DNA from: Cyathus striatus
Taxonomy: Eukaryota; Basidiomycota; Agaricomycetes; Agaricales; Nidulariaceae
Direction of reading: 5' to 3'
NCBI GenBank assembly: GCA_025738555.1
Contig: JAOVFP010000013.1
Span: forward strand, 1,178,001-1,242,000
Length of the DNA stretch: 64,000 bases
Position 1 is the stretch's first letter. Every line of letters starts with the position of its first letter. Below are positions 1 through 64,000 of this stretch, one piece after another. Both the position numbers and the translations under genes were made by a program. Under the pieces are notes generated by a model. The model was not told the origin of the DNA. It worked only from the letters and a program-made list of their open reading frames with translations, and did no database searches.

Positions 1-323
1 CTTGATATTTGTTGGTTTGTAAGAGGTTTTGGTGAAATGGTAATGGTAATGCATTGTACCTGTCAAGAATTAAACCAATTGCTTTATTGTTGTTCAATGA
101 TATGCTTTTGACATATGTAATAAGCTTGTATGAAGATTAGTCATTGTCAATTTTATAGTAACTTATAAGAGGCATTTAGTGAAATGGTTATGCATCATAA
201 CGGCTAACCCTTATTGTAACTTGTCGGGTGACTCAACTTACAACAGATTTCATTATGGAAAATGCTATATCTACATTAATATAAGATGTACGCCACTGAC
301 ACTGCATTAATTTCTTCCTGTTG
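1..323. other. Window edge, no gene seen
   Basis: AT-rich sequence downstream of the minus-strand membrane gene. I see no convincing ORF or repeat; it probably holds the 3' untranslated region of that gene. Confidence 0.4.
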
Positions 324-2927
324 CTATCGGTTGCTATAAACCATGGGCTCCATACATGTATCTGCATATCTGTCCTGCATTATCAAAGCCAACCCAAGGG
401 GCGCAATAACATCAAGTCCAGGGGCCATTCCAGAAGATACACAAACTTTCAGTGTGTCACAAAAATTTCTTTTCGTCACGGCTGTTTGAAGAGCAGTTGG
501 TCCTAGTGAGTTATCGTGCTCGACATAGCGCAAAATGAAGCTTGGGGCATCTGAGCTGAATAGCCATTGGCGGTCTTGAGCACGCAAATGAATAATTGCA
601 TTTGTTAATATATCTTCAATGGCGAAAGTGAGAAATCCTTCAACTGTAAAATTTCCAGTCATGCATGGCCTGTATGTGGCCTCTGTAGAATTGGGCGTCG
701 GGTCAATGCATTTTCCAAGCACTGTGTTATTTCCAAGATTAAAAATAAGGTCTCTTGAAGATAGTAATAGGTCTTCATGAATATTAAGATTGGGATTAAC
801 TTCTCCAAAATATAAGTTACGGATTGATGATGATCCATTGATATTTGGAGAAAGGAAGTAATTGAACATGAACTCCTTCGTTGGGTTAAATTCAGAAGGG
901 CGAAAGTAAAATGAAGCGATGGATGCTTGAAACCTGTAAGATAACCCTGTCAGGACAACTTCACCCGGAAATCCGTCACAGAAATGTTCCCATTGGTGCT
1001 ATAAGCTAGTAATCAATATCACAGCACTGTATGAATTAGACATAAAGACATGCCTGTTGTGACAATGGGAGTGCAGCAAATGGTGCAAAAAGAGGACCGA
1101 AGCAGAAAAGGCATGCAATAGGAAGAACAACAATAGTGTGCATAAAGTACAATCCTGTACGCCAAAAGCGCGATTTAATGGCAAGAGTTCCTTCTCTTTC
1201 AGAATTTGCACGAGGAATGGGCTTTATGACCTGCGAAATGTAGTCGAAATATGCGGTCCACACCAAAATGCTAAAAACACAAACACAATATCCATACACA
1301 TAAACTCACAGGTGTCTCAACATAAATTTGGAAACCAAATATAATACTATCGCTCACGAGATATGGAGAATGGCTTCCATGCACTATGTGGATCGTTGAC
1401 ACGTGTTCTTTTGGTTGGTATTGTGCCGCCAGTGACGTCTGTAAAACAAATAAGAGAGCAGGTATAATGAAATAAATATTTCGAACATTTGAGAATCCAT
1501 ATTCCTTCTATTCCCGTAGTTGATAACAGTATAAAAGTTACTGGACATTTGTTACCGTCGGAAAATATTAATGTATGTTATTATACTCACATACTATCCA
1601 GCGCCAACGTGAGTTTCTCCTTTCCTTAAAGTGTGGTGCAACTATTCCATATTTTCGAAGTCTCCATGGATTTGGCTCCCCGAAAAGGCAGAAACGAACA
1701 CCATTAACAAATGATGATGGTAGGTCCCTAACGCAATTCCACAAGTCCCTGTACTTTGCCAAAATTAGCTTCCACACTTCAACCAGGGGCGGAACAACTG
1801 AAAATAACGAGAGGACTTGGCCATATGTGACATTGGCATTATCTAATGAAAGACCCTTCACTATACCAAGTACCCAGCTCCAGTGAAGTCCTATAACAAT
1901 GAAGAGAACAGTCCATGGATGCGAGCTGGATATGATGTCCCTGGTTATAAATGTGAATAAGAAAGTATTGAACACGAATATTTTATCGCTCACCAAGGTG
2001 TCGCAATGATCTGCCATAAAAGATAAGCCAGCCTTTTAAGACAAGAATATGATCGATAGGTATTCCTCCGTTCCACGTACTCTTGCAGAATATCGTCAAT
2101 GTGCCGCACGAAATATAAACCCCACATCCATAGGACCACCAACGAGATAACGCCGAGACATCCTCGACCTTGAATGTCACTCCACAAATCCCTTCTCCCC
2201 ATGACGTCTAAGACGCCGACAAAGTTGGATACAGTGATGAAAACCAGCCAATCCAAGATATTAGTACCGCTGCAATATTGGCTATTACGGAATGCATTTC
2301 CATCAAAAGATATAATGATGTGCAACGTGATCCAGAGAGCCGGTAGGAGAACGCCAAATGCAATCATCAACTTTTTCAAACGATGAATGCTTTTGAATAT
2401 GTCGTTTTCATGATTCGCCGTTGCAAGGAAAGCGCTGTAAGTGAAGTATACTGTTGAAGGAGAAGCCGTGACCGCGATCGCAAAGTGCGCATCGAAGAGA
2501 CTGAAGGCTCCCGAGTGGATACTCGCCATGGTCGATATGAGAATAGGGTACACTTGTAGAAGAAGCATAAATAATGAAGCTTGAATATCGTCTTGTTGCC
2601 AGCGAAGTAAAATAGCTGGGTGTGAGTCAGAGCTGAATATTAATTCGATGCCTATAGGTGCAACTCACGCAAGAGAATGTTTATTATAATACCTACAATG
2701 AAATCCATTAATCACCGCGTTGTCCAGGAAAATGGGCTTAGTCGAAACATACTGGCCAACCCAACAGCTAATCCTCCAATATCAGGATTTATTGGGCCAT
2801 TTTCGAGAACATTTGGTATAGTCTGAGCAACGAAACATATTCCCGGTTGGAAAATAAAATCATCGGAGTAGTTCATGGTGGGAGAACAGAGGTGTGTATT
2901 ATTTCCGTGCTGAAGTTCAAGTTTCAT
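324..2927 (-). CDS. Multi-exon polytopic membrane protein, agaricomycete family without a name I recognise
   Basis: I join minus-strand exons beginning at an ATG at 2927. Exon 1 (2753-2927) ends in a segment reading NPDIGGLAVGLAS. A 24-nt exon (2669-2692) and an exon starting at 2615 follow with GT...AG introns and keep one hydrophobic frame that includes FSLFDAHFAIAVTASPSTVY. That sequence resembles a membrane family common in mushrooms (from memory). The frame crosses an intron near 1932-1983 into more membrane helices. Downstream exons (about 1036-1299 and 324-1000) encode another helix and then a soluble, N-glycosylation-rich segment containing WEHFCDGFPGEVVL. Function is unknown; a plasma-membrane protein with an exposed C-terminal domain is my inference. 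The middle junctions (1300-1570) are uncertain, and two adjacent genes cannot be excluded. Confidence 0.55.
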
Positions 2928-5511
2928 ATACCTTTATCAAGTGAATGTTCACATGTTTTTAAGCTATGGAAAGTACGCAGTAAGCAGCAGAGGGGCTGTG
3001 TACCCACACAAAACTTTTTTGCCCCTGACATTGATGTGAGGCACAAGCAGCGCCTCTTCGCAACTTCTTCAGGACTAAGGTTCAGCTCAGTTCCAATTTA
3101 TATTATATATGTTTCTTATCTATTAAATTAATGACAAGCCAATGTCCCATTATATGGCTTGGCAGAAAGAGCAAGTCCTTAACACCTTGTTGCAATGCTT
3201 TTCCGTGCAGGTTTATAAACACATACATCAAATGTTGATTGTGGCGGCATGATGCAGAGTGAATCACTGTCCACGACATAAACTCGTAACGGACATGATT
3301 TTGACCATCACCGATCTGCAATCTTTCTGAATGAGTAATAAATGTAAGAATATAATAACTGTATGGTCTGAGTCCTAAAAGCTCGCATGTAAGAAGCAAT
3401 CTATGTCATCATCAAATGGTGTAATGATTAACAACTGCAGTCAAAAATTCACTCGTTAACTGAGGAAAACAAACATAACACTGACATTGAAAGTAGACTA
3501 TGGAGTCTATGAGTCAATCCGAGATGGACGGGATCAGTCCCAAATTTTAACACTTTGAATGAACACTAGATCAATTGGACATATGATTGATAACCAAATA
3601 TATACCGTATGTGCACTAGCCCTTACGAGCGTCCCGCACTGACAGTTCCGTATTTCCCACTCGAGAAAGGCGACGGTACCAGTTAGTTGACACCGCGAGA
3701 GATTGGCAGTGCTGGTGAAGCTGCCGCAACTGACCAGTGACCGGTGACCCCTGCGAAAGGAGTGATCCAAGTATTCTTTAACATCAGCTGATGATCCTTC
3801 GTCTACTTCGTGGTATGTCTATTTTCTGCAAGACAGTGATTAACATATTGAATATGTTTCATACCAAGAAGGTACTTGCATGTGAACATACCGGCATTAC
3901 TAAGTATGCTTTAAGTAGTAAGAACGATTGTCAAATGTCTGAAATGCTAAGGCTGTTTGCAGTGCAGGCGTAGCGCCTACTCTACTCGGTGCCCTCGCTC
4001 GTTGAGAGAATTGCCAAGCAAGGGCCGGGAAGCAAAAAACTAGGTCATAAATGACTCCGAAAATTCAAGCTATTCCAGTACTCCAGTATGAAAACGAGAC
4101 GACTGAATTGCTTATGAATTTACCAGCCCACACAGCGTCCACGATAACAAGAAATCTTGACCATATTTGGAGACCACTGTTACCATGATTGAGCGTTTAT
4201 CAGTGAGCATGGATGCCTGAGTCGCAGTCTTTAATTATACAAGGCGCTCTCGACGAAGCCAGAACACGGATAATTGGAAAAACGTCCAAGAAAAAGCAGT
4301 GGAAACAAATCAATTGGTTGAGGGAGTATCCATCACACCATATTGATAATGGTCCAATAGGAATGAGCATTCTACTTTGCACTGCTTCCACCCGCATCTC
4401 TAACACTCGTAGGGGCATCCAAATCTTCCCTAGTAACCAGAAAGGTAAGACATAGAGCGTTGCCTGAGCCCTCAATGAGTGTGTAGTAATACCAACTAAA
4501 GTCTTCTGCTTTGAAAAGATGCTCTGTGTACTTCAACCACTTTCTAAGGTAGACCAGGCACAACTCTGACGCCAGTGCCCTCAATAATATTCTTGCTCGA
4601 GTCATGTTCCATTTCTATCCCATCAGATTGTGAGGAGTCATCAGTCCAGCTCAATTCCCCTCACCGGTCTTTATCTCCTTGAAGGTGACAATTAGACATA
4701 TTGCAAACGATCAGTCGTATTTGTTCGCAACTCGGTAACCCGGTTGGTTAAAGTGCAGTGCCACGACTTCGACAGCCACGTAAGTTCTCCGGGGCGTGGG
4801 ATCGGGCCGTAGATACATGCCTTCGGTGATATTCGACCAGGTAAAAAATGAAATAATTCACAATGCGAATGTTCAAACGTTCACCTTCAAGTTCAAGCTC
4901 AAGTCACGGTACGTGGAAAGTTGAAAATTGGTTGAAAACGTACGATGATCGTCCGAATAGATTACGTAAGTACGGCAATTATCAAGAAGTTCTAAACTCC
5001 GTTGGATCTCCCCGGTGCTCAAGCGCGCGCTCATTGACCTCCCTCCAATCTTCATCGGTGTATTGGTTCAGCGTCATTGAGCAACCATATTTCCCCAATA
5101 TTTACCAAGTATTAGTTTACATCTAGTAAGCTACCTTTATTTGCATAGTCATAATTCATTACCGCGGAAGGGCTGCCTGGATCCATAGGCTTAGGACAGA
5201 CGATGCAATTTTGGCACAAACGATGATAAGAAAAGGAAAGCTTGGAAACGTATTTTTGATAGAACAAGGTCAGGGGTCTGCACGAACGTCGATGGTTTGG
5301 TGAAGTCATTGGCATATGCTGCTTCATATGTCCCGAATCGTACCACATTTATTTTGGAGATATTTCTAATAATATATCCTCGTCTCATAGTAAAATCTTA
5401 CATAACCGTTGTAACGAAGGCCCAAAGCTGTTGCCAACACTTATTCCCTTTATTGACCTTTCATCGTCTTGCAAGCTGTCAAGTTAACTACGTCCCCGGC
5501 TTTCCCAAACG
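2928..5511. other. Intergenic region with only short unsupported ORFs
   Basis: About 2.6 kb between the divergent membrane gene (-) and HMG-CoA synthase (+). Short overlapping ORFs on both strands (for example 4200-4605) have no recognisable motif or shared splice structure. The part just before 5512 should hold the HMG-CoA synthase promoter; I see no clear TATA box close to the start. Confidence 0.4.
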
Positions 5512-7137
5512 ATGATCCCCACCCCTACTTCTGAAATAGAGGCACACCCGCGTCCGAGGGATGTTGGTATCCTTGGAATGGAGGTATACTTCCCCCGTCG
5601 TGTATGTATTTCCTGTTTCATGCTACCTATTTCTATCCGATTTTTTATTTCTTCGCTACGTTAGTGTGTGTCGGAGGCAGATCTCGAGGATTACGATAGC
5701 GTATCGAAGGGAAAGTACACCATTGGCCTTGGTCAGGAGTACATGGCGTGGCCAGATGATCGCGAGGACATTAACTCCTTCGCTTTGAACGGTATATATC
5801 TATCTCGAATCGCCATGCTATGTTACTCACATAACATTATAGCTGTCTCTGGTCTCTTGGAGAAGTTCAATGTCGACCCTATGTCTATTGGTCGCATCGA
5901 TGTTGGAACTGAGACGATCATCGACAAGTCAAAGTCCGTCAAGACCACCCTCATGGACCTCTTCGTGGGGTCTGGGAACACTGACATTGAGGGAATAGAC
6001 TCCAAAAATGCCTGTTATGGTTCTACTGCAGCTCTCTTCAACGCCTTGAATTGGATTGAATCCAGTTCCTGGGATGGCCGCAACGCTATTGTGGTCGCTG
6101 CTGACATCGCCGTTTATGCAGAGGGTGCAGCCCGCCCTGCTGGTGGCGCTGGTGGAATTGCCATGCTTATTGGTCCTGACGCCCCCATCGTCTTTGAACG
6201 TAAGTGGTACCAACCAATTCCACCTCTGATATACGCTACATTCTCTCGTATTAGCCATCCATGGCAATTACATGGCAAACACTTACGACTTCTGCAAGCC
6301 TCAGCTCTCCTCTGAATACCCAGAGGTCGACGGCCCCATATCTGTCGTGACTTACATTGCTGCTTTGGATGCTGCCTACAGCGTGTATTGTGAGAAGCTC
6401 GCCCGCTCCGCCAAACGCCAATCTCAAGAGGTACATTTCTCTCTCGAGTCCGTTGACTACGCCATATTCCACAGCCCCTTCGGCAAACAGGCGATAAAAG
6501 GCCACGCCCGCATGATGTTCAACGATTACCTCGCTAACCCCACCGCACCCCGCTTTGCTAATGTCCCCAACCCCGAATCCTTCCTCGAGACTACTCACGC
6601 GTCATCCCTTACCGACAAGAATATCGAGAAGACTTTCATTGCCATTGCCAAGGAAGATTTCAAAAAGCAGGTAGACCCCGCTATGGCTTGCTCACGCCGC
6701 CTCGGTAACATGTATACTGCTTCCCTCTATGGTTGCCTTGCTTCGCTCGTATCTACCATTGAGCCTACTGAACTCAAGAACAAGCGAGTTTCCTTGTTCG
6801 CCTTTGGCGGCGGTTGTGCTGCTAGCTTCTTCGTTGCACATGTAAAGGGCGATACATCTGATATTCGAGAGAAGATGGATCTTCTCAGCCGTCTTGCTCA
6901 GATGAACGTGGTTCCTCCTCAACAATTCGTTGATGCTCTTGCTGTAAGTACTTTCTCGTCTGCGTAGTCCTGTTAGTGAGTGCTCATATAATATCTTGAT
7001 AGCTTCGTAAGAAGAACCACAGTTCAGTCGATTACATACCTGAGGGATCAGTGAAAAATATTTGGCCTGGTGCATATTACCTTGCGAGTGTTGATAAGAA
7101 GTACAGGAGGAAATATTTGAGGGCACCTGTGGTCTAA
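5512..7137 (+). CDS. ERG13: Hydroxymethylglutaryl-CoA synthase (HMG-CoA synthase)
   Basis: Condenses acetyl-CoA and acetoacetyl-CoA to HMG-CoA in the cytosolic mevalonate (sterol/isoprenoid) pathway. I read five exons: 5512-5601, 5665-5791, 5843-6199, 6255-6943 and 7003-7137, totalling 1398 nt, i.e. 465 residues, the usual eukaryotic length. All introns are GT...AG and 51-63 nt long. The N-terminus contains [13 protein letters not shown]. The general acid/base Glu lies in [14 protein letters not shown], the acyl-accepting Cys in [13 protein letters not shown], and the catalytic His in [19 protein letters not shown] and the Gly-rich [12 protein letters not shown] strand near the C-terminus are also family hallmarks. 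The start ATG gives the expected short leader before the first beta strand. No lesion was seen; it is likely a functional housekeeping gene. Identification is secure; the symbol follows yeast usage. Confidence 0.96.
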
Positions 7138-7731
7138 GCGTTCCTCTGACTTATCCTGGATTATATAGATATACTTAGTATACACATCGTACCTAGCTGT
7201 ACTTACTACCTCGTCTTGTGTAGAGTAATTTATGGCGTAAGTGGAATGCTACGAAGAGCGATGACTCCAATTTGAATCGAGTCAGTTCTCCGAACTGTGA
7301 GATCAAACCACTGAGGATACATACCTTCGGTAGTATAAAATACTTCTACTAAATAACCCTCGTCGCTAAGGACCAGACTCGTCGAGGTGGGCAACATGTT
7401 GGACTGACGCTCACTGTGTGATGTCGGTGTCCCAAGGAATCGTTTCAACGGCAGAAGAATGGCACCGCTTTTTATTTTCTGAACCGTGGAATAAACAAAG
7501 CTAGACAGTGTCACTATCACTGTGGTTCAAAGGTGCCTGGGGCTCGGAGCTTGATGGCGTTGTGGTGCGGATGGACTCGAGCTCAAGAGCTGCAAACCGC
7601 GTCGGATTGATTACATAATCGCGCACCCAAGAACTCCGCTGAAACTCCGACTTACTCGCTTCAACCTTAGGCTTCACTAAGTCTTCAAGATTTCAATCAA
7701 CTTCAGCGTTTCAACACCCGCTTCGCAATTC
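7138..7731. other. Region between HMG-CoA synthase and a transposon-like element
   Basis: Contains the 3' flank of HMG-CoA synthase and a minus-strand open frame (7230-7520, ending in a TAA) with no recognisable motif. That frame could be the last exon of a gene cut off by the element inserted at 7732, but nothing homologous is visible beyond the far end at 12026. Positions 7726-7731 are the left copy of the target duplication CAATTC. Confidence 0.35.
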
Positions 7732-7885
7732 TATGGAAAGCCGGAGCACCACGCTCAAAGCCATCAAATAAAATCAAATTCCGTGCTTCGGCAACTCGCT
7801 TGCCGATTTAAGATCTAGATTTAATGTTCGGCTATTCTTTTTTCGGTTACGAAGTTCGGCTGGCATGCTTGGGAGTCGGGCACTT
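7732..7885 (+). repeat. Left terminal inverted repeat of the 4.3-kb element
   Basis: Reads in reverse complement at about 11866-12019 with only scattered mismatches. Both copies share GGAGCACCACGCTCAAAGCC and, further in, a stretch reading TTTTTTCGGTTAC. Confidence 0.85.
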
Positions 7886-9439
7886 TCGTTGGGGTTGCAT
7901 TGCGTGTGCTTGAGCTTTTTGAGACCAAAATTCTGTCTTTTTCATAGATATTTATTTGTAGGACATATAAATTAAAGTATCCTGCAAGGGTGCAGGGATA
8001 AGTAATTGAGATGAGTGACAAAATGTTATTGGAAAGGATATGTCATAAGTGTTTCGCCTGCACTACAAAAATCGACATATTACAATTTATATTACGTAAT
8101 CAGATGATGCGTGCATCGACGCGTTCGTTCGCGTTATCTTTCTCATCTTCCCTCCAACGCCGACACTACTGCCTCATCCCCAGCGCCACTATTACTCAAC
8201 AAATTTACAGATCATCGGTACTGCGCGCTACCAAGAGCCATTAAATACCGCAGTTCACCTTACCAGTGGCCGTGTCATCACCTCTAGTCTCTCCCCTCAA
8301 GTTTTTATTTTATAAATTTTCTTTCAATTCATTGGTATGGTTTATGTTTCAAGCTTTTCCTTTTCCTTCTAATAATCTACCATTAATTTCCGTTTTATTT
8401 CAACCATTCCTCATTAAGTAGTCTCCTTATTCATATTCTCTTTAAATATCATGTATCTACCTCACCCCAAATAAGTTGGGAAGGCTATTGTATTGATAGC
8501 CAGTAATAGAGTAGCCAGTTTTATCTTGTAAATGATAGACTTCGTAAGAATTCGAGGGCGTGAATAGCACAAACAACCCAATATAATTCTAAATGTCACA
8601 CTAAACAGACTGGGAACAGGTTATAATGCTCGTATTAGTATATAACTCAGATTATCATGGAAAATCACAAGTCAGTGTATATTTCTCTAGTCAAAGTGCT
8701 ACCCTTTCTGTGGGGAACGGAAGTACATGCTGCCTGCAGTGCTTGCCTTTCCCCTCCAGTGTACATTGAGTTTATATATACTACGGCTACAGGATTTGAT
8801 GGGACTGTATAGTACTTACTTTAGTGGCATTTACAAATGGATGTACATAGCTTATATATCGTTAACCAGCCTCAGTCTATTATTGTCCCGACGTGCGCAT
8901 CAGATGCCTATGCGTTATCTCATCTTGTTGATTTATCAGGATGTTCCGCTTTGACTTGTCCTGGCCTGTTAGACTACCGGTTTACTGGTACTGTTAACAT
9001 GCTCATCCTGTCCTAGCTCGTACTGCATCACCATGCTTACTACTAATCGCCCTGTTCTGACTTGGTAATGACATCGACTTTCCTGAGTGCTGTTTCCTAT
9101 GTGACTGTCAAGACTTGTACCAAAACTTGACAACTGTTCGCTGTCTGGCCGAAGACACGCATCTATCATTCTCACTGGCTTGCTGGTTCGAAGTATTAAA
9201 ATTGGGTTTCCTCATCCAGGTATATTTGTACTATATAGGTTTTATTTAATGATCTCTTTATTATGTGTTCCTAGATTTCACTCCCTTGGTAAGGTATATT
9301 TTCAGATACTTTGGCTGGTGGCTCGGGACTTATCCCCAGCCCTTGAACTCGAGACCATTAACCTGCTAATACTGACTGGACTCAAAATAGAAATAGTAAA
9401 ATACAGTGTGCCATATAAGATTAAAAGCTGCCCTATCAA

Positions 9440-11045
9440 CCTGCGGGGCTAGAATGTAACTGGTCACCTTTACTTGCTTTATTTTACCACTGCTTTGTTA
9501 TATTTAAGTTTTAAGCTTGTTGTATCGTCCCTAAGCTCACTGTTTCATTACCGACATTACTGGCTCATTCTTATTCTCTCTTATTCATTCATAAGCTTGG
9601 TACCTTGGTTTTGACCCCCCCACTTCATTCGTAATGTATCTGCTTCGTTCCTACTGTTTTTGTTATGGTATATCATAGTTACATAGTATACCATCGCATT
9701 TCTTCTATGTTATTCAACTACCTATTTACCTTACTTCTAAAATTCGATTATTTTCAGTTATGGAAGATCCTACATAGCACTAAGCAGTGGAAGCAATTAG
9801 AATATTCTCACGTAGTATAGATTATATGTGAAGGCACTATTTACACAGTAGATAACGTATATATGTAGTCTCCATAGTTTGAACCAAGGAATATCATCTA
9901 CTTTACCTTTAACTTATAGCCCCTCAGCCAAACTCGCTCAAAATACAAATATTATATACTGCATTCACTATCTAATATTAGTAGAATACAAGCCATAATC
10001 TGTATACAAACTACTGCCATCTTAAAGGTCATCATGATGCACTCTGACCACCACATTGATACTTGTTATACACCTTTGCTGACAAGTATCTCCAAGGACT
10101 ACTATTCTATGCACACGGCTAAACTGGACATATTAAATGGTGCTTGGCTTGTACCAAACTAAATACTCAACACTCCTTAAAAACTAGTAACTATAGAACT
10201 CATGCTAACACATTTATATTCATAAGAATACACCACTTATTACAGTTCTAAAAGAACCATAACTGTTTTCTGACTTATTCTTACTATCCCTACTGTATTT
10301 CTACTGTGTTTCTATGTTTCTACTGGGCTGCCTCTTTCTTACTGTGTCTGTTTTATTCCTGTTGTGTGTTCTTCCTTCCTGAATTCGCTACTTCATTGCT
10401 TATTTATCTGCTTCGTTCTTACTGTCACTTCTTCTTAATGTTTCTGATTCATTTTCATTAGCTATGCCTTGCTTCTAAACTCACAGCTTTGTTCTGGACC
10501 CTCTGCTTCACTCAGACTATTTCTACTTCGTTTATACTATCTATAATTCGTTCCTAGGGCTTCTGATTTGTACCTACTGTTCGTGCTTCGTATATAAGCT
10601 CGCAGTATTGTTCCAGAACCCTCTGCTTTGTTCCTATGTCTCTTATTTATGTCTACTATTCATGCTTTGGTTCTAAGCTCACAATTTCGTTCTTGCCCCC
10701 TCTGCTTTGCTCAGACTGTATTCAATTCGTTTCTACAGTCCAAATTCTACATTTCTAGTGTCTCTGTTTCATTCCTATAGTTTCTCTTATAATATTTAGC
10801 TATCTCGATCATTCCTAATATCGCTGACTTGCTATTAATTTCTATGTTTTGTTTCTACACTCTTTATCTTGTTCATAAGCTCCCCGTCTCGTTATTACAC
10901 TCTGTGCCTCATTCAAATGGTCTCTTTCCTGTTTTTAATCACTCTGCTTTTATATTAGCACTCAATTTATTCTTAAGCCTTCTGTTTCATGTTTATGTTA
11001 CTACTATTTTTTCTATATATTTATCAGTACAGAATACATTTCGTT
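9440..11045. repeat. Degenerate short tandem-like repeats inside the 4.3-kb element
   Basis: On the plus strand the phrase gcttcgttc/ctactgt recurs dozens of times in varied forms, often alternating with taagctcac. This gives a diverged low-complexity array with spacing of roughly 15-40 bp. No stable reading frame runs through it. It reads as an old minisatellite that has drifted. Confidence 0.5.
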
Positions 11046-11271
11046 GAACCTATTTCGCAAATTAAAAGATGTGCAATGTGCACAGTAAGTTAAAATCTAT
11101 GAAAATCCTGCAGGTTAACCGCTACCTGCAGTATGTACACACGCAAACCCTTGGTAAGTTAAATAATACTTAATTTATATGTTTTATAAAAAAGATACCT
11201 ATGAGAAAACGTAATTTCGGTCTCAGAAAGCTCATGGGTACGCTCCATCGCTCACGGCGCAACCCCGACAA

Positions 11272-11864
11272 AGGTAAGGTAGGGGACACTTTGATCCAGC
11301 ACCCTTACGTAATCCAAATTCTGGTCCTCACAGACTCGGAAATTCTTTCCTCACACATCATTTATATGAAAATCTAACTCCAACATTTGATAGCTTTCAG
11401 TATTTAAAGCAGAATGTTGGAAATATTTTCTCTAAATTTTGAGTGCAGCTGAAGTAATTTCGGGTGCAAGTTTTTGAGTAGTAAAAGGCTTAAAACATCA
11501 TATTATTGCATATCCAAATGTTTGGAAGGCATTTGGATTTTTCGACCTCAAACATTTTGCGCCTTATGTAATACAATTATGATTATGTAATATGCTTACA
11601 TGTGACATAGTGTAACATAATGTCACACTGTGTGACAGTGACAATCATCTACACATATCTTTCAGCAGAACTGTAGGAGATACTTACTGCAGTTTGCTTA
11701 GTATAGTATATATCTGAGAAGGTAGCATCTAAGAATATCACATCCAGGCAAAAATAGTGGTGTATAATTTTTTTTATTTTCCTGAACCGAAGATTTTGCA
11801 CCTCTTGGCGCTTACTAAGCAGATTACATAAGGGTGCTGGATCGCAGTGTCCTCTACCTTACCT
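11272..11864. mobile_element. Nested 593-bp MITE-like element with about 44-bp inverted ends
   Basis: Left end AGGTAAGGTAGGGGACACTT (11272 on) matches the reverse complement of the right end (to 11864) over about 44 bp with a few mismatches, including GATCCAGCACCCTTA. The interior has no ORF but has small palindromes around 11595-11645 (tgtgaca repeats). I could not find a clear target duplication. It sits just inside the right end of the larger element, so it probably inserted into it. Confidence 0.6.
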
Positions 11865-11865
11865 G

Positions 11866-12019
11866 ACTCCCGACTCCCGAGCACACTAACCAAACTTTGT
11901 AACCGAAAAAAGAACAGCCGAACATATTAAATCTAGATTTTAAATCGGCAAGCGAGTTGCCGAAGCGCGGAATTTGATTTTATTTGATGGCTTTGAGCGT
12001 GGTGCTCCGGCTTTCCATA
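11866..12019 (-). repeat. Right terminal inverted repeat of the 4.3-kb element
   Basis: Reverse complement of the left end. It is followed directly by the second CAATTC target copy. Its inner edge abuts the nested inverted-repeat element. Confidence 0.85.
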
Positions 12020-12025
12020 CAATTC

Positions 12026-12955
12026 CAATTCGTACACTTTTTAGGCTTTACTTGAGCTTGAGAGATAAAATGGGATTATTGGGACAGATTTGACGAAAAC
12101 TAGCAAGCAGTGGTGGCAGTCTACACAAGGTCGCTTCGAGCAACGGCTAAGTTTGAGTTACGCATAAAATTGGAGGTGGCGATAAGAATAATAAGATCAG
12201 GATAATATTTTTGTGTGTAAGACTTGATGTTGAAGTACAGGATTGTAGAGCAGTCAATTTGCCTGTACCATAGAATCGGCCTCGTGCTTGATTTCTTTTC
12301 TTACTCTTGTCTTACTCAGCTCGCTACCAGCGTAACGAGATTCCTGGCAAGCTACTTAGGAGGTTTTATGTTGGTTTTATGCTAATCGGCGATGTCGTAT
12401 CGTCGACGTCCAACGTTCAACGCTATGTGCGGACATCTGGGATGTTACAATGAGATACGAATATGGTGCAACATAAACCAAACATAAACATCATGGTAAA
12501 CACATTGTTATCATAGTTCATATTTGTCAATGTTGATTGCATCCTTGTTGCGCCCTGTATTGTCGCCCGGAGCCTTTTCACCGTTCTGATATATGAGTCC
12601 TTCCTGACTGCTCATCCAACTTACTAGTATCAACATAATTCTACACTAAAAGTTTGTAGTTGAATTTGAATTTCACCGGACTTGTTGCAGACAGGAATGT
12701 ACTCACCGCTCAGATTCATTACCTACCACGCACTCTCTACAGTACCGAGATCCTGCAGTAATAATGTTATAATGTAAGTCCACAAGTGCCACCATGGGTG
12801 CTGTAGAAACTTAAGGTGGCGATCGATTTTACAGTACTATTTCTGGATGAAATCTTAATGTATGAGTTACTAATACCAGCCCGTAGTGGATATACAACCA
12901 ATGGGTGGTATACTTATTATTACTGTGGTGTATTCTATTCCGAAATTCTGGGAGT
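12026..12955. other. Intergenic, nothing recognised
   Basis: About 0.9 kb between two mobile elements, with no ORF of interest and no RNA gene. Positions 12953-12955 (AGT) are the left target copy of the MITE that follows. Confidence 0.4.
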
Positions 12956-13566
12956 GGATGACTTCCCGTAAGGATTTAGCAGCATTTAGCGGGCAAAACT
13001 TTATTTAGAACTCTGATGCCGAGCTCCGGATCATGGTCTCGTCATGTCTAGCTACCAGCTAAAGTCTGCTAGACATTGAAATATAGCGAGGCCTCCCGAC
13101 CCCTCTCTATTTCGCTAAGGCCCTGCTAAACCACTTTATTTCTTAGTTATTACCATTTTAGGGTGATTTATCATCCTTTCCCCCGTGACATTCAGATCTG
13201 TTTGTTGTTGTACCGTGATTTCTCATTTAATAACTATGAACGCCCCGCTACTAACTTTACAATATAGTTGAAGACATACCATACAATACGTTTATGATAA
13301 GAATGATGTAGAATTGACAATTTTAAGCCACCATTTTAGCAGGTAGTAATAAGAAAGCATAGAATTTGAAAACACGATAGAATGTGATGAACAACGCAAT
13401 GAGGTAGCACAAAATGAAATAACTATTTAGTTGACTGCTAAATCTCATACATGGCTGAGGATGGCAATGTTACGGGATAGCCAGAAAATAGACAAATCAT
13501 GTGATCAATCGGACCTTAAAATTATAGGTGGCTAAATTCTCTCTATATCCTTACGGGAAGTCATCC
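12956..13566. mobile_element. MITE, GGATGACTTCCCGTAAGGAT family, copy 1
   Basis: The element opens with GGATGACTTCCCGTAAGGAT and closes with its reverse complement. AGT lies on both sides (12953-12955, 13567-13569), a 3-bp target duplication. At 611 bp it has no coding capacity. It is highly similar along its whole length to the copy at 55344-55955, and shares only its ends with the copy at 30807-31167. The superfamily is unknown; 3-bp duplications occur in CACTA and PIF/Harbinger elements, but the ends match neither consensus. Confidence 0.85.
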
Positions 13567-14030
13567 AGTGTCTTCATGCCGTTGGGGTGACGCGTAGCTA
13601 CTTTGCCGTCGTTAGTGATTACCGCAACCCTCGGGTTTTATGATTTATCATCCAAATCTGCGGTTTATCCCCATATATCAAGGATTTTCCGTTGGCGAGA
13701 GCCTACGTTCCAAAAATAGAACAGAAAAGAACTCATCGGAATGAATGCGACTCAGACAATGCTGGCCTTTGGCCTAACAGTTCATTGGTTTTCATACGAT
13801 GATAGTAATTTGTTATCCAAATATAACCATGATTCCGTGGTTCTTACCAATTCACGCAACCATTCGCAGGAAATCCGGTGCCGTCTCCCGCTACGACCTC
13901 GAACGGCGTGTAACTTAGTAATGTTCGCAAATCCAATTGAAGGCACGCTTGATTTTTCTTCGTTTTCGGCTCAGCTTCCGTCGACTAATTGTTGTGGATG
14001 ACCTTAGTCAGATAGCCCTCTGAATCTGCA

Positions 14031-14037
14031 TATATAA
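14031..14037 (+). promoter_or_regulatory. TATA box of the aldo/keto reductase gene
   Basis: TATATAA lies 81 nt upstream of the chosen ATG at 14118, a normal distance for a fungal core promoter. Confidence 0.6.
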
Positions 14038-14117
14038 GGCCTTGCTACCACATACAAAAAGCCCAACTCCCTCACTCGCATTACAAGAAACCCAGCTTAC
14101 CTTCTCATCTTTAAGAA

Positions 14118-15558
14118 ATGACATCACTGTTCGCACCACCACCCGCTCCGGCTTCTGCTCTAGGTCGCTACAGACTTCTTTCACCCAATGCTGGTGTGCA
14201 TCTCTCTCCGATCCAACTCGGTGCTATGAGCATCGGAGACAAATGGGAAGATATTGGAATGGGTTCTATGAATAAAGAGAGTAGCTTCAAGTTATTGGAC
14301 GCTTACTATGACCTTGGTGGAAACTTCATCGACACCGCAAACAACTAGTCTGTGTTTTACGTTTTAATTCCGTTTATTTTACACTAAATATCTCAATTTA
14401 GCCAAGATGGGAGCTCTGAAGAGTTCGTAGGAGAGTGGGCTGAAACCCGAGGAATTCGTGATCAGCTCTTCATTGCCACGAAGGTTTGTGTCGTTAAAGC
14501 TTGATATTTGAGAACGATTGCTTACCTTCCTGAATAGTTTACTACAAACTACAAGATTCGCGACCCCGCCATAAGCCAGAGGGTTCTATACTCTGGAAAC
14601 AACAACAAATCGCTTCACATATCCGTAGACGCATCTCTAAAGAAACTAAGAACCAGCTACATCGATCTGCTATATGTTCATTGGTGGGATTTCACCACGA
14701 GCATTGAAGAGGTAATGCGCTCTTTGCACACCCTCATTCAACAACGCAAAGTTCTTTACTTGGTACGTTTCATATCACTAAAAGTGGGGTGTTCCTCGTC
14801 TAACAATCGAGTTTAGGGCGTGTCTGATACTCCAGCTTGGGTCGTCTCACGGGCTAATCAATACGCAAGAGATCATGCTTTGACCCCGTTTGTGATATAC
14901 CAGGGGTCTTGGAACATCCTTGATCGCTCGTTCGAGCGTGAAATTATCCCGATGGCGAGAGCTGAAGGATTAGCTTTGGCACCATGGAACGTTCTTGCCG
15001 CTGGAAAAATCCGCACAGATGCCGAAGAAGAGAGACGCCGACAGACTGGCGAAGGTGGCAGGACGGCATTCGGTCTGGAATGGGAACGTACTGAGCAAGA
15101 GAAATCTGTTTGCAAGGCGCTCGAAAAGGTAGCAGATGAGGTTGGAGCAAAGAGTATTACTGCAGGTGTGCATCGTCAATCATGCCTATTATTATGTGCC
15201 ATGAGTACTCACGTTTTATGTTTTAGTTGCTATCGCATACGTAATGCAAAAGACGCCTTTCGTATTTCCTATCATTGGCGGAAGAAAGGTCGAGCACTTA
15301 AAGGCAAACATTGAGGCTCTTGAAGTTACACTCAGCAAAGAACAGATCAAGTATCTAGAGAGTATTGTTCCTTTAGACCTAGGGTTCCCCGGCTGGATGA
15401 TTGTTAGTGTTCTTCCCATTAAGTTGTGTACCGGCCGTAACTAATGCATGACACTATCACAGGGAACTGGAGAAGAGTACAACTTCCTCTTTGCTGCAAG
15501 CGCGAATTTTGATAAGCAACCGTTCCTGGAGCCTATTCGCCCTAAGGGTAATGCTTAA
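14118..15558 (+). CDS. Aldo/keto reductase, norsolorinic acid reductase/aryl-alcohol dehydrogenase-like
   Basis: NADPH-dependent reduction of aldehydes or ketones in the cytosol; the natural substrate cannot be told from sequence. Six exons: 14118-14347, 14402-14483, 14538-14762, 14817-15165, 15227-15402 and 15463-15558, totalling 1158 nt, 385 residues, typical of fungal AKR9-type enzymes. The frame is kept across five GT...AG introns of 54-61 nt. The catalytic tetrad is complete: Asp in FIDTAN and Tyr in NNYQDG (spanning the first splice), Lys in LFIATK, and His in LLYVHWWDF. The cofactor-binding C-terminus has [13 protein letters not shown]. It lies tail-to-tail with a short-chain dehydrogenase, 170 bp apart. 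The aryl-alcohol dehydrogenase label is by resemblance only. Confidence 0.9.
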
Positions 15559-15728
15559 ATCAGTTTCGAGTTGAATTCTTATACCTGGGACACTTCGAGG
15601 ACAGTTTATACTAAAGTACTTGGATTGTAACAGTGTCGAGTTTGATGAGATTCAATAACTATGTAAAGTGTATTTGTTAAAAATACAAGTGCAAAGTCAT
15701 CTCGTTATATCAAACCATTGAAACATCT

Positions 15729-16875
15729 TCAGAACTTGGTTCCAAGGATGCTATTTGACAACTCCCACAATTTATCCGCATCCTTATCAGTCATCGGCCA
15801 AATTGTTTCCTTGACTTGGCTCTCAGTGAGGTACGCGCCGCCTTTCCCTTTCAAGTTGGGGGATGCAGCAGCGTACATGTATGTGGCGATACCTTGGTCA
15901 ATGGTCTATAACAAGGTGTTAGATTTAAAAGATACGACACTGAGATGAATAGAGATACTGACGAGGATGGTATCTTTCCAGGTGCCATCTGGGTTTTTAA
16001 ATCCTTCGTCGGCAAGATCAAGATGATCACCAAGATTGGTGATAATACTACGTCGATATGGTTAATTTATTTGAGTTTATTACTAGGAGTAAAGTGCTCA
16101 CACTCCAGGATGAACCGCGAAGCTCTCAATTCCCTTGGCCTTCAGCCTCTTAGTCAACCCCACACCAAATAGGATATTCGCGGTCTTCGACTGTCCGTAT
16201 GCTTGCCATTTGTTGTATACTAACCATCCATGCATAAAGCTGTGGTCCTCGAACCTAACACGGCTTAGAGCATATCCACCAGATGTAGTGTTGATAATGC
16301 GTCCTCCATGTGAAGTAATATGCGAGAGAATTAAATTAGTGAACAAGAAATGGCTCAGATGGTTGCTAACACAATCATTTAGTACCATTCGTTATAACGA
16401 TTAAGACGCGATCGTACCAGAAGAATTGACTCTCGCAACCGTCTATATCCTTGAACGGTACCGCCATAATGCCAGCATTGTTGAGCAATACATCGATCTC
16501 GGGAATACCTAAGGCTCCTGAAGTGATTTTCTCCGCAGCACGACGAACAGAATCTTGAGACTCCAAGTCCAAAAGAAGGGATTTAACGGTTGTTTTGGGG
16601 CTAGCGACAGATTTCACTTCATCGAACTTCTTCGCCAATCTATGTAGAAAATATAAATTAGCTAGGTCTACATGGAGGATAAGGATGAAAACAAACTTCT
16701 CTTCGGAACGACCAGTAAGAACAACAGTCCTAGCACCATGTTGAGCAACAAACTTGGCGAATGCGAATCCTAGGCCGCTGGTTGCGCCAGTAACGAGGAA
16801 AGTACGCCCCTCAATGAAACCAGGGTACGCGCTCGCGATTTCTTGAATTGTAGTTTGCTGGTTGAATGTAGACAT
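15729..16875 (-). CDS. Short-chain dehydrogenase/reductase, retinol dehydrogenase-like
   Basis: NAD(P)-dependent oxidoreductase of the classical SDR fold; substrate unknown. Five exons on the minus strand: 16697-16875, 16418-16639, 16102-16365, 15963-16047 and 15729-15905, totalling 927 nt, 308 residues. The cofactor motif TGATSGLG is at about residues 29-36. NNAGIMAVP stabilises the central sheet, and the catalytic Ser is in IINTTSGGY. The active-site pair is YGQSK (Tyr and Lys). The 51-nt intron at 16366-16417 joins SQFFC to NHLSHFLF, restoring the conserved Asn-His-Leu helix; the usual Gly-Thr before Asn is Phe-Cys here. Without splicing the frame would stop. Convergent with the aldo/keto reductase, so co-regulation is possible but unproven. 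Confidence 0.9.
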
Positions 16876-16920
16876 TGCGTAAAAGTTGGGAAGATACTTG
16901 CATTGGACGTTGCTCTGGCA

Positions 16921-16927
16921 TTTTATA
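16921..16927 (-). promoter_or_regulatory. TATA box of the short-chain dehydrogenase
   Basis: TATAAAA on the minus strand, about 46 nt before the ATG at 16875. Confidence 0.55.
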
Positions 16928-18503
16928 CCTTTTCAGCGGTATAGGGGTGGACAGCTTCTCTTCAGCCAAGCCCATAGATTATGTCTGCGTTACAGTTAGT
17001 AGAAATGAAGACGCGTATGACACGCGTACGGCGGCTTGTTATTAATGGTCCGCTTACCTTGTAATGAGCAGAATTTGTGCGAAAGCTTTACGTAAAAGAG
17101 GGTTTGTATTCCGGAATTTGATAAAGACGCTTGTAAGACGACCGGATGGTGTGCCGGGTCTCTGCTGGGCCCTAGGCCCCTATCTGATGATGCTGAAGTG
17201 TCAGGAGATTGATAATCTAGATAAGCACGAGTTTCAGCAAGATATGCCAAAGCAAATCAACACCTATGTTGAGCGCTTTGAGCGTAGTAACTTCTCATGT
17301 CGAGCTAGCCTATAGCATAAGTCGCATGCTAAATGGCTGAGCAACTTCGAAGTTCGGAACAACTTGAAAACACGTTCCCAGTGGGTCACACCGTGATACT
17401 TAGTTAGCAAGTCATATTGTTTGGAGGGGTTATTTTTCTTGTACTGTACACATCACATATAAACGTCGAGTCTAGATTCTATTCCACAACGCCGTATCCC
17501 AAGCCCATCCTGTCTTCGTCGAGCCAATTCAAAGCTAGTAAATGCTAACTATATACTCGAAGTCTTTGCAAATTTTCTCCATTCTGAGATCTGAGTCTTA
17601 TCTTGACTTCATTTGACAGCTCATTCTATTCGATATGCTTATGTCAAGAGAGCTTATTGGCATTCATTCAACTTCAAGGTGTTCTCTGTGTAATCGTCTG
17701 GCGTATTGTGCTCTATACATCCACCAGTAGTCATTATAACACCAGATGTTGAACTTGACATTACAATATGATGACACGCACGATATCTTGCTACCAGCGC
17801 GTGGTGTCAAGCTTCATGCTTGGTCTCTTAATTACACCGCTGGTACGTCGCCAAATTCTTGTCGTCTCATTACTCTTATGGTATTTTTCATATCATCTGG
17901 TTTTATTTGCAGAAGATACACTCTACCAAATGTTGTTTCCACTGGCCAGCCGTTGACCTTCAAAGCTTCAGCTTCAGGGCTGAGCAAGGATTCAAGCGCT
18001 TAAGCACTTAGAGCCTTAAAACACCACCCACATAGCATATATCATAAACCGTCTTCGCTGCTGTCGTCGATGGGAGTCTCATCTGAAAGACAAAACTATT
18101 CAAACGTGGAACTGTAGGGAACTGTGTATGCGTTTCTTCAAAGCCTCTCAGCCGCGATATACAGAAGACTCCGTCTCTCTTAGTGGACGAATGACTCGCA
18201 AGCTTTCATTCAACCTGTCATGTATTTTCACCTTCCATTTTGCTGTCGGCGGGTTCGCTTGCCCTTGGTGTTCTGCGGTGGTCTTGGGATTCTTCGCTGG
18301 TTGTTGGGGGGTTGTCTCTGGTTACGTGATTGCAATGCTAAACTTAACTCGCGAGTTCGTATGACAACCCACTTGCAACCCATCAAGTAACTGTGTCGAG
18401 CATCTCCGAGTCTTGATATCCCTGACATTAATGCCCTAACAAGGAGTCCCATTCAGTTCTCAATACTTAAATGAGTGCATTTCTCTCATGCTAATGCTAC
18501 TAA
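16928..18503. other. Intergenic, one weak two-exon ORF candidate
   Basis: About 1.6 kb between divergent genes. The only candidate is a plus-strand frame from an ATG at 17746 that would splice at a good donor (GTACGT, about 17842) to an acceptor before GAAGATACACTC (17913), giving about 46 residues. It has no recognisable domain. Other ORFs (16996-17315) overlap each other on both strands and look random. Confidence 0.3.
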
Positions 18504-19750
18504 ATGGTTCCGGCCAGCACTCAGCTTTCACACATCCTGGGATATATGGACGCAGTGAATGCACAACCGAGTATTTTCTTTCGCAATTGCGGTTGCTGTA
18601 AGCTCTTATATAATGGTCGTATTGATGGGCATCAAACTAATGATAATAATCATTCAAGTAGCTGCTTTGGTTGTTCTTCTCTATGATCACGTCAGTACTT
18701 TTCAGTTTGAATACAACTCTGTCTGGAAGTAAGCATACTTCTCTTTCTGGTTGTGCTTTCATTTACCTACATAAGTGAAGACGTTCGTTAACACCGATCA
18801 AATTTGTGTACATTTTCAGCCGTTATTTTGGCCTAATGTGCCAAACGTAGGTCAACGAATTACCAAAATATGATAACAACTGACAAAATTAGAGTTAACA
18901 CAACGTTGGTATTCTCCAAACTGCGTCGAATACCCGTCGAACAATTGCTATGCAAATATTGGTTCGCGTTTTTAATCACAACTGGTACTTTTCTAGGAAT
19001 GTTATTGCATGGAATAGTGATGTTACAAGGTGCATGTCCCTAATATGTCACGTATGTATGGCATCTCATTAAGTAACATCCAATAGTATATGTCTTGCAT
19101 CAAAAAGATCGTAAGGTTGGATTTTTCCTAGTTGTATCGATGTGCGCAATCGTTGGTGCATGTGTATACACTTGGACGATATGCTATCACCATAATGTAT
19201 ATGACGCTATATGCAACCTCGAGTTCGTACCTACAATTCTGCTGTATCTTGGGAAAGCTACTTCGTTTATTCGTATGCAGTGTCTTTCCTGATATTTTCT
19301 CGTCACTAGGGTTATTATGATTGCTCAAGGAGTAATATTATTGTCATTAATTCTCGCCAAAAGGGATCTCGCGGCTCGATACGAGCATATCGTTGGCAGA
19401 GTCGTTCGAGACGTGGGAGGAGTTTCTGCTTTCATGTTTGGTGTACTGAATCCGTATCTCGTTTGTCATTTCAGCTTATGATTGTTCTCCCTATATTTAG
19501 CAATATCACTTTCTTTGATTTTGCCATCCGTTCAGGCTGTTCATGCCGTATTAGCAAGCATTTGTTTTGTGTATGTTTCTGTTCCGGCTTTTGTTTAATA
19601 TTATCTGATCCCACAAAATGACAGTTGGGCGCTGACTATATTTCCTGTGATGGTGTGCTTTTTAATTCCTGATATTTCAATCAGTCTGATTTTATTTGCA
19701 GACGTGTAGATTGATTAAAGGGTTCCTTCAGTTAGCCACTGATCCTTCTA
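18504..19750 (+). CDS. DUF6533-like multi-pass membrane protein
   Basis: Belongs, by resemblance, to the large fungal DUF6533 family of 7-helix-like membrane proteins whose function is unknown. From the ATG at 18504 an intron starting GTAAGCTC (about 18597) leads to LAALVVLLYDHVSTFQFEYN and SVWK. This is the family's N-terminal helix plus its 'LYDy..tf..E...W' signature. A further exon gives NRYFGLMCQT, the family 'nRY' motif. Later exons supply a helix before 19040, then HQKDRKVGFFLVVSMCAIVG, and the late motif RVVRDVGGVSAFMFG. At least four introns are needed. The expected 'KW...vLyLl' piece before NRY seems short, so a small deletion or misread intron is possible. The end near 19750 is approximate. 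Confidence 0.6.
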
Positions 19751-19974
19751 TCATAGATCAATCGAACGACGACGTAGAATTTACCAGCTTTATTGATATG
19801 ATAAGTTCGTACTAGTATCACTACTCTATCGCTTCCAAAGGAAAAATGTCATTATTTGTAACGTGCTCTATATTATAATTTATGAATTAAGTATTGTGAA
19901 GGGAGACCATAGCTTGGCAGTAGTTTGTTCACTTTGTGAGGTCTTCAACGTGAGCTCACACTAGAGAGGGAGTT

Positions 19975-19994
19975 GGGGGGGGGGGGGGGGGGGG
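19975..19994 (+). repeat. Poly-G tract of 20
   Basis: Uninterrupted run of 20 G in otherwise AT-rich intergenic DNA, just after the palindrome GTGAGCTCAC. The length may be an assembly or sequencing approximation. Confidence 0.8.
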
Positions 19995-20059
19995 AGAATG
20001 CGAAAGCTGGAATGTATGTACCCACGATAATTATGGTAATGAATGATATGTAGGAGTGC

Positions 20060-20175
20060 AAAAAGAAGCTCAGAATCCAAATTAGATTTTGCAAGTGACG
20101 CATTTACATAAACAACACCCTCTGTGCCTTCCCTAGAATCCCCACCAACCTCCCTCTATCGCCCCATCCCCATCT
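20060..20175 (+). pseudogene. Fragment of the carboxylesterase 5' region (third copy)
   Basis: About 115 bp matching the region just upstream of and at the start of the two carboxylesterase copies (24930-25060 and 32730-32870). The shared text includes GTGACGCATTTACATAAA and TGCCTTCCC...CCCCACCAACC. Nothing downstream matches the esterase, so only the promoter/leader piece was copied or retained. A fragment of the MITE end TTCGAGTATGGGG follows at about 20187. Confidence 0.6.
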
Positions 20176-20660
20176 ACTCTATATCAATGATTTCGAGTAT
20201 GGGGAATCGAACTCCGAGTGAACTTGTAATATAAATTACTTGGAGGGGTCGGTGAGTTTGGAAGCACAGTAGAGGGAAGGGCGTACTTTTCGATCCGGAT
20301 TCCGGATCAATAATCTGACAACTTTAACGAATCAGGAACTTCGTCAACTGCCATACCAAAGCATGGATTATAACATAAACATCGTGTTTTCAAGAATAGG
20401 TGAGCGCAAGTTATTGTAAAGCGGGGCAGTATCGTAGATCATCTTATTTGCTAGTAGTTAACATTACACATATAATTATGTCTACTGGAGTAAACTTGAA
20501 ACGTCTATGTAGTAATATAATGATGACGATAGCTTGTCGTCGTTATCAGATACGAGGTCCAGAAAGATATCGCCTACAGCAACAGAAGAAAGACACGCCG
20601 TTCTAAATGGTCGATAACCGATATGAGAAAATAGAACTCGATGTTATACATTGGTACAAC

Positions 20661-21218
20661 TCACCAATTCGTACGGACGATCTGCCGAATTTCTTCAACA
20701 ATATCAAGGAGTCTTCGTCGGCCATCTTCTTCGAGAATGTTAAGACCCCAACGATCAACAGGCGCAGTGTCGTCAGAGCTTTCGACCAGAGGAGGTATTA
20801 TAACGCGTGTATCACGATCGTATGAATAGAAGCAGATGTGCGTTCCGAACGCGCACATGCCATACAGTTTAGGAATCTGTAGACTCCCACCGAGCTGTCG
20901 AAATCTGTTCCGCATTTCGTTGTCGGCCTGTTTCCGTTCGTGAGGGTCACCAAGAAGGGTTGGCACATATATCTCAACGAAGAAGACGACTTTGTGAAGC
21001 TCTGTTCGGATAACAAAGGGAATGAAGTCGTCAGAATGGGGTGTAACGGTGTCCGTTAAATAAGTAAGCTTGCAAATGGGATAAAGCATGAACCGGTCCT
21101 CCACGGGAAAGCTGATGTACAAAATGCGAGTATAAAGAGGATATATATACTCTTTGATGGTCTGTGTATCCGATGCGGCGGACGACATGAAAGTGACAAC
21201 GTTATCATTCCACGGCAT
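20661..21218 (-). CDS. Orphan 185-residue protein, paralogue 1
   Basis: Single-exon gene; not a family I can name. I start at the ATG at 21218 (MPWNDN) rather than the in-frame ATG 36 nt upstream because the paralogue at 31542-32099 begins at the same place and has exactly the same length. The two proteins are closely similar throughout, e.g. DDFIPFVI, HKVVFFVEIYVPTLLGDPHE and IPKLYGMCAFGTHICFYSYD. Length conservation without frameshifts suggests selection. The alpha/beta pattern with an acidic 'DDF...VVFFVEI' core recalls a nuclease-like (PD-D/ExK) fold, but no catalytic Lys is visible, so that is speculation. It runs opposite in direction to the nearby broken esterase, unlike its paralogue. 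Confidence 0.65.
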   Translation of the reverse strand: MPWNDNVVTFMSSAASDTQTIKEYIYPLYTRILYISFPVEDRFMLYPICKLTYLTDTVTPHSDDFIPFVIRTELHKVVFFVEIYVPTLLGDPHERKQADNEMRNRFRQLGGSLQIPKLYGMCAFGTHICFYSYDRDTRVIIPPLVESSDDTAPVDRWGLNILEEDGRRRLLDIVEEIRQIVRTNW

Positions 21219-21893
21219 GGCGGGCTGAAAGTCGTTCGAAGAGCTTATACACACATTATTTGTACCCTACAGTAATGATCGTGGCCTCGAACTCATATTA
21301 CATCGTTGTACAAACAGACCTTAGCTTTGCGTCATTGCTTATGCAATAGACATTCTACCTTTTTTCTAATAGTATATGACCACGATCTACTCTTACATCG
21401 TCTTTATTTCATTACACACAACCGAACACCTCTTTAACACCATCCGTGTACCTTCTACATTTTCAGCCTCGTTATTAAGATTTATTCTCAGTCCTCACTC
21501 CAGATCATTCAATTTGTTCTGTTTTGCTGTACATTCAAAATATTCGTCTCTAATGTAATATCTTTACACTACCATACGACAGCCTGTGTCGTGGTCAGAA
21601 ATTTAGGAGTAGAACTAGAACTTCGATTCTTACTTCCTAACAATTCTTGATTAATCTTAAACCGCGTGCCGGATGAATTGTACCCCAAAACCTTATTCAA
21701 GTCTGCACTGGCGTTCTTTTTGTATTATCCCCTGCTTCTCCGATGTATTAGAGAAAACGTAAATTCTTATATGGTTCCGTTTCACAAGTTGCATCTGTAG
21801 TTGTAATAGCAATTGAATTAGACCCACAGTGTGTTAGTTAAAAAGGAATCCTTATGCGAGCTTCTTGCTTCAACGAGCTCAAAGTGAGGAAAA
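21219..21893. other. Intergenic, nothing recognised
   Basis: Upstream side of the orphan gene. The sequence is AT-rich with no supported feature. Confidence 0.4.
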
Positions 21894-22750
21894 GGAGGCA
21901 TATGGTACAGTATGTATGTCTTCTGTGAAATCAATTGAACATACGTACTCCATTTTTTCTTGTATTAAACTTACTGCCCACTCTCATGTATTTTACTTTT
22001 TAAGAGGTATTTGGAACTCTCCCAGAGGCGTGTAGCATAGTGGTTGTAACTGTACATATATATTTACCCACTATACATAGCTATAAACAAGGGACAGTGT
22101 CGTTTTTGAAAGAAAAGCTTGTATAGATATGCACTTTTATGTAGTTATGCAATCAGCATTTGGTTGAGGTGTGAGACTCATATGTTTCACAAAATCGGAT
22201 TATTTACTAGGTAGAAATTTGTGTTTAACGAAGAGATATGTAGTATAGTGGCTGGCATTCCTTTCACTACCTACGTGCATCGACATTGAGATCTTAATTA
22301 CTGATACTTTTTATGGAGAAAATGTGCATTAATGTAAGTTTTAAATTGGGCTACTTGGTTGTAGCGTAATGTGGCAGGGTGCACCTATATAAAATAATAT
22401 GGACATTTGGTATAGTAGTTGACATTGCTTGTCATCACTGAGTACCAATTGTCATCTCCACTTTCCCAGCTCTTTTTGTACAATATTTAAGATCAGATAT
22501 TAATTCAATTGCTTTAATCAGTTCAAAGATTGTAATGGTAGGCATACAGTACAGCAGCTATGTATGTCTTCTGTTGTCAAGTTTGGAATGTAAGAGCAAG
22601 TATTCCCTTTTCCTGTATTATACTCGCTACTCATTACTCACTCACTATGTGTTGTACTTTTTATAAGGTATTTGGAACACTCCCTAAGGCATGTAGCATA
22701 GTGAGTGTACTATATATATATAGCCACTATCCATAGCCATTATCTCCCAG
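21894..22750. repeat. Diverged direct repeat with tRNA A-box-like motifs
   Basis: Two copies of about 200 bp, 21894-22095 and 22535-22750, share TATGTATGTCTTCTGT, GGTATTTGGAAC.CTCCC, GCATGTAGCATAGTG and CC.CTAT.CATAGC. Motifs of the type TAGCATAGTGG / GTAGTATAGTGG / GGTATAGTAGTTGAC recur at about 22031, 22238 and 22407. They resemble RNA polymerase III A boxes of tRNA-derived SINEs. No clear B box was found. Confidence 0.45.
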
Positions 22751-23593
22751 CCCCCAGGGCTGAGACAAAATTTTGAAGGGAATTTTTTTTAGATAGTGTT
22801 AGTGACAGATGAGCAAAAACTCGAAGTCAAACTCAAACACTCGAAAAGATAAAAGCGATAATGAATCTTATTGCAAGTCTGGAATAAACTAGCACAAGAA
22901 TAAGGAATATCTAACTAAAATGACCGTATTTATAATAAAAGCCCATGAGGAAACTGCATGTAATCTAACCTACACTATAACACATGTTTACTATGCTTCT
23001 ACTGTGCAAACTCATGTACTACATATGTATCAAGCATGGCCGAACTGTGGACTGTGCCCGTAGTTTTGATGAATAATGCATGTTGATATGCATGGTGTCC
23101 GCATTGTGTGTCAGGTGATATATGTCAGGTGACTGTGATAAGATAAGTTATACGGATTAGATAAGATAAGATGTGAAATCCTAACAGATAGGCGCTCTGT
23201 ATGTAGTTTTTGTAAATCAATATTTTATTGAGATGAGTTTTCAAGGTCATATTGAGCAGCGGCTACGCATGAGTGTAAAATGTTCATTGTTGGCCACTGT
23301 ATTCTCAACAATGCAATTTTTGTAGATGGTTTTATGTTGCTCGAAGAGAAGGTGTGTGCATGTTATCATTCAGTACATGGAATGTAAATGACACAAACAG
23401 CATAAAGTAATGGAAATTGTATTCTTAGTCCGTGCTTGTTCATTCTGTTAAAGCAAATGATACAATGTTGACAACGTGCATCACACAAAGTGTAAATAGA
23501 GGCGGCGAGTATTAATGATCATAAGACACTCTAGTTAGCAATATATTTATGCCTAGAATGTGAGGTGGCAAAAGCCATATGTACAACATCCAC
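22751..23593. other. Intergenic, nothing recognised
   Basis: AT-rich, with short GATAAGATAAG runs near 23140-23170. No gene seen. Confidence 0.4.
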
Positions 23594-23596
23594 TTA

Positions 23597-24569
23597 TTCG
23601 AGTATGGGGTACCGAACACCGAGCTACCACGAAATCCCAGTGAGGTCATCGATGAGAGGCGGTAATAGCCACGGTCGAAGTTGAGCTGCAACTTTTGCAG
23701 CTGCAGCTGCAGGTGGCTGTGTGCTGCCTAAAGCGGTCGACGCGCCTGATTTTTGAGACTCCGATTGTGACCCACTGTGACACCCTCTGTAAATGGACCA
23801 TTCTTCTCTTCGTTCACTTGTTAACGACGTTATTCTGGCTCTGTAGACCATAATTTCATGTACTGTACTTTAAATTAACATAGAAGTTATGGTCATTTAA
23901 AAATTAATCAAATTATATATCTTATAAATGTTTTATTCCAATAGAAACTGGGCAACAAGTTTTGGTAGCACAGTATTGAATATACAGGAATCAAGCATAT
24001 CTTACAGGCCTAAATCCGTGGCACATACATAATGAGTGAATGGTAAAGCATGTTAGATATATTTTAGGAAAACATCAGTGAAACAAGTGGTCTGAGACTG
24101 GCAAGATACTATTTGAATTGTATCAACTTGAATGAAGTTCAGATGCTACAATCCGCGAAACACATATTATTTTGTATCTTATTCTATGTTAATATTTCAA
24201 CTGAGGTTATTTATTATAATGAAACAGCCCCCAGTAGATGGCACTGTGGCAGAAATACTACATCACATCATATATTTATTATTTTGATCATATCTTATAC
24301 AATTCTTACACAAAAAATATCAAAAAAAAGCCAATAAGTCTCTATAATATAGGTTATAATAAATTGTAAGGCATGTATAAGAATATGTAAAGGTACAGCT
24401 TATGTATTGCTCTTAAGGTCGAGTGAGTATGAGCAGTGTGACTTCCAATGTGTCGGACTTCAAAAATCAGGCGCGTCGATCGCTTTAGGCAACACACAGC
24501 CACCTGCAGCTGCAGCTGCAAAAGTTGCAGCTCAACTTTGACCGTGGCTAATGTTACACCATACTCGAA
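23597..24569. mobile_element. PIF/Harbinger-like MITE with TTA target duplication
   Basis: Inverted ends start TTCGAGTATGG and match over roughly 180 bp on the left against about 140 bp on the right, including TTGCAGCTGCAGCTGCAGGT and GCGCCTGATTTTTGA. TTA flanks both sides (23594-23596, 24570-24572), the duplication typical of PIF/Harbinger elements. At 973 bp with no transposase ORF it is non-autonomous. A partial end of the same family sits at about 20187-20215. Confidence 0.75.
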
Positions 24570-25049
24570 TTATTCACAACGTACGGGTACACCGTGATGG
24601 CATCTTGGTTTGAATTTAAATCTGCAGACAGATTTGACAGACTCGTTCGGAGTTTGTTCTCGAACTGATAGTGAAGTGCCCGACGCGTTTGCTTCACATG
24701 ATTCATCTTCGTTCTCACGCGACAGGGGAGCGGCGGCGGCGGCCGTTCCTCTTGTCTTCTGAATCTCAAATGTTAAAACCAAGTTCAAGCCCTTTGTTCT
24801 CCAGCATCCAATATCAAAGACATAATCCATCTACCTCGTTTATAATCTACATTCTGCTTAACAAACATGTAACTCGCTTCTAACATCGGTGGATTTATCG
24901 GTATGTAAATACACCACCACGTTTTATACAAAAGAAGCTCAATCAGATTCTGAAAGTGGCGCATTTACATAAATAATACATACGCTCTATGCCTTCCCCA
25001 GATTCCCCACCAACCTCCTTCATCGCCCCATCCTCTCGTACTCGCAACA

Positions 25050-26896
25050 GTGGTCCTTCCCCTCCTCACCATCCTCATTCCCCTCCTAGGCTACATCTAT
25101 CTCTATCCCCCATCCTTCTTCCTCAGCCTCAGCTCACCATCAACAATCGACCTGGGATACATAAAATACCGCGGCCTCGTCTTGCCCAACGTTACTGAAT
25201 TCCGCGGGATACGTTCCTCGTTGCAAAAGGCGTGGAGGGGTTATTTTTTGAACTGCGGTTCCGCAGAGTGTTTATCGGACTCCTGTGCCTAGGGTGCAGG
25301 ATCAGGTGGTACGCTGTCTTCGGTATCTTCGTTCTTTTCGTTCCATCCTCCTACCATTCACTCCCTTACATCTATTACCCACCTTCAATTCATCACGCAC
25401 ACTCCTTCCATTTACGGCTGTATTCTTTCAATGCACCTATCTTTCAATGCACCTATCTTTCAATGCACCTATCTTTCTCCACACCGCTTCGTATGTGACC
25501 AGCTATACATCAGGAACTATTCAACTTTTACACCACAAACACAGGATGCACACGAGCGACGTTCAACGCTCAAATGGCATGCTTGAGTGCCGTACCCACA
25601 CTTCGAATGCGACACTTTTCTTCGAGGAACATAAACTAATATACTCGAATTATAGAACTCCACAGACCTATCACATATTTCGCCCAGTTGTTGATGGGCT
25701 GATTATTACAGATTATCCGACGAGACTTGTTATGCTTGGAGAGGGAAGGGGGGTTCCGTTGTTGATTGGGTACGTTCTTCTCCGATGATTTCCTTTATTC
25801 TCGATTTGAGCTTTGTGATCGAATATACGTATCGCCCCCGTCAGATTTCCTGACGTTCTGCCACCTATCACTTCATGTCCCCCTCGACATATCTTCCTAT
25901 TCGATGGCTAGTACTTTACTATCACAGCTTCCTTTTAACTTCTTGCATTCTACTTTCCTCTTTCTTTGAGTTACTGTGTCGCCAATGTTAACTCAATCTC
26001 TTTACGCAGCGCAACGACAAACGAAACATCAAGTGAAGGAACCGATCTACGAAAGGAATTGACCAAGTTCTTCCCCGCGCTCACGAAGGACAAGTTTGAT
26101 GGAATTGATTCGGTGTGTTTTTTTGTTTCTTTCCCCCTCTTTCAGCAGCTAAAGCACTACGTGATAAGTATACCCAGAGAACGAACATGAGCCTGAGAAC
26201 GTTCGATTTCAGACTGTTACTAGTGAAATGGAGTTTAGATGTTCTGTGCGTATGTTCTTTCTTTGTCGTTTCACCCCCCACGAGCTGCGCTAACGTTTAA
26301 TTACGGTAGGTATCTCTATTCGGCGACGTATATTCGCAACAAGGCATTCCTAGATGGACATACTGATTTGACGAACACGATCCAATGTCCGATCGGGAGG
26401 GCGCAGGCCATACTGCCGAGAATTGGTTCATGTTCCAGGGGACTGAGAATGGGTGAGTTGGTAATGTACCACTACAACGCTGTCCTCTATTATAGCTAGC
26501 TTATCGTCATCGAAATTTTTTTATCTACAGGCCAAATGGAACAACGACTATCCACACTTTCACATCTTCCCAATCCGCATTTTCGGAAGAAGTTATCGCG
26601 TATTTGTCGTCTTTCATCCGTGTACGCAATCCGAATAGGTATAAGCTTGCGAGATCGCCTACGTGGCCCGCGTACACTACTCGTACATATGATCATCATC
26701 ATGAACCGAGGGAAGGTGAAGAACAAGTGGTATTTGATGGGCATGAGAAGGAATGGAGGCGCGTGCGACTTGTTTTAAGGAAATCAGATGATGGCGTACT
26801 GGATAAGAGCGCGGTGAGTATTGAAGAGGTGGGAGGGACAGAGAGATTGAGAGGTGTTTGGTTGTTGCTGCTGCTGTGGATGATTTGCAGAACTGA
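25050..26896 (+). pseudogene. Broken carboxylesterase, copy of the gene at 32863-35501
   Basis: Exon 1 starts like the intact copy (LPLLTILIPLLGYIYLYPP, then TIDLGYIKYRGLVLPNVTEF). It jumps directly at about 25212 from EFRGI to the sequence coding KGVEG in the intact copy, losing roughly 0.7 kb with the EDCL signature, oxyanion hole and GHSAG nucleophile. The frame is shifted at the junction. A second deletion follows the copy of CTRATFDAQMACL (about 25590). Later exons survive: the His motif GAGH(T)AEN near 26400 and the C-terminal end at 26896 are still readable. It is a non-functional remnant; partial expression as dsRNA or truncated product cannot be judged. Confidence 0.85.
25425..25472 (+). 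repeat. Three perfect 16-bp tandem repeats
   Basis: CTTTCAATGCACCTAT three times in a row, in a former intron of the broken esterase. It is absent at the matching place in the intact copy. Confidence 0.9.
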
Positions 26897-27517
26897 CGAG
26901 ATCGCAATTCGAGTGGGGCAATGTGGAGTGATGGATAGGATGGTCTGCGTTCTTTTAGCGTTGTTGGAATCGATGAGTGTTGTTCTACCCAATCTAGTTG
27001 CTTCAAAACAATTGTTGAATCTATAGGTAAATATTAACAATGAAAAGGAACCGAAAAACACGAAGAATTCTGTTAGAAATTAGTTGAATTTGTGACGATG
27101 CCAGAACTAGGCAAGGTAGGTTAATGGTGTACCCTAGATAATGATATGTGTAACTGTAAGATATACTTATAAACTGGTGCTTAGGTGATATAGTTGAACT
27201 GTATAAGTGGTCAATTATCATAAGGTTGAAGACTCCAGTAAAACATTTCAAATATAAACTTCATAACACAAGATCGCCGAGTTAAAGTGTACAAGTAAAA
27301 GAATGAGCGCATATACGGATGTAATAAGGAACTCTGCAATATACTACTGTACCAAGAGTTCTTGAAAGTGAAATGAAGAATGACCATGTGTCAACAACCT
27401 AAGCAGCTACTTCACTCTATTAATTCGTGAAACTAGCAAAGAATGAGTTCCATTCATCAGGTCTATACATGATGTTTGTTAGACGTCTTCACAGAAAACC
27501 ACCCTTTACAAATATGC
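26897..27517. other. Intergenic, convergent gene ends
   Basis: 3' flank of the broken esterase and of the transcription factor. No feature supported. Confidence 0.4.
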
Positions 27518-30500
27518 TTACTCGAGACCATTAGGGACATTAAACCAAATCTCCATGGTATCACTATCAACGATCGCTTGTTGCTGAATTGCGGGTACCT
27601 CAACATTCGAGTTCGAATGAACATGCTCAAAGTGGACTGCGTTTGTAATGCCGACTGGATAAAATGGATGGTTAGAGGTAGCTTGCTCGGAGACAGATGA
27701 GCCCGAGACATCATAATAACTGGCATTGACATCAATAAAAACATTAGCCTGTTGTTCATTTTCATGGGGATATATCGCTTCCGGTTCTGGGACTTCGATA
27801 TTTTGAGAAAATAGGTAATGTTGATAGTCTGCTACCAGAGGCAATGGATTGGGCATATATAAACCAGTTGGTGATAAACTTATTTGGGAGGATGACAAAA
27901 TCGGAAACTCTTCAGGCCATGTGGCGTTGCCCACCGTCGCCGGACGTCCCATGTTTGAGTCGGAGGTCCGCACTGTAGCTGACCCGCGATTGTCCTGGGA
28001 GAGAAGCAATACTTGCCCAGCAGTCGTCAATCCGTTCAAAATGTCACTGAAGAATTCATGAGTCATAAACAGTTGATAAATGGTAAATGTAAACCATACA
28101 GGAGAATTGCAGCAGAACGCCATCTATCTTCTGCCATTCGAAGAACATCAATACACGTTTCAACCTGCCTTGTAGTTGTCAAGTCGGTTGTGACTCCACC
28201 TCGCTTACTGCCCCAAATATGAAGGAGTAACACCAGCCCTGTCTTGAGTGCATTTATTTGCATATACGGGTATACGACAACAGTGCGTTTCATCAGTTGC
28301 CCTAAGACAAGCGAACACGAACGTGCTGCGCTAGTGCATATTGCAAGGGAAGGAAGAGATAGTGGCGTTAACTGGCTCTTGATTGCACGGTATGGGCGGT
28401 GTATAACCATTTGAACGTCGTAGAATGTTGTTATAAGCAATCCCGAGAGTTTGAAGAATCGGTTATCAGATCGATTTGGGTCCCAACGCACTGTAGAGTA
28501 GTTTAGCGTGTTTAGAGTAAATCAATATTAATAAATGAATATCGTAACTTACAAAAGTCGGGGAGGGTGCTCATCCAATTATTTAAAGCAGAGTCTAACT
28601 CAGTGAGAATGTGCCGCTCCCATTCATGCGATATCAATTCCCAGAATTTCGTTTTCATGGAATACTATGGGCAACCCTTATCTTCCATGACTGAAAGGAA
28701 TATGTAGTAACAAAGACGTACAATGGTAGTCATTGCAAAAGCCATAATCTTATATAGCCTAAGATGTTGATTAAATGCAGTTACGGTCGAAGGAATATCA
28801 TTTGGCTGTCTGAAGCGTTGCACAGGGTCCGGATTCTCCCAATATTCGTCGTCGCATTCGACAGGCATGTCAACGTCGAAGCTACATACGCCATACAACG
28901 TGTCAGTTGATACTTCAAGTAACAATTACAATTAAATATGAACGCACTTATCGTCATGTATTGCGCATGGTCTCCCTATTCCTATGCTAACCATCCGATC
29001 CAAAGCAATTAGAACCCAAAAAGCCCTCTTCCAAAGCTCATCATCAACAGTTAGTCTCTCCAGAGGTACGCGTCGACGATTGGCTCCAACGTCCTGAGCT
29101 AAACGAATACCAAAGGCAGTGAGATTCCAAACTGCTTGTGGTGCATAGCCTCCGAGAAGGAACACAGCTGCCAACTTCAGACATCAGACAGTAGGTATAC
29201 GAGCACGGAAACAATATAGTAAGTACTTACACAGCAAGATTGTAAATCATACAATGTCGGTGGATCAAATAAGCTCTGTTTGATCACCTGTACTTCATTG
29301 TACCACTTCCATCCCGCTGAGAATCGTGAATCCGTTCCCTCAGATAACGTCCGTTCATCAAATATTTCCGTATATTGTGATCCAACAGCGCACACAAGAA
29401 ATAGAACACTTCCGAACCCGTCATCGTAGAGGTAAAGTCCGTTTTCAACCGCACGATCAAATGTGGGCCTGTGAAGGAGAGGGTAGAAAAGGTTTACATG
29501 CTCAAAGTATGCGCTTGCCAATTTAGCGATGAGATCGAGAGGGGGGAAGGAGCGTTTATTAATCCGAGGTTTAAGGTCTTTTTCCCACTAGAAATCAGCA
29601 TTTAAGTATGAGTATGTGGAGACGCACAACAGCAATTACTCACAGGAAGTCTCTTCCAGCATACAAGCCGGCCGTTCTCCATAATTCTACGCGTTGTCGG
29701 AACGTCATTTGAGTATTGTTTCTTGAGTGAAGCAACGGTTCGTACGAGCATAGCACCGCTACTTTTCCCAAAGAAACTGCTGTTTTCATTTTCAGGCCCA
29801 TGGTCGTCTCGAAATGGATCATCTTGGGGTCCAAGTGAGAGGGAAGCGACCTTGCGTATTATGTCGACCACAGAATCAGGATGCTCCTTTTCCGTGGATG
29901 TTGTTGTGGATATGGCAATTGTACATGGGCTAGGAGTAATGAGGGAGGTCGAAGCAGGTATGTTAGTTAGTCGCGTCGCATATTCGGGGTCCAGGGGGTA
30001 AACGAGACTATGGAGCATGGTTAGGTTGGGACATAGCTTATGAACTTGAATCAATGAAACAATCGCGAATGAGACGATAAACACACCTTTTTAACCAACC
30101 CTTCCAGCAACTGAATTCGCTTTTCGAGTGCTTCAGCATATCTGTGAACTTCTTTAACTTTGTTAGCATATTAGACAGCAGGATGTACCTACCCTCTTGG
30201 CCTTCCTCGTTTCTGTTAATATAAACTGCGTTAGCTTTGGTATTTAGATACATAGAGATACGAAAGCACCTTCGGTTCACCGGTGTATGTACAATCTAGT
30301 TCTTGCTCATCGCAATATGAACACTTATTATGCGGAGAAGTTCGTTCATCGCCTAGAAAAGGATTCTATAAGCTTCAAGTATGAACATGTATTTTAAGTG
30401 AAGCGTTACATCGTACTAAAAATGATAAATTAGCAAAATCGATTACAGCATTCCCAGAGAAACGCACTTTTCCTCCGTCTACAAGAATCGCATGCACGTG

Positions 30501-30561
30501 TTATTTTCTTTCTCTTCCTCTGTGAAGTTAGTTCTATAGGATCTTCATCGGTTGACGACAT
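27518..30561 (-). CDS. Zn(II)2Cys6 transcription factor with Fungal_trans domain
   Basis: Nuclear DNA-binding regulator; targets unknown. Twelve minus-strand exons: 30468-30561, 30410-30415 (6 nt), 30270-30352, 30193-30212, 30087-30141, 29644-30036, 29231-29587, 28948-29174, 28722-28881, 28553-28664, 28100-28490 and 27518-28046. They sum to 2427 nt, 808 residues, in one open frame. The zinc cluster spans about residues 24-50 with spacing C-x2-C-x6-C-x9-C-x2-C-x6-C (ACDSCRRRKIRCDE, then CSYCDEQELDC). It is followed by the linker KRGRPRGYAEALEKRIQLLE, a coiled-coil dimerisation segment. The middle region has FYPLLHRPTFDRAVENGLYL, then LLGGYAPQAVW and MPVECDDEYWE, the usual Fungal_trans markers. 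The C-terminal 170 residues are low-complexity. No lesion was found. The esterase pseudogene lies convergent to it. Confidence 0.93.
30410..30415 (-). other. 6-nt microexon inside the zinc-cluster coding region
   Basis: The exon TACGAT is bounded by intron 30416-30467 (GTGCGT...TTTTTAG, 52 nt) and intron 30353-30409 (GTAACG...TTCTAG, 57 nt). Inclusion gives RKIRCDE and a perfect six-Cys cluster. Skipping it removes the third Cys. Confidence 0.8.
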
Positions 30562-30806
30562 TGGTGATCAAGCGCAAGCATCAAGTAAGAGTTTAAGTGG
30601 AATTCTATATGAAAGCGCAACGAAAGCGTGTACATTCTTTTGCGTTCCGCACAGCATCACATTACATGACGTTTCGGGCTGGATGGGCCCACTTTTATTG
30701 GATTTTATTGCTAAGCCAGGGTCTCCGCCGGCTGCCGAAGCACCAAGTACATAACTGCTGTTTGGCGCTGGAGTCTGGACATGCAAAAGAATCCGAAATG
30801 AACACT

Positions 30807-31167
30807 GGATGACTTCCCGTAAGGATCTGGCACGGTCTGACGACGCCAGATTTTCAAACTCCGGTTTATGCCTCCCTGGTGCCAGACCGTAACATGACAA
30901 ACAATAGACGGACGAAACGGAGATAAGCCGAAGGAAATCATGTGGAAACCGGACGAAACTTTCTTTTGAGGATGTTATACCGCGAGTAACTACCTTCAAA
31001 GAGGTTTGAAGTGGTTTCGCAAGTCTGGCAGAGGGGGGGGGGCCTCGCCAGATGTTCATGTCTGGCGCAGTCTGACGGTGCTCGAGAATTTGAAATTCAT
31101 CTCAGCAACTCGGGTCGCCCATGTCTGGCGACGTCAGACTGCGCCAGATCCTTACGGGAAGTCATCC
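30807..31167. mobile_element. MITE, GGATGACTTCCCGTAAGGAT family, copy 2 (shorter, different interior)
   Basis: The ends GGATGACTTCCCGTAAGGAT and reverse complement are flanked by ACT on both sides (30804-30806, 31168-31170). The 361-bp interior differs from copies 1 and 3 and contains several CTGGCG/CGCCAGA inverted motifs and an 11-13 nt G run near 31030. It lies between the transcription factor start and the orphan gene, so it may carry or disturb promoter elements. Confidence 0.8.
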
Positions 31168-31497
31168 ACTACTTCAGCATAACGAACGGCGTTTGAATGT
31201 AAAGAGACTCACATTATTTAATAAACATGTATTTGTATTGTTATGTAGCACTTGCAATTAATTAATTTTTCCCCCTCCCCAAGCAAGGTTCTTGCCGACG
31301 CAGGCGGCGATTCCCGAGTTAGAAAGAAGGTAGGATAGATCTTTCGTGTTTCTTTTACGGCGTCAGAGAAGATGATAGTAGCAGGGACTTATTTAAACTT
31401 CATGCGTGAAGTTGAGCCATGAGTTATCATTGTTTATACAGCGATGTCTAATATCCACGTCATTTTAGGCCTCGATATCCGATCGTTGTCGTAGGGG

Positions 31498-31504
31498 TAT
31501 AAAT
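31498..31504 (+). promoter_or_regulatory. TATA box of orphan paralogue 2
   Basis: TATAAAT is 44 nt upstream of the ATG at 31542. That is consistent with starting at this ATG and not at the GTG-led extension of the frame. Confidence 0.55.
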
Positions 31505-31541
31505 AGTGTGTGTAGTCTCTTCGAACGATATCTGGCTCATC

Positions 31542-32099
31542 ATGTCATGGACTGATAAGACTGTTACTTTCATGTCGTCTGCTGTATCGGACACAGAGAC
31601 TATCAAAGAATACTTCTATCCTCTTTACCTTCGCATTTTATACATCAGCTTTCCAGTTGACCAGAAGTTCATTCTATTTCCTCATTGCAACATTACTTGT
31701 GTAACGGACACTGTTACACCCCCTTCTGACGACTTCATTCCCTTTGTTATCCAAACCAAGATTCACAAGGTGGTCTTTTTCGTCGAGATATATGTGCCAA
31801 CCCTTCTTGGTGACCCTCACGAACGGAAACAGGCCGACAACGAAATGCGGAACAGATTTCGACAGTTCGGTGGGAGTCTACAGATTCCTAAACTGTATGG
31901 CATGTGCGCGTTCGGAACACACATCTGCTTCTATTCGTACGATCGTGATACAGGCGCTATCACACCTGCTCCAGTTGAAAACACTGACGACACTGCGCCT
32001 ATTGATCGGTGGAGCCTTAGCATCCTCGAAGAAGATGGCCGCCTAAGACTCCTTAATATTGTTGAAGAAATCCGGCAGATCATCCATACGAACTGGTGA
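31542..32099 (+). CDS. Orphan 185-residue protein, paralogue 2
   Basis: Single exon, 558 nt, MSWTDKTVTFMSS to IIHTNW. Same length as the gene at 20661-21218 with substitutions only. Shared blocks include DDFIPFVIQT, KVVFFVEIYVPTLLGDPHE, KQADNEMRNRFRQ and LYGMCAFGTHICFYSYDRD. I do not recognise the family; the C-terminal third is acidic (ILEEDG...IVEEI). The homology continues past the stop codon, so the copy arose by DNA duplication. It stands directly upstream of, and in the same direction as, the intact carboxylesterase. A more distant relative may be the gene at 58593-59120. Confidence 0.7.
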   Translation: MSWTDKTVTFMSSAVSDTETIKEYFYPLYLRILYISFPVDQKFILFPHCNITCVTDTVTPPSDDFIPFVIQTKIHKVVFFVEIYVPTLLGDPHERKQADNEMRNRFRQFGGSLQIPKLYGMCAFGTHICFYSYDRDTGAITPAPVENTDDTAPIDRWSLSILEEDGRLRLLNIVEEIRQIIHTNW

Positions 32100-32862
32100 G
32101 TTGTACCAGTGTCAGACATTGTGTTCCATTGTTTTCTCACATAGATCAATAATCTATCATATTAGAATGGAGCGCGGAGTCTTCTGTTGATGTATTCAAT
32201 AGTTATCAGAACCGCGGTTCGACGCTATAAGTTCACTCTGCTAGACATACCGGTTTTCCTTGTCCCATTGGTGTAATATTTATGATAAACTACCAATAGA
32301 GAATTTTCTTTTTACGCATCTAATTATCATGCAGAAAGAACTTACCTACAGCTCTGACTCCACGTCGCATAAGCATATAGAGTACGAATTCCGACATATT
32401 GTAGTGCAAGTTGCCGACTACCTGAATCCTGATATGGAAACCGCGCACCTTGGGAGTTCCTACAACCAGTTCTCGAACTGAAGGCTAAGCGCTAAGCGCT
32501 AAGCCATGATTTATGCTCGTTCTCACGCGACAGGGGCGCCGTTCCTCGTGTCTTTTGAATCTCAAACGTTCAAACCAAGTTCAAGCCCTTCGTTCTACAG
32601 CATCCAATATCAAAGACATAATCCATCCATCTCGTTCATAATCTATGTTCTGCTCAAGAGTGTCGGCACTCGCATTTGACATCGGCGGATCTACTGGTAT
32701 GTACTTTTATACACCACCACGTTTTAGACGAGACAAAAAGAAGCTTACAATCCAAATCAGATTCTGAAAGTGACGCATTTACATAAATACTGTAATACGC
32801 TGTGCCTTCCCCAGAGTCCCCACCAACCCTCCCCTCCATTGCCCCTTCCCTCTCTTCTAACG
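32100..32862 (+). other. Upstream region of the carboxylesterase
   Basis: Holds the esterase promoter, shared in part with 24660-25050 and 20060-20175. The three-fold tandem GCTAAGC lies at about 32485-32505. No separate gene seen. Confidence 0.4.
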
Positions 32863-35501
32863 ATGCTCCCCCTCCTCACCATCCTCATTCCCCTGCTAGG
32901 TTACATCTACCTCTATCCCCCACCCCTCCTCCTCAACCTCAGCTCACCATCAACAATCGACCTGGGATACATAAAATACCGAGGCCTCGTCTTGCCCAAC
33001 GTCACTGAATTCCGCGGGATACCATACGCCGAGCCACCAACTGGATATCTACGATTCCGCGCTCCCCTGGCGTTGAACTACACGCGCGTGCGTGAAGAGG
33101 TCGATGGTGATAGTACGGTGGTGGATGTGGGTGAATGGGCAGCTCCTTGTGTGCAGGGTACGATGAGTGGTGCAGACGAAGGAGGTGCGGGGAGTGAAGA
33201 TTGCTTGAAGTTGAATGTTGTTGTTCCGCGTGGTATGAGATGGGGAGGAAACGTGCGTTTCTTTTTTCCTCCTCTACAATTTCTCAATTGATCAATTGGT
33301 AACAGTTCCAGTGCTATTCTACATCCACGGAGGCGGTTCGTCTCCCCCTCGTCTCCCCCTTCCCACCTACTAACCCTCCCCTCTCAAAGGATACACATTC
33401 GGAAACCCCGCCTCCTTCCCATTCACACACTGGCCCTCCCCCTCATCGCAATTCATAACCGTATCCCCCGCCTACCGCCTCTCATCATTCGGCTTCCTCT
33501 CCCATCCGTCTGTTCCACAACAAGATCTGAACGCAGGCCTGCAAGATCTGATTATGGCGCTCAAGTGGGTCAATGAACATATCGGTACATTGTGTTTGCT
33601 CTTTATGAGTCGTTGGTTACGGTTGATTGATGGGGTGAATTGCGTACAGGTAAGTTTGGTGGAGATCCGGGAAAAGTAACGATTATGGGACATAGTGCGG
33701 GTGGATCGTCCGTTGAGCTGTTACTCGTTGCAAAAGGCGTGGAGGGGTTGTTTTGGGCTGCGGTCCCGCAGAGTGTTTATCGCACTCCTGTGCCTAGGGT
33801 CCACGATCAAGTGGTACGTTGTGTTCGTTATCTTCGTTCGATTCCCGCCTTCCATACCCACCTTCATTCGTCACTATCTTCCTTCCATTCATCACGTTTC
33901 TCTTTCTCTTCGTTCCCCTGGGATTCATCGCCACGTTCCTTCCATTCGTTACCATTCTCTTTCTCTTCGTTCAGTGCTTCTCTTTTCGCTTCGTATTTTC
34001 GTTCCCTGCCTTCAGTTTCTGCGTTTAACTAACGATACACCAGGAACTATTCAACTTTTACGCCACAAACGCAGGATGCACACGGGCGACATTCGATGCT
34101 CAAATGGCATGCTTGAGAAAAGCAGACGTGAGTGCGTTGGCTAAGGCTCAGGATAAGGCGTACATTAAGGGGGTGTGAGTCTTTTTCTTTCTTGTCTCTT
34201 CTCTTCTTTTCTTTGTGTTGGGTCGCACCTGCTGTTATCCTATATTTCCTCTCCTACGTGCAGAGTTCATGTTACTTTTGATCCTATGCTTTGAGGAACA
34301 TATACTAACATACTCGGACTTGACAGAACGCCACCGACGTACCATATCTTCCGCCCAGTAGTGGACGGGCGTATTATTACGGACTATCCGACGAGACTTG
34401 TTATGCTTGGAGAGGGGAGAGGAGTTCCATTGTTAATTGGGTACGTTCTTCTTTATTCTCTATTTGGGCTTCGTGACTCGAATTTACGTATCGTCATCGT
34501 CGAGTTGACGAGTGCCTGACACTTTGTCGTCTGCACTTTTCTTCATTTCTTGCTCGTTGCATGTTCCATGTTCCTCCTTTTCTGTCCTTATGTCGTCAAT
34601 GTTAACTCAATCCCTTAACACAGCGCAACGACGAACGAAACATCAAGCGAAGGAACCGATCTACGAAAGGAATTGACCAAGTTTTTCCCTGCGCTTACGA
34701 AGGATAAGTTTGATGAGATTGATTCGGTGTGTTTTCTTGTTTCCTTTCCCCTCGTTCAGCAGCTAAAGTGCTATATGATAGGTATACCCAGAGAACGAAC
34801 ATGCGCCTGAGAACGTTCGATTTCAAACTGTTACTGGTGAAATGGAGTTTAGATGTTCTGTGCGTGTGTTCTTTCTTTTGCCACCTCCTCCCCTCGAGCC
34901 TGACGCGTAATGTTAGGTATCCCTATTCGGCGACGTATATTCACAACAAAGCATTCCAACATGGACATACAGATTCGACGAGCACGATCCAATGTCGGAC
35001 CGGGAAGGCGCAGGCCATGCTGCAGAGAATTGGTTCATGTTCCAGGGGACTGAGAATGGGTGAGTTGGTAATGTACCACTACCACACTGTCCTCTATTGA
35101 AGCCAACCAATCGTCATCGAATTTTTTTTATCTACAGGCCAAATGGAACAACGACTTTCCACACCTTCACACCCTCACAATACGCATTTTCGGAAGAAGT
35201 TATTGCGTATTTGTCGTCTTTCATCCGTGTACGCGATCCGAATAGGTATAAGCTTGCGAGATCGCCTACGTGGCCTGCGTACGTTACTCGTACATCCGAC
35301 AATCATCGTGAACCGAGGGAAGGTGAAGAACAAGTGGTATTTGATGGGCATGAGAAAGAATGGAGACGCGCGCGACTTGTTTTAAAGAAATCGGATGATG
35401 ATGTGGTGGATATGAGTGCGGTCGGTGTTGAGGAAGTTGGTGGGAGGGAGGTTGAGAGGTGTTTGGTTGTTGCCGCCGCTGTGGATGATTTGCAAAATTG
35501 A
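32863..35501 (+). CDS. Type B carboxylesterase/lipase (alpha/beta hydrolase)
   Basis: Hydrolyses carboxylic esters; probably secreted or membrane-anchored through an N-terminal hydrophobic segment (LPLLTILIPLLGYIYLYPP). Ten exons: 32863-33232, 33306-33335, 33390-33584, 33650-33813, 34044-34174, 34327-34440, 34624-34726, 34782-34859, 34917-35059 and 35138-35501; 1692 nt, 563 residues, normal for the family. Motifs in order: EFRGIPYAEPPTG, the type-B signature GSEDCLKLNV, oxyanion hole FYIHGGG, nucleophile elbow GHSAGGS (His in place of the common Glu/Gln), and catalytic His in EGAGHAAENWF. The acidic triad member is not assigned. The donor of exon 1 must be GTATGA at 33233; the GTGCGT downstream would shift the frame. 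A broken copy lies 8 kb upstream. Confidence 0.92.
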
Positions 35502-36492
35502 TATATATGGTTATGCAAGGTTTAGTTGTGGCTAGGGAGGTTCTGGATTGCTGCGCAACGGTACCTGGGGGGTTTGTACTAATGTACTGATCAGTGTATG
35601 TATAGTTGGTTTGCTGTACTTGAGCGCTTGAGCCGTGGATATGGATTTTTGTAACCAGTTCTTGTTGGTTTGAACTTCTGATAAAGTTACTGGGATTTCA
35701 ATTTAAAAATTTATGGCACATTCTAGGTGATAGGAATAACCGTACTAGTGGATTGAAGATCTTAAACACCAATTACCACTATACCAGATACCCCTTTACA
35801 CACTCCCTCTCTCCAATCTATTCTACTAGTAAGTGTCAAAAACAGGTACATAAGCAGACTGACGCTAGTAGTACTTATATATATAAGAACTTCGAAAAGA
35901 GACGAGATGGAATGGATCATGTGTTGAGCTGGCCTGAACTTGAACCTTCAAGCTTACGGGTAGCTTGACTTTACTGTGATAGTAATCTCGACTCAGTTTA
36001 TTTTTACTGTTGCTGTGTCCGTCAAAGCTGTCAGTATTCTTTCACGTTAACTATTCCACACATTCGCATTCGCATTCAGTCATACTTAGGTTATGCCATA
36101 TATTATTTTACTATTTGGAATTGTAACTTTCATGTTGCCACTTTGAACAGTATTAAGCGGCTAGTATACATCTGTGAACTTCTTGTAATTCTACTTTTTC
36201 TACTTTTCTACAATATTTTTCACAATGTTGAAAATTGAACGTTTGAACTTCTGATTTTAAATTTACTATGATTCTATCACAAAAATTAGTGTAATCCTAA
36301 ACCTATACGAATTAAAGATTATGGATAACAGTACTAGTGGATTAAAGATGTCGCTTACCACTGAACTAGATACCTCTTACTCACTTTCTCTCTTTAATCT
36401 ATTCTATTAACAAAATAAGTAACATGGGCAGACCGTCAATGTAGTTAATAAAAGATATATCTATGAACTTCAAAAGACAAGACTGAATGGAT
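35502..36492. other. Intergenic, AT-rich
   Basis: Two diverged direct repeats are visible (about 35645-35910 and 36240-36490), sharing TGAACTTCTGAT, CTAGTGGATT.AAGAT and ACCACT..AC.AGATACC. No gene. Confidence 0.4.
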
Positions 36493-36983
36493 GATGTACA
36501 AAATCGAAGCCCTCACGCGCTGCGGCCACGCCCAAGAACAAATTAATTAATCAACGTTCGTCAACTCAATCGTCAACTGGCAAATTAAATGGCAGAGGTG
36601 GTATGTTCTTTCTGCATTTCATTGCATCAGTCATCAACTGTTTCCAGTATACCGAGGTGTAAATGGGAAAATGTAATCGAGAGGCGTTCCGTATACACTC
36701 AGCTAATTCCTCCTTCGTCGTGGCCCCTTTGCGTTGATTGAAGTCTTAAGGTCAAGTCACAAAACAAGTATAGATATCATTCGTACGAACTCAGGATACA
36801 TCAAACAACAATCAATATCTAGCAAGAATCAAGGAACTGTTTTATAATTGGTTTTCTGAAGTGGGATGTCCGTCTATCAAGAGTGTAAGAGCAGGCTCTA
36901 AAAGAGAACATCGATCGCATATAGCCAACTCACATATGGGTATCCAAAGTCAACTCATTCTAGAGCGCAAGCTATGTATTGCA

Positions 36984-38164
36984 TTAGTCGGTCTCATCTA
37001 CGGCACTCTGGAATTCAAGTTATTTCTGATCATTTTCGAAATGAAGAAAGGAAGTACATACAGCGGATGGGGCGGCGGCCGTTGGAACTGCTGCTGAAGT
37101 CTCATCTACGGCTGACTGGAAATCAAGTTATTTTCTGATCATTTTCAAAATGAAGAAACGAAGTACATACAGCGGATGGGGCGGCAGCCGTTGGGACTGC
37201 TGAAGTCTCATCTACGGCACTCTGGAATTCAAGTTATTTTCTGATCATTTTCGAAACCAAGAAATGAAGTGCATACAGCGGACGGGGCGGCAGCCGTTGG
37301 AACTGCTGCTGAGGGGGTAGCCGTTGAATTTCCTGCTGAGGGAGTAGCAGTTGGTGTTCCACCCGCCTGACTCGGAGACGGCAATGGAAAGCCAAAAGAT
37401 GGGAACCCAGACCCCCCGAACGGAAACCCGCCGGTGGGGAAGGCAGGAAATCCAGATGCGCCACCAGAGGGAAGGCCAGAGAAGGACGGGAATCCTGGGA
37501 AGCTGAATTGACGTCGCTCATTGGCATCCGCTGCTGAAGTCTCATCTACGGTTGACTGGAATTCAAGTTATTTTCTGATCATTTTCGAAACGAATAAACG
37601 AAGTACATACAGCGGATGGAGCGGCGGCCGTTGGAACTGCTGCTGAAGTCTCGGCACTCTGGAATTCAAGTTATTTTCTGATCATTTTCAAAACAAAGAA
37701 ACGAAGTACATACAGCGGATGGGGCGGCGGCCGTTGGAACTGCTGCTGAAGTCTCATCTACGGCTGACTGGAATTCAAGTTATTTTCTGATCATTTTCGA
37801 AACCAAGAAACGAAGTACATACAGCGGATGGGGTGGCGGCCGTTGGGACTGCTGCTGAGGGGGTAGCAATTGAACTTCCTGCTGAGGGAGTAGCAGCTGG
37901 TGTTCCACCCGCCTGACCCGGAAACGGAAATGGAAAGCCTAAAGATGGGAACCCAGATCCTCCGGACGGAAACCCGCCGAAGGCTGGAAATCCAGATGCG
38001 CCACCAGAGGGAAGGCCTGAGGAGGACGGGAATCCTGGGAAGTTGAACTGACGTCGCTCATTGGCGTCCAATGCGTTATTGCGACCCTCTACGGGGGATG
38101 GAGCGCCGAGGGCGGTAGTACTGATGAGTCCTACGAGAGCAACGAGCTTGAACGAGTTGAACAT
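36984..38164 (-). CDS. Secreted Phe/Gly/Pro-rich protein with dibasic sites and exon-encoded 18-residue repeats, paralogue A
   Basis: Seven exons: 37823-38164, 37714-37767, 37611-37658, 37277-37555, 37171-37221, 37062-37115 and 36984-37007; 852 nt, 283 residues. Introns are 55 nt, except the last at 54. The signal peptide FKLVALVGLISTTALG-AP is followed by a short pro-region ending NERR, a Kex2-type site. The core then starts QFNFPGFPSSSGLPSGG. Exon 4 contains a second core preceded by DANERR, so the precursor holds two core modules. The other exons encode copies of SAVDETSAAVPTAAAPSA with small losses, and the last exon encodes SAVDETD and stop. Function unknown; processing to peptides or a cell-surface role is inference. 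Reading through the introns gives only short out-of-family tails. Confidence 0.8.
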
Positions 38165-38225
38165 GTTGTGGAGTGAATTTGGAACTTGGGCTTGAAGTTG
38201 ACATTGAGAGCAGTGTTATTGACCT

Positions 38226-38232
38226 CTTTATA
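38226..38232 (-). promoter_or_regulatory. TATA box of paralogue A
   Basis: TATAAAG on the minus strand about 62 nt before the ATG. The same motif and spacing are kept at paralogues B and C. Confidence 0.65.
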
Positions 38233-38399
38233 CCGCAACGTACACAAAGTCTGGTACGCTTACATTTTTTTCACTGAGGACTCTGGTGAGTACGCGGGTA
38301 AACCAGCAACGCCTAGTACCACAGATCATGGTTTCCGTGACAAGTGAAAGAGTCTAAGAACCGCATCAAGACGACCTGTCGATTCAAATGTTTACTCTT

Positions 38400-39630
38400 T
38401 GATCAACTTGCGAGAGAACTTGATAATCAAATGCCATGCAAAGGCTAAAAATAATAAGAAGGATGGCGTAGTGCAAAGAAGGTATCGATAGTTTTGGATA
38501 AACACATAGGAATAGGTAAATAATGATGCAGATTGCGCAAAACCGACTTGCAGGGCGCTGTTCTTGGCGAAGTAAGTAGAAATTCGTACCACTGTATGTC
38601 GTCATGAAAACCGCAAACTGGCCCTAAGTAAAATTTGAGTTAGATTAGTACGCATATAGGAAAGAAATGGCGCGGCAGAAGAAGGAAGATGAGAGATGGA
38701 ACATACCGTCAGCTCCACACCCGCAACACCGTAAAACAAGCAACAGCCGCGTCGGATTCGTCGCATTGGATCATCACTGTTCAAGTGCGCGTTCCCGCTA
38801 ATTGTTACCTATCTCCGGCAGCGACAAAAATAAATATCTTCTGAACTGAGAAGTAGTGCTACTACTTTTGTAGTAGTTCTGGATGCAGTGATCGCAAAAG
38901 AAGGTCACTGAGGGAAAGTAGCGGTTACCAGTCAATGAGTTGATCGCTAGCGGCTGATATGCGTCCAATTAACAATGTTCAAGACGTCAAGTTAACGCCG
39001 GTCTCAAGCTGATAAGCAATCGCAAGTCGAGTCGTTGTCAATGTTATAAAGGCTCTTCATCCAAATGTCGATGTAACACATAGACATAAAGCGCGACTGT
39101 GAGGGCAGGAGAACATGCCCAGCTCACCTGTTCTGAATTTCGTTTCCCATCGGAGTAGACAATAATTAATGATGCTTCACGCGCACGATTGATTCCAGTT
39201 CACCATTAATGCTTGTCCACAGACTGGGACTTCAATTGAGTTCCGTAGCTGGAGTAAGTTTCTGCGACTGTTACTAGTAGATACATCGTCATAATCAGTA
39301 TTCCATTCATCAAGGTGCGATACAAGGAAATGAGGGATATGAAAGCTGTACTAATGCATCGAATAGAGAAAAAAGGATTGGGTGGTAGAAACAATACAAT
39401 GAAAAACTCCAGACTCACAGAGCACCGTAATTGAGCGTCCTCCATCCATCCAAGTATGTGGCTTCATTACCTTCGGCGTAGAATAGATGAGCTACTCGTT
39501 TTACATGGAAGACGGTATGCTGTGTCCGACGTTGATAAGAGAAGTTCGGGTTCAAGGCAGAGCATCCAGGACATCTTGAGGACATCATCTTGTGGTCACT
39601 CGGTGGGCCAGTGTGATATGTCATTGGCAC
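38400..39630 (-). pseudogene. Degenerate membrane-type gene, block A copy
   Basis: The three blocks share scattered open stretches on this strand but in shifting frames. One is an N-terminal piece near 39630-39420 (MMSSRCP... and NEATYLDGW), and another is a hydrophobic tail at 38392-38592 (ISTYFAKNSALQVGFAQSAS, then YVFIQNYR). The tail is preceded by an intron ending at a TTACTTAG acceptor and by GPV, resembling the start of a first membrane helix in mushroom membrane proteins. I cannot thread one frame through, and the copies differ by indels, so decay is likely. Confidence 0.4.
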
Positions 39631-39975
39631 TGACAGTGACAGTGACAGTGATAGGGTTTCAGATCGAGCCTCGACTCAAATCTTTGAGAACAGGAAGTAA
39701 GTAGCAAGCGTAGCGCTCGGAGCGAGCATGAAATTGGCATGGAAGTTGGAACATCGGAAGCCAACGCAGGCAAATGGCACTCCTATTACGTAAATGAATT
39801 TATTCCCACAAACCGAATTGAGACGCGTCAAATCACTGCCAATCAGTGGGCCGCGGCATGGGCTGGGCTCGAGAGTCGAGCCGGGACCCTCGAACTCCTG
39901 CGTTGTGGCTGCAAGGCCTTGATGTGCTTCTTCTCTCTTCTCTCTTCTCTTAATTTCAAATTTGGAACCGAATCT

Positions 39976-40840
39976 ATTCACACCACGCTCTAGACTAAAC
40001 TAATGAATGCTCACCTTACCCAACACCCCTTCAATATAGAATCAATATCATATTAAAGGTGAGTAATCAATTGCTAACGTGTATGCTAACATTTATATTC
40101 AAAGGAATACACCAGTGTTATAGGAATACAAGAACCATAACAGTGGGGTGGGCCGCAGTGTAGTGTGCACTAAGACCACCGACCGTCGTTAGTACTGAAG
40201 GAATTTAAGGGCGCTCAGTTGGTGCCTTAGAGACTAAGTACCTCTAACTCCGAATCTGATAAACCAATATCAATAGTTCTTTTGAATATTCAAGTTGATC
40301 TCTCAGCGCGTGTAATTTGGTTGAAATATGGTTTCAGAAACTGAGATTTATGATGGGTACATACATTATAAGTACGATACAGTACTTCATTCTATTTGCA
40401 AATCTAAGGACCAGCTTTGATGTACTTATAATACTGCATATCACTTGTGCGATAGTAACGGACACCCCGGACACGCGATTTCCAACAGACCCTACGTGGA
40501 AGGTTCCCGTGCCCTCGAGTCTGACACGAACCTTAAAAGCTTCCTTCCTATCCATGCTAATCACTTATCTGGAAAACGAAATTAAATGCTTACGTTATGT
40601 TCAATATAAGCCCGAATTGCTATATACCCATGGAACTATGCACTCGTGAGTTACACTTACACCCACCATTAAGGCTCAAGTGACATCCTAACAAGAGCGA
40701 CTGCCAGTGAGATTATTATACAACCATCCATAGTCTGTTTCCTTCTGTTCCCTTTCTATCGAAGGATATGTCTTACTGATTGCGTTTTGTGTCTTAAGCT
40801 TAAGTCTGACAGGCGGTGGGAAGGATGTATCTTCCAAGGA
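39976..40840. other. Intergenic, nothing recognised
   Basis: Between block A and the DUF6534-like gene. Only short ORFs (40317-40649 and its opposite) without a recognisable motif. Confidence 0.35.
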
Positions 40841-42455
40841 ATGAGCTTCAGGTCGTTGTCTCATCGGAGTGAGTTTCCTACTCTCTATCGTTTGTATTGA
40901 TGATGGTTTGACTAATGCTCATGTGTTATAGCCGTCATATGATCGTACATTGCATCTCCTGATGATTTAAAAGTGTTTTTAACTTTGATTTTCAGGTAGC
41001 AGGGTTCGCAGCCTACTGGCTATTTATCGGAGTATATCTTGTCCAACTCTGGAATTACTTCACATTATATGGTCTTAACGATCCTTTGTTTATCCGCATT
41101 ATTAGTAAGCTCCTGCGTACTCTTTCAATTGCAACTCACCAGCTGTTCATAGTTTTGATAGTATTTTGCACAATGGTTGTGTACACCATGACTGTTGTCG
41201 GAGTTTGTTGGAGGTTTTTCGACCCGAATTTAGGTCCTACAAGTCCAATTTTCAAGTGGGCATCTATGCCGACACCGATGATTGGTCTAGGTATTTCGGT
41301 CTCCCCTAAATTTGTATTCAAGAATAACCCTTGTTAGCTGCATCGTCAATTCATGCTTTCTTTGCATGGTTGGTGTTTCCGTCGTTTGATTGACATGCAC
41401 CACAGCCTGAAAATGAATAGGCGCATTCGAATGCTGAAGAAGGGAAGTCGTGTCTTTCTTGGCATCTATACGTTTATATGCACGGTATGTTATCATGATA
41501 TAATTTCCATTGGCGGATGCAAACCTAATTTCTTATTATATTAGGTTTCTCTAGCGCAGTTAATAGCATCTGTAGTCCTAACAGTACAAGTAAGCACTAC
41601 AGTGGTACCGGATTCCTGGTATCCTGGAGCTTACCCAGTACTCATCTTTCCGATCACTAGTTTAGTAAGCGTGGGCTCCTACCAGCTAACAAGGCAGACG
41701 TAAGTGACATGACAATGGTAGGCAACATCCCTTTACTATGGGCTTTGACTTACATATATTCCAGCTCTGGTTATCTGGAAGTTTGACGTGCGATATCATG
41801 GTCACGGCGACCATGTCTTATATCGTGATTTTCTATAAATTTTGATGGTGTTGTTCAATTTACTTATGCGACGCGTACCTAGCTGTTGAAAGCTCGGGCG
41901 CAGTCCAACTTTAAAACTACGTCTAGATTGATTTCACGACTTGTTGCATTATCTGTCGAAACTGCATTTCCGACAGTTGCAGTAGCTGCGGGACAACTTG
42001 TAACCTACCTGAAATACCCCGGAAAAAATGGAAAGAACTTTGATCTAGCGCTGTGCGTGTAGTTGATCTCTATTTGTGTATTTATTCTGATGAGTTGCCA
42101 TGAAGACTTTTTATCCATTTTACTGCGTAAGTCTCACATGTGTATCGCGCTCTCAAACGAAGCTGATATGTATATTAGATATGCTAACGTGTTGATGGCA
42201 GTCTTGAACAAGCGAAAAGAACTTAGAAATCTGTCTACAGATAATATAAGGACCGTAGACATTCATGCTGTGATTGGGATGAGTACACAACATATAAGTG
42301 TCGGAGTTTCTCAGGCGGAGCATTCTAGTTCTAGGATGGATAATTTGGCTTCGAGGATATCTGTAGCGGAGGGACCGCCTGTTTCTCGCATGTCTATTGC
42401 TGTGAGTTGGATATACTCTTTCAAAATTGCTGTCTTGTTGATGATGATCGATTAG
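40841..42455 (+). CDS. DUF6534-like multi-pass membrane protein
   Basis: Resembles the fungal DUF6534 family of 7-helix membrane proteins of unknown function. After an acceptor at 40995 comes VAGFAAYWLFIGVYLVQLW then NYFTLYGLNDPLFIRII, matching the family pattern of helix, Tyr-rich loop and 'D.l..Ki'. The next helix holds IATHQLFIVLIVFC. After two more introns come RRIRMLKKGSRVFLG, then VSLAQLIASVVLTVQ. The late exons give LVALSVETAFPTVAVAAGQL and the cytosolic tail start YANVLMAVLNKRKELR, a typical family ending. The start codon (40841) and the first junction are guesses. No lesion is certain. Confidence 0.6.
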
Positions 42456-43673
42456 TTGGTTACGAATGGCTCAGATAGCGATGAATCTACCGTTGCTATA
42501 AAACCCTGAAACCTTTCAAGATTTTGGTTGCGAAAATAAGTACTTCTAAAAAGTATGAATCTAGTAGATATCTATCAGACTATTTCGGACTATCTGCTCA
42601 GACTTAGTCTTCATGACTTAAATTTCACTTGGACTTCAGACCTTCAGAACCTACACTTTGCCATAACGTTATCATACACAACTTACTTTTAATATTGATG
42701 ACCATGGACATTATTTCGCTATTTACTAGCTAGATCGTTCATGCTGCCAAGTTCGAGGGAAGTTGGCGGCCAGATGATACTTAGTCAGCCTTTCTGCTGC
42801 GCCATCGAGTCGGTCGAACGGTTTTGCTCATCGTCTGCAACCGAATGGTGATGTTCCCTTCAGTCCCTATCCTCCGATTCTCTCTTTTAAACTCAACGTC
42901 CCCATTAAAATTCGGTCATCGTGTAGGCACGGTAGTCCTCAAACATACGATGGATTGTGGTTCAGTTTAGCGCGGCGTTAGACTTCACCTTCTCTCCCCT
43001 CCCCTCGACGCATCGGGGAAGAAGAATCACCTAGGGTTCACCTTCTACAGACATGATCTCTTTTCTCTTGACGCCTCCATTGCAATAGATCTGCGAGACT
43101 TTCGAGGAGTTTTGTTGGTTGGATGAGGGCTGGACTGAACTTAGAGTCGGGGGAGGGTTTGGAGTCGAGGGAGAAGACAGAGGCTGAAGTTGAGGTTGAG
43201 ATTGTGAGATTGTGGAGGAGAATGAGAATATAGAGGCCAGATCCTCCGTTCCCCGTTTCCCGTTCCTCCCTACCTCGTCACAGGAGACGACAACAACGAT
43301 GATGGACGTAGGCATGGACATTCGAGTCGGATTTGAGATCTGTACTTGGTCAGAGCCGAGACCTCGTTCAGCTGGATGCCGGATGCCAGATATGTTCATA
43401 GCCCGCACCTTTGCTCAAAGACTACGGGCTCACACGATGTGACTACTAGTACTTAGTGCATACATATCTCTCCAGATTTTCACTACTCCTCCGCACGCCA
43501 TATATTTCGCACCATCACTTTCAAATTCGATCAGGATATGTCAAATGACACGTGTTGAACGCTTCAACGGTATCGTAGCTTCCAATCCCACAATTGCATA
43601 CTTCGTTTAGGAGTGTCATATACAGGATTACTGACGCAAGCTTGCATTCGTCCTTATTCCTGCATTTCCACGC
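42456..43673. other. Intergenic with overlapping unsupported ORFs
   Basis: A minus-strand 125-codon frame (43031-43408) is Ser/Gln/Pro-rich and overlaps a plus-strand frame. Neither has a domain or splice support. Confidence 0.35.
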
Positions 43674-43880
43674 ATGCTCAAGATATTCAAAAATGTCAGA
43701 ACCTTCAAAATGGTGTTGATCGGCCTTGGCCTTGGCCTTGATTTCAATTTCAGCTGGAATGGTTTCAGTCCTGATGCGAAGGAAGCGTTGGGTACGTTGA
43801 TCAGGTCCTACTCCATTCAGGACTTACATCTGGAATCAATTGATGACCTGCCAGGGGAATTTGAGAGACATGATGCGTAA
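43674..43880 (+). pseudogene. Possible fragment of an F-box/LRR-type protein
   Basis: A 68-codon frame with LKIFKNVRTFKMVLI, then SPDAKEALGTLI and IQDLHLESIDDLP. This spacing of 'l.nv..l', 'sp..k.aL..li' and 'l..L.l..i.dlP' is typical of the C-terminal repeats of mushroom F-box-like proteins. No F-box or further repeats are found around it, so it looks like a truncated remnant. Weak call. Confidence 0.3.
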
Positions 43881-44754
43881 GTGGTGAAGCAGCGTCGACG
43901 ATGACGTAACAATTGACCTCAAAGTAACCTCAAAGCGGCTAAAGAGACGAAGATCTGAGACAAATGGATGTGAAGTAGGTAGATTACGTTATGGACTGCT
44001 TAAATACACATAACGTGTGTGGGCACGTCATCTGCACAGTACATAATTAGTATAGTAAAACGGCCAGAGGCGTATGTAGAGGTTGCGAGCGCTGATGCAT
44101 GCACTATTGTAGAGAAAGTAGTAATACTATTATTCCAAAAATAAAATGCTGTCTGCAACCTTCCATAAATCAGGTAATACTAATAGGGACACTAAAGAGT
44201 TGTTCACGCTGTTCTTGATGAGAAAAACCGTGCCCGGGGTTGGGCTAAGATAGATAGCTTGCTGGATAATGATACAAAACCGGAAAGATAGCTACAAAAA
44301 TGTACCGTGATGCGTCTAGGATGTCTCAGACTCGCTGCTCAGGCTCTTATTTACGACATTTTTAAATATTTCATTATCTAAAGCTCCGAAAAGACGGACA
44401 TTGCAGTGGAATTATGAAGTTACGACGCCGAACAGTGAACACTCAGCCCCATAGTCCTCGGAGGACTTGCGGAGAGCCATCGGAAATCAGCCGTACCGGT
44501 CCGCTCACCGGCTCCTGTTCGCACAAATATGTTACCACGCTACAAAAGTAGCTTGGTATGTAAGCAGCGTAAGTGTGCTGGCGTTCCTGTCAACAACTGA
44601 ATTGAAAGTGTAAGTTCTGGAAATTGGGGAAAAGCTCATGGCTGTTGCGTCCCTGGTTTAATCTTTTCACGTCATACATTATGACGACGAGCAGTCACCA
44701 GCATGCCTCACCGTTTACGAACCCCCCTCAAATTTCTCTCTCCCTCCTTGGACT
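43881..44754. other. Intergenic, nothing recognised
   Basis: The last ~170 bp (from about 44590) are similar to 55985-56189 and belong to the shared promoter region of the two DUF6534-like paralogues. Confidence 0.4.
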
Positions 44755-46695
44755 ATGCAGCCACAGGATCAGGCATCTAAGAAGCAATGGGTGTATCAAA
44801 CAATTGGAACGCAACTACTAGCAGCTATGATTAGCAATGTGTATGTCTTTTTCGCTACGAAATACAGCTTGATAACGACATTAAACACATTGATCACTAG
44901 ATTTTATGGTATCGCCATCGTACGTTTACTCACCTCATGGACTTCCTAGCGCTAACTGTTAAACGTGAATGCTAAGTGTATGATATTTCAATATTTCTCT
45001 ATCCACGCACATCGGGATCGCTTAAGAACGAAGCTTTTAGTCTGTGTGTTGGCGTGCGTTATTCACCCCAGTTTACTATCGGTTTGATACAACGCTATTT
45101 CTACAGGCTATCAGCAACACTCCAGGTCGTATTCGTTAATATTCAAATGATTGTTATTGTGGTTATACAGTTTACAACATACGATCTATACAATGGAGCG
45201 ATCCCTCAGTCTGTCATCTCGCTTGTTATAATCCTTATAGTTTCAAGTGCTGATGACTCGTCTTGTCTGCATAGTTCAGTACTGGTAAATCATATACTCT
45301 TGATTTTAAAACTCCATTTAACTTGCTATAGGGAAAGTATACAACTGTATTCTTTACATCATTCGTGGCACAGTTGTCAGTAAATTTTGTATACTCAATT
45401 TCCGCATCAATTAATGTCACATATGGTGTTAGATTTTATGCTACACGCATATGGAGTAGTGAGTTGTCGCCTCATATTATAACCCGGTCATTGTTTGAAA
45501 TATCGCATAGTTGCACAGCAGATTCACAAAAGGTCAAAACTTTTAGCGATACCTATAGTGCGTTAATGTGATTGTTTACTTGCATCTGTATCCTGATAGA
45601 GATTTCGAGGTTCTCCTTTCGTTGATACAATTAGGTAATTTATTTCGAGATTTGACTTGACTGAAAGTTGATATCATATGTTGTATCATTCAAGGTGCCG
45701 GACTAGGTGAGTACTATCGCCAATCTCATATTATTGCTAACATTTCAATATTCAGTTCAAGTTGAAGTGATGTATGTAACACTACAACAGTACGAAACGT
45801 TTCTTAACGCTATATAGGAGGGTATCAGTCACATATGTTCAGCTTGCAGAGAAGGTCAATATGCTTCGAGTGAGTAAATACTTCTCATTTAATATCTAGA
45901 GTATCCCGTCCGAGAGAATTAATCCACACAAACCTTTTAGAAACTTGTTGTTACTCAGGGATCAGCGACTACAAGTTGTGATTTGGTAGTAACAGCCTCC
46001 ATTTCTTATATTCTACACACTTCTCGAACAGGTATAAGGCGGTAAGGGCACTTATTTTCGTAAATCAAGTTGATATTCAGTCATCTACATTTTGTAGAAC
46101 CGATTCACTTCTGGATAAAATCATTAGGTTTGCTATACAGTGGGCTGCTGCCACCAGGTCAGTAACGTCTACCTCTTCATCAGAAAATCGTGAACGAAAA
46201 GTCTTTCAAATCATTAGCCTCTGCAGCGTTCTCACTATATGCCTGGTATGTCATCAGGTTGACTCTTTAACTGACAGTGTGCATTAATATGTTTCTTATA
46301 GTTCTACCATCCATCCGGTGGTCTAATTTTGTAAGCTCTACGATCTTGATGTAGCGGCAATTGCTCACAACTGCTATATAGTAACCTTACATGGCTAATC
46401 AACACCCACCGTAAGTGTTCCAGATGATATCTACCTATTCGGCGTTATACAAGTTAATTTTATACATTTCCAGTCCATGTCATGTCGGTTATTTCAGTGT
46501 GCGTCTTCGGCCTTATAAATCAGTCTTTGATATCGCGTACATACTCCGAAGGATAGATTAATATCCCGGGAGGGCCTTCGCGAACACATTAATCGATCAT
46601 TTCATATATCGGACCTTGGGTCGCTTCCCACTATTTCACCAGAGGATACTGTAAGGGATCTGGTGAGTTATAACTCTTGGATTATCCTGTGTTAA
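44755..46695 (+). CDS. DUF6534-like membrane protein, paralogue b
   Basis: ATG at 44755 (MQPQDQASKKQW). Splicing GTATGT...CACTAG joins TIGTQLLAAMISNV to FYGIAI. The next exons read CMIFQYFSIHAHRDRLRTKL and LVCVLA, then LSATLQVVFVNIQMIVIVVI. A later exon gives KYTTVFFTSFVAQLS and GVRFYATRIW. The signature TDSLLDKIIRFAIQWAAATR, near 46100-46158, is the family's 'R.d.ll.kl...a...g..ts' motif. It is followed by short exons with SNLTWLINTHR and HVMSVIS, and LISREGLREHI near the end. About a dozen exons are needed and the frame appears kept where I checked. Function unknown. A close paralogue lies at 56190-58082. Confidence 0.6.
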
Positions 46696-47221
46696 GGAGA
46701 GACTAACTCTGAGGAGTCTATGAATTAGAATCCTGCACTGTTCCGACCTCACCAAAGACGTTTAACGACCCCTAGATGATATATGACCCGAACGTGCGAA
46801 TAACTGTTCACAACAGTCGCTTTCCTTAACGATTATGCTATGTGCTCCTATAAAATTGTAACTGATAGCCGAGGCAGCCTGATTGGTCTCTGCTCACTCG
46901 TTCTCTGGCCAATCTTCGTACTGTCATTCCGATTCGTACTTTACACTCGTTGAAAAATGATGCTTACATTATGAGCATATGGCGATAGTACAAATTCAAT
47001 TAGGAATATTAAAACTGTTATCCTCAACTTAATAAGTTAAAAAGTTTGTCTTACTGCAGCCGCTAGGGGAATACAAAGTTGACTGTTTTGTCGCATCGCT
47101 ACAAGTAGCTGCATCACATCAACAATCAGTTGTAGCTAGCCAAGTTTGATACCCTTGTCACTGCTAGTCACCAACTATATTATGTGGTTGGCAAAATCCA
47201 TACAAAACCGACGTCAATAAC
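46696..47221. other. Intergenic, nothing recognised
   Basis: No ORF or repeat supported. It ends at the TA target site of the next element. Confidence 0.35.
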
Positions 47222-47223
47222 TA

Positions 47224-48173
47224 ACATGTAACGTACGTCGCTTCGCGACGCACGTTAAAGGGCAAGCTTGACGAATCCTAGTTTTTTTGTTATTTCCTTT
47301 TTATACATAATAAGTTTACTTGTTAGATACTCATTCAGGAGTTGCTGACACCTGGATTGGCAGAAACCTCACTTGGATAAGAAATTTACTTTCACATTTC
47401 CTGTTAGGAGACAGAAACCTTTTTATTGATTGCCTGTGCATTATTTTATTTATTTTACCTTCATTCTAATTATATTATCTTCATTATAATATTTTTCCTT
47501 TGTTTTACTAGCTGCAAATAGCTGTTACAGCATTTCCACAGTTATGCACTCATTTTAATAGTTTCCATTTTATTTTAATTATTCAACAGTGAGAAAATCA
47601 AGGGTAAATATATGGAAACACTTTATATGGGAGTTATGTATGTGGCAGTTACCTAATAAGTATCCAATAAGTAGCATTTGAAGTGGTTATGGAAAAGTAT
47701 ATAAAAGAATTTAAAGTAATTTGATATACAAGCTATTTAAATAAGCAGAGATATTTTAATGATGAGAATGTGTCTAATTTATGTGAGGTTTGATACAGTA
47801 ACATTTTGTGAAATTGTGTTCTGTGCACGGTGCGCGACAACTTGGCGACAACTCGAAGAGAGGTAGGTGCTGACTAATGCACCGCGCATGCACAGCCACT
47901 ACGCATTTTGGGTCGCCAGAGTCGCTGACTAACGTTCCGTGCATGCACAGCCACTATGCATTTCGCGTCCCCAGAGCTGCTGACTAACGCACCGTGCATG
48001 CACAGCCACTACGCATTTTGGGTCCCCAGAGCTGCTGACTAACGTTCCGCGCATGCATAGCCACTATGCATTTTGGATCCCCAGAGCTGCTGACTAAGAA
48101 ATTCCGTGCATGCACAGCCACTATGCATTTTGGATCACTAACGCAAACAAATAGGGAGAGCAAGCTCTCCCAA
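47224..48173 (+). mobile_element. TA-flanked, hairpin-ended non-autonomous element, long copy
   Basis: The start ACATGTAACGTACGTCGCTT contains a hairpin (AACGTACGTCGC / GCGACGCACGTT). The end has the hairpin GGGAGAGC-AA-GCTCTCCC followed by CAA. TA lies on both sides. The ends are not inverted copies of each other. The interior holds a 55-bp minisatellite. The same ends delimit the shorter copy at 48535-48849, where an empty site is available for comparison. Confidence 0.65.
47873..48142 (+). repeat. Minisatellite, 55-bp unit, about 4.8 copies
   Basis: Unit CTGACTAACG(TT/CA)CCGTG, then CATGCACAGCCACTA.GCAT, then TT..G(G/A)TCCCCAGAGCTG. Units start near 47870, 47924, 47979, 48034 and 48089. 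Part of one unit (GATGCACAGCCACTACGCAT) is present in the short element copy. Confidence 0.8.
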
Positions 48174-48534
48174 TAAATATTGAGAAAACATTTTCCCAGC
48201 TGCAAAACTACAGTTACTGTCAAGTGCAAAATCTGTGACACATGTTACCTTTTGTACATGTTTTGCGTTAATACAAATGTATCCTTTTGTTCTATTCAAG
48301 AGTTTATTTTGTATTCAAATCTTGTATCATTCAGTATCGTCGGTTGCACGTTGGTTGCACGTACAGCTCTCTCTCGACTCTCAGGACGCATGTTCTAGAT
48401 CAGCTGTTGTTAACTTGTGAAACTTGCGGGCGTCTGCGACCGATAATCGAAGCCCTCACGCACTGCGGCCATCCCCAGGAACAAACTAATTATGTAATCA
48501 ACGCTCGTCAGCTCAATCGACACGTGGCAAATTA

Positions 48535-48849
48535 CAACATGTAACGTACGTCGCTTCGCGACGCACGTTAAAGGGCAAGCTTGACGAATCCTAGCTTTGA
48601 GTTATATTCTTATTATACATACTAATTAAACTGCCACTATTTCAGCTTGGATTTGTTTAAACAGCTTTTAATGCACTGTATTGGCCCAGTGCCCACCAAC
48701 GTAAAGCGGACAAACCCGAGCGTGTACGGAAAAGTCCGAGTGTGTGCGGACACACCCGAGCGTGGCGGAGAGATCCGAACGTGGATGCACAGCCACTACG
48801 CATTTCGGCTCGCCAACGCAAACAAATTAGGGGAAGCAAGCTCCCCCAA
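48535..48849 (+). mobile_element. TA-flanked, hairpin-ended element, short copy inside block B
   Basis: The sequence GGCAAATTAAATGGCAG in block A (36582-36598) is the empty site. In block B it is interrupted after GGCAAATTA and resumes as TAAATGGCAG, so exactly TA is duplicated (48533-48534, 48850-48851). The first 55 bp match the long copy nearly perfectly; the end has the hairpin-like GGGGAAGCAAGCTCCCCC. Confidence 0.8.
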
Positions 48850-49244
48850 TAAATGGCAGCGGTGGTACGTTCTTTCTGCATTTCCTTGCATCAGTCATCA
48901 ACTGTTTCCTACCCAAGTGTAAATGGGAAAATGTAATGGAGAGGCATTCCGTATATACTTAATTCATGCTTTGTCGTGGCCCCTTTGCGTTGAATTGAAA
49001 TCTCAAGGTCAGGTCACAAAACAAGTATAGATATCATTCGTATGAACTCAGGATACATCAAACAACAATCAATATCTAGCAAGAATCAAGGAACCGTTTG
49101 TTTTATAATTGGTTTTCTGAAGTAAAATGTGCATCTATCAAGAGTGTTAGAGCCTGCTCTAAAAGAGAACATCGATCGCATATAGCCAACTCACATATGG
49201 GTATCCAAAATCAACTCATTCTAAAGGGCAAACTATGTATTGCA

Positions 49245-49883
49245 CTAGTCGGTCTCATCTACGGCACTCTGGAATTCAAGTTATTTTCTGATCATTTTCG
49301 AAATGAAGAAACGAAGTACATACAGCGGATGGGGCGGCGGCCGTTGAAACTGCTGCTGAAGTCTCATCTACGGCTGACTGGAATTCAAGTTATTTTCTGA
49401 TCATTTTCGAAACCAAGAAACGAAGTACATACAGCGGATGGAGCGGCGGCCGTTGGGACTGCTGAAGTCTCATCTACGGCACTCTGGAATTCAAGTTATT
49501 TTCTGATCATTTTCGAAACGAAGAAATGAAGTGCATACAGCGGATGGGGCGGCAGCCGTTTGAATTTCTGCTGAGGGGGTAGCTGTTGAATTTCCTGCTG
49601 AGGTAGTAGCAGTTGGTATTCCACCCGCCTGACTCGGAGACGGCAATGGAAAGCCAAAAGATGGGAACCCAGACCCCCCGAACGGAAACCCGCCGGTGGG
49701 GAAGGCAGGAAATCCAGATGCGCCACCAGAGGGAAGGCCAGAGAAGGACGGGAATCCTGGGAAGCTGAATTGACGTCGCTTAGCGTCCAATGCGTTTTCG
49801 CGACCCTCTACGGGGGATGGAGCGCCGAGGGCGGTAGTGCTGATGAGTGCTACGAGAGCAACGAGCTTGAACGAGTTGAACAT
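49245..49883 (-). CDS. Secreted Phe/Gly/Pro-rich protein with exon-encoded repeats, paralogue B (short form)
   Basis: Four exons: 49539-49883, 49433-49483, 49324-49377 and 49245-49268; 474 nt, 157 residues. All three introns are exactly 55 nt. Signal peptide FKLVALVALISTTALG-AP, pro-region ending DAKRR (Kex2-type site, without the Glu seen in A and C), then one core QFSFPGFPSFSGLPSGG with GGSGFPSFGFP. Only two full or nearly full 18-residue repeats follow before SAVDETD-stop (TAG here, TAA in A and C). The second core present in A and C is absent, so this is the shortest form. Function unknown. Confidence 0.78.
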
Positions 49884-49941
49884 GTTGAATAAATCTGGAA
49901 CTTGGGCTTGAAGTTGACATTAAGAACGACAATATTGACCT

Positions 49942-49948
49942 CTTTATA
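49942..49948 (-). promoter_or_regulatory. TATA box of paralogue B
   Basis: TATAAAG on the minus strand, 59 nt before the ATG; conserved in all three paralogues. Confidence 0.65.
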
Positions 49949-50039
49949 CCCCAGCGCACGCAGAGTCTAGTACACATACATTCTTTTCACTGAGGACTCT
50001 GGTGAGTATGCGGGTAAATCAATAACGCCTAGTACCACA

Positions 50040-51449
50040 GGTTGTGGTTTCCGTGACAAGTAAGTCTAAGAACCCGCGTCGGGACGATTGTAGATTCAAA
50101 CGTTTGCTTTTGGATCAGCAGGTGAGAGAACTTGATGAACAAGAACCAGACTGATGCTAAAAATAATAAGTATGGCGTAGTACAGAGTTGAAGTCCTCGA
50201 TAGTTTTGGATAAACATATAGGAATAGGCAAGTAGTTATGAATCAGATTGCGCGAGGCTGATCTGCAGGGCACTAGTCTCGGGTAGTAAGTAGAAATTCG
50301 TGCCATTGTATCGTCATGTAAACCCCAAACAGGCCCTAAGTAAAATTTGAGTTGGATTAGTACGTATGTAGGAAAGAAATGGCGCGGTAGGAGAAGGAAG
50401 ACGAGAAAATGGAACATACCGTCAGCTCCATATCCGCAATACTGCGTTAAACGGGCAACAACCGCGTCGGATTCGTTGCAGGGATCATTGCCGTTGTGCG
50501 CCTTTCCCCTAATTCTTACCTATCTCCGACAGCGACAAAAATAAATTCCTTCTGGACTGAGCAACAGTACTACTGCATTCGTAGTAGTTCTGAATGGAGT
50601 AATCGCAAGAGGAAGTTTACTGAGAGAAAGTAGTACTTACGAGTCGAGGAGTTGCCAAACGCTACCGGCCATAGCGTCCAACAAACAACATTCAAACGTC
50701 AAGTTGACGCCGCCGGTCTCGACTTCCGACTTAGCTGATGAGCAATCGCAAGTCGAGTTGTTATAAAATTTCTTCATGCAGACGTCGATGTAAGTTTCGG
50801 TTAAGATGGTACGATTAATATTGCTAACACTGGCACACAGATATACGGTGCGACTGTGAGGGCAGGAGAACATGCCCAGCTCGCTTGTTCTGAATTTCGT
50901 TTCCCATTGGAGTAGACAATAATTAATGACACTTCACGCGCATACTTGTTTCCAGTTAAGTATCAAAGTATCAACGTATGTCCACAGACCGAAACTTCAA
51001 TTGAGTTCCGTAGTTGAAGTAAGTGTTGCAACTGTTACTAGTAGAAACATCGTCATAATCAGCATTCTATTCATCAAGGAGCGGTGCAAGGAAATGGAAG
51101 AAATGAAATGGAACTAAATATGACAGGAGAAGATGATCGTATTACATAGATGTACCAACAAATCGAATAAAGAAAGAGGATTGGGTTGTAGACATGATGC
51201 AATGAAAAACTTGAGACTCACAGAGCACCGTATTGAACGTCGAATCCATTCATCCAAGGATGTAGCTTCATTACCTTTTGCACAGAAACAGTGAGCTATT
51301 CGTTTTACTTGGAACAATACGGTATGTCGTGTGTCAGGCGTTGATAAAAGCCGTTCGAGTTCAAGGCAGAACTCATCCAGAACATCTTGAGGACATCTTG
51401 AGGACATCATCTTGCGATCACCCGGTGTGACATGTGAATCGGTGACCAC
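50040..51449 (-). pseudogene. Degenerate membrane-type gene, block B copy
   Basis: This is the best-preserved of the three copies. The 5' part reads VLDEFCLELERLLSTPDTRH and QVKRIAHCFCAKGNEATSLD in one frame, then a GTGAGT donor. Further on are NNSTCDCSSAKSEVETGGVN with N-glycosylation sites and Cys pairs, CNESDAVVARLTQYCGYGAD, and after an 80-nt intron a hydrophobic tail. The tail has an internal stop at about 50237 in the frame used by A and C. I suspect a secreted or membrane protein gene in decay and cannot name it. Confidence 0.4.
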
Positions 51450-51596
51450 CGTTGATACTGACAGTGACAGCGTGTTAAGTTGTTTTCAGATCGAGTCTCA
51501 ACTCATATCTTTGAGAACAGAAAGTAAGTAACAAACGTAGCGCCGGGAGAGAGCATGGAATTGGCATGGAAGTCGGAACATCGGAAGCCAACCAAA

Positions 51597-51745
51597 CCGG
51601 GCATAGACGAAAAGGAAAAGAAAAGTTCGGTTCCGAGTGGGAACCGATGTTTCAGGTCTTATCAGGCCGCTCGCTCTACGGAGCGCCCGATGGTATGGCC
51701 GGCCACAAAGACCTTGTTTACTAACACCGTCTTGCAGTTGATAAT
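51597..51745. other. Short spacer with GC-rich repeat
   Basis: The sequence GACGAAAAGGAAAAGAAAAG here is repeated in reverse complement at about 55270-55320 (TTTCCTTTTCGTCAGGCCCG, twice). GATAAT at 51740-51745 is the left target copy of the palindromic element. Confidence 0.5.
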
Positions 51746-54018
51746 TATGGAAACCCGGAGCACCACGCTCAGAAGCATCAATATATTTCGTGCTCCGAGC
51801 GACGGCTGCTCGGCAAATCGCTTGTGCCTTCGCTTAGATATCTGTGCTCCGGTAATGAAATTCGGTAGCGACTCGCCTCGGCCAGGTTTTTCGCTAGGCG
51901 ATTACGTAAGCATGGTCACGAGCGTCGTTTCTACAAAGGAAACGACGCTCGTGACCTGAGTGATAGACTGCACCTTGGCCTTCTTTTTTAAAGTCAGGTT
52001 TAGCATCCTCTGGGGCAAGCTGCCTTGACCTTCTTATAGTTATTCATGTAAGTAAATAGCTATACAGTTGCATGCAAAAGAATGAGCATGCCTATTTTTC
52101 AAAAGTAGCAAAAAGTAATCTTCTCTAAAATCTCACATACTTGCTCAATTTCATGTAATTTTATATAATTGTACTACATATGTATAAATGCTATTTACAT
52201 TAGTTATAAAGGGTAAAAAGTGGAAAATTCAATGTCTGGTGGTATATATATCAAATATACCAAAAATGCGAAAATTAACCCCAATTAACCATGATTTTGG
52301 CAGATCAATTTACTTGATAATACCACAATCTGAATATGGATATATAAAGAAGTATCTACACTTGTTCTACATTAAATTATGTGTGGAAGAAATGAAATCT
52401 GGGTGCAGGAGAACCCAAACAATTTGAGGGTATAAAAAGCATATGTTTTATTATTCAAGCTGTATCTTCCTAACCAAGCCAGGTGGATACATAGTTAAAC
52501 CTGCATAGCACTTTAGAATGTAGTACTATAGATGAGCAAATAATTGTATTGAACATACAAGATATGAGCTTGCTAGATGCAAAAGAATATAAGCAAAATA
52601 TGTAAATCAGCATGAATTTGTGTTAGACATTCTACAAGAAATACTTTGAATTACATCCTCATACTATTGGTAGATATAGACATCTACAGTTAAAATGTAT
52701 ACTAAAAGTATTGTAAGCAGTGAGTATCCAAATGCTGAGATAATGTCCCATGATGTTTGAGAATTTGGCCCAAAAATGCTTTCTTCTTTGTATTTCAAGC
52801 CAAATTTTTGAACTTCATCAAATATTATCTCAGTAACTAGATTCTCACTGCTTATAATATTTTTTGTATACATTTTAACTGTAGATGCCTATATTTACCA
52901 ATAGTATGAGGGTGTAATTCCAGCTATTTCTTGTGGAATGTCTGACACAAATTCATGCTGTTTTACATATTTTGCTTATATACTTTTACACTTAGCAAGC
53001 CTATATCTTGACTGTTCAATACAATTCTCCACTCATCTATATTACTACATTCTAGAGGTATGTTGCAAGTTTAAGTATGTACTTACCTCACTTGGTTAGG
53101 AAGATATAGCTTAAATAATAAAACATATGCTTTCATACCCTCAGATTGTTTGAGTTCTCCTGCACCCAATTTTTATTGTTTCCTCACATAACTTAACATA
53201 AAACAAGTATAGATATATCGCTAAATATCTATATTCAGATTATGGTATTATCTAGTAAATTCAGTTGCCAAAAATGTGGTTAATTGGGGTTATTTTCCGC
53301 ATTTTTGGTATATTGAATATATATATTACCAACATCAAATTTTTTACTTTTTTACCTATATAACTCATGTAAATAGAATTTATGCATATATAGTACAAGT
53401 ATACAAAGGTACACAAATATTAAGCAAGTATTTACAATGTTAGAGCAGATTCCTTTTTACTGCTTCTGAAAAATAGGCACACTCATTCTTTTTGCATGCC
53501 ACCATATTAATATCTGTAGCACTATTATTAACTTGTTCTAAATATACTATGCACACTACTTCCCAATTATAACTCACTGTTAATTTGTAGCTATATACTT
53601 ACAATGACAATGTGTAACTATAAGAAGACCTATGCACTACCAGCTTTCCTTGGTTTATTTCTATCCAACTCACTACTGAACATCTTGACCTGAGCATTCA
53701 TATCTAGGTGAAGGCATAAGCAATCTGCTGAGAAGCCAATGCTCGGAGCACAAAATATTTTGATGCCTCTGAGCATGGTGGTTCGGGTTTCCATAGTCTA
53801 TCTCTCAGGTCACGAGCATTGTTTCTACTAAGGAAATGACGCTCGTGACCATGCTTATGTAATTACCTAGTGAAAAACCTGACTGAGGCGAGTCGCTACC
53901 GAATTTCATTATCGGAGCACAAATATCTAAGCAAAGGAACAAGTGATCTGCCGAGCGGCTGTAGCTCGGAGCACGAAATATATTGATGCTTCTGAGTGTG
54001 GTGCTCCAGGTTTCCATA
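51746..54018. mobile_element. 2.27-kb near-complete palindrome (foldback element) with 6-bp target duplication
   Basis: The ends (TATGGAAACCCGGAGCACCA and reverse complement) are flanked by GATAAT on both sides (51740-51745, 54019-54024). The inverted match continues inward through nearly the whole element. The left arm 51746 to about 52740 pairs with the right arm about 52825 to 54018, leaving a central spacer of about 80 bp. The right arm also has an extra partial terminal copy at about 53740-53800. No transposase ORF. The outer 20 bp match the 4.3-kb element at 7732-12019, so the two belong to one family. Confidence 0.88.
51914..51956. repeat. Perfect 18-bp hairpin inside the palindrome's left end
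   Basis: GGTCACGAGCGTCGTTTC, 7-nt loop, then its exact reverse complement. The matching hairpin in the right arm (about 53808-53850) has several mismatches. Confidence 0.9.
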
Positions 54019-54024
54019 GATAAT

Positions 54025-55340
54025 AAACAAATAAAACAGACTCTGAACGGACTGGACAGCTGACCACATACTTAGCAATGTGGTGATATTTAATTCTTTG
54101 TGATGTATAGTAAATGGACAAGTACTCTATATAAGTATTAGTATAAATTAATGCGCTAATAAATTTATTGAAGTAGAAAAATGTGAAAGGCTTAGGCGCT
54201 AGAATGATCATTAGTATTGTTAATTACAATGTGCTTCAAGTTGGAAGAGGTAGTTTTTCGCTTTTTCTTTGGAAATTCTGATTCTAGAAGTGGTAGGAAC
54301 GATCCAAATTAGTTGCAGAGTATTTAAGTAATAAAGTATGTCACTTACTGAGACTGCACAAGCTTTCACGGAGTCCGTGAACAAATATTATCATAGAAAA
54401 TGAAGCAGAATTCGGCTTTATAAAAGGTTTAGATAACCAATTATAATCAAATCCTAAACATGAAGTGAGAGATGACGAGTTGACCAAATAGTTTAAATAA
54501 TGCATAAGAGTTCCCTTATGACTTGCAAGATTAGGATAATGAGACTTACTTAATAAATAAAACATTAAGAGAGATGTGTACGCAACAAAGAGTGGGTAAT
54601 TGGGTGCGAGTATTAAACCAATTTAAAATGAGTGACGAGGTGATAAATATACGAGGAACAATATGCTCCAGCGCTGATAATCGACTACAAAATGTATATA
54701 AGATTAGAAAAATGGCGATTGAATTAATAATAAAAAATACTCACTTCCATTCTCATAGAATTGATACATACTATGAAAGAAGCACAAACGTCTTGGGGAT
54801 CCAATGACTGGTCGATCTTCACACTTTTATAGCTTTCAGGGAATTTACATATGTGTACCATTGAATGCTTTCGAAACATCTAGAAGGTTAATGAGCTTTT
54901 CGAAAGTAAATCACCTGTGACCCTTGCATATAATCACAGGTATTTGGGCAAAGTAGTACGCCACTGCTGAGAGCAGTGGGTGAACAGTTGGCTATTCTTA
55001 TTGGCTATACTTTTAATTAAAACACAGGAGTATATTTAGATGATCTACAGAATACATATTGTCAAAGAACAAGTAAATAAGGTGTAGGTATGGTGTGAGT
55101 GCGTTCAGGGTTCCTGTTTCGCGTTGATGCGTTACATTCCCACATGTTTACTTACACGAAGCTGCTGCCAAACACCATACAATAGATGATACCTGTCCGC
55201 TGCTAGACCAAGCAAGCGACAGTGCAGCCGTTTATCTCTCCATTATCTTCACAGTTCCGGTTCAGATCCGAACTTTTCTTTTCCTTTTCGTCAGGCCCGT
55301 TTCCTTTTCGTCAGGCCCGGGCGTCGTACATATTCATAAT
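54025..55340. other. Intergenic, nothing recognised
   Basis: AT-rich; short ORFs on both strands lack recognisable content. A duplicated 20-bp phrase TTTCCTTTTCGTCAGGCCCG lies at about 55279-55320. Confidence 0.4.
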
Positions 55341-55343
55341 ACT

Positions 55344-55955
55344 GGATGACTTCCCATAAGGATCTAGCAGCATCTAGCGGGCTAAACTTTATTTAGAACT
55401 CCGATGCCGAGCTCCAGATCATGGTCTCGTCATGTCTAGCTACCAGCTAAAGTCTGCTAGACATCGAAATATAGTGAGGCCTCCTGACCCCTCTCTATTT
55501 CGCTAAGGCCCCGCTAAACCACTTTATTTCTTAGTTATTACTGTTTTAGGGTGATTTATCAGCCTTTTCCCCGTGACATTCAGATCTGTTTGTTGCTATA
55601 CCGTGATTTCTCATTTAATAATTATGAACATCCCGCTATTAACTTTACAATATAGTTGAAGACATACCATACAATGCCTTTATGATAAGAATGATGTAGA
55701 ATTGACAATTGTAAGCCACCATTTTAACAGGTAGTAATAAGAAAGCATAGAATTTGAAAAACACGGTGGAATGTAATGAACAATGCAATGAAGTAGCACA
55801 AAATGAAATAACTATTTAGTTGACCGCTAAATCTCATACATGGCTGAGGATGGCAATGTTACGGGATAGCCAGAAAATAGACAAATCATGTGATCAATCG
55901 GACCTTAAAATTATAGCGGACTAAATTCTCTCTAAATCCTTACGGGAAGTCATCC
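55344..55955. mobile_element. MITE, GGATGACTTCCCGTAAGGAT family, copy 3
   Basis: 612 bp, ACT on both sides (55341-55343, 55956-55958). Very similar to copy 1 (12956-13566) over its full length, which suggests recent movement. Located about 230 bp upstream of a DUF6534-like gene start. Confidence 0.85.
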
Positions 55956-56189
55956 ACTTATGTTGATGCGCCGCCGCCATGCAGTCACTGTCAATAACTG
56001 AATTGAATTTATACATATTAGAAATTTGAAATTCGGAGTGTATAGGCATGTTGGAAATTGGGGACGAAAAGGGATGGTTTCGTTCCTGGCTTAATAATTC
56101 CGTGACCTATATGTATTCGGTAGATATATAGCCAATGTGTCACGCCCGAACCATTTATGAATGTCCCCCAAATCTTTCTCTCTCCTTGG

Positions 56190-58082
56190 ATGCAGCCTGA
56201 GCAATCTGAACGGGGGAAATGGGTGTTTAGAAAAGTTGGAGCCCAGCTTATAGCCTCTATGATCAGCAATGTGTATGTTTTCCCCATTCTAATGTATAAC
56301 TCAATGACGCGAAGTGAACACTTTTACTACTAGATTTTATGGTATCGCCATTGTGCGTTAGTTCTTTTATAATCTGCAGTTAGTTCAAGGATTTCTCAAT
56401 ATCCACCGACGGATGCCCAGTCCATGATATTTCAATATTTTTGCTTCCACGCGCATCAGGATCGCCTCAGAACAAAGATATTTGTTAGTTTGTTAGTGTG
56501 CGTTTTCAATATTAGTATGCAGTCGGCTTGGTAAAACATCTTTTAACAGCATATCAGAAACACTTGAAGTTATATTCGTCAATATTCAAATGTTCGATAT
56601 TTTAGTCTTAAACTTTACGACATTCGATTTATACGCAACGATTCATTTGTAAGTCATTCTAGCTAATGTTTAAGCAGTCCTGATCAGGCATCTCTCTGTA
56701 GTTCGGTACTGGTAAAATCATGCCCATTCCTTAACCGTAACCCACATAAGTTTACGTCTTTATAGGGAAAGTATGCAACTGTATTCTTTACCTCGTTCGT
56801 GGCACAGTCGTAAGTAACATTGCAAGCTCAGTATCGTTTCACTTGGTGCATGGTTTTAGATTTTATGCTGCACATATATGGGCTGGTGAGTTATTTCAAC
56901 TTTATTCTTTGGACATTGTTTGAGAAGACCATTAATAGTTTCGCAACGCATGGGAAAGAAATCAAGGGGTTTGGTAGCGCCCGTTGTAAGTGATCTATCA
57001 TTGTTTGCACCCGTTCAGTACCTTTTCAGTGTATGTTGATATAGTACTCCATAGATTCTACTTTCCATAATGCAGTTAGGTAATATATTCCGAATTTTCA
57101 TTGGAAAAAGGGTGGTTGATCAGGTTTTGCCAATCCAAGCTGCTGGACTAGGTGAGCATTATCGTCACAAAACCTTTTTGTACTTGCTAACATTTCGATC
57201 TCCAGCTCAAGTCGAAATGATGTATGTATCACCGCAAGAAGAATAACATCTACTAACTCGTTATAGGAGGATTTCAGTCACATACCTTGTGCTTGCAGAG
57301 AAGTTCCAGACGCTTCGAGTGAGCAATTCATCAGCCCCACTGCTCCTACTGGGGTTATCTCACAAGGACTGTAGTATATTGTTGCAATTCAGGGATCAGC
57401 AACCACTTGTTGTGATTGGTTGGTAACTGTGTCGATTTCGTATATTCTAGGTACATCGCGAACAGGAATTAAGCGGTAAATACATTGATTATATTGATTA
57501 ATTCTGACATCTAGTGATCAATAAATTTTAGAACTGATTCACTTTTGGAGAAGCTCATTAAATTTGCTATCCAGTGGGCTACTGCGACCAGGTCAGTAGA
57601 ATGTGGTCCCGAACGTGGTCCCACACTTTCAAGCTTAATAGTGATTAAAATACAATAGCTTCTGCAGTGTTCTTACCATATGTCTGGTAGGTTGGATTGA
57701 ACTTCAACTATTAATCTAAATTGACATGTTTTCGGCAGTTCTATTACTCCTCTGGCAATGTATTCTTGTAAGCTCTGTTTCCTTACTTATTTAATCAAAT
57801 ATATGCACACACAAGCTCTCTAGTGTTTTGACATGGTTGCTCAACACACATCGTAAGTGTCCCATAGAGTTATCCAAGAAGCCCGGACTGACATTATATT
57901 TTCAGTACATGTCATGTCTGTAATTTCAATGTATGTACTTAGCTATTGAGAGCAGAATCATTTTATAGCAAGTGTTCAGATTAATATCCAGAGAAGGCTT
58001 CCGTAAAGAGATTAGTAGATCCTTTCATGCATCGGACCTGTCGCTCCCCACTATTACACCAAATGAACATGATATTTTGTAA
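56190..58082 (+). CDS. DUF6534-like membrane protein, paralogue c
   Basis: ATG at 56190 (MQPEQSERGKWVF) aligned with paralogue b. VGAQLIASMISNV splices to FYGIAI, then SMIFQYFCFHAHQDRLRTKI. Later exons read GKYATVFFTSFVAQS, the signature TDSLLEKLIKFAIQWATATR, LTWLLNTH, HVMSVISM and LISREGFRKEISRSFH, ending in TAA at 58080-58082. Homology with 44755-46695 covers exons and introns, so it is a DNA duplication of about 2 kb. Small indels occur in several introns. I did not verify every junction, and the region after RFYAAHIWA needs checking for decay. Confidence 0.58.
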
Positions 58083-58592
58083 GTTTTGCCTTTATGAATG
58101 GTTCTGTAGTTCTATACTGACTATACACAATAGAGAATAGATAACAGATAATACAGTATATGATTTAGTAACTAGCCAACATTGTGACCAAACAGTTTAC
58201 GATCAAAAGTAACGAAGATAGCGTCAACGCGTCGCGCGTTAAACGAAGTAGCACAATACAATGAAAAATACTAAAAATGGACGAACAACTGGCTGAAAAA
58301 GTCCAGTCGTCCATTGTGGTTTGAGGAATTGACTTTTTGAAAGTAAAATGAGTCATTGAGACTTAATCCTGAATCACGCCACGAAAGACCAAGCTTTTGC
58401 ATGCCTCGGAACTCCAAGGGTAATACAGTGAGTCATTTATAGGAACTGAATGTGATCGACCATATATAAGTAGCACAAGACTTGAACCCACCACAGCGTA
58501 CCGCCCTCGACTATAGTCCTTTACGCGCATCAGTGGCCATCCTCCTGTGTTTTATAATCTTTCGACATATACACCCTTCTTCGCATACTATA
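58083..58592. promoter_or_regulatory. Upstream region of the orphan gene at 58593, with TATA motif
   Basis: TATATAAG at 58463-58470 is about 125 nt before the ATG. The frame is open upstream to 58482 but without an ATG, so 58593 is the first usable start. Confidence 0.45.
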
Positions 58593-59120
58593 ATGACCGG
58601 CAAATGGAAGGTGAAATGGATAACTGATGTCATGGAGGAAGATGATGCCGACAACATCAAATCTTTCCGGCAGTGGAACGAACTGCTCCATCGGTGCTTC
58701 CCACCAAATCAATACTACATCCACCCCCAATCGATCACTCCAGACGTTCGCTTTCCGAATCCCGACACGTCATTCGTCGTCGAATCAATAGAACACGGCG
58801 TTGGGATGCTGATTGTCGTAGACGCCATTAACTTTGGGTCTGACAGCATCTACGTGGAACAACGACTTCCCGAACTACGGGATTTAACCCATGCAGAGAA
58901 AATATACTGCATTATAGCCAGTTCCAGGTTAAAGGATCATAAGATTAAATGTTCAAAATTTGACACGGAAACGCTTAAAAGTGAATATATACAGCCGGCA
59001 CTTGAGCAAGCCGAGCCTGTAAAAGTTAGTAGGGAGTTGTCATATATTTTAGACGACAGGTGTTATGGTCAATTTCTTTTTGTCGTACAAGAGGTTAAGA
59101 CTATGTTCGATGATATGTAG
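58593..59120 (+). CDS. Orphan 175-residue protein, possible distant relative of the 185-residue pair
   Basis: Single exon starting MTGKWKVKWITDV. I do not recognise the family. Compared by eye with the genes at 20661 and 31542, it shares length, the placing of FPPNQYYIHP against FPVDQKFILFP, a following P...D.sFVVE/D.FIPFVI segment, and a hydrophobic strand ending in an acidic residue (MLIVVDAI against VVFFVEIY). That could reflect a shared alpha/beta fold. The C-terminus ends QFLFVVQEVKTMFDDM. No signal peptide or membrane helix; probably intracellular. It is codirectional with the preceding membrane gene but has its own promoter region. Confidence 0.55.
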   Translation: MTGKWKVKWITDVMEEDDADNIKSFRQWNELLHRCFPPNQYYIHPQSITPDVRFPNPDTSFVVESIEHGVGMLIVVDAINFGSDSIYVEQRLPELRDLTHAEKIYCIIASSRLKDHKIKCSKFDTETLKSEYIQPALEQAEPVKVSRELSYILDDRCYGQFLFVVQEVKTMFDDM

Positions 59121-59369
59121 CCCTTCCAGTGAGTTCTCGATGGTTACTATATCATTTTTTAAGATGATTTATCGATCTTGCAGTTAACCTAGGGGATCCA
59201 TGATGCTTTCACGCATGTACACTTTGAATTTCCAGTCGTTACCGTCACATTACGCGTTTGAAGCCTATTGAAACACATCTTAGATTTGAAGTTGAACCTG
59301 CTTCAACGTATTTGCTTATCCGAGTATGATAGTTACTAACGTACTGAATGACATGGATTGTAATAGTAT

Positions 59370-59760
59370 TGGAGTTTAGGCCAGTGGTGCAGCGGCTATT
59401 AACTCTTCCACTGTCGGTTACGCCTGAAGCTCGTCAGAAATATGTATCTTTTTTTGCTTCCAACTTTGAAACATTCTCTTAGAAACCAATGCAGTAAATA
59501 ATAACTATATATTTAGATGATGTCCTCTAATAATCCAACACGAGTCCAGTTCTATGAACTTAAAGGAAGTTGAATTTAACCGTGATGTAGTAGTGAGCGA
59601 GGAGTTTTTGTGCATCGGCCAGCAAGTACGTACTAAGACTAAGCTCAAGTTCACCATCGGCCATATAGTTTTCTTTTAATATAAAACACTTATTGTAGAC
59701 ATTACGATTAAAACATTAAAAAGTTTGAAACCGGATTCGAACCCAGAGCAGGTGGTAACG
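59370..59760. repeat. tRNA-derived SINE-like fragments
   Basis: On the plus strand GCCAGTGGTGCAGCGGCTATT (59380 on) followed by GGTTACGCCTG is A-box/B-box-like. On the minus strand GGGTTCGAATCCGG (about 59730-59743) is a good B box. Neither forms a cloverleaf with matched acceptor stems, so they are not tRNA genes. Confidence 0.35.
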
Positions 59761-60204
59761 TATATGTAGGCACTGAGGTCATTACTTCATAGTTGAGTAT
59801 TTGAATATTGCTATCTAGGACAGCTAAGTACGAATAGATTCAGTTCCAAATTTGAAATTTAAGAGAAGAGAGATTCGAGAGGAAGCACATTAAGGCCTTG
59901 CAGCCACAACGCAAGAGTTCGAGGGACCCGGCTCGACTCGAGAGCCCAGCCCATGCCGTGGCCCACTGATTTGACGCGTCTCAATTCGGCTTGTGAGAAT
60001 AAACTCATTTACGTAATAGGAGTGCCATTTGCCCGCGCTGGCTTCAGGTGTTCCAACTTCCATGCCAATTCCATGCTCTCTCCGAGCGCTACGCTTGCTA
60101 CTTACTTCATGTTCTCGAAGATCTGAATCGAATCTCGATCTGAAAACAACTTAACATCCTGTCACTATCAGTGCCAACGACATGTCACACCGGGGGACCG
60201 GAAG

Positions 60205-61360
60205 ATGATGTCCTCAAGATGTCCTGGATGTTCTGCCTTGAACTCGAACTTCTTTTATCAGCGTCGCACACGGGATATCGTCTTCCATGTAAAACGAGTA
60301 GCTCATCGCTTCTGTGCCAAAGGTAATAGAGCTACATACTTGGATGGATGGGGGACGTTCAATATGGTGCTCTGTGAGTCTCAAGTTTTCATTGTATCAT
60401 GTCTACCACTGAATCCTTTCTTCTTTATTCGATGCATACACTTACTTCAACTACGGAATTCGATTGAAGTCCTGGTCTGTGGACATGCACTAATGCTAAA
60501 CTGAAATCAAGTATGAGCGTGAAGCGTCATTAATTATTGTCTACTCCGATGAGAAACGAAATTCAGAACAGGCGAGCTGGGCGTGTTCTCCTACCCTCAC
60601 AGTCACACCGTATGTCTATATTCCAGTGTTAACAATATTAATCGTACCATCTTAACCAGAACTTACATCGACGTTTGCATGGAGAGCTTTTATAACAACG
60701 ACTCGACTTGCGATTGCTTATCAGCTAAGTGGAAGTCGAGACCGGCGTCAACTTGACGTTTTGAACATTATTAATTGGACGCATGCCAGCCGCTGGCGAT
60801 CAACTCATTGACTGGTAACCGCTACTTTCGCTTAGTAACCTTCTTTTGCGATCACTGCATTTAGAACTACTACGAAAGTAGTAGCATTACTTCTCAGTTC
60901 AGAAGATATTTATTTTTGTCGCTGCCGGAGATAGGTAACAATTAGCGTGAACGCGCACTTTAACGGTGATGTCCATGCGACGAATTCGACGCGGCTATTG
61001 TTTGTTTTACACAGTGTTGCGGGTGTGGAGCTGACGGTATGTTCCATTTTCTCGTCTTCCTTCTTTTGCCGCGCCATTTCTTTCGTATATGCGTACTAAT
61101 CCAACTCAATTTTTACTTAGGGCCAGTTTGTAGTTTGCATGACGGCATACAATGGTACGAATGTCTACTTACTTCGCCAAGAACAGCGCCCTACAAGTCG
61201 GTTTTGCGCAATCTGCATCATTATTTACCTATTCCTATGTGTTTATCCAAAACTATCGAGGCCTTCTCTGCACTACGCCATCCTTCTCACTATTTTTAGC
61301 CTTTGCATGGAAATTAATTATCAAGTTCTCTTGCAAGTTGATCAAAAAGTAAACATTTGA
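60205..61360 (+). pseudogene. Degenerate membrane-type gene, block C copy
   Basis: Matches the copies at 38400-39630 and 50040-51449. It lacks about 60 bp after GTGAGTCTCAAG that the other two have. The tail frame (ISTYFAKNSALQ-like, VFIQNYRGLLCTTPSFSLFL) stays open to 61352. The frame is broken relative to block B in the 5' part. Confidence 0.4.
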
Positions 61361-61511
61361 ATCGACTAATCGTCTTGATGCGGTTCTTCGACTCTTTCAC
61401 TTGTCACGGAAACCATAATCTGTGGTACTAGACGTTACTGGTTTACCGACGCACTCACCAGAGTCCGCAGTGAAAAAAATGTAAGTGTACTAGACTCCGT
61501 GTATGTTACGG

Positions 61512-61518
61512 TATAAAG
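61512..61518 (+). promoter_or_regulatory. TATA box of paralogue C
   Basis: TATAAAG, 61 nt before the ATG at 61579. Motif and spacing are the same in paralogues A and B. Confidence 0.65.
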
Positions 61519-61578
61519 AGGCCAATAACGCTGCTCTCAATGTCAACTTCAAGCCCAAGTTCCAGATTTCTTCACAAC

Positions 61579-63138
61579 ATGTTCAACTCGTTCACACTCG
61601 TTATTCTCGTAGGACTCATCAGTACTACCGCCCTCGGCGCTCCATTCCCCGTAGAGGGTCGCGATAACGCATTGGACGCCAAAGAGCGACGTCAATTCAA
61701 CTTCCCAGGATTCCCGTCCTCCTCTGGCCTTCCATCTGGTGGCGCTGGTGGTGCATCCGGATTTCTAGCCTTCCCTATCGCCGGGTTTTCGTCCGGAGGA
61801 TCTGGATTCGCATCTTTTGGCTTCCCATTTTCGTTCCCGAGTCAGGCGGGTGGAACACCAACTGCTACTCCCTCAGCAGGAAGTTCAACAGATACCCCTT
61901 CAGAAAGTTCAATGGCTACCCCTTCAGCAGCAGTTCCAACGGCTGCCACCCCATCCGCTGTATGTACTTCGTTTCTTCGTTTCGAAAATGATCAGAAAAT
62001 AACTTGAATTCCAGTCAGCCGTAGATGAGACTTCAGCAGCAGTCCCAACGGCCGCCACCCCATCCGCTGTATGTACTTCGTTTCTTCGTTTTGAAAATGA
62101 TCAGAAAATAACTTGAATTTCAGTCAGCCGTAGATGAGACTTCAGCACCAGTCCCAACGGCCGCCGCCTCATCCGCTGTATGTACTTCGTTTCTTCATTT
62201 TGAAAATGATCAGAAAATAACTTGAATTTCAGTCAGCCGTAGATGAGACTTCAGCAGCATCCCCCGTAGAGGGTCGCAATAACGCATTGGACGCCAATGA
62301 GCGACGTCAATTCAACTTCCCAGGATTCCCGTCCTTCTCTGGCCTTCCCTCTGGTGGCGCATCTGGATTTCCTGCCTTCCCCACCGGCGGGTTTGTGTTC
62401 GGAGGATCTGGGTTCCCATCTTTAGGCTTTCCATTTTCGTTCCCGAGTCAGGCGGGTGGAACACCAACTGCTACCCCCTCAGCAGCAGTCCCAACGGCCG
62501 CCACCCCATCCGCTGTATGTACTTCGTTTCTTGGTTTCGAAAACGATCAGAAAATAACTTGAATTCCAGTCAGCCGTAAATGAGACTTCAGCAGCAGTTC
62601 CAACGGCCACCGCCCCATCCGCTGTATGTACTTCGTTTCTTCGTTTTGAAAATGATCAGAAAATAACTTGAATTCCAGTCAGCCATAAATGAGACTTCAG
62701 CAGCAGTCCCAACGGCCGCCGCCCCATCCGCTGTATGTACTTCGTTTCTTTGTTTCGAAAATGATCAGGAAATAACTTGAATTCCAGTCAGCCGTAGATG
62801 AGACCTCAGCAGCAGTTCCAACGGCCGCCGCCCCATCTGCTGTACGTACTTCGTTTCTTTGTTTCGAAAATGATCAGGAAATAACTTGAATTCCAGTCAG
62901 CCGTAGATGAGACCTCAGCAGCAGTTCCAACGGCCGCCGCCCCATCTGCTGTACGTACTTCGTTTCTTTGTTTCGAAAATGATCAGAAAATAACTTGAAT
63001 TCCAGTCAGCCGTAGATGAGACTTCAGCAGCAGTTCCAACGGCTGCCGTCCCATCCGCTGTATGTACTTCCTTTCTTTGTTTCGAAAATGATCAGAAAAT
63101 AACTTGAATTCCAGAGTGCCGTAGATGAGACCGACTAA
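61579..63138 (+). CDS. Secreted Phe/Gly/Pro-rich protein with tandem exon-intron repeats, paralogue C (long form)
   Basis: Ten exons: 61579-61959, 62015-62068, 62124-62177, 62233-62514, 62570-62623, 62679-62732, 62788-62841, 62897-62950, 63006-63059 and 63115-63138; 1065 nt, 354 residues. All nine introns are exactly 55 nt, phase 0, starting GTATGTAC or GTACGTAC and ending TT(C/T)CAG. Signal peptide FTLVILVGLISTTALG-AP, pro-region ending DAKERR (Kex2-type site), core QFNFPGFPSSSGLPSGG. Exon 4 carries a second pro-region and core (SPVEGRNNALDANERR then QFNFPGFP). Seven exons encode SAVDETSAAVPTAATPSA or variants, and the last encodes SAVDETD. I start at the ATG matching A and B; an in-frame ATG 39 nt upstream exists. 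Function unknown. Confidence 0.82.
61960..63114 (+). repeat. 109-bp exon-intron tandem array
   Basis: 54-nt exon plus 55-nt intron repeated; seven repeat exons of 54 nt plus one expanded exon (62233-62514). Introns differ by only a few bases from one another, e.g. TTTCTTCGTTTTGAAAATGA against TTTCTTTGTTTCGAAAATGA. Confidence 0.9.
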
Positions 63139-64000
63139 TGCAATACATAGTTTGCGCTTTAGAATGAGTTGATTTGGATACCCATATGTGAGTTGGCTAT
63201 ATGCGATCGATGTTCTCTTTTAGAGCCTGCTCTTACACTCTTGATAGATGGACATTTTGCTTCAGAAAACCAATTATAAAACAGTTCCTTGATTCTTGCT
63301 AGATATTGATTGTTGTTTGATGTATCCTGAGTTCATACGAATGATATCTATACTTGTTTTGCGACTTGATTTTGAGACTTCAATCAACGCAAAGGGGCCA
63401 CGACGAAGGAGGAATTAGGTGAGTATATACGGAATGCCTCTCCATTACATTTTCCCATTTACATTTGGGTATACTGGAAACAGTTGACGACTGATGCAAG
63501 GAAATGCAGAAAGAACATACCACTGCTGCCATTTAATTTTCCAGTTGACGATTGAGTTGACGAACGTTGACACGCGTTGATTAATTAGTTTGTTCCTGGG
63601 CATTGGCCGCAGTGCGTGAGGACTTCGATTTTGCAGTGTGCACTTATCGGTCGCAGACCCCCGCAAGTTTCACAAGTTAACAACAGCCGATCTAGAACAA
63701 TCATCCTGAGAGTCGAGAGAGAGCTGTACGTGCAACCGACGATATTGAATTATACAAGATTTGAATACAAAAGACTCGGAAACTCTTGAATAGCGTCGAT
63801 CCCATATGAACCCACTCTAACGACGTACTCATCCGTTCTCAAGACTACCTCCCAGCAAGCGCACAACACACACCAGAATCCGACTGTTTGGCGGAAGACG
63901 GAGAGTCGTAAACGAACTCGTTGAATTGTATCGTCTATCCGGAACCCACTCTTCTACTTGTCGGTATTTCATAATAAGGAATACATGTCCAATTAGTAGG
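63139..64000. other. 3' flank of paralogue C and window edge
   Basis: To about 63790 it matches (reverse complement) the flanks at 36493-36983 and 48290-49244. This stretch includes the uninterrupted site without the TA-flanked insertion (about 63520-63545). The last 200 bp are unmatched with no gene seen. Confidence 0.5.

Follow-up and report, generated by a model that had tools for sequence, protein, structure and literature searches.

Tandem duplication of an exon-plus-intron unit as the probable origin of intron arrays in three paralogous genes of Cyathus striatus

Gene A, located near the end of the window (the whole stretch of 64,000 nucleotides of Cyathus striatus DNA analysed here), is interrupted by nine nearly identical introns, and its repeat unit of 109 bp consists of a 54-nt exon and a complete 55-nt intron. 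Tandem duplication of this exon-plus-intron unit, by recombination or slippage, very probably shaped gene A and two paralogs, genes B and C, which appear to encode small secreted proteins; a fusion of two genes may also have had a part in A and B. The first-pass annotation of this DNA had already proposed intron multiplication by tandem duplication. The proposal stands as the best explanation of the indels, of the nine, six and three introns of the paralogs, of the near-identity of units A6 and A7 and of the matching proteins, whereas the rarity that it implied does not, a structure of this kind having been published before. The organization of gene A is as follows:

61579..63138, forward strand: coding span of gene A, with ten exons and nine introns; predicted 354-aa protein, the spliced translation being open from ATG to TAA
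61512..61517, forward strand: TATAAA, 67 nt 5' of the ATG, with counterparts at gene B (-68) and gene C (-65)
61579..61959, forward strand: exon 1, with a signal-peptide-like start (judged by eye), core 1 (RRQF...QAGG) and an Ala/Ser/Thr/Pro tail
61960..62232, forward strand: first array block, introns 1-3 and two 54-nt exons
61960-62014, 62069-62123 and 62178-62232, forward strand: introns 1-3, 55 nt each
62233..62514, forward strand: exon 4 (282 nt), a second core copy without signal peptide, which divides the array 3+6
62515..63114, forward strand: second array block, introns 4-9 and five 54-nt exons
62515-62569, 62624-62678 and 62733-62787, forward strand: introns 4-6, 55 nt each
62842-62896, 62951-63005 and 63060-63114, forward strand: introns 7-9, 55 nt each
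63115..63138, forward strand: last exon, SAVDETD and stop

All nine introns of gene A are 55 nt long, in phase 0 and of the GT-AG type, start with GTAYGTACTTC, end with CAG and differ from one another at 6 of 55 positions at most, in agreement with the first-pass annotation. The frame that it had followed to SAVDETD-stop was confirmed too, since removal of the introns leaves 354 open codons. The exons measure, in order, 381, 54, 54, 282, 54, 54, 54, 54, 54 and 24 nt, seven internal ones thus being 54 nt long. Tandem Repeats Finder detected a 109-bp period over 61922-63131, with 11.0 copies, far above chance. The 109-bp array described at first pass holds for seven of the eight steps from intron to intron; the remaining step spans 337 bp because exon 4 carries the second core copy, and the array is accordingly split into three and six introns.

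Self-comparison of the window, with pieces joined by eye, placed each of the three genes in a duplicated block of about 3 kb or more. Their coordinates, in addition to those of gene A, are:

59832..63633, forward strand: duplicated block at gene A
about 36499-39979, reverse strand: copy of the block at gene B
38164-36984, reverse strand: gene B, 283 aa, six introns (3+3) and two cores
37822-37768, 37713-37659 and 37610-37556, reverse strand: introns of gene B, first block
37276-37222, 37170-37116 and 37061-37008, reverse strand: introns of gene B, second block, the last being 54 nt
about 48850-51592, reverse strand: copy of the block at gene C
49883-49245, reverse strand: gene C, 157 aa, three introns and one core
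49538-49484, 49432-49378 and 49323-49269, reverse strand: introns of gene C

The three paralogs, with nine (A), six (B) and three (C) introns, lie within one 26-kb stretch, and in each of them a TATAAA is found 65-68 nt 5' of the ATG. Exons that follow an intron open with TCAGCC or AGTGCC, both coding for Ser-Ala, except for one exon of gene B that opens with TCAACC (Ser-Thr); AGTGCC opens the last exon in all three genes and three internal exons of B and C.

We infer that the introns of gene A are spliced. When the first exons, the second cores and the repeat exons were each aligned at the DNA level, eight internal indels appeared, of 9, 6, 24, 3, 27, 30, 6 and 3 nt, every one a multiple of 3; of the 33 indels in the flanks on the 5' and 3' sides, 6 are (Fisher p = 3e-5), and the sole indel within an intron is of 1 nt. 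Retention of any single intron, tried for all 18, introduces a stop inside the retained intron. A length of 55 nt is ordinary in this window, since the HMG-CoA synthase gene at 5602-7137 (Pfam PF01154) has four introns of 51-63 nt; those of 51 and 55 nt are bracketed by homology to solved structures, while those of 63 and 59 nt were placed by eye.

The unspliced translations of A, B and C end alike, in ...VCTSFL(R/G)FENDQKIT-stop, which raises the question of whether the gene extends no further than intron 1, with ...VCTSFLRFENDQKIT as the end of the protein and the rest as a non-coding 3' satellite with old exon copies. We consider this very unlikely. Restricting the comparison to exons past intron 1, the indels are again all multiples of 3 (4/4, p = 0.003). 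The core-2 exons (282 and 279 nt) are open in the spliced frame only, the other two frames containing 1 to 3 stops each, and spliced A, B and C all finish at the same SAVDETD-stop. A search with protein C at E 1 recovered, from 1534 candidates, three Cyathus striatus proteins (P0001-P0003; 155, 155 and 130 aa), which cover 88-100% of the C product with 78% identity and a best E of 4.8e-58. The lineage of these relatives suggests Nidulariaceae, the bird's nest fungi. They span 3, 3 and 2 repeat junctions of the spliced product and finish in its form, with SAVDETD in two and GAVDDTD in one, never with ENDQKIT. These are known as proteins only and their genes may be intronless, so that what they back is the coding sequence rather than the splice sites themselves. 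The measure of selection on the repeat exons gives the stop in intron 1 some room: pN/pS is 0.57 over 10 repeat exons and 0.51 and 4.02 for the same exons in the shifted frames, and being no lower than in one of the two shifted frames it is uninformative on selection. For the cores, pN/pS is 0.49 (5 cores, 10 pairs).

Of the three protein searches, the two that used protein A gave no homolog, which we counted against tandem duplication of the unit in genes for secreted proteins: the whole protein had no match at E 0.001 among the 7993 candidates scored, those with the most words in common, and residues 1-96 had none at E 1 among 796 candidates. A scan of proteins A and C against 24736 Pfam models gave no match at E 0.1, and a scan of the window against Rfam no match at the gathering score. 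Elsewhere in the window, a pair of similar ORFs at 20661-21266 (reverse strand) and 31503-32099 (forward strand) is inverted, with 84% DNA identity over 665 bp and no Pfam match, and an inverted self-match of about 1.4 kb with 81% identity at 52067-53502 may represent an inverted repeat element. Between B and C, at 47868-48133, lies another tandem repeat, with a unit of 55 bp (4.8 copies, 86% matches); that it shares its length with the introns looks coincidental.

The products of A, B and C are probably secreted, with the signal peptide judged by eye. Each would consist of a signal-peptide-like start, a core with RRQF rich in Phe, Pro and Gly, and a tail of 18-residue repeats, whose Ala/Ser/Thr/Pro composition leads us to guess at a role at the cell surface or in the matrix. 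KEX2-processed repeat proteins are described as having repeated peptide cores with dibasic sites at their flanks (PMC9769878). Dibasic pairs are found here at residues 37 and 187 of A, 37 and 162 of B, and 35 and 36 of C (KRR), all at a core, and no dibasic site occurs between the 18-residue repeats of A, B or C; thus, going by that description, these are not typical proteins of the KEX2-processed kind.

We propose that the tail is coded by a tandem DNA repeat composed of the 54-nt exon and the 55-nt intron, the latter presumably an ordinary spliceosomal intron. Out-of-register recombination or slippage between near-identical units would shift their copy number, and every event would add or remove one exon and one intron at once. 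The frame would survive such gains and losses because all exons are multiples of three and all introns are in phase 0. In a larger event, one gene made of a core and an array would have been joined to the end of another, producing the pair of cores now seen in A and in B.

Near-identical introns at many sites are typical of introners, and the same array could be read as introner-like mobile elements repeatedly inserted into an older exonic repeat. Introners are near-identical introns dispersed across many unrelated genes. A search of the genome (107,453,461 bases in 24 contigs, match counts being lower bounds) with one 109-bp unit gave at least 23 matches, all 23 inside A, B and C, on which ground we reject a dispersed introner; a search with the first-exon protein gave at least five matches, located in A, B and C, with A and B matching a second time in their second cores. 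Moreover, every 18-residue repeat in A, B and C has its intron, and exons and introns diverge to about the same extent between units (5.8% and 4.9%), as would be expected if they were copied together. This comparison covers the 10 of 18 units whose intron is 55 nt and whose next exon is 54 nt long, the other 8 having been dropped. Values of 9.3% for exons and 5.5% for introns had suggested that introns were more conserved, a difference inflated by a 3-nt deletion unaligned in two rows, and this idea was rejected. Repeated insertion therefore has hardly any probability left.

Equally remote is an origin of every intron afresh, in which an AG/GY site within an exon was duplicated in tandem and so gave rise to new splice sites. 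This route of intron gain is documented (PMC2891723, PMC4974935), and it may account for the very first intron. However, no AG/GY motif is present at the boundaries, which read GCT|GTAYG...CAG|TCA or CAG|AGT, and what is repeated is whole introns with their splice signals.

Comparison of individual units is consistent with tandem duplication of whole units. A single difference in 109 positions separates unit A6 from unit A7, a pair that seems to have arisen by recent tandem duplication within gene A. Units B1 and C2 also differ at 1 of 109 positions, which shows shared ancestry or exchange between the genes. In the same way, a comparison of 53 codons shows no difference between the second core of B and the core of C, which suggests recent exchange between these two genes. 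The alignment gave no sign of gene-specific concerted evolution among the introns, a possibility that the first-pass annotation had put forward for examination: introns differ by 5.6% within genes and 5.4% between genes (permutation p = 0.73), while divergence of the flanks from gene to gene is 7-18%. This pattern would fit either exchange between genes or constraint on short introns, which the data do not separate. As introns are no closer within genes than between them, independent growth of each array is invisible in most units. For whole units, no gene-specific likeness was detected at p = 0.08, in an alignment where a 3-nt deletion is unaligned in two rows.

The joining of two genes has left fainter traces. 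The first core of B equals the core of P0001 except for a two-residue gap, and P0003 has the stretches SFSGLPS and FPTGG in common with the second cores; over gap-free columns, its core is 90% identical (89-90% depending on gap direction) to the first and second cores of B alike. The genes behind P0002 and P0003 may be adjacent. In a small tree of the cores, supports range from 0 to 0.85. These likenesses suggest, if weakly, that A and B come from the fusion of two such genes.

Because the splice sites, donors as well as acceptors, can nearly stand in for one another and every exon length is divisible by three, the array could also act at the RNA level as a generator of length, stochastic exon skipping yielding a ladder of proteins that all end in SAVDETD, and the shared introns serving as recombination sites between paralogs. 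Every subset of exons remains open to the SAVDETD end (256/256 for A, 32/32 for B and 4/4 for C). We regard this role as unlikely.

Arrays of this kind are known. In the basidiomycete Cryptococcus neoformans, gene CNN00420 is reported to contain a repeat of about 107 nt with exon ends and a full intron, supported by ESTs and differing between strains (PMC2395259). From that description, gene A resembles it in being a basidiomycete gene with near-identical introns inside the repeat and an intron number that follows the repeat number. The features that define the kind are present here: a unit with a full intron and an exon, near-identical introns, and paralogs with 9, 6 and 3 introns. Unlike CNN00420, described as a single-copy gene with EST and strain data, gene A has more introns (nine), three paralogs in its family and a core duplication, and is known from the DNA of one assembly.

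Published accounts of other systems follow the same logic, mostly at a larger scale, as in spider silk genes, SmPoMuc, SOWgp and LPA. In the spider flagelliform and MaSp2 silk genes, where unequal crossing over has been proposed as the cause of the repeated units (PMC1885213, PMC9779670), exon-intron units are likewise repeated and successive introns are nearly identical. In contrast to Argiope silk, whose introns are described as homogenised within a gene and divergent between genes, those of A, B and C are equally alike within and between genes; the proteins are also different. As in gene A, the repeats of the Schistosoma SmPoMuc mucins and of Coccidioides SOWgp are reported to be exons with near-identical introns, and SmPoMuc forms a clustered multigene family of varying copy number (PMC2576457), although its unit is given as about 1 kb with a 27-bp exon, compared with 109 bp and a 54-nt exon here. 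Human LPA is similar in that a copy-number-variable unit of exons and intron, kringle IV type 2, sets protein length, but that unit spans 5.6 kb and its two exons measure 160 and 182 bp (PMC6314250). In human polyubiquitin UBC, splice sites at repeat boundaries are said to permit a variable repeat number (PMC10809524), as they would here; there, dual-specific AGGT sites delimit the monomers, whereas A, B and C use dedicated introns between exons.

With CNN00420 and these parallels published, the structure of gene A is not new in kind; it adds one case and leaves the list of known routes of intron gain unchanged. No description of the A/B/C family was found among the literature matches listed, a corpus of titles and starts of abstracts with most subscription journals outside it. 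What sets this family apart is the small unit, the nine introns of gene A, the 9/6/3 series of paralogs and the freely interchangeable splice sites. It is a very compact natural case in which the number of introns goes together with the number of protein repeats, and the paralogs, along with the Cyathus striatus proteins, would allow the rate and direction of such events to be measured across strains and species.
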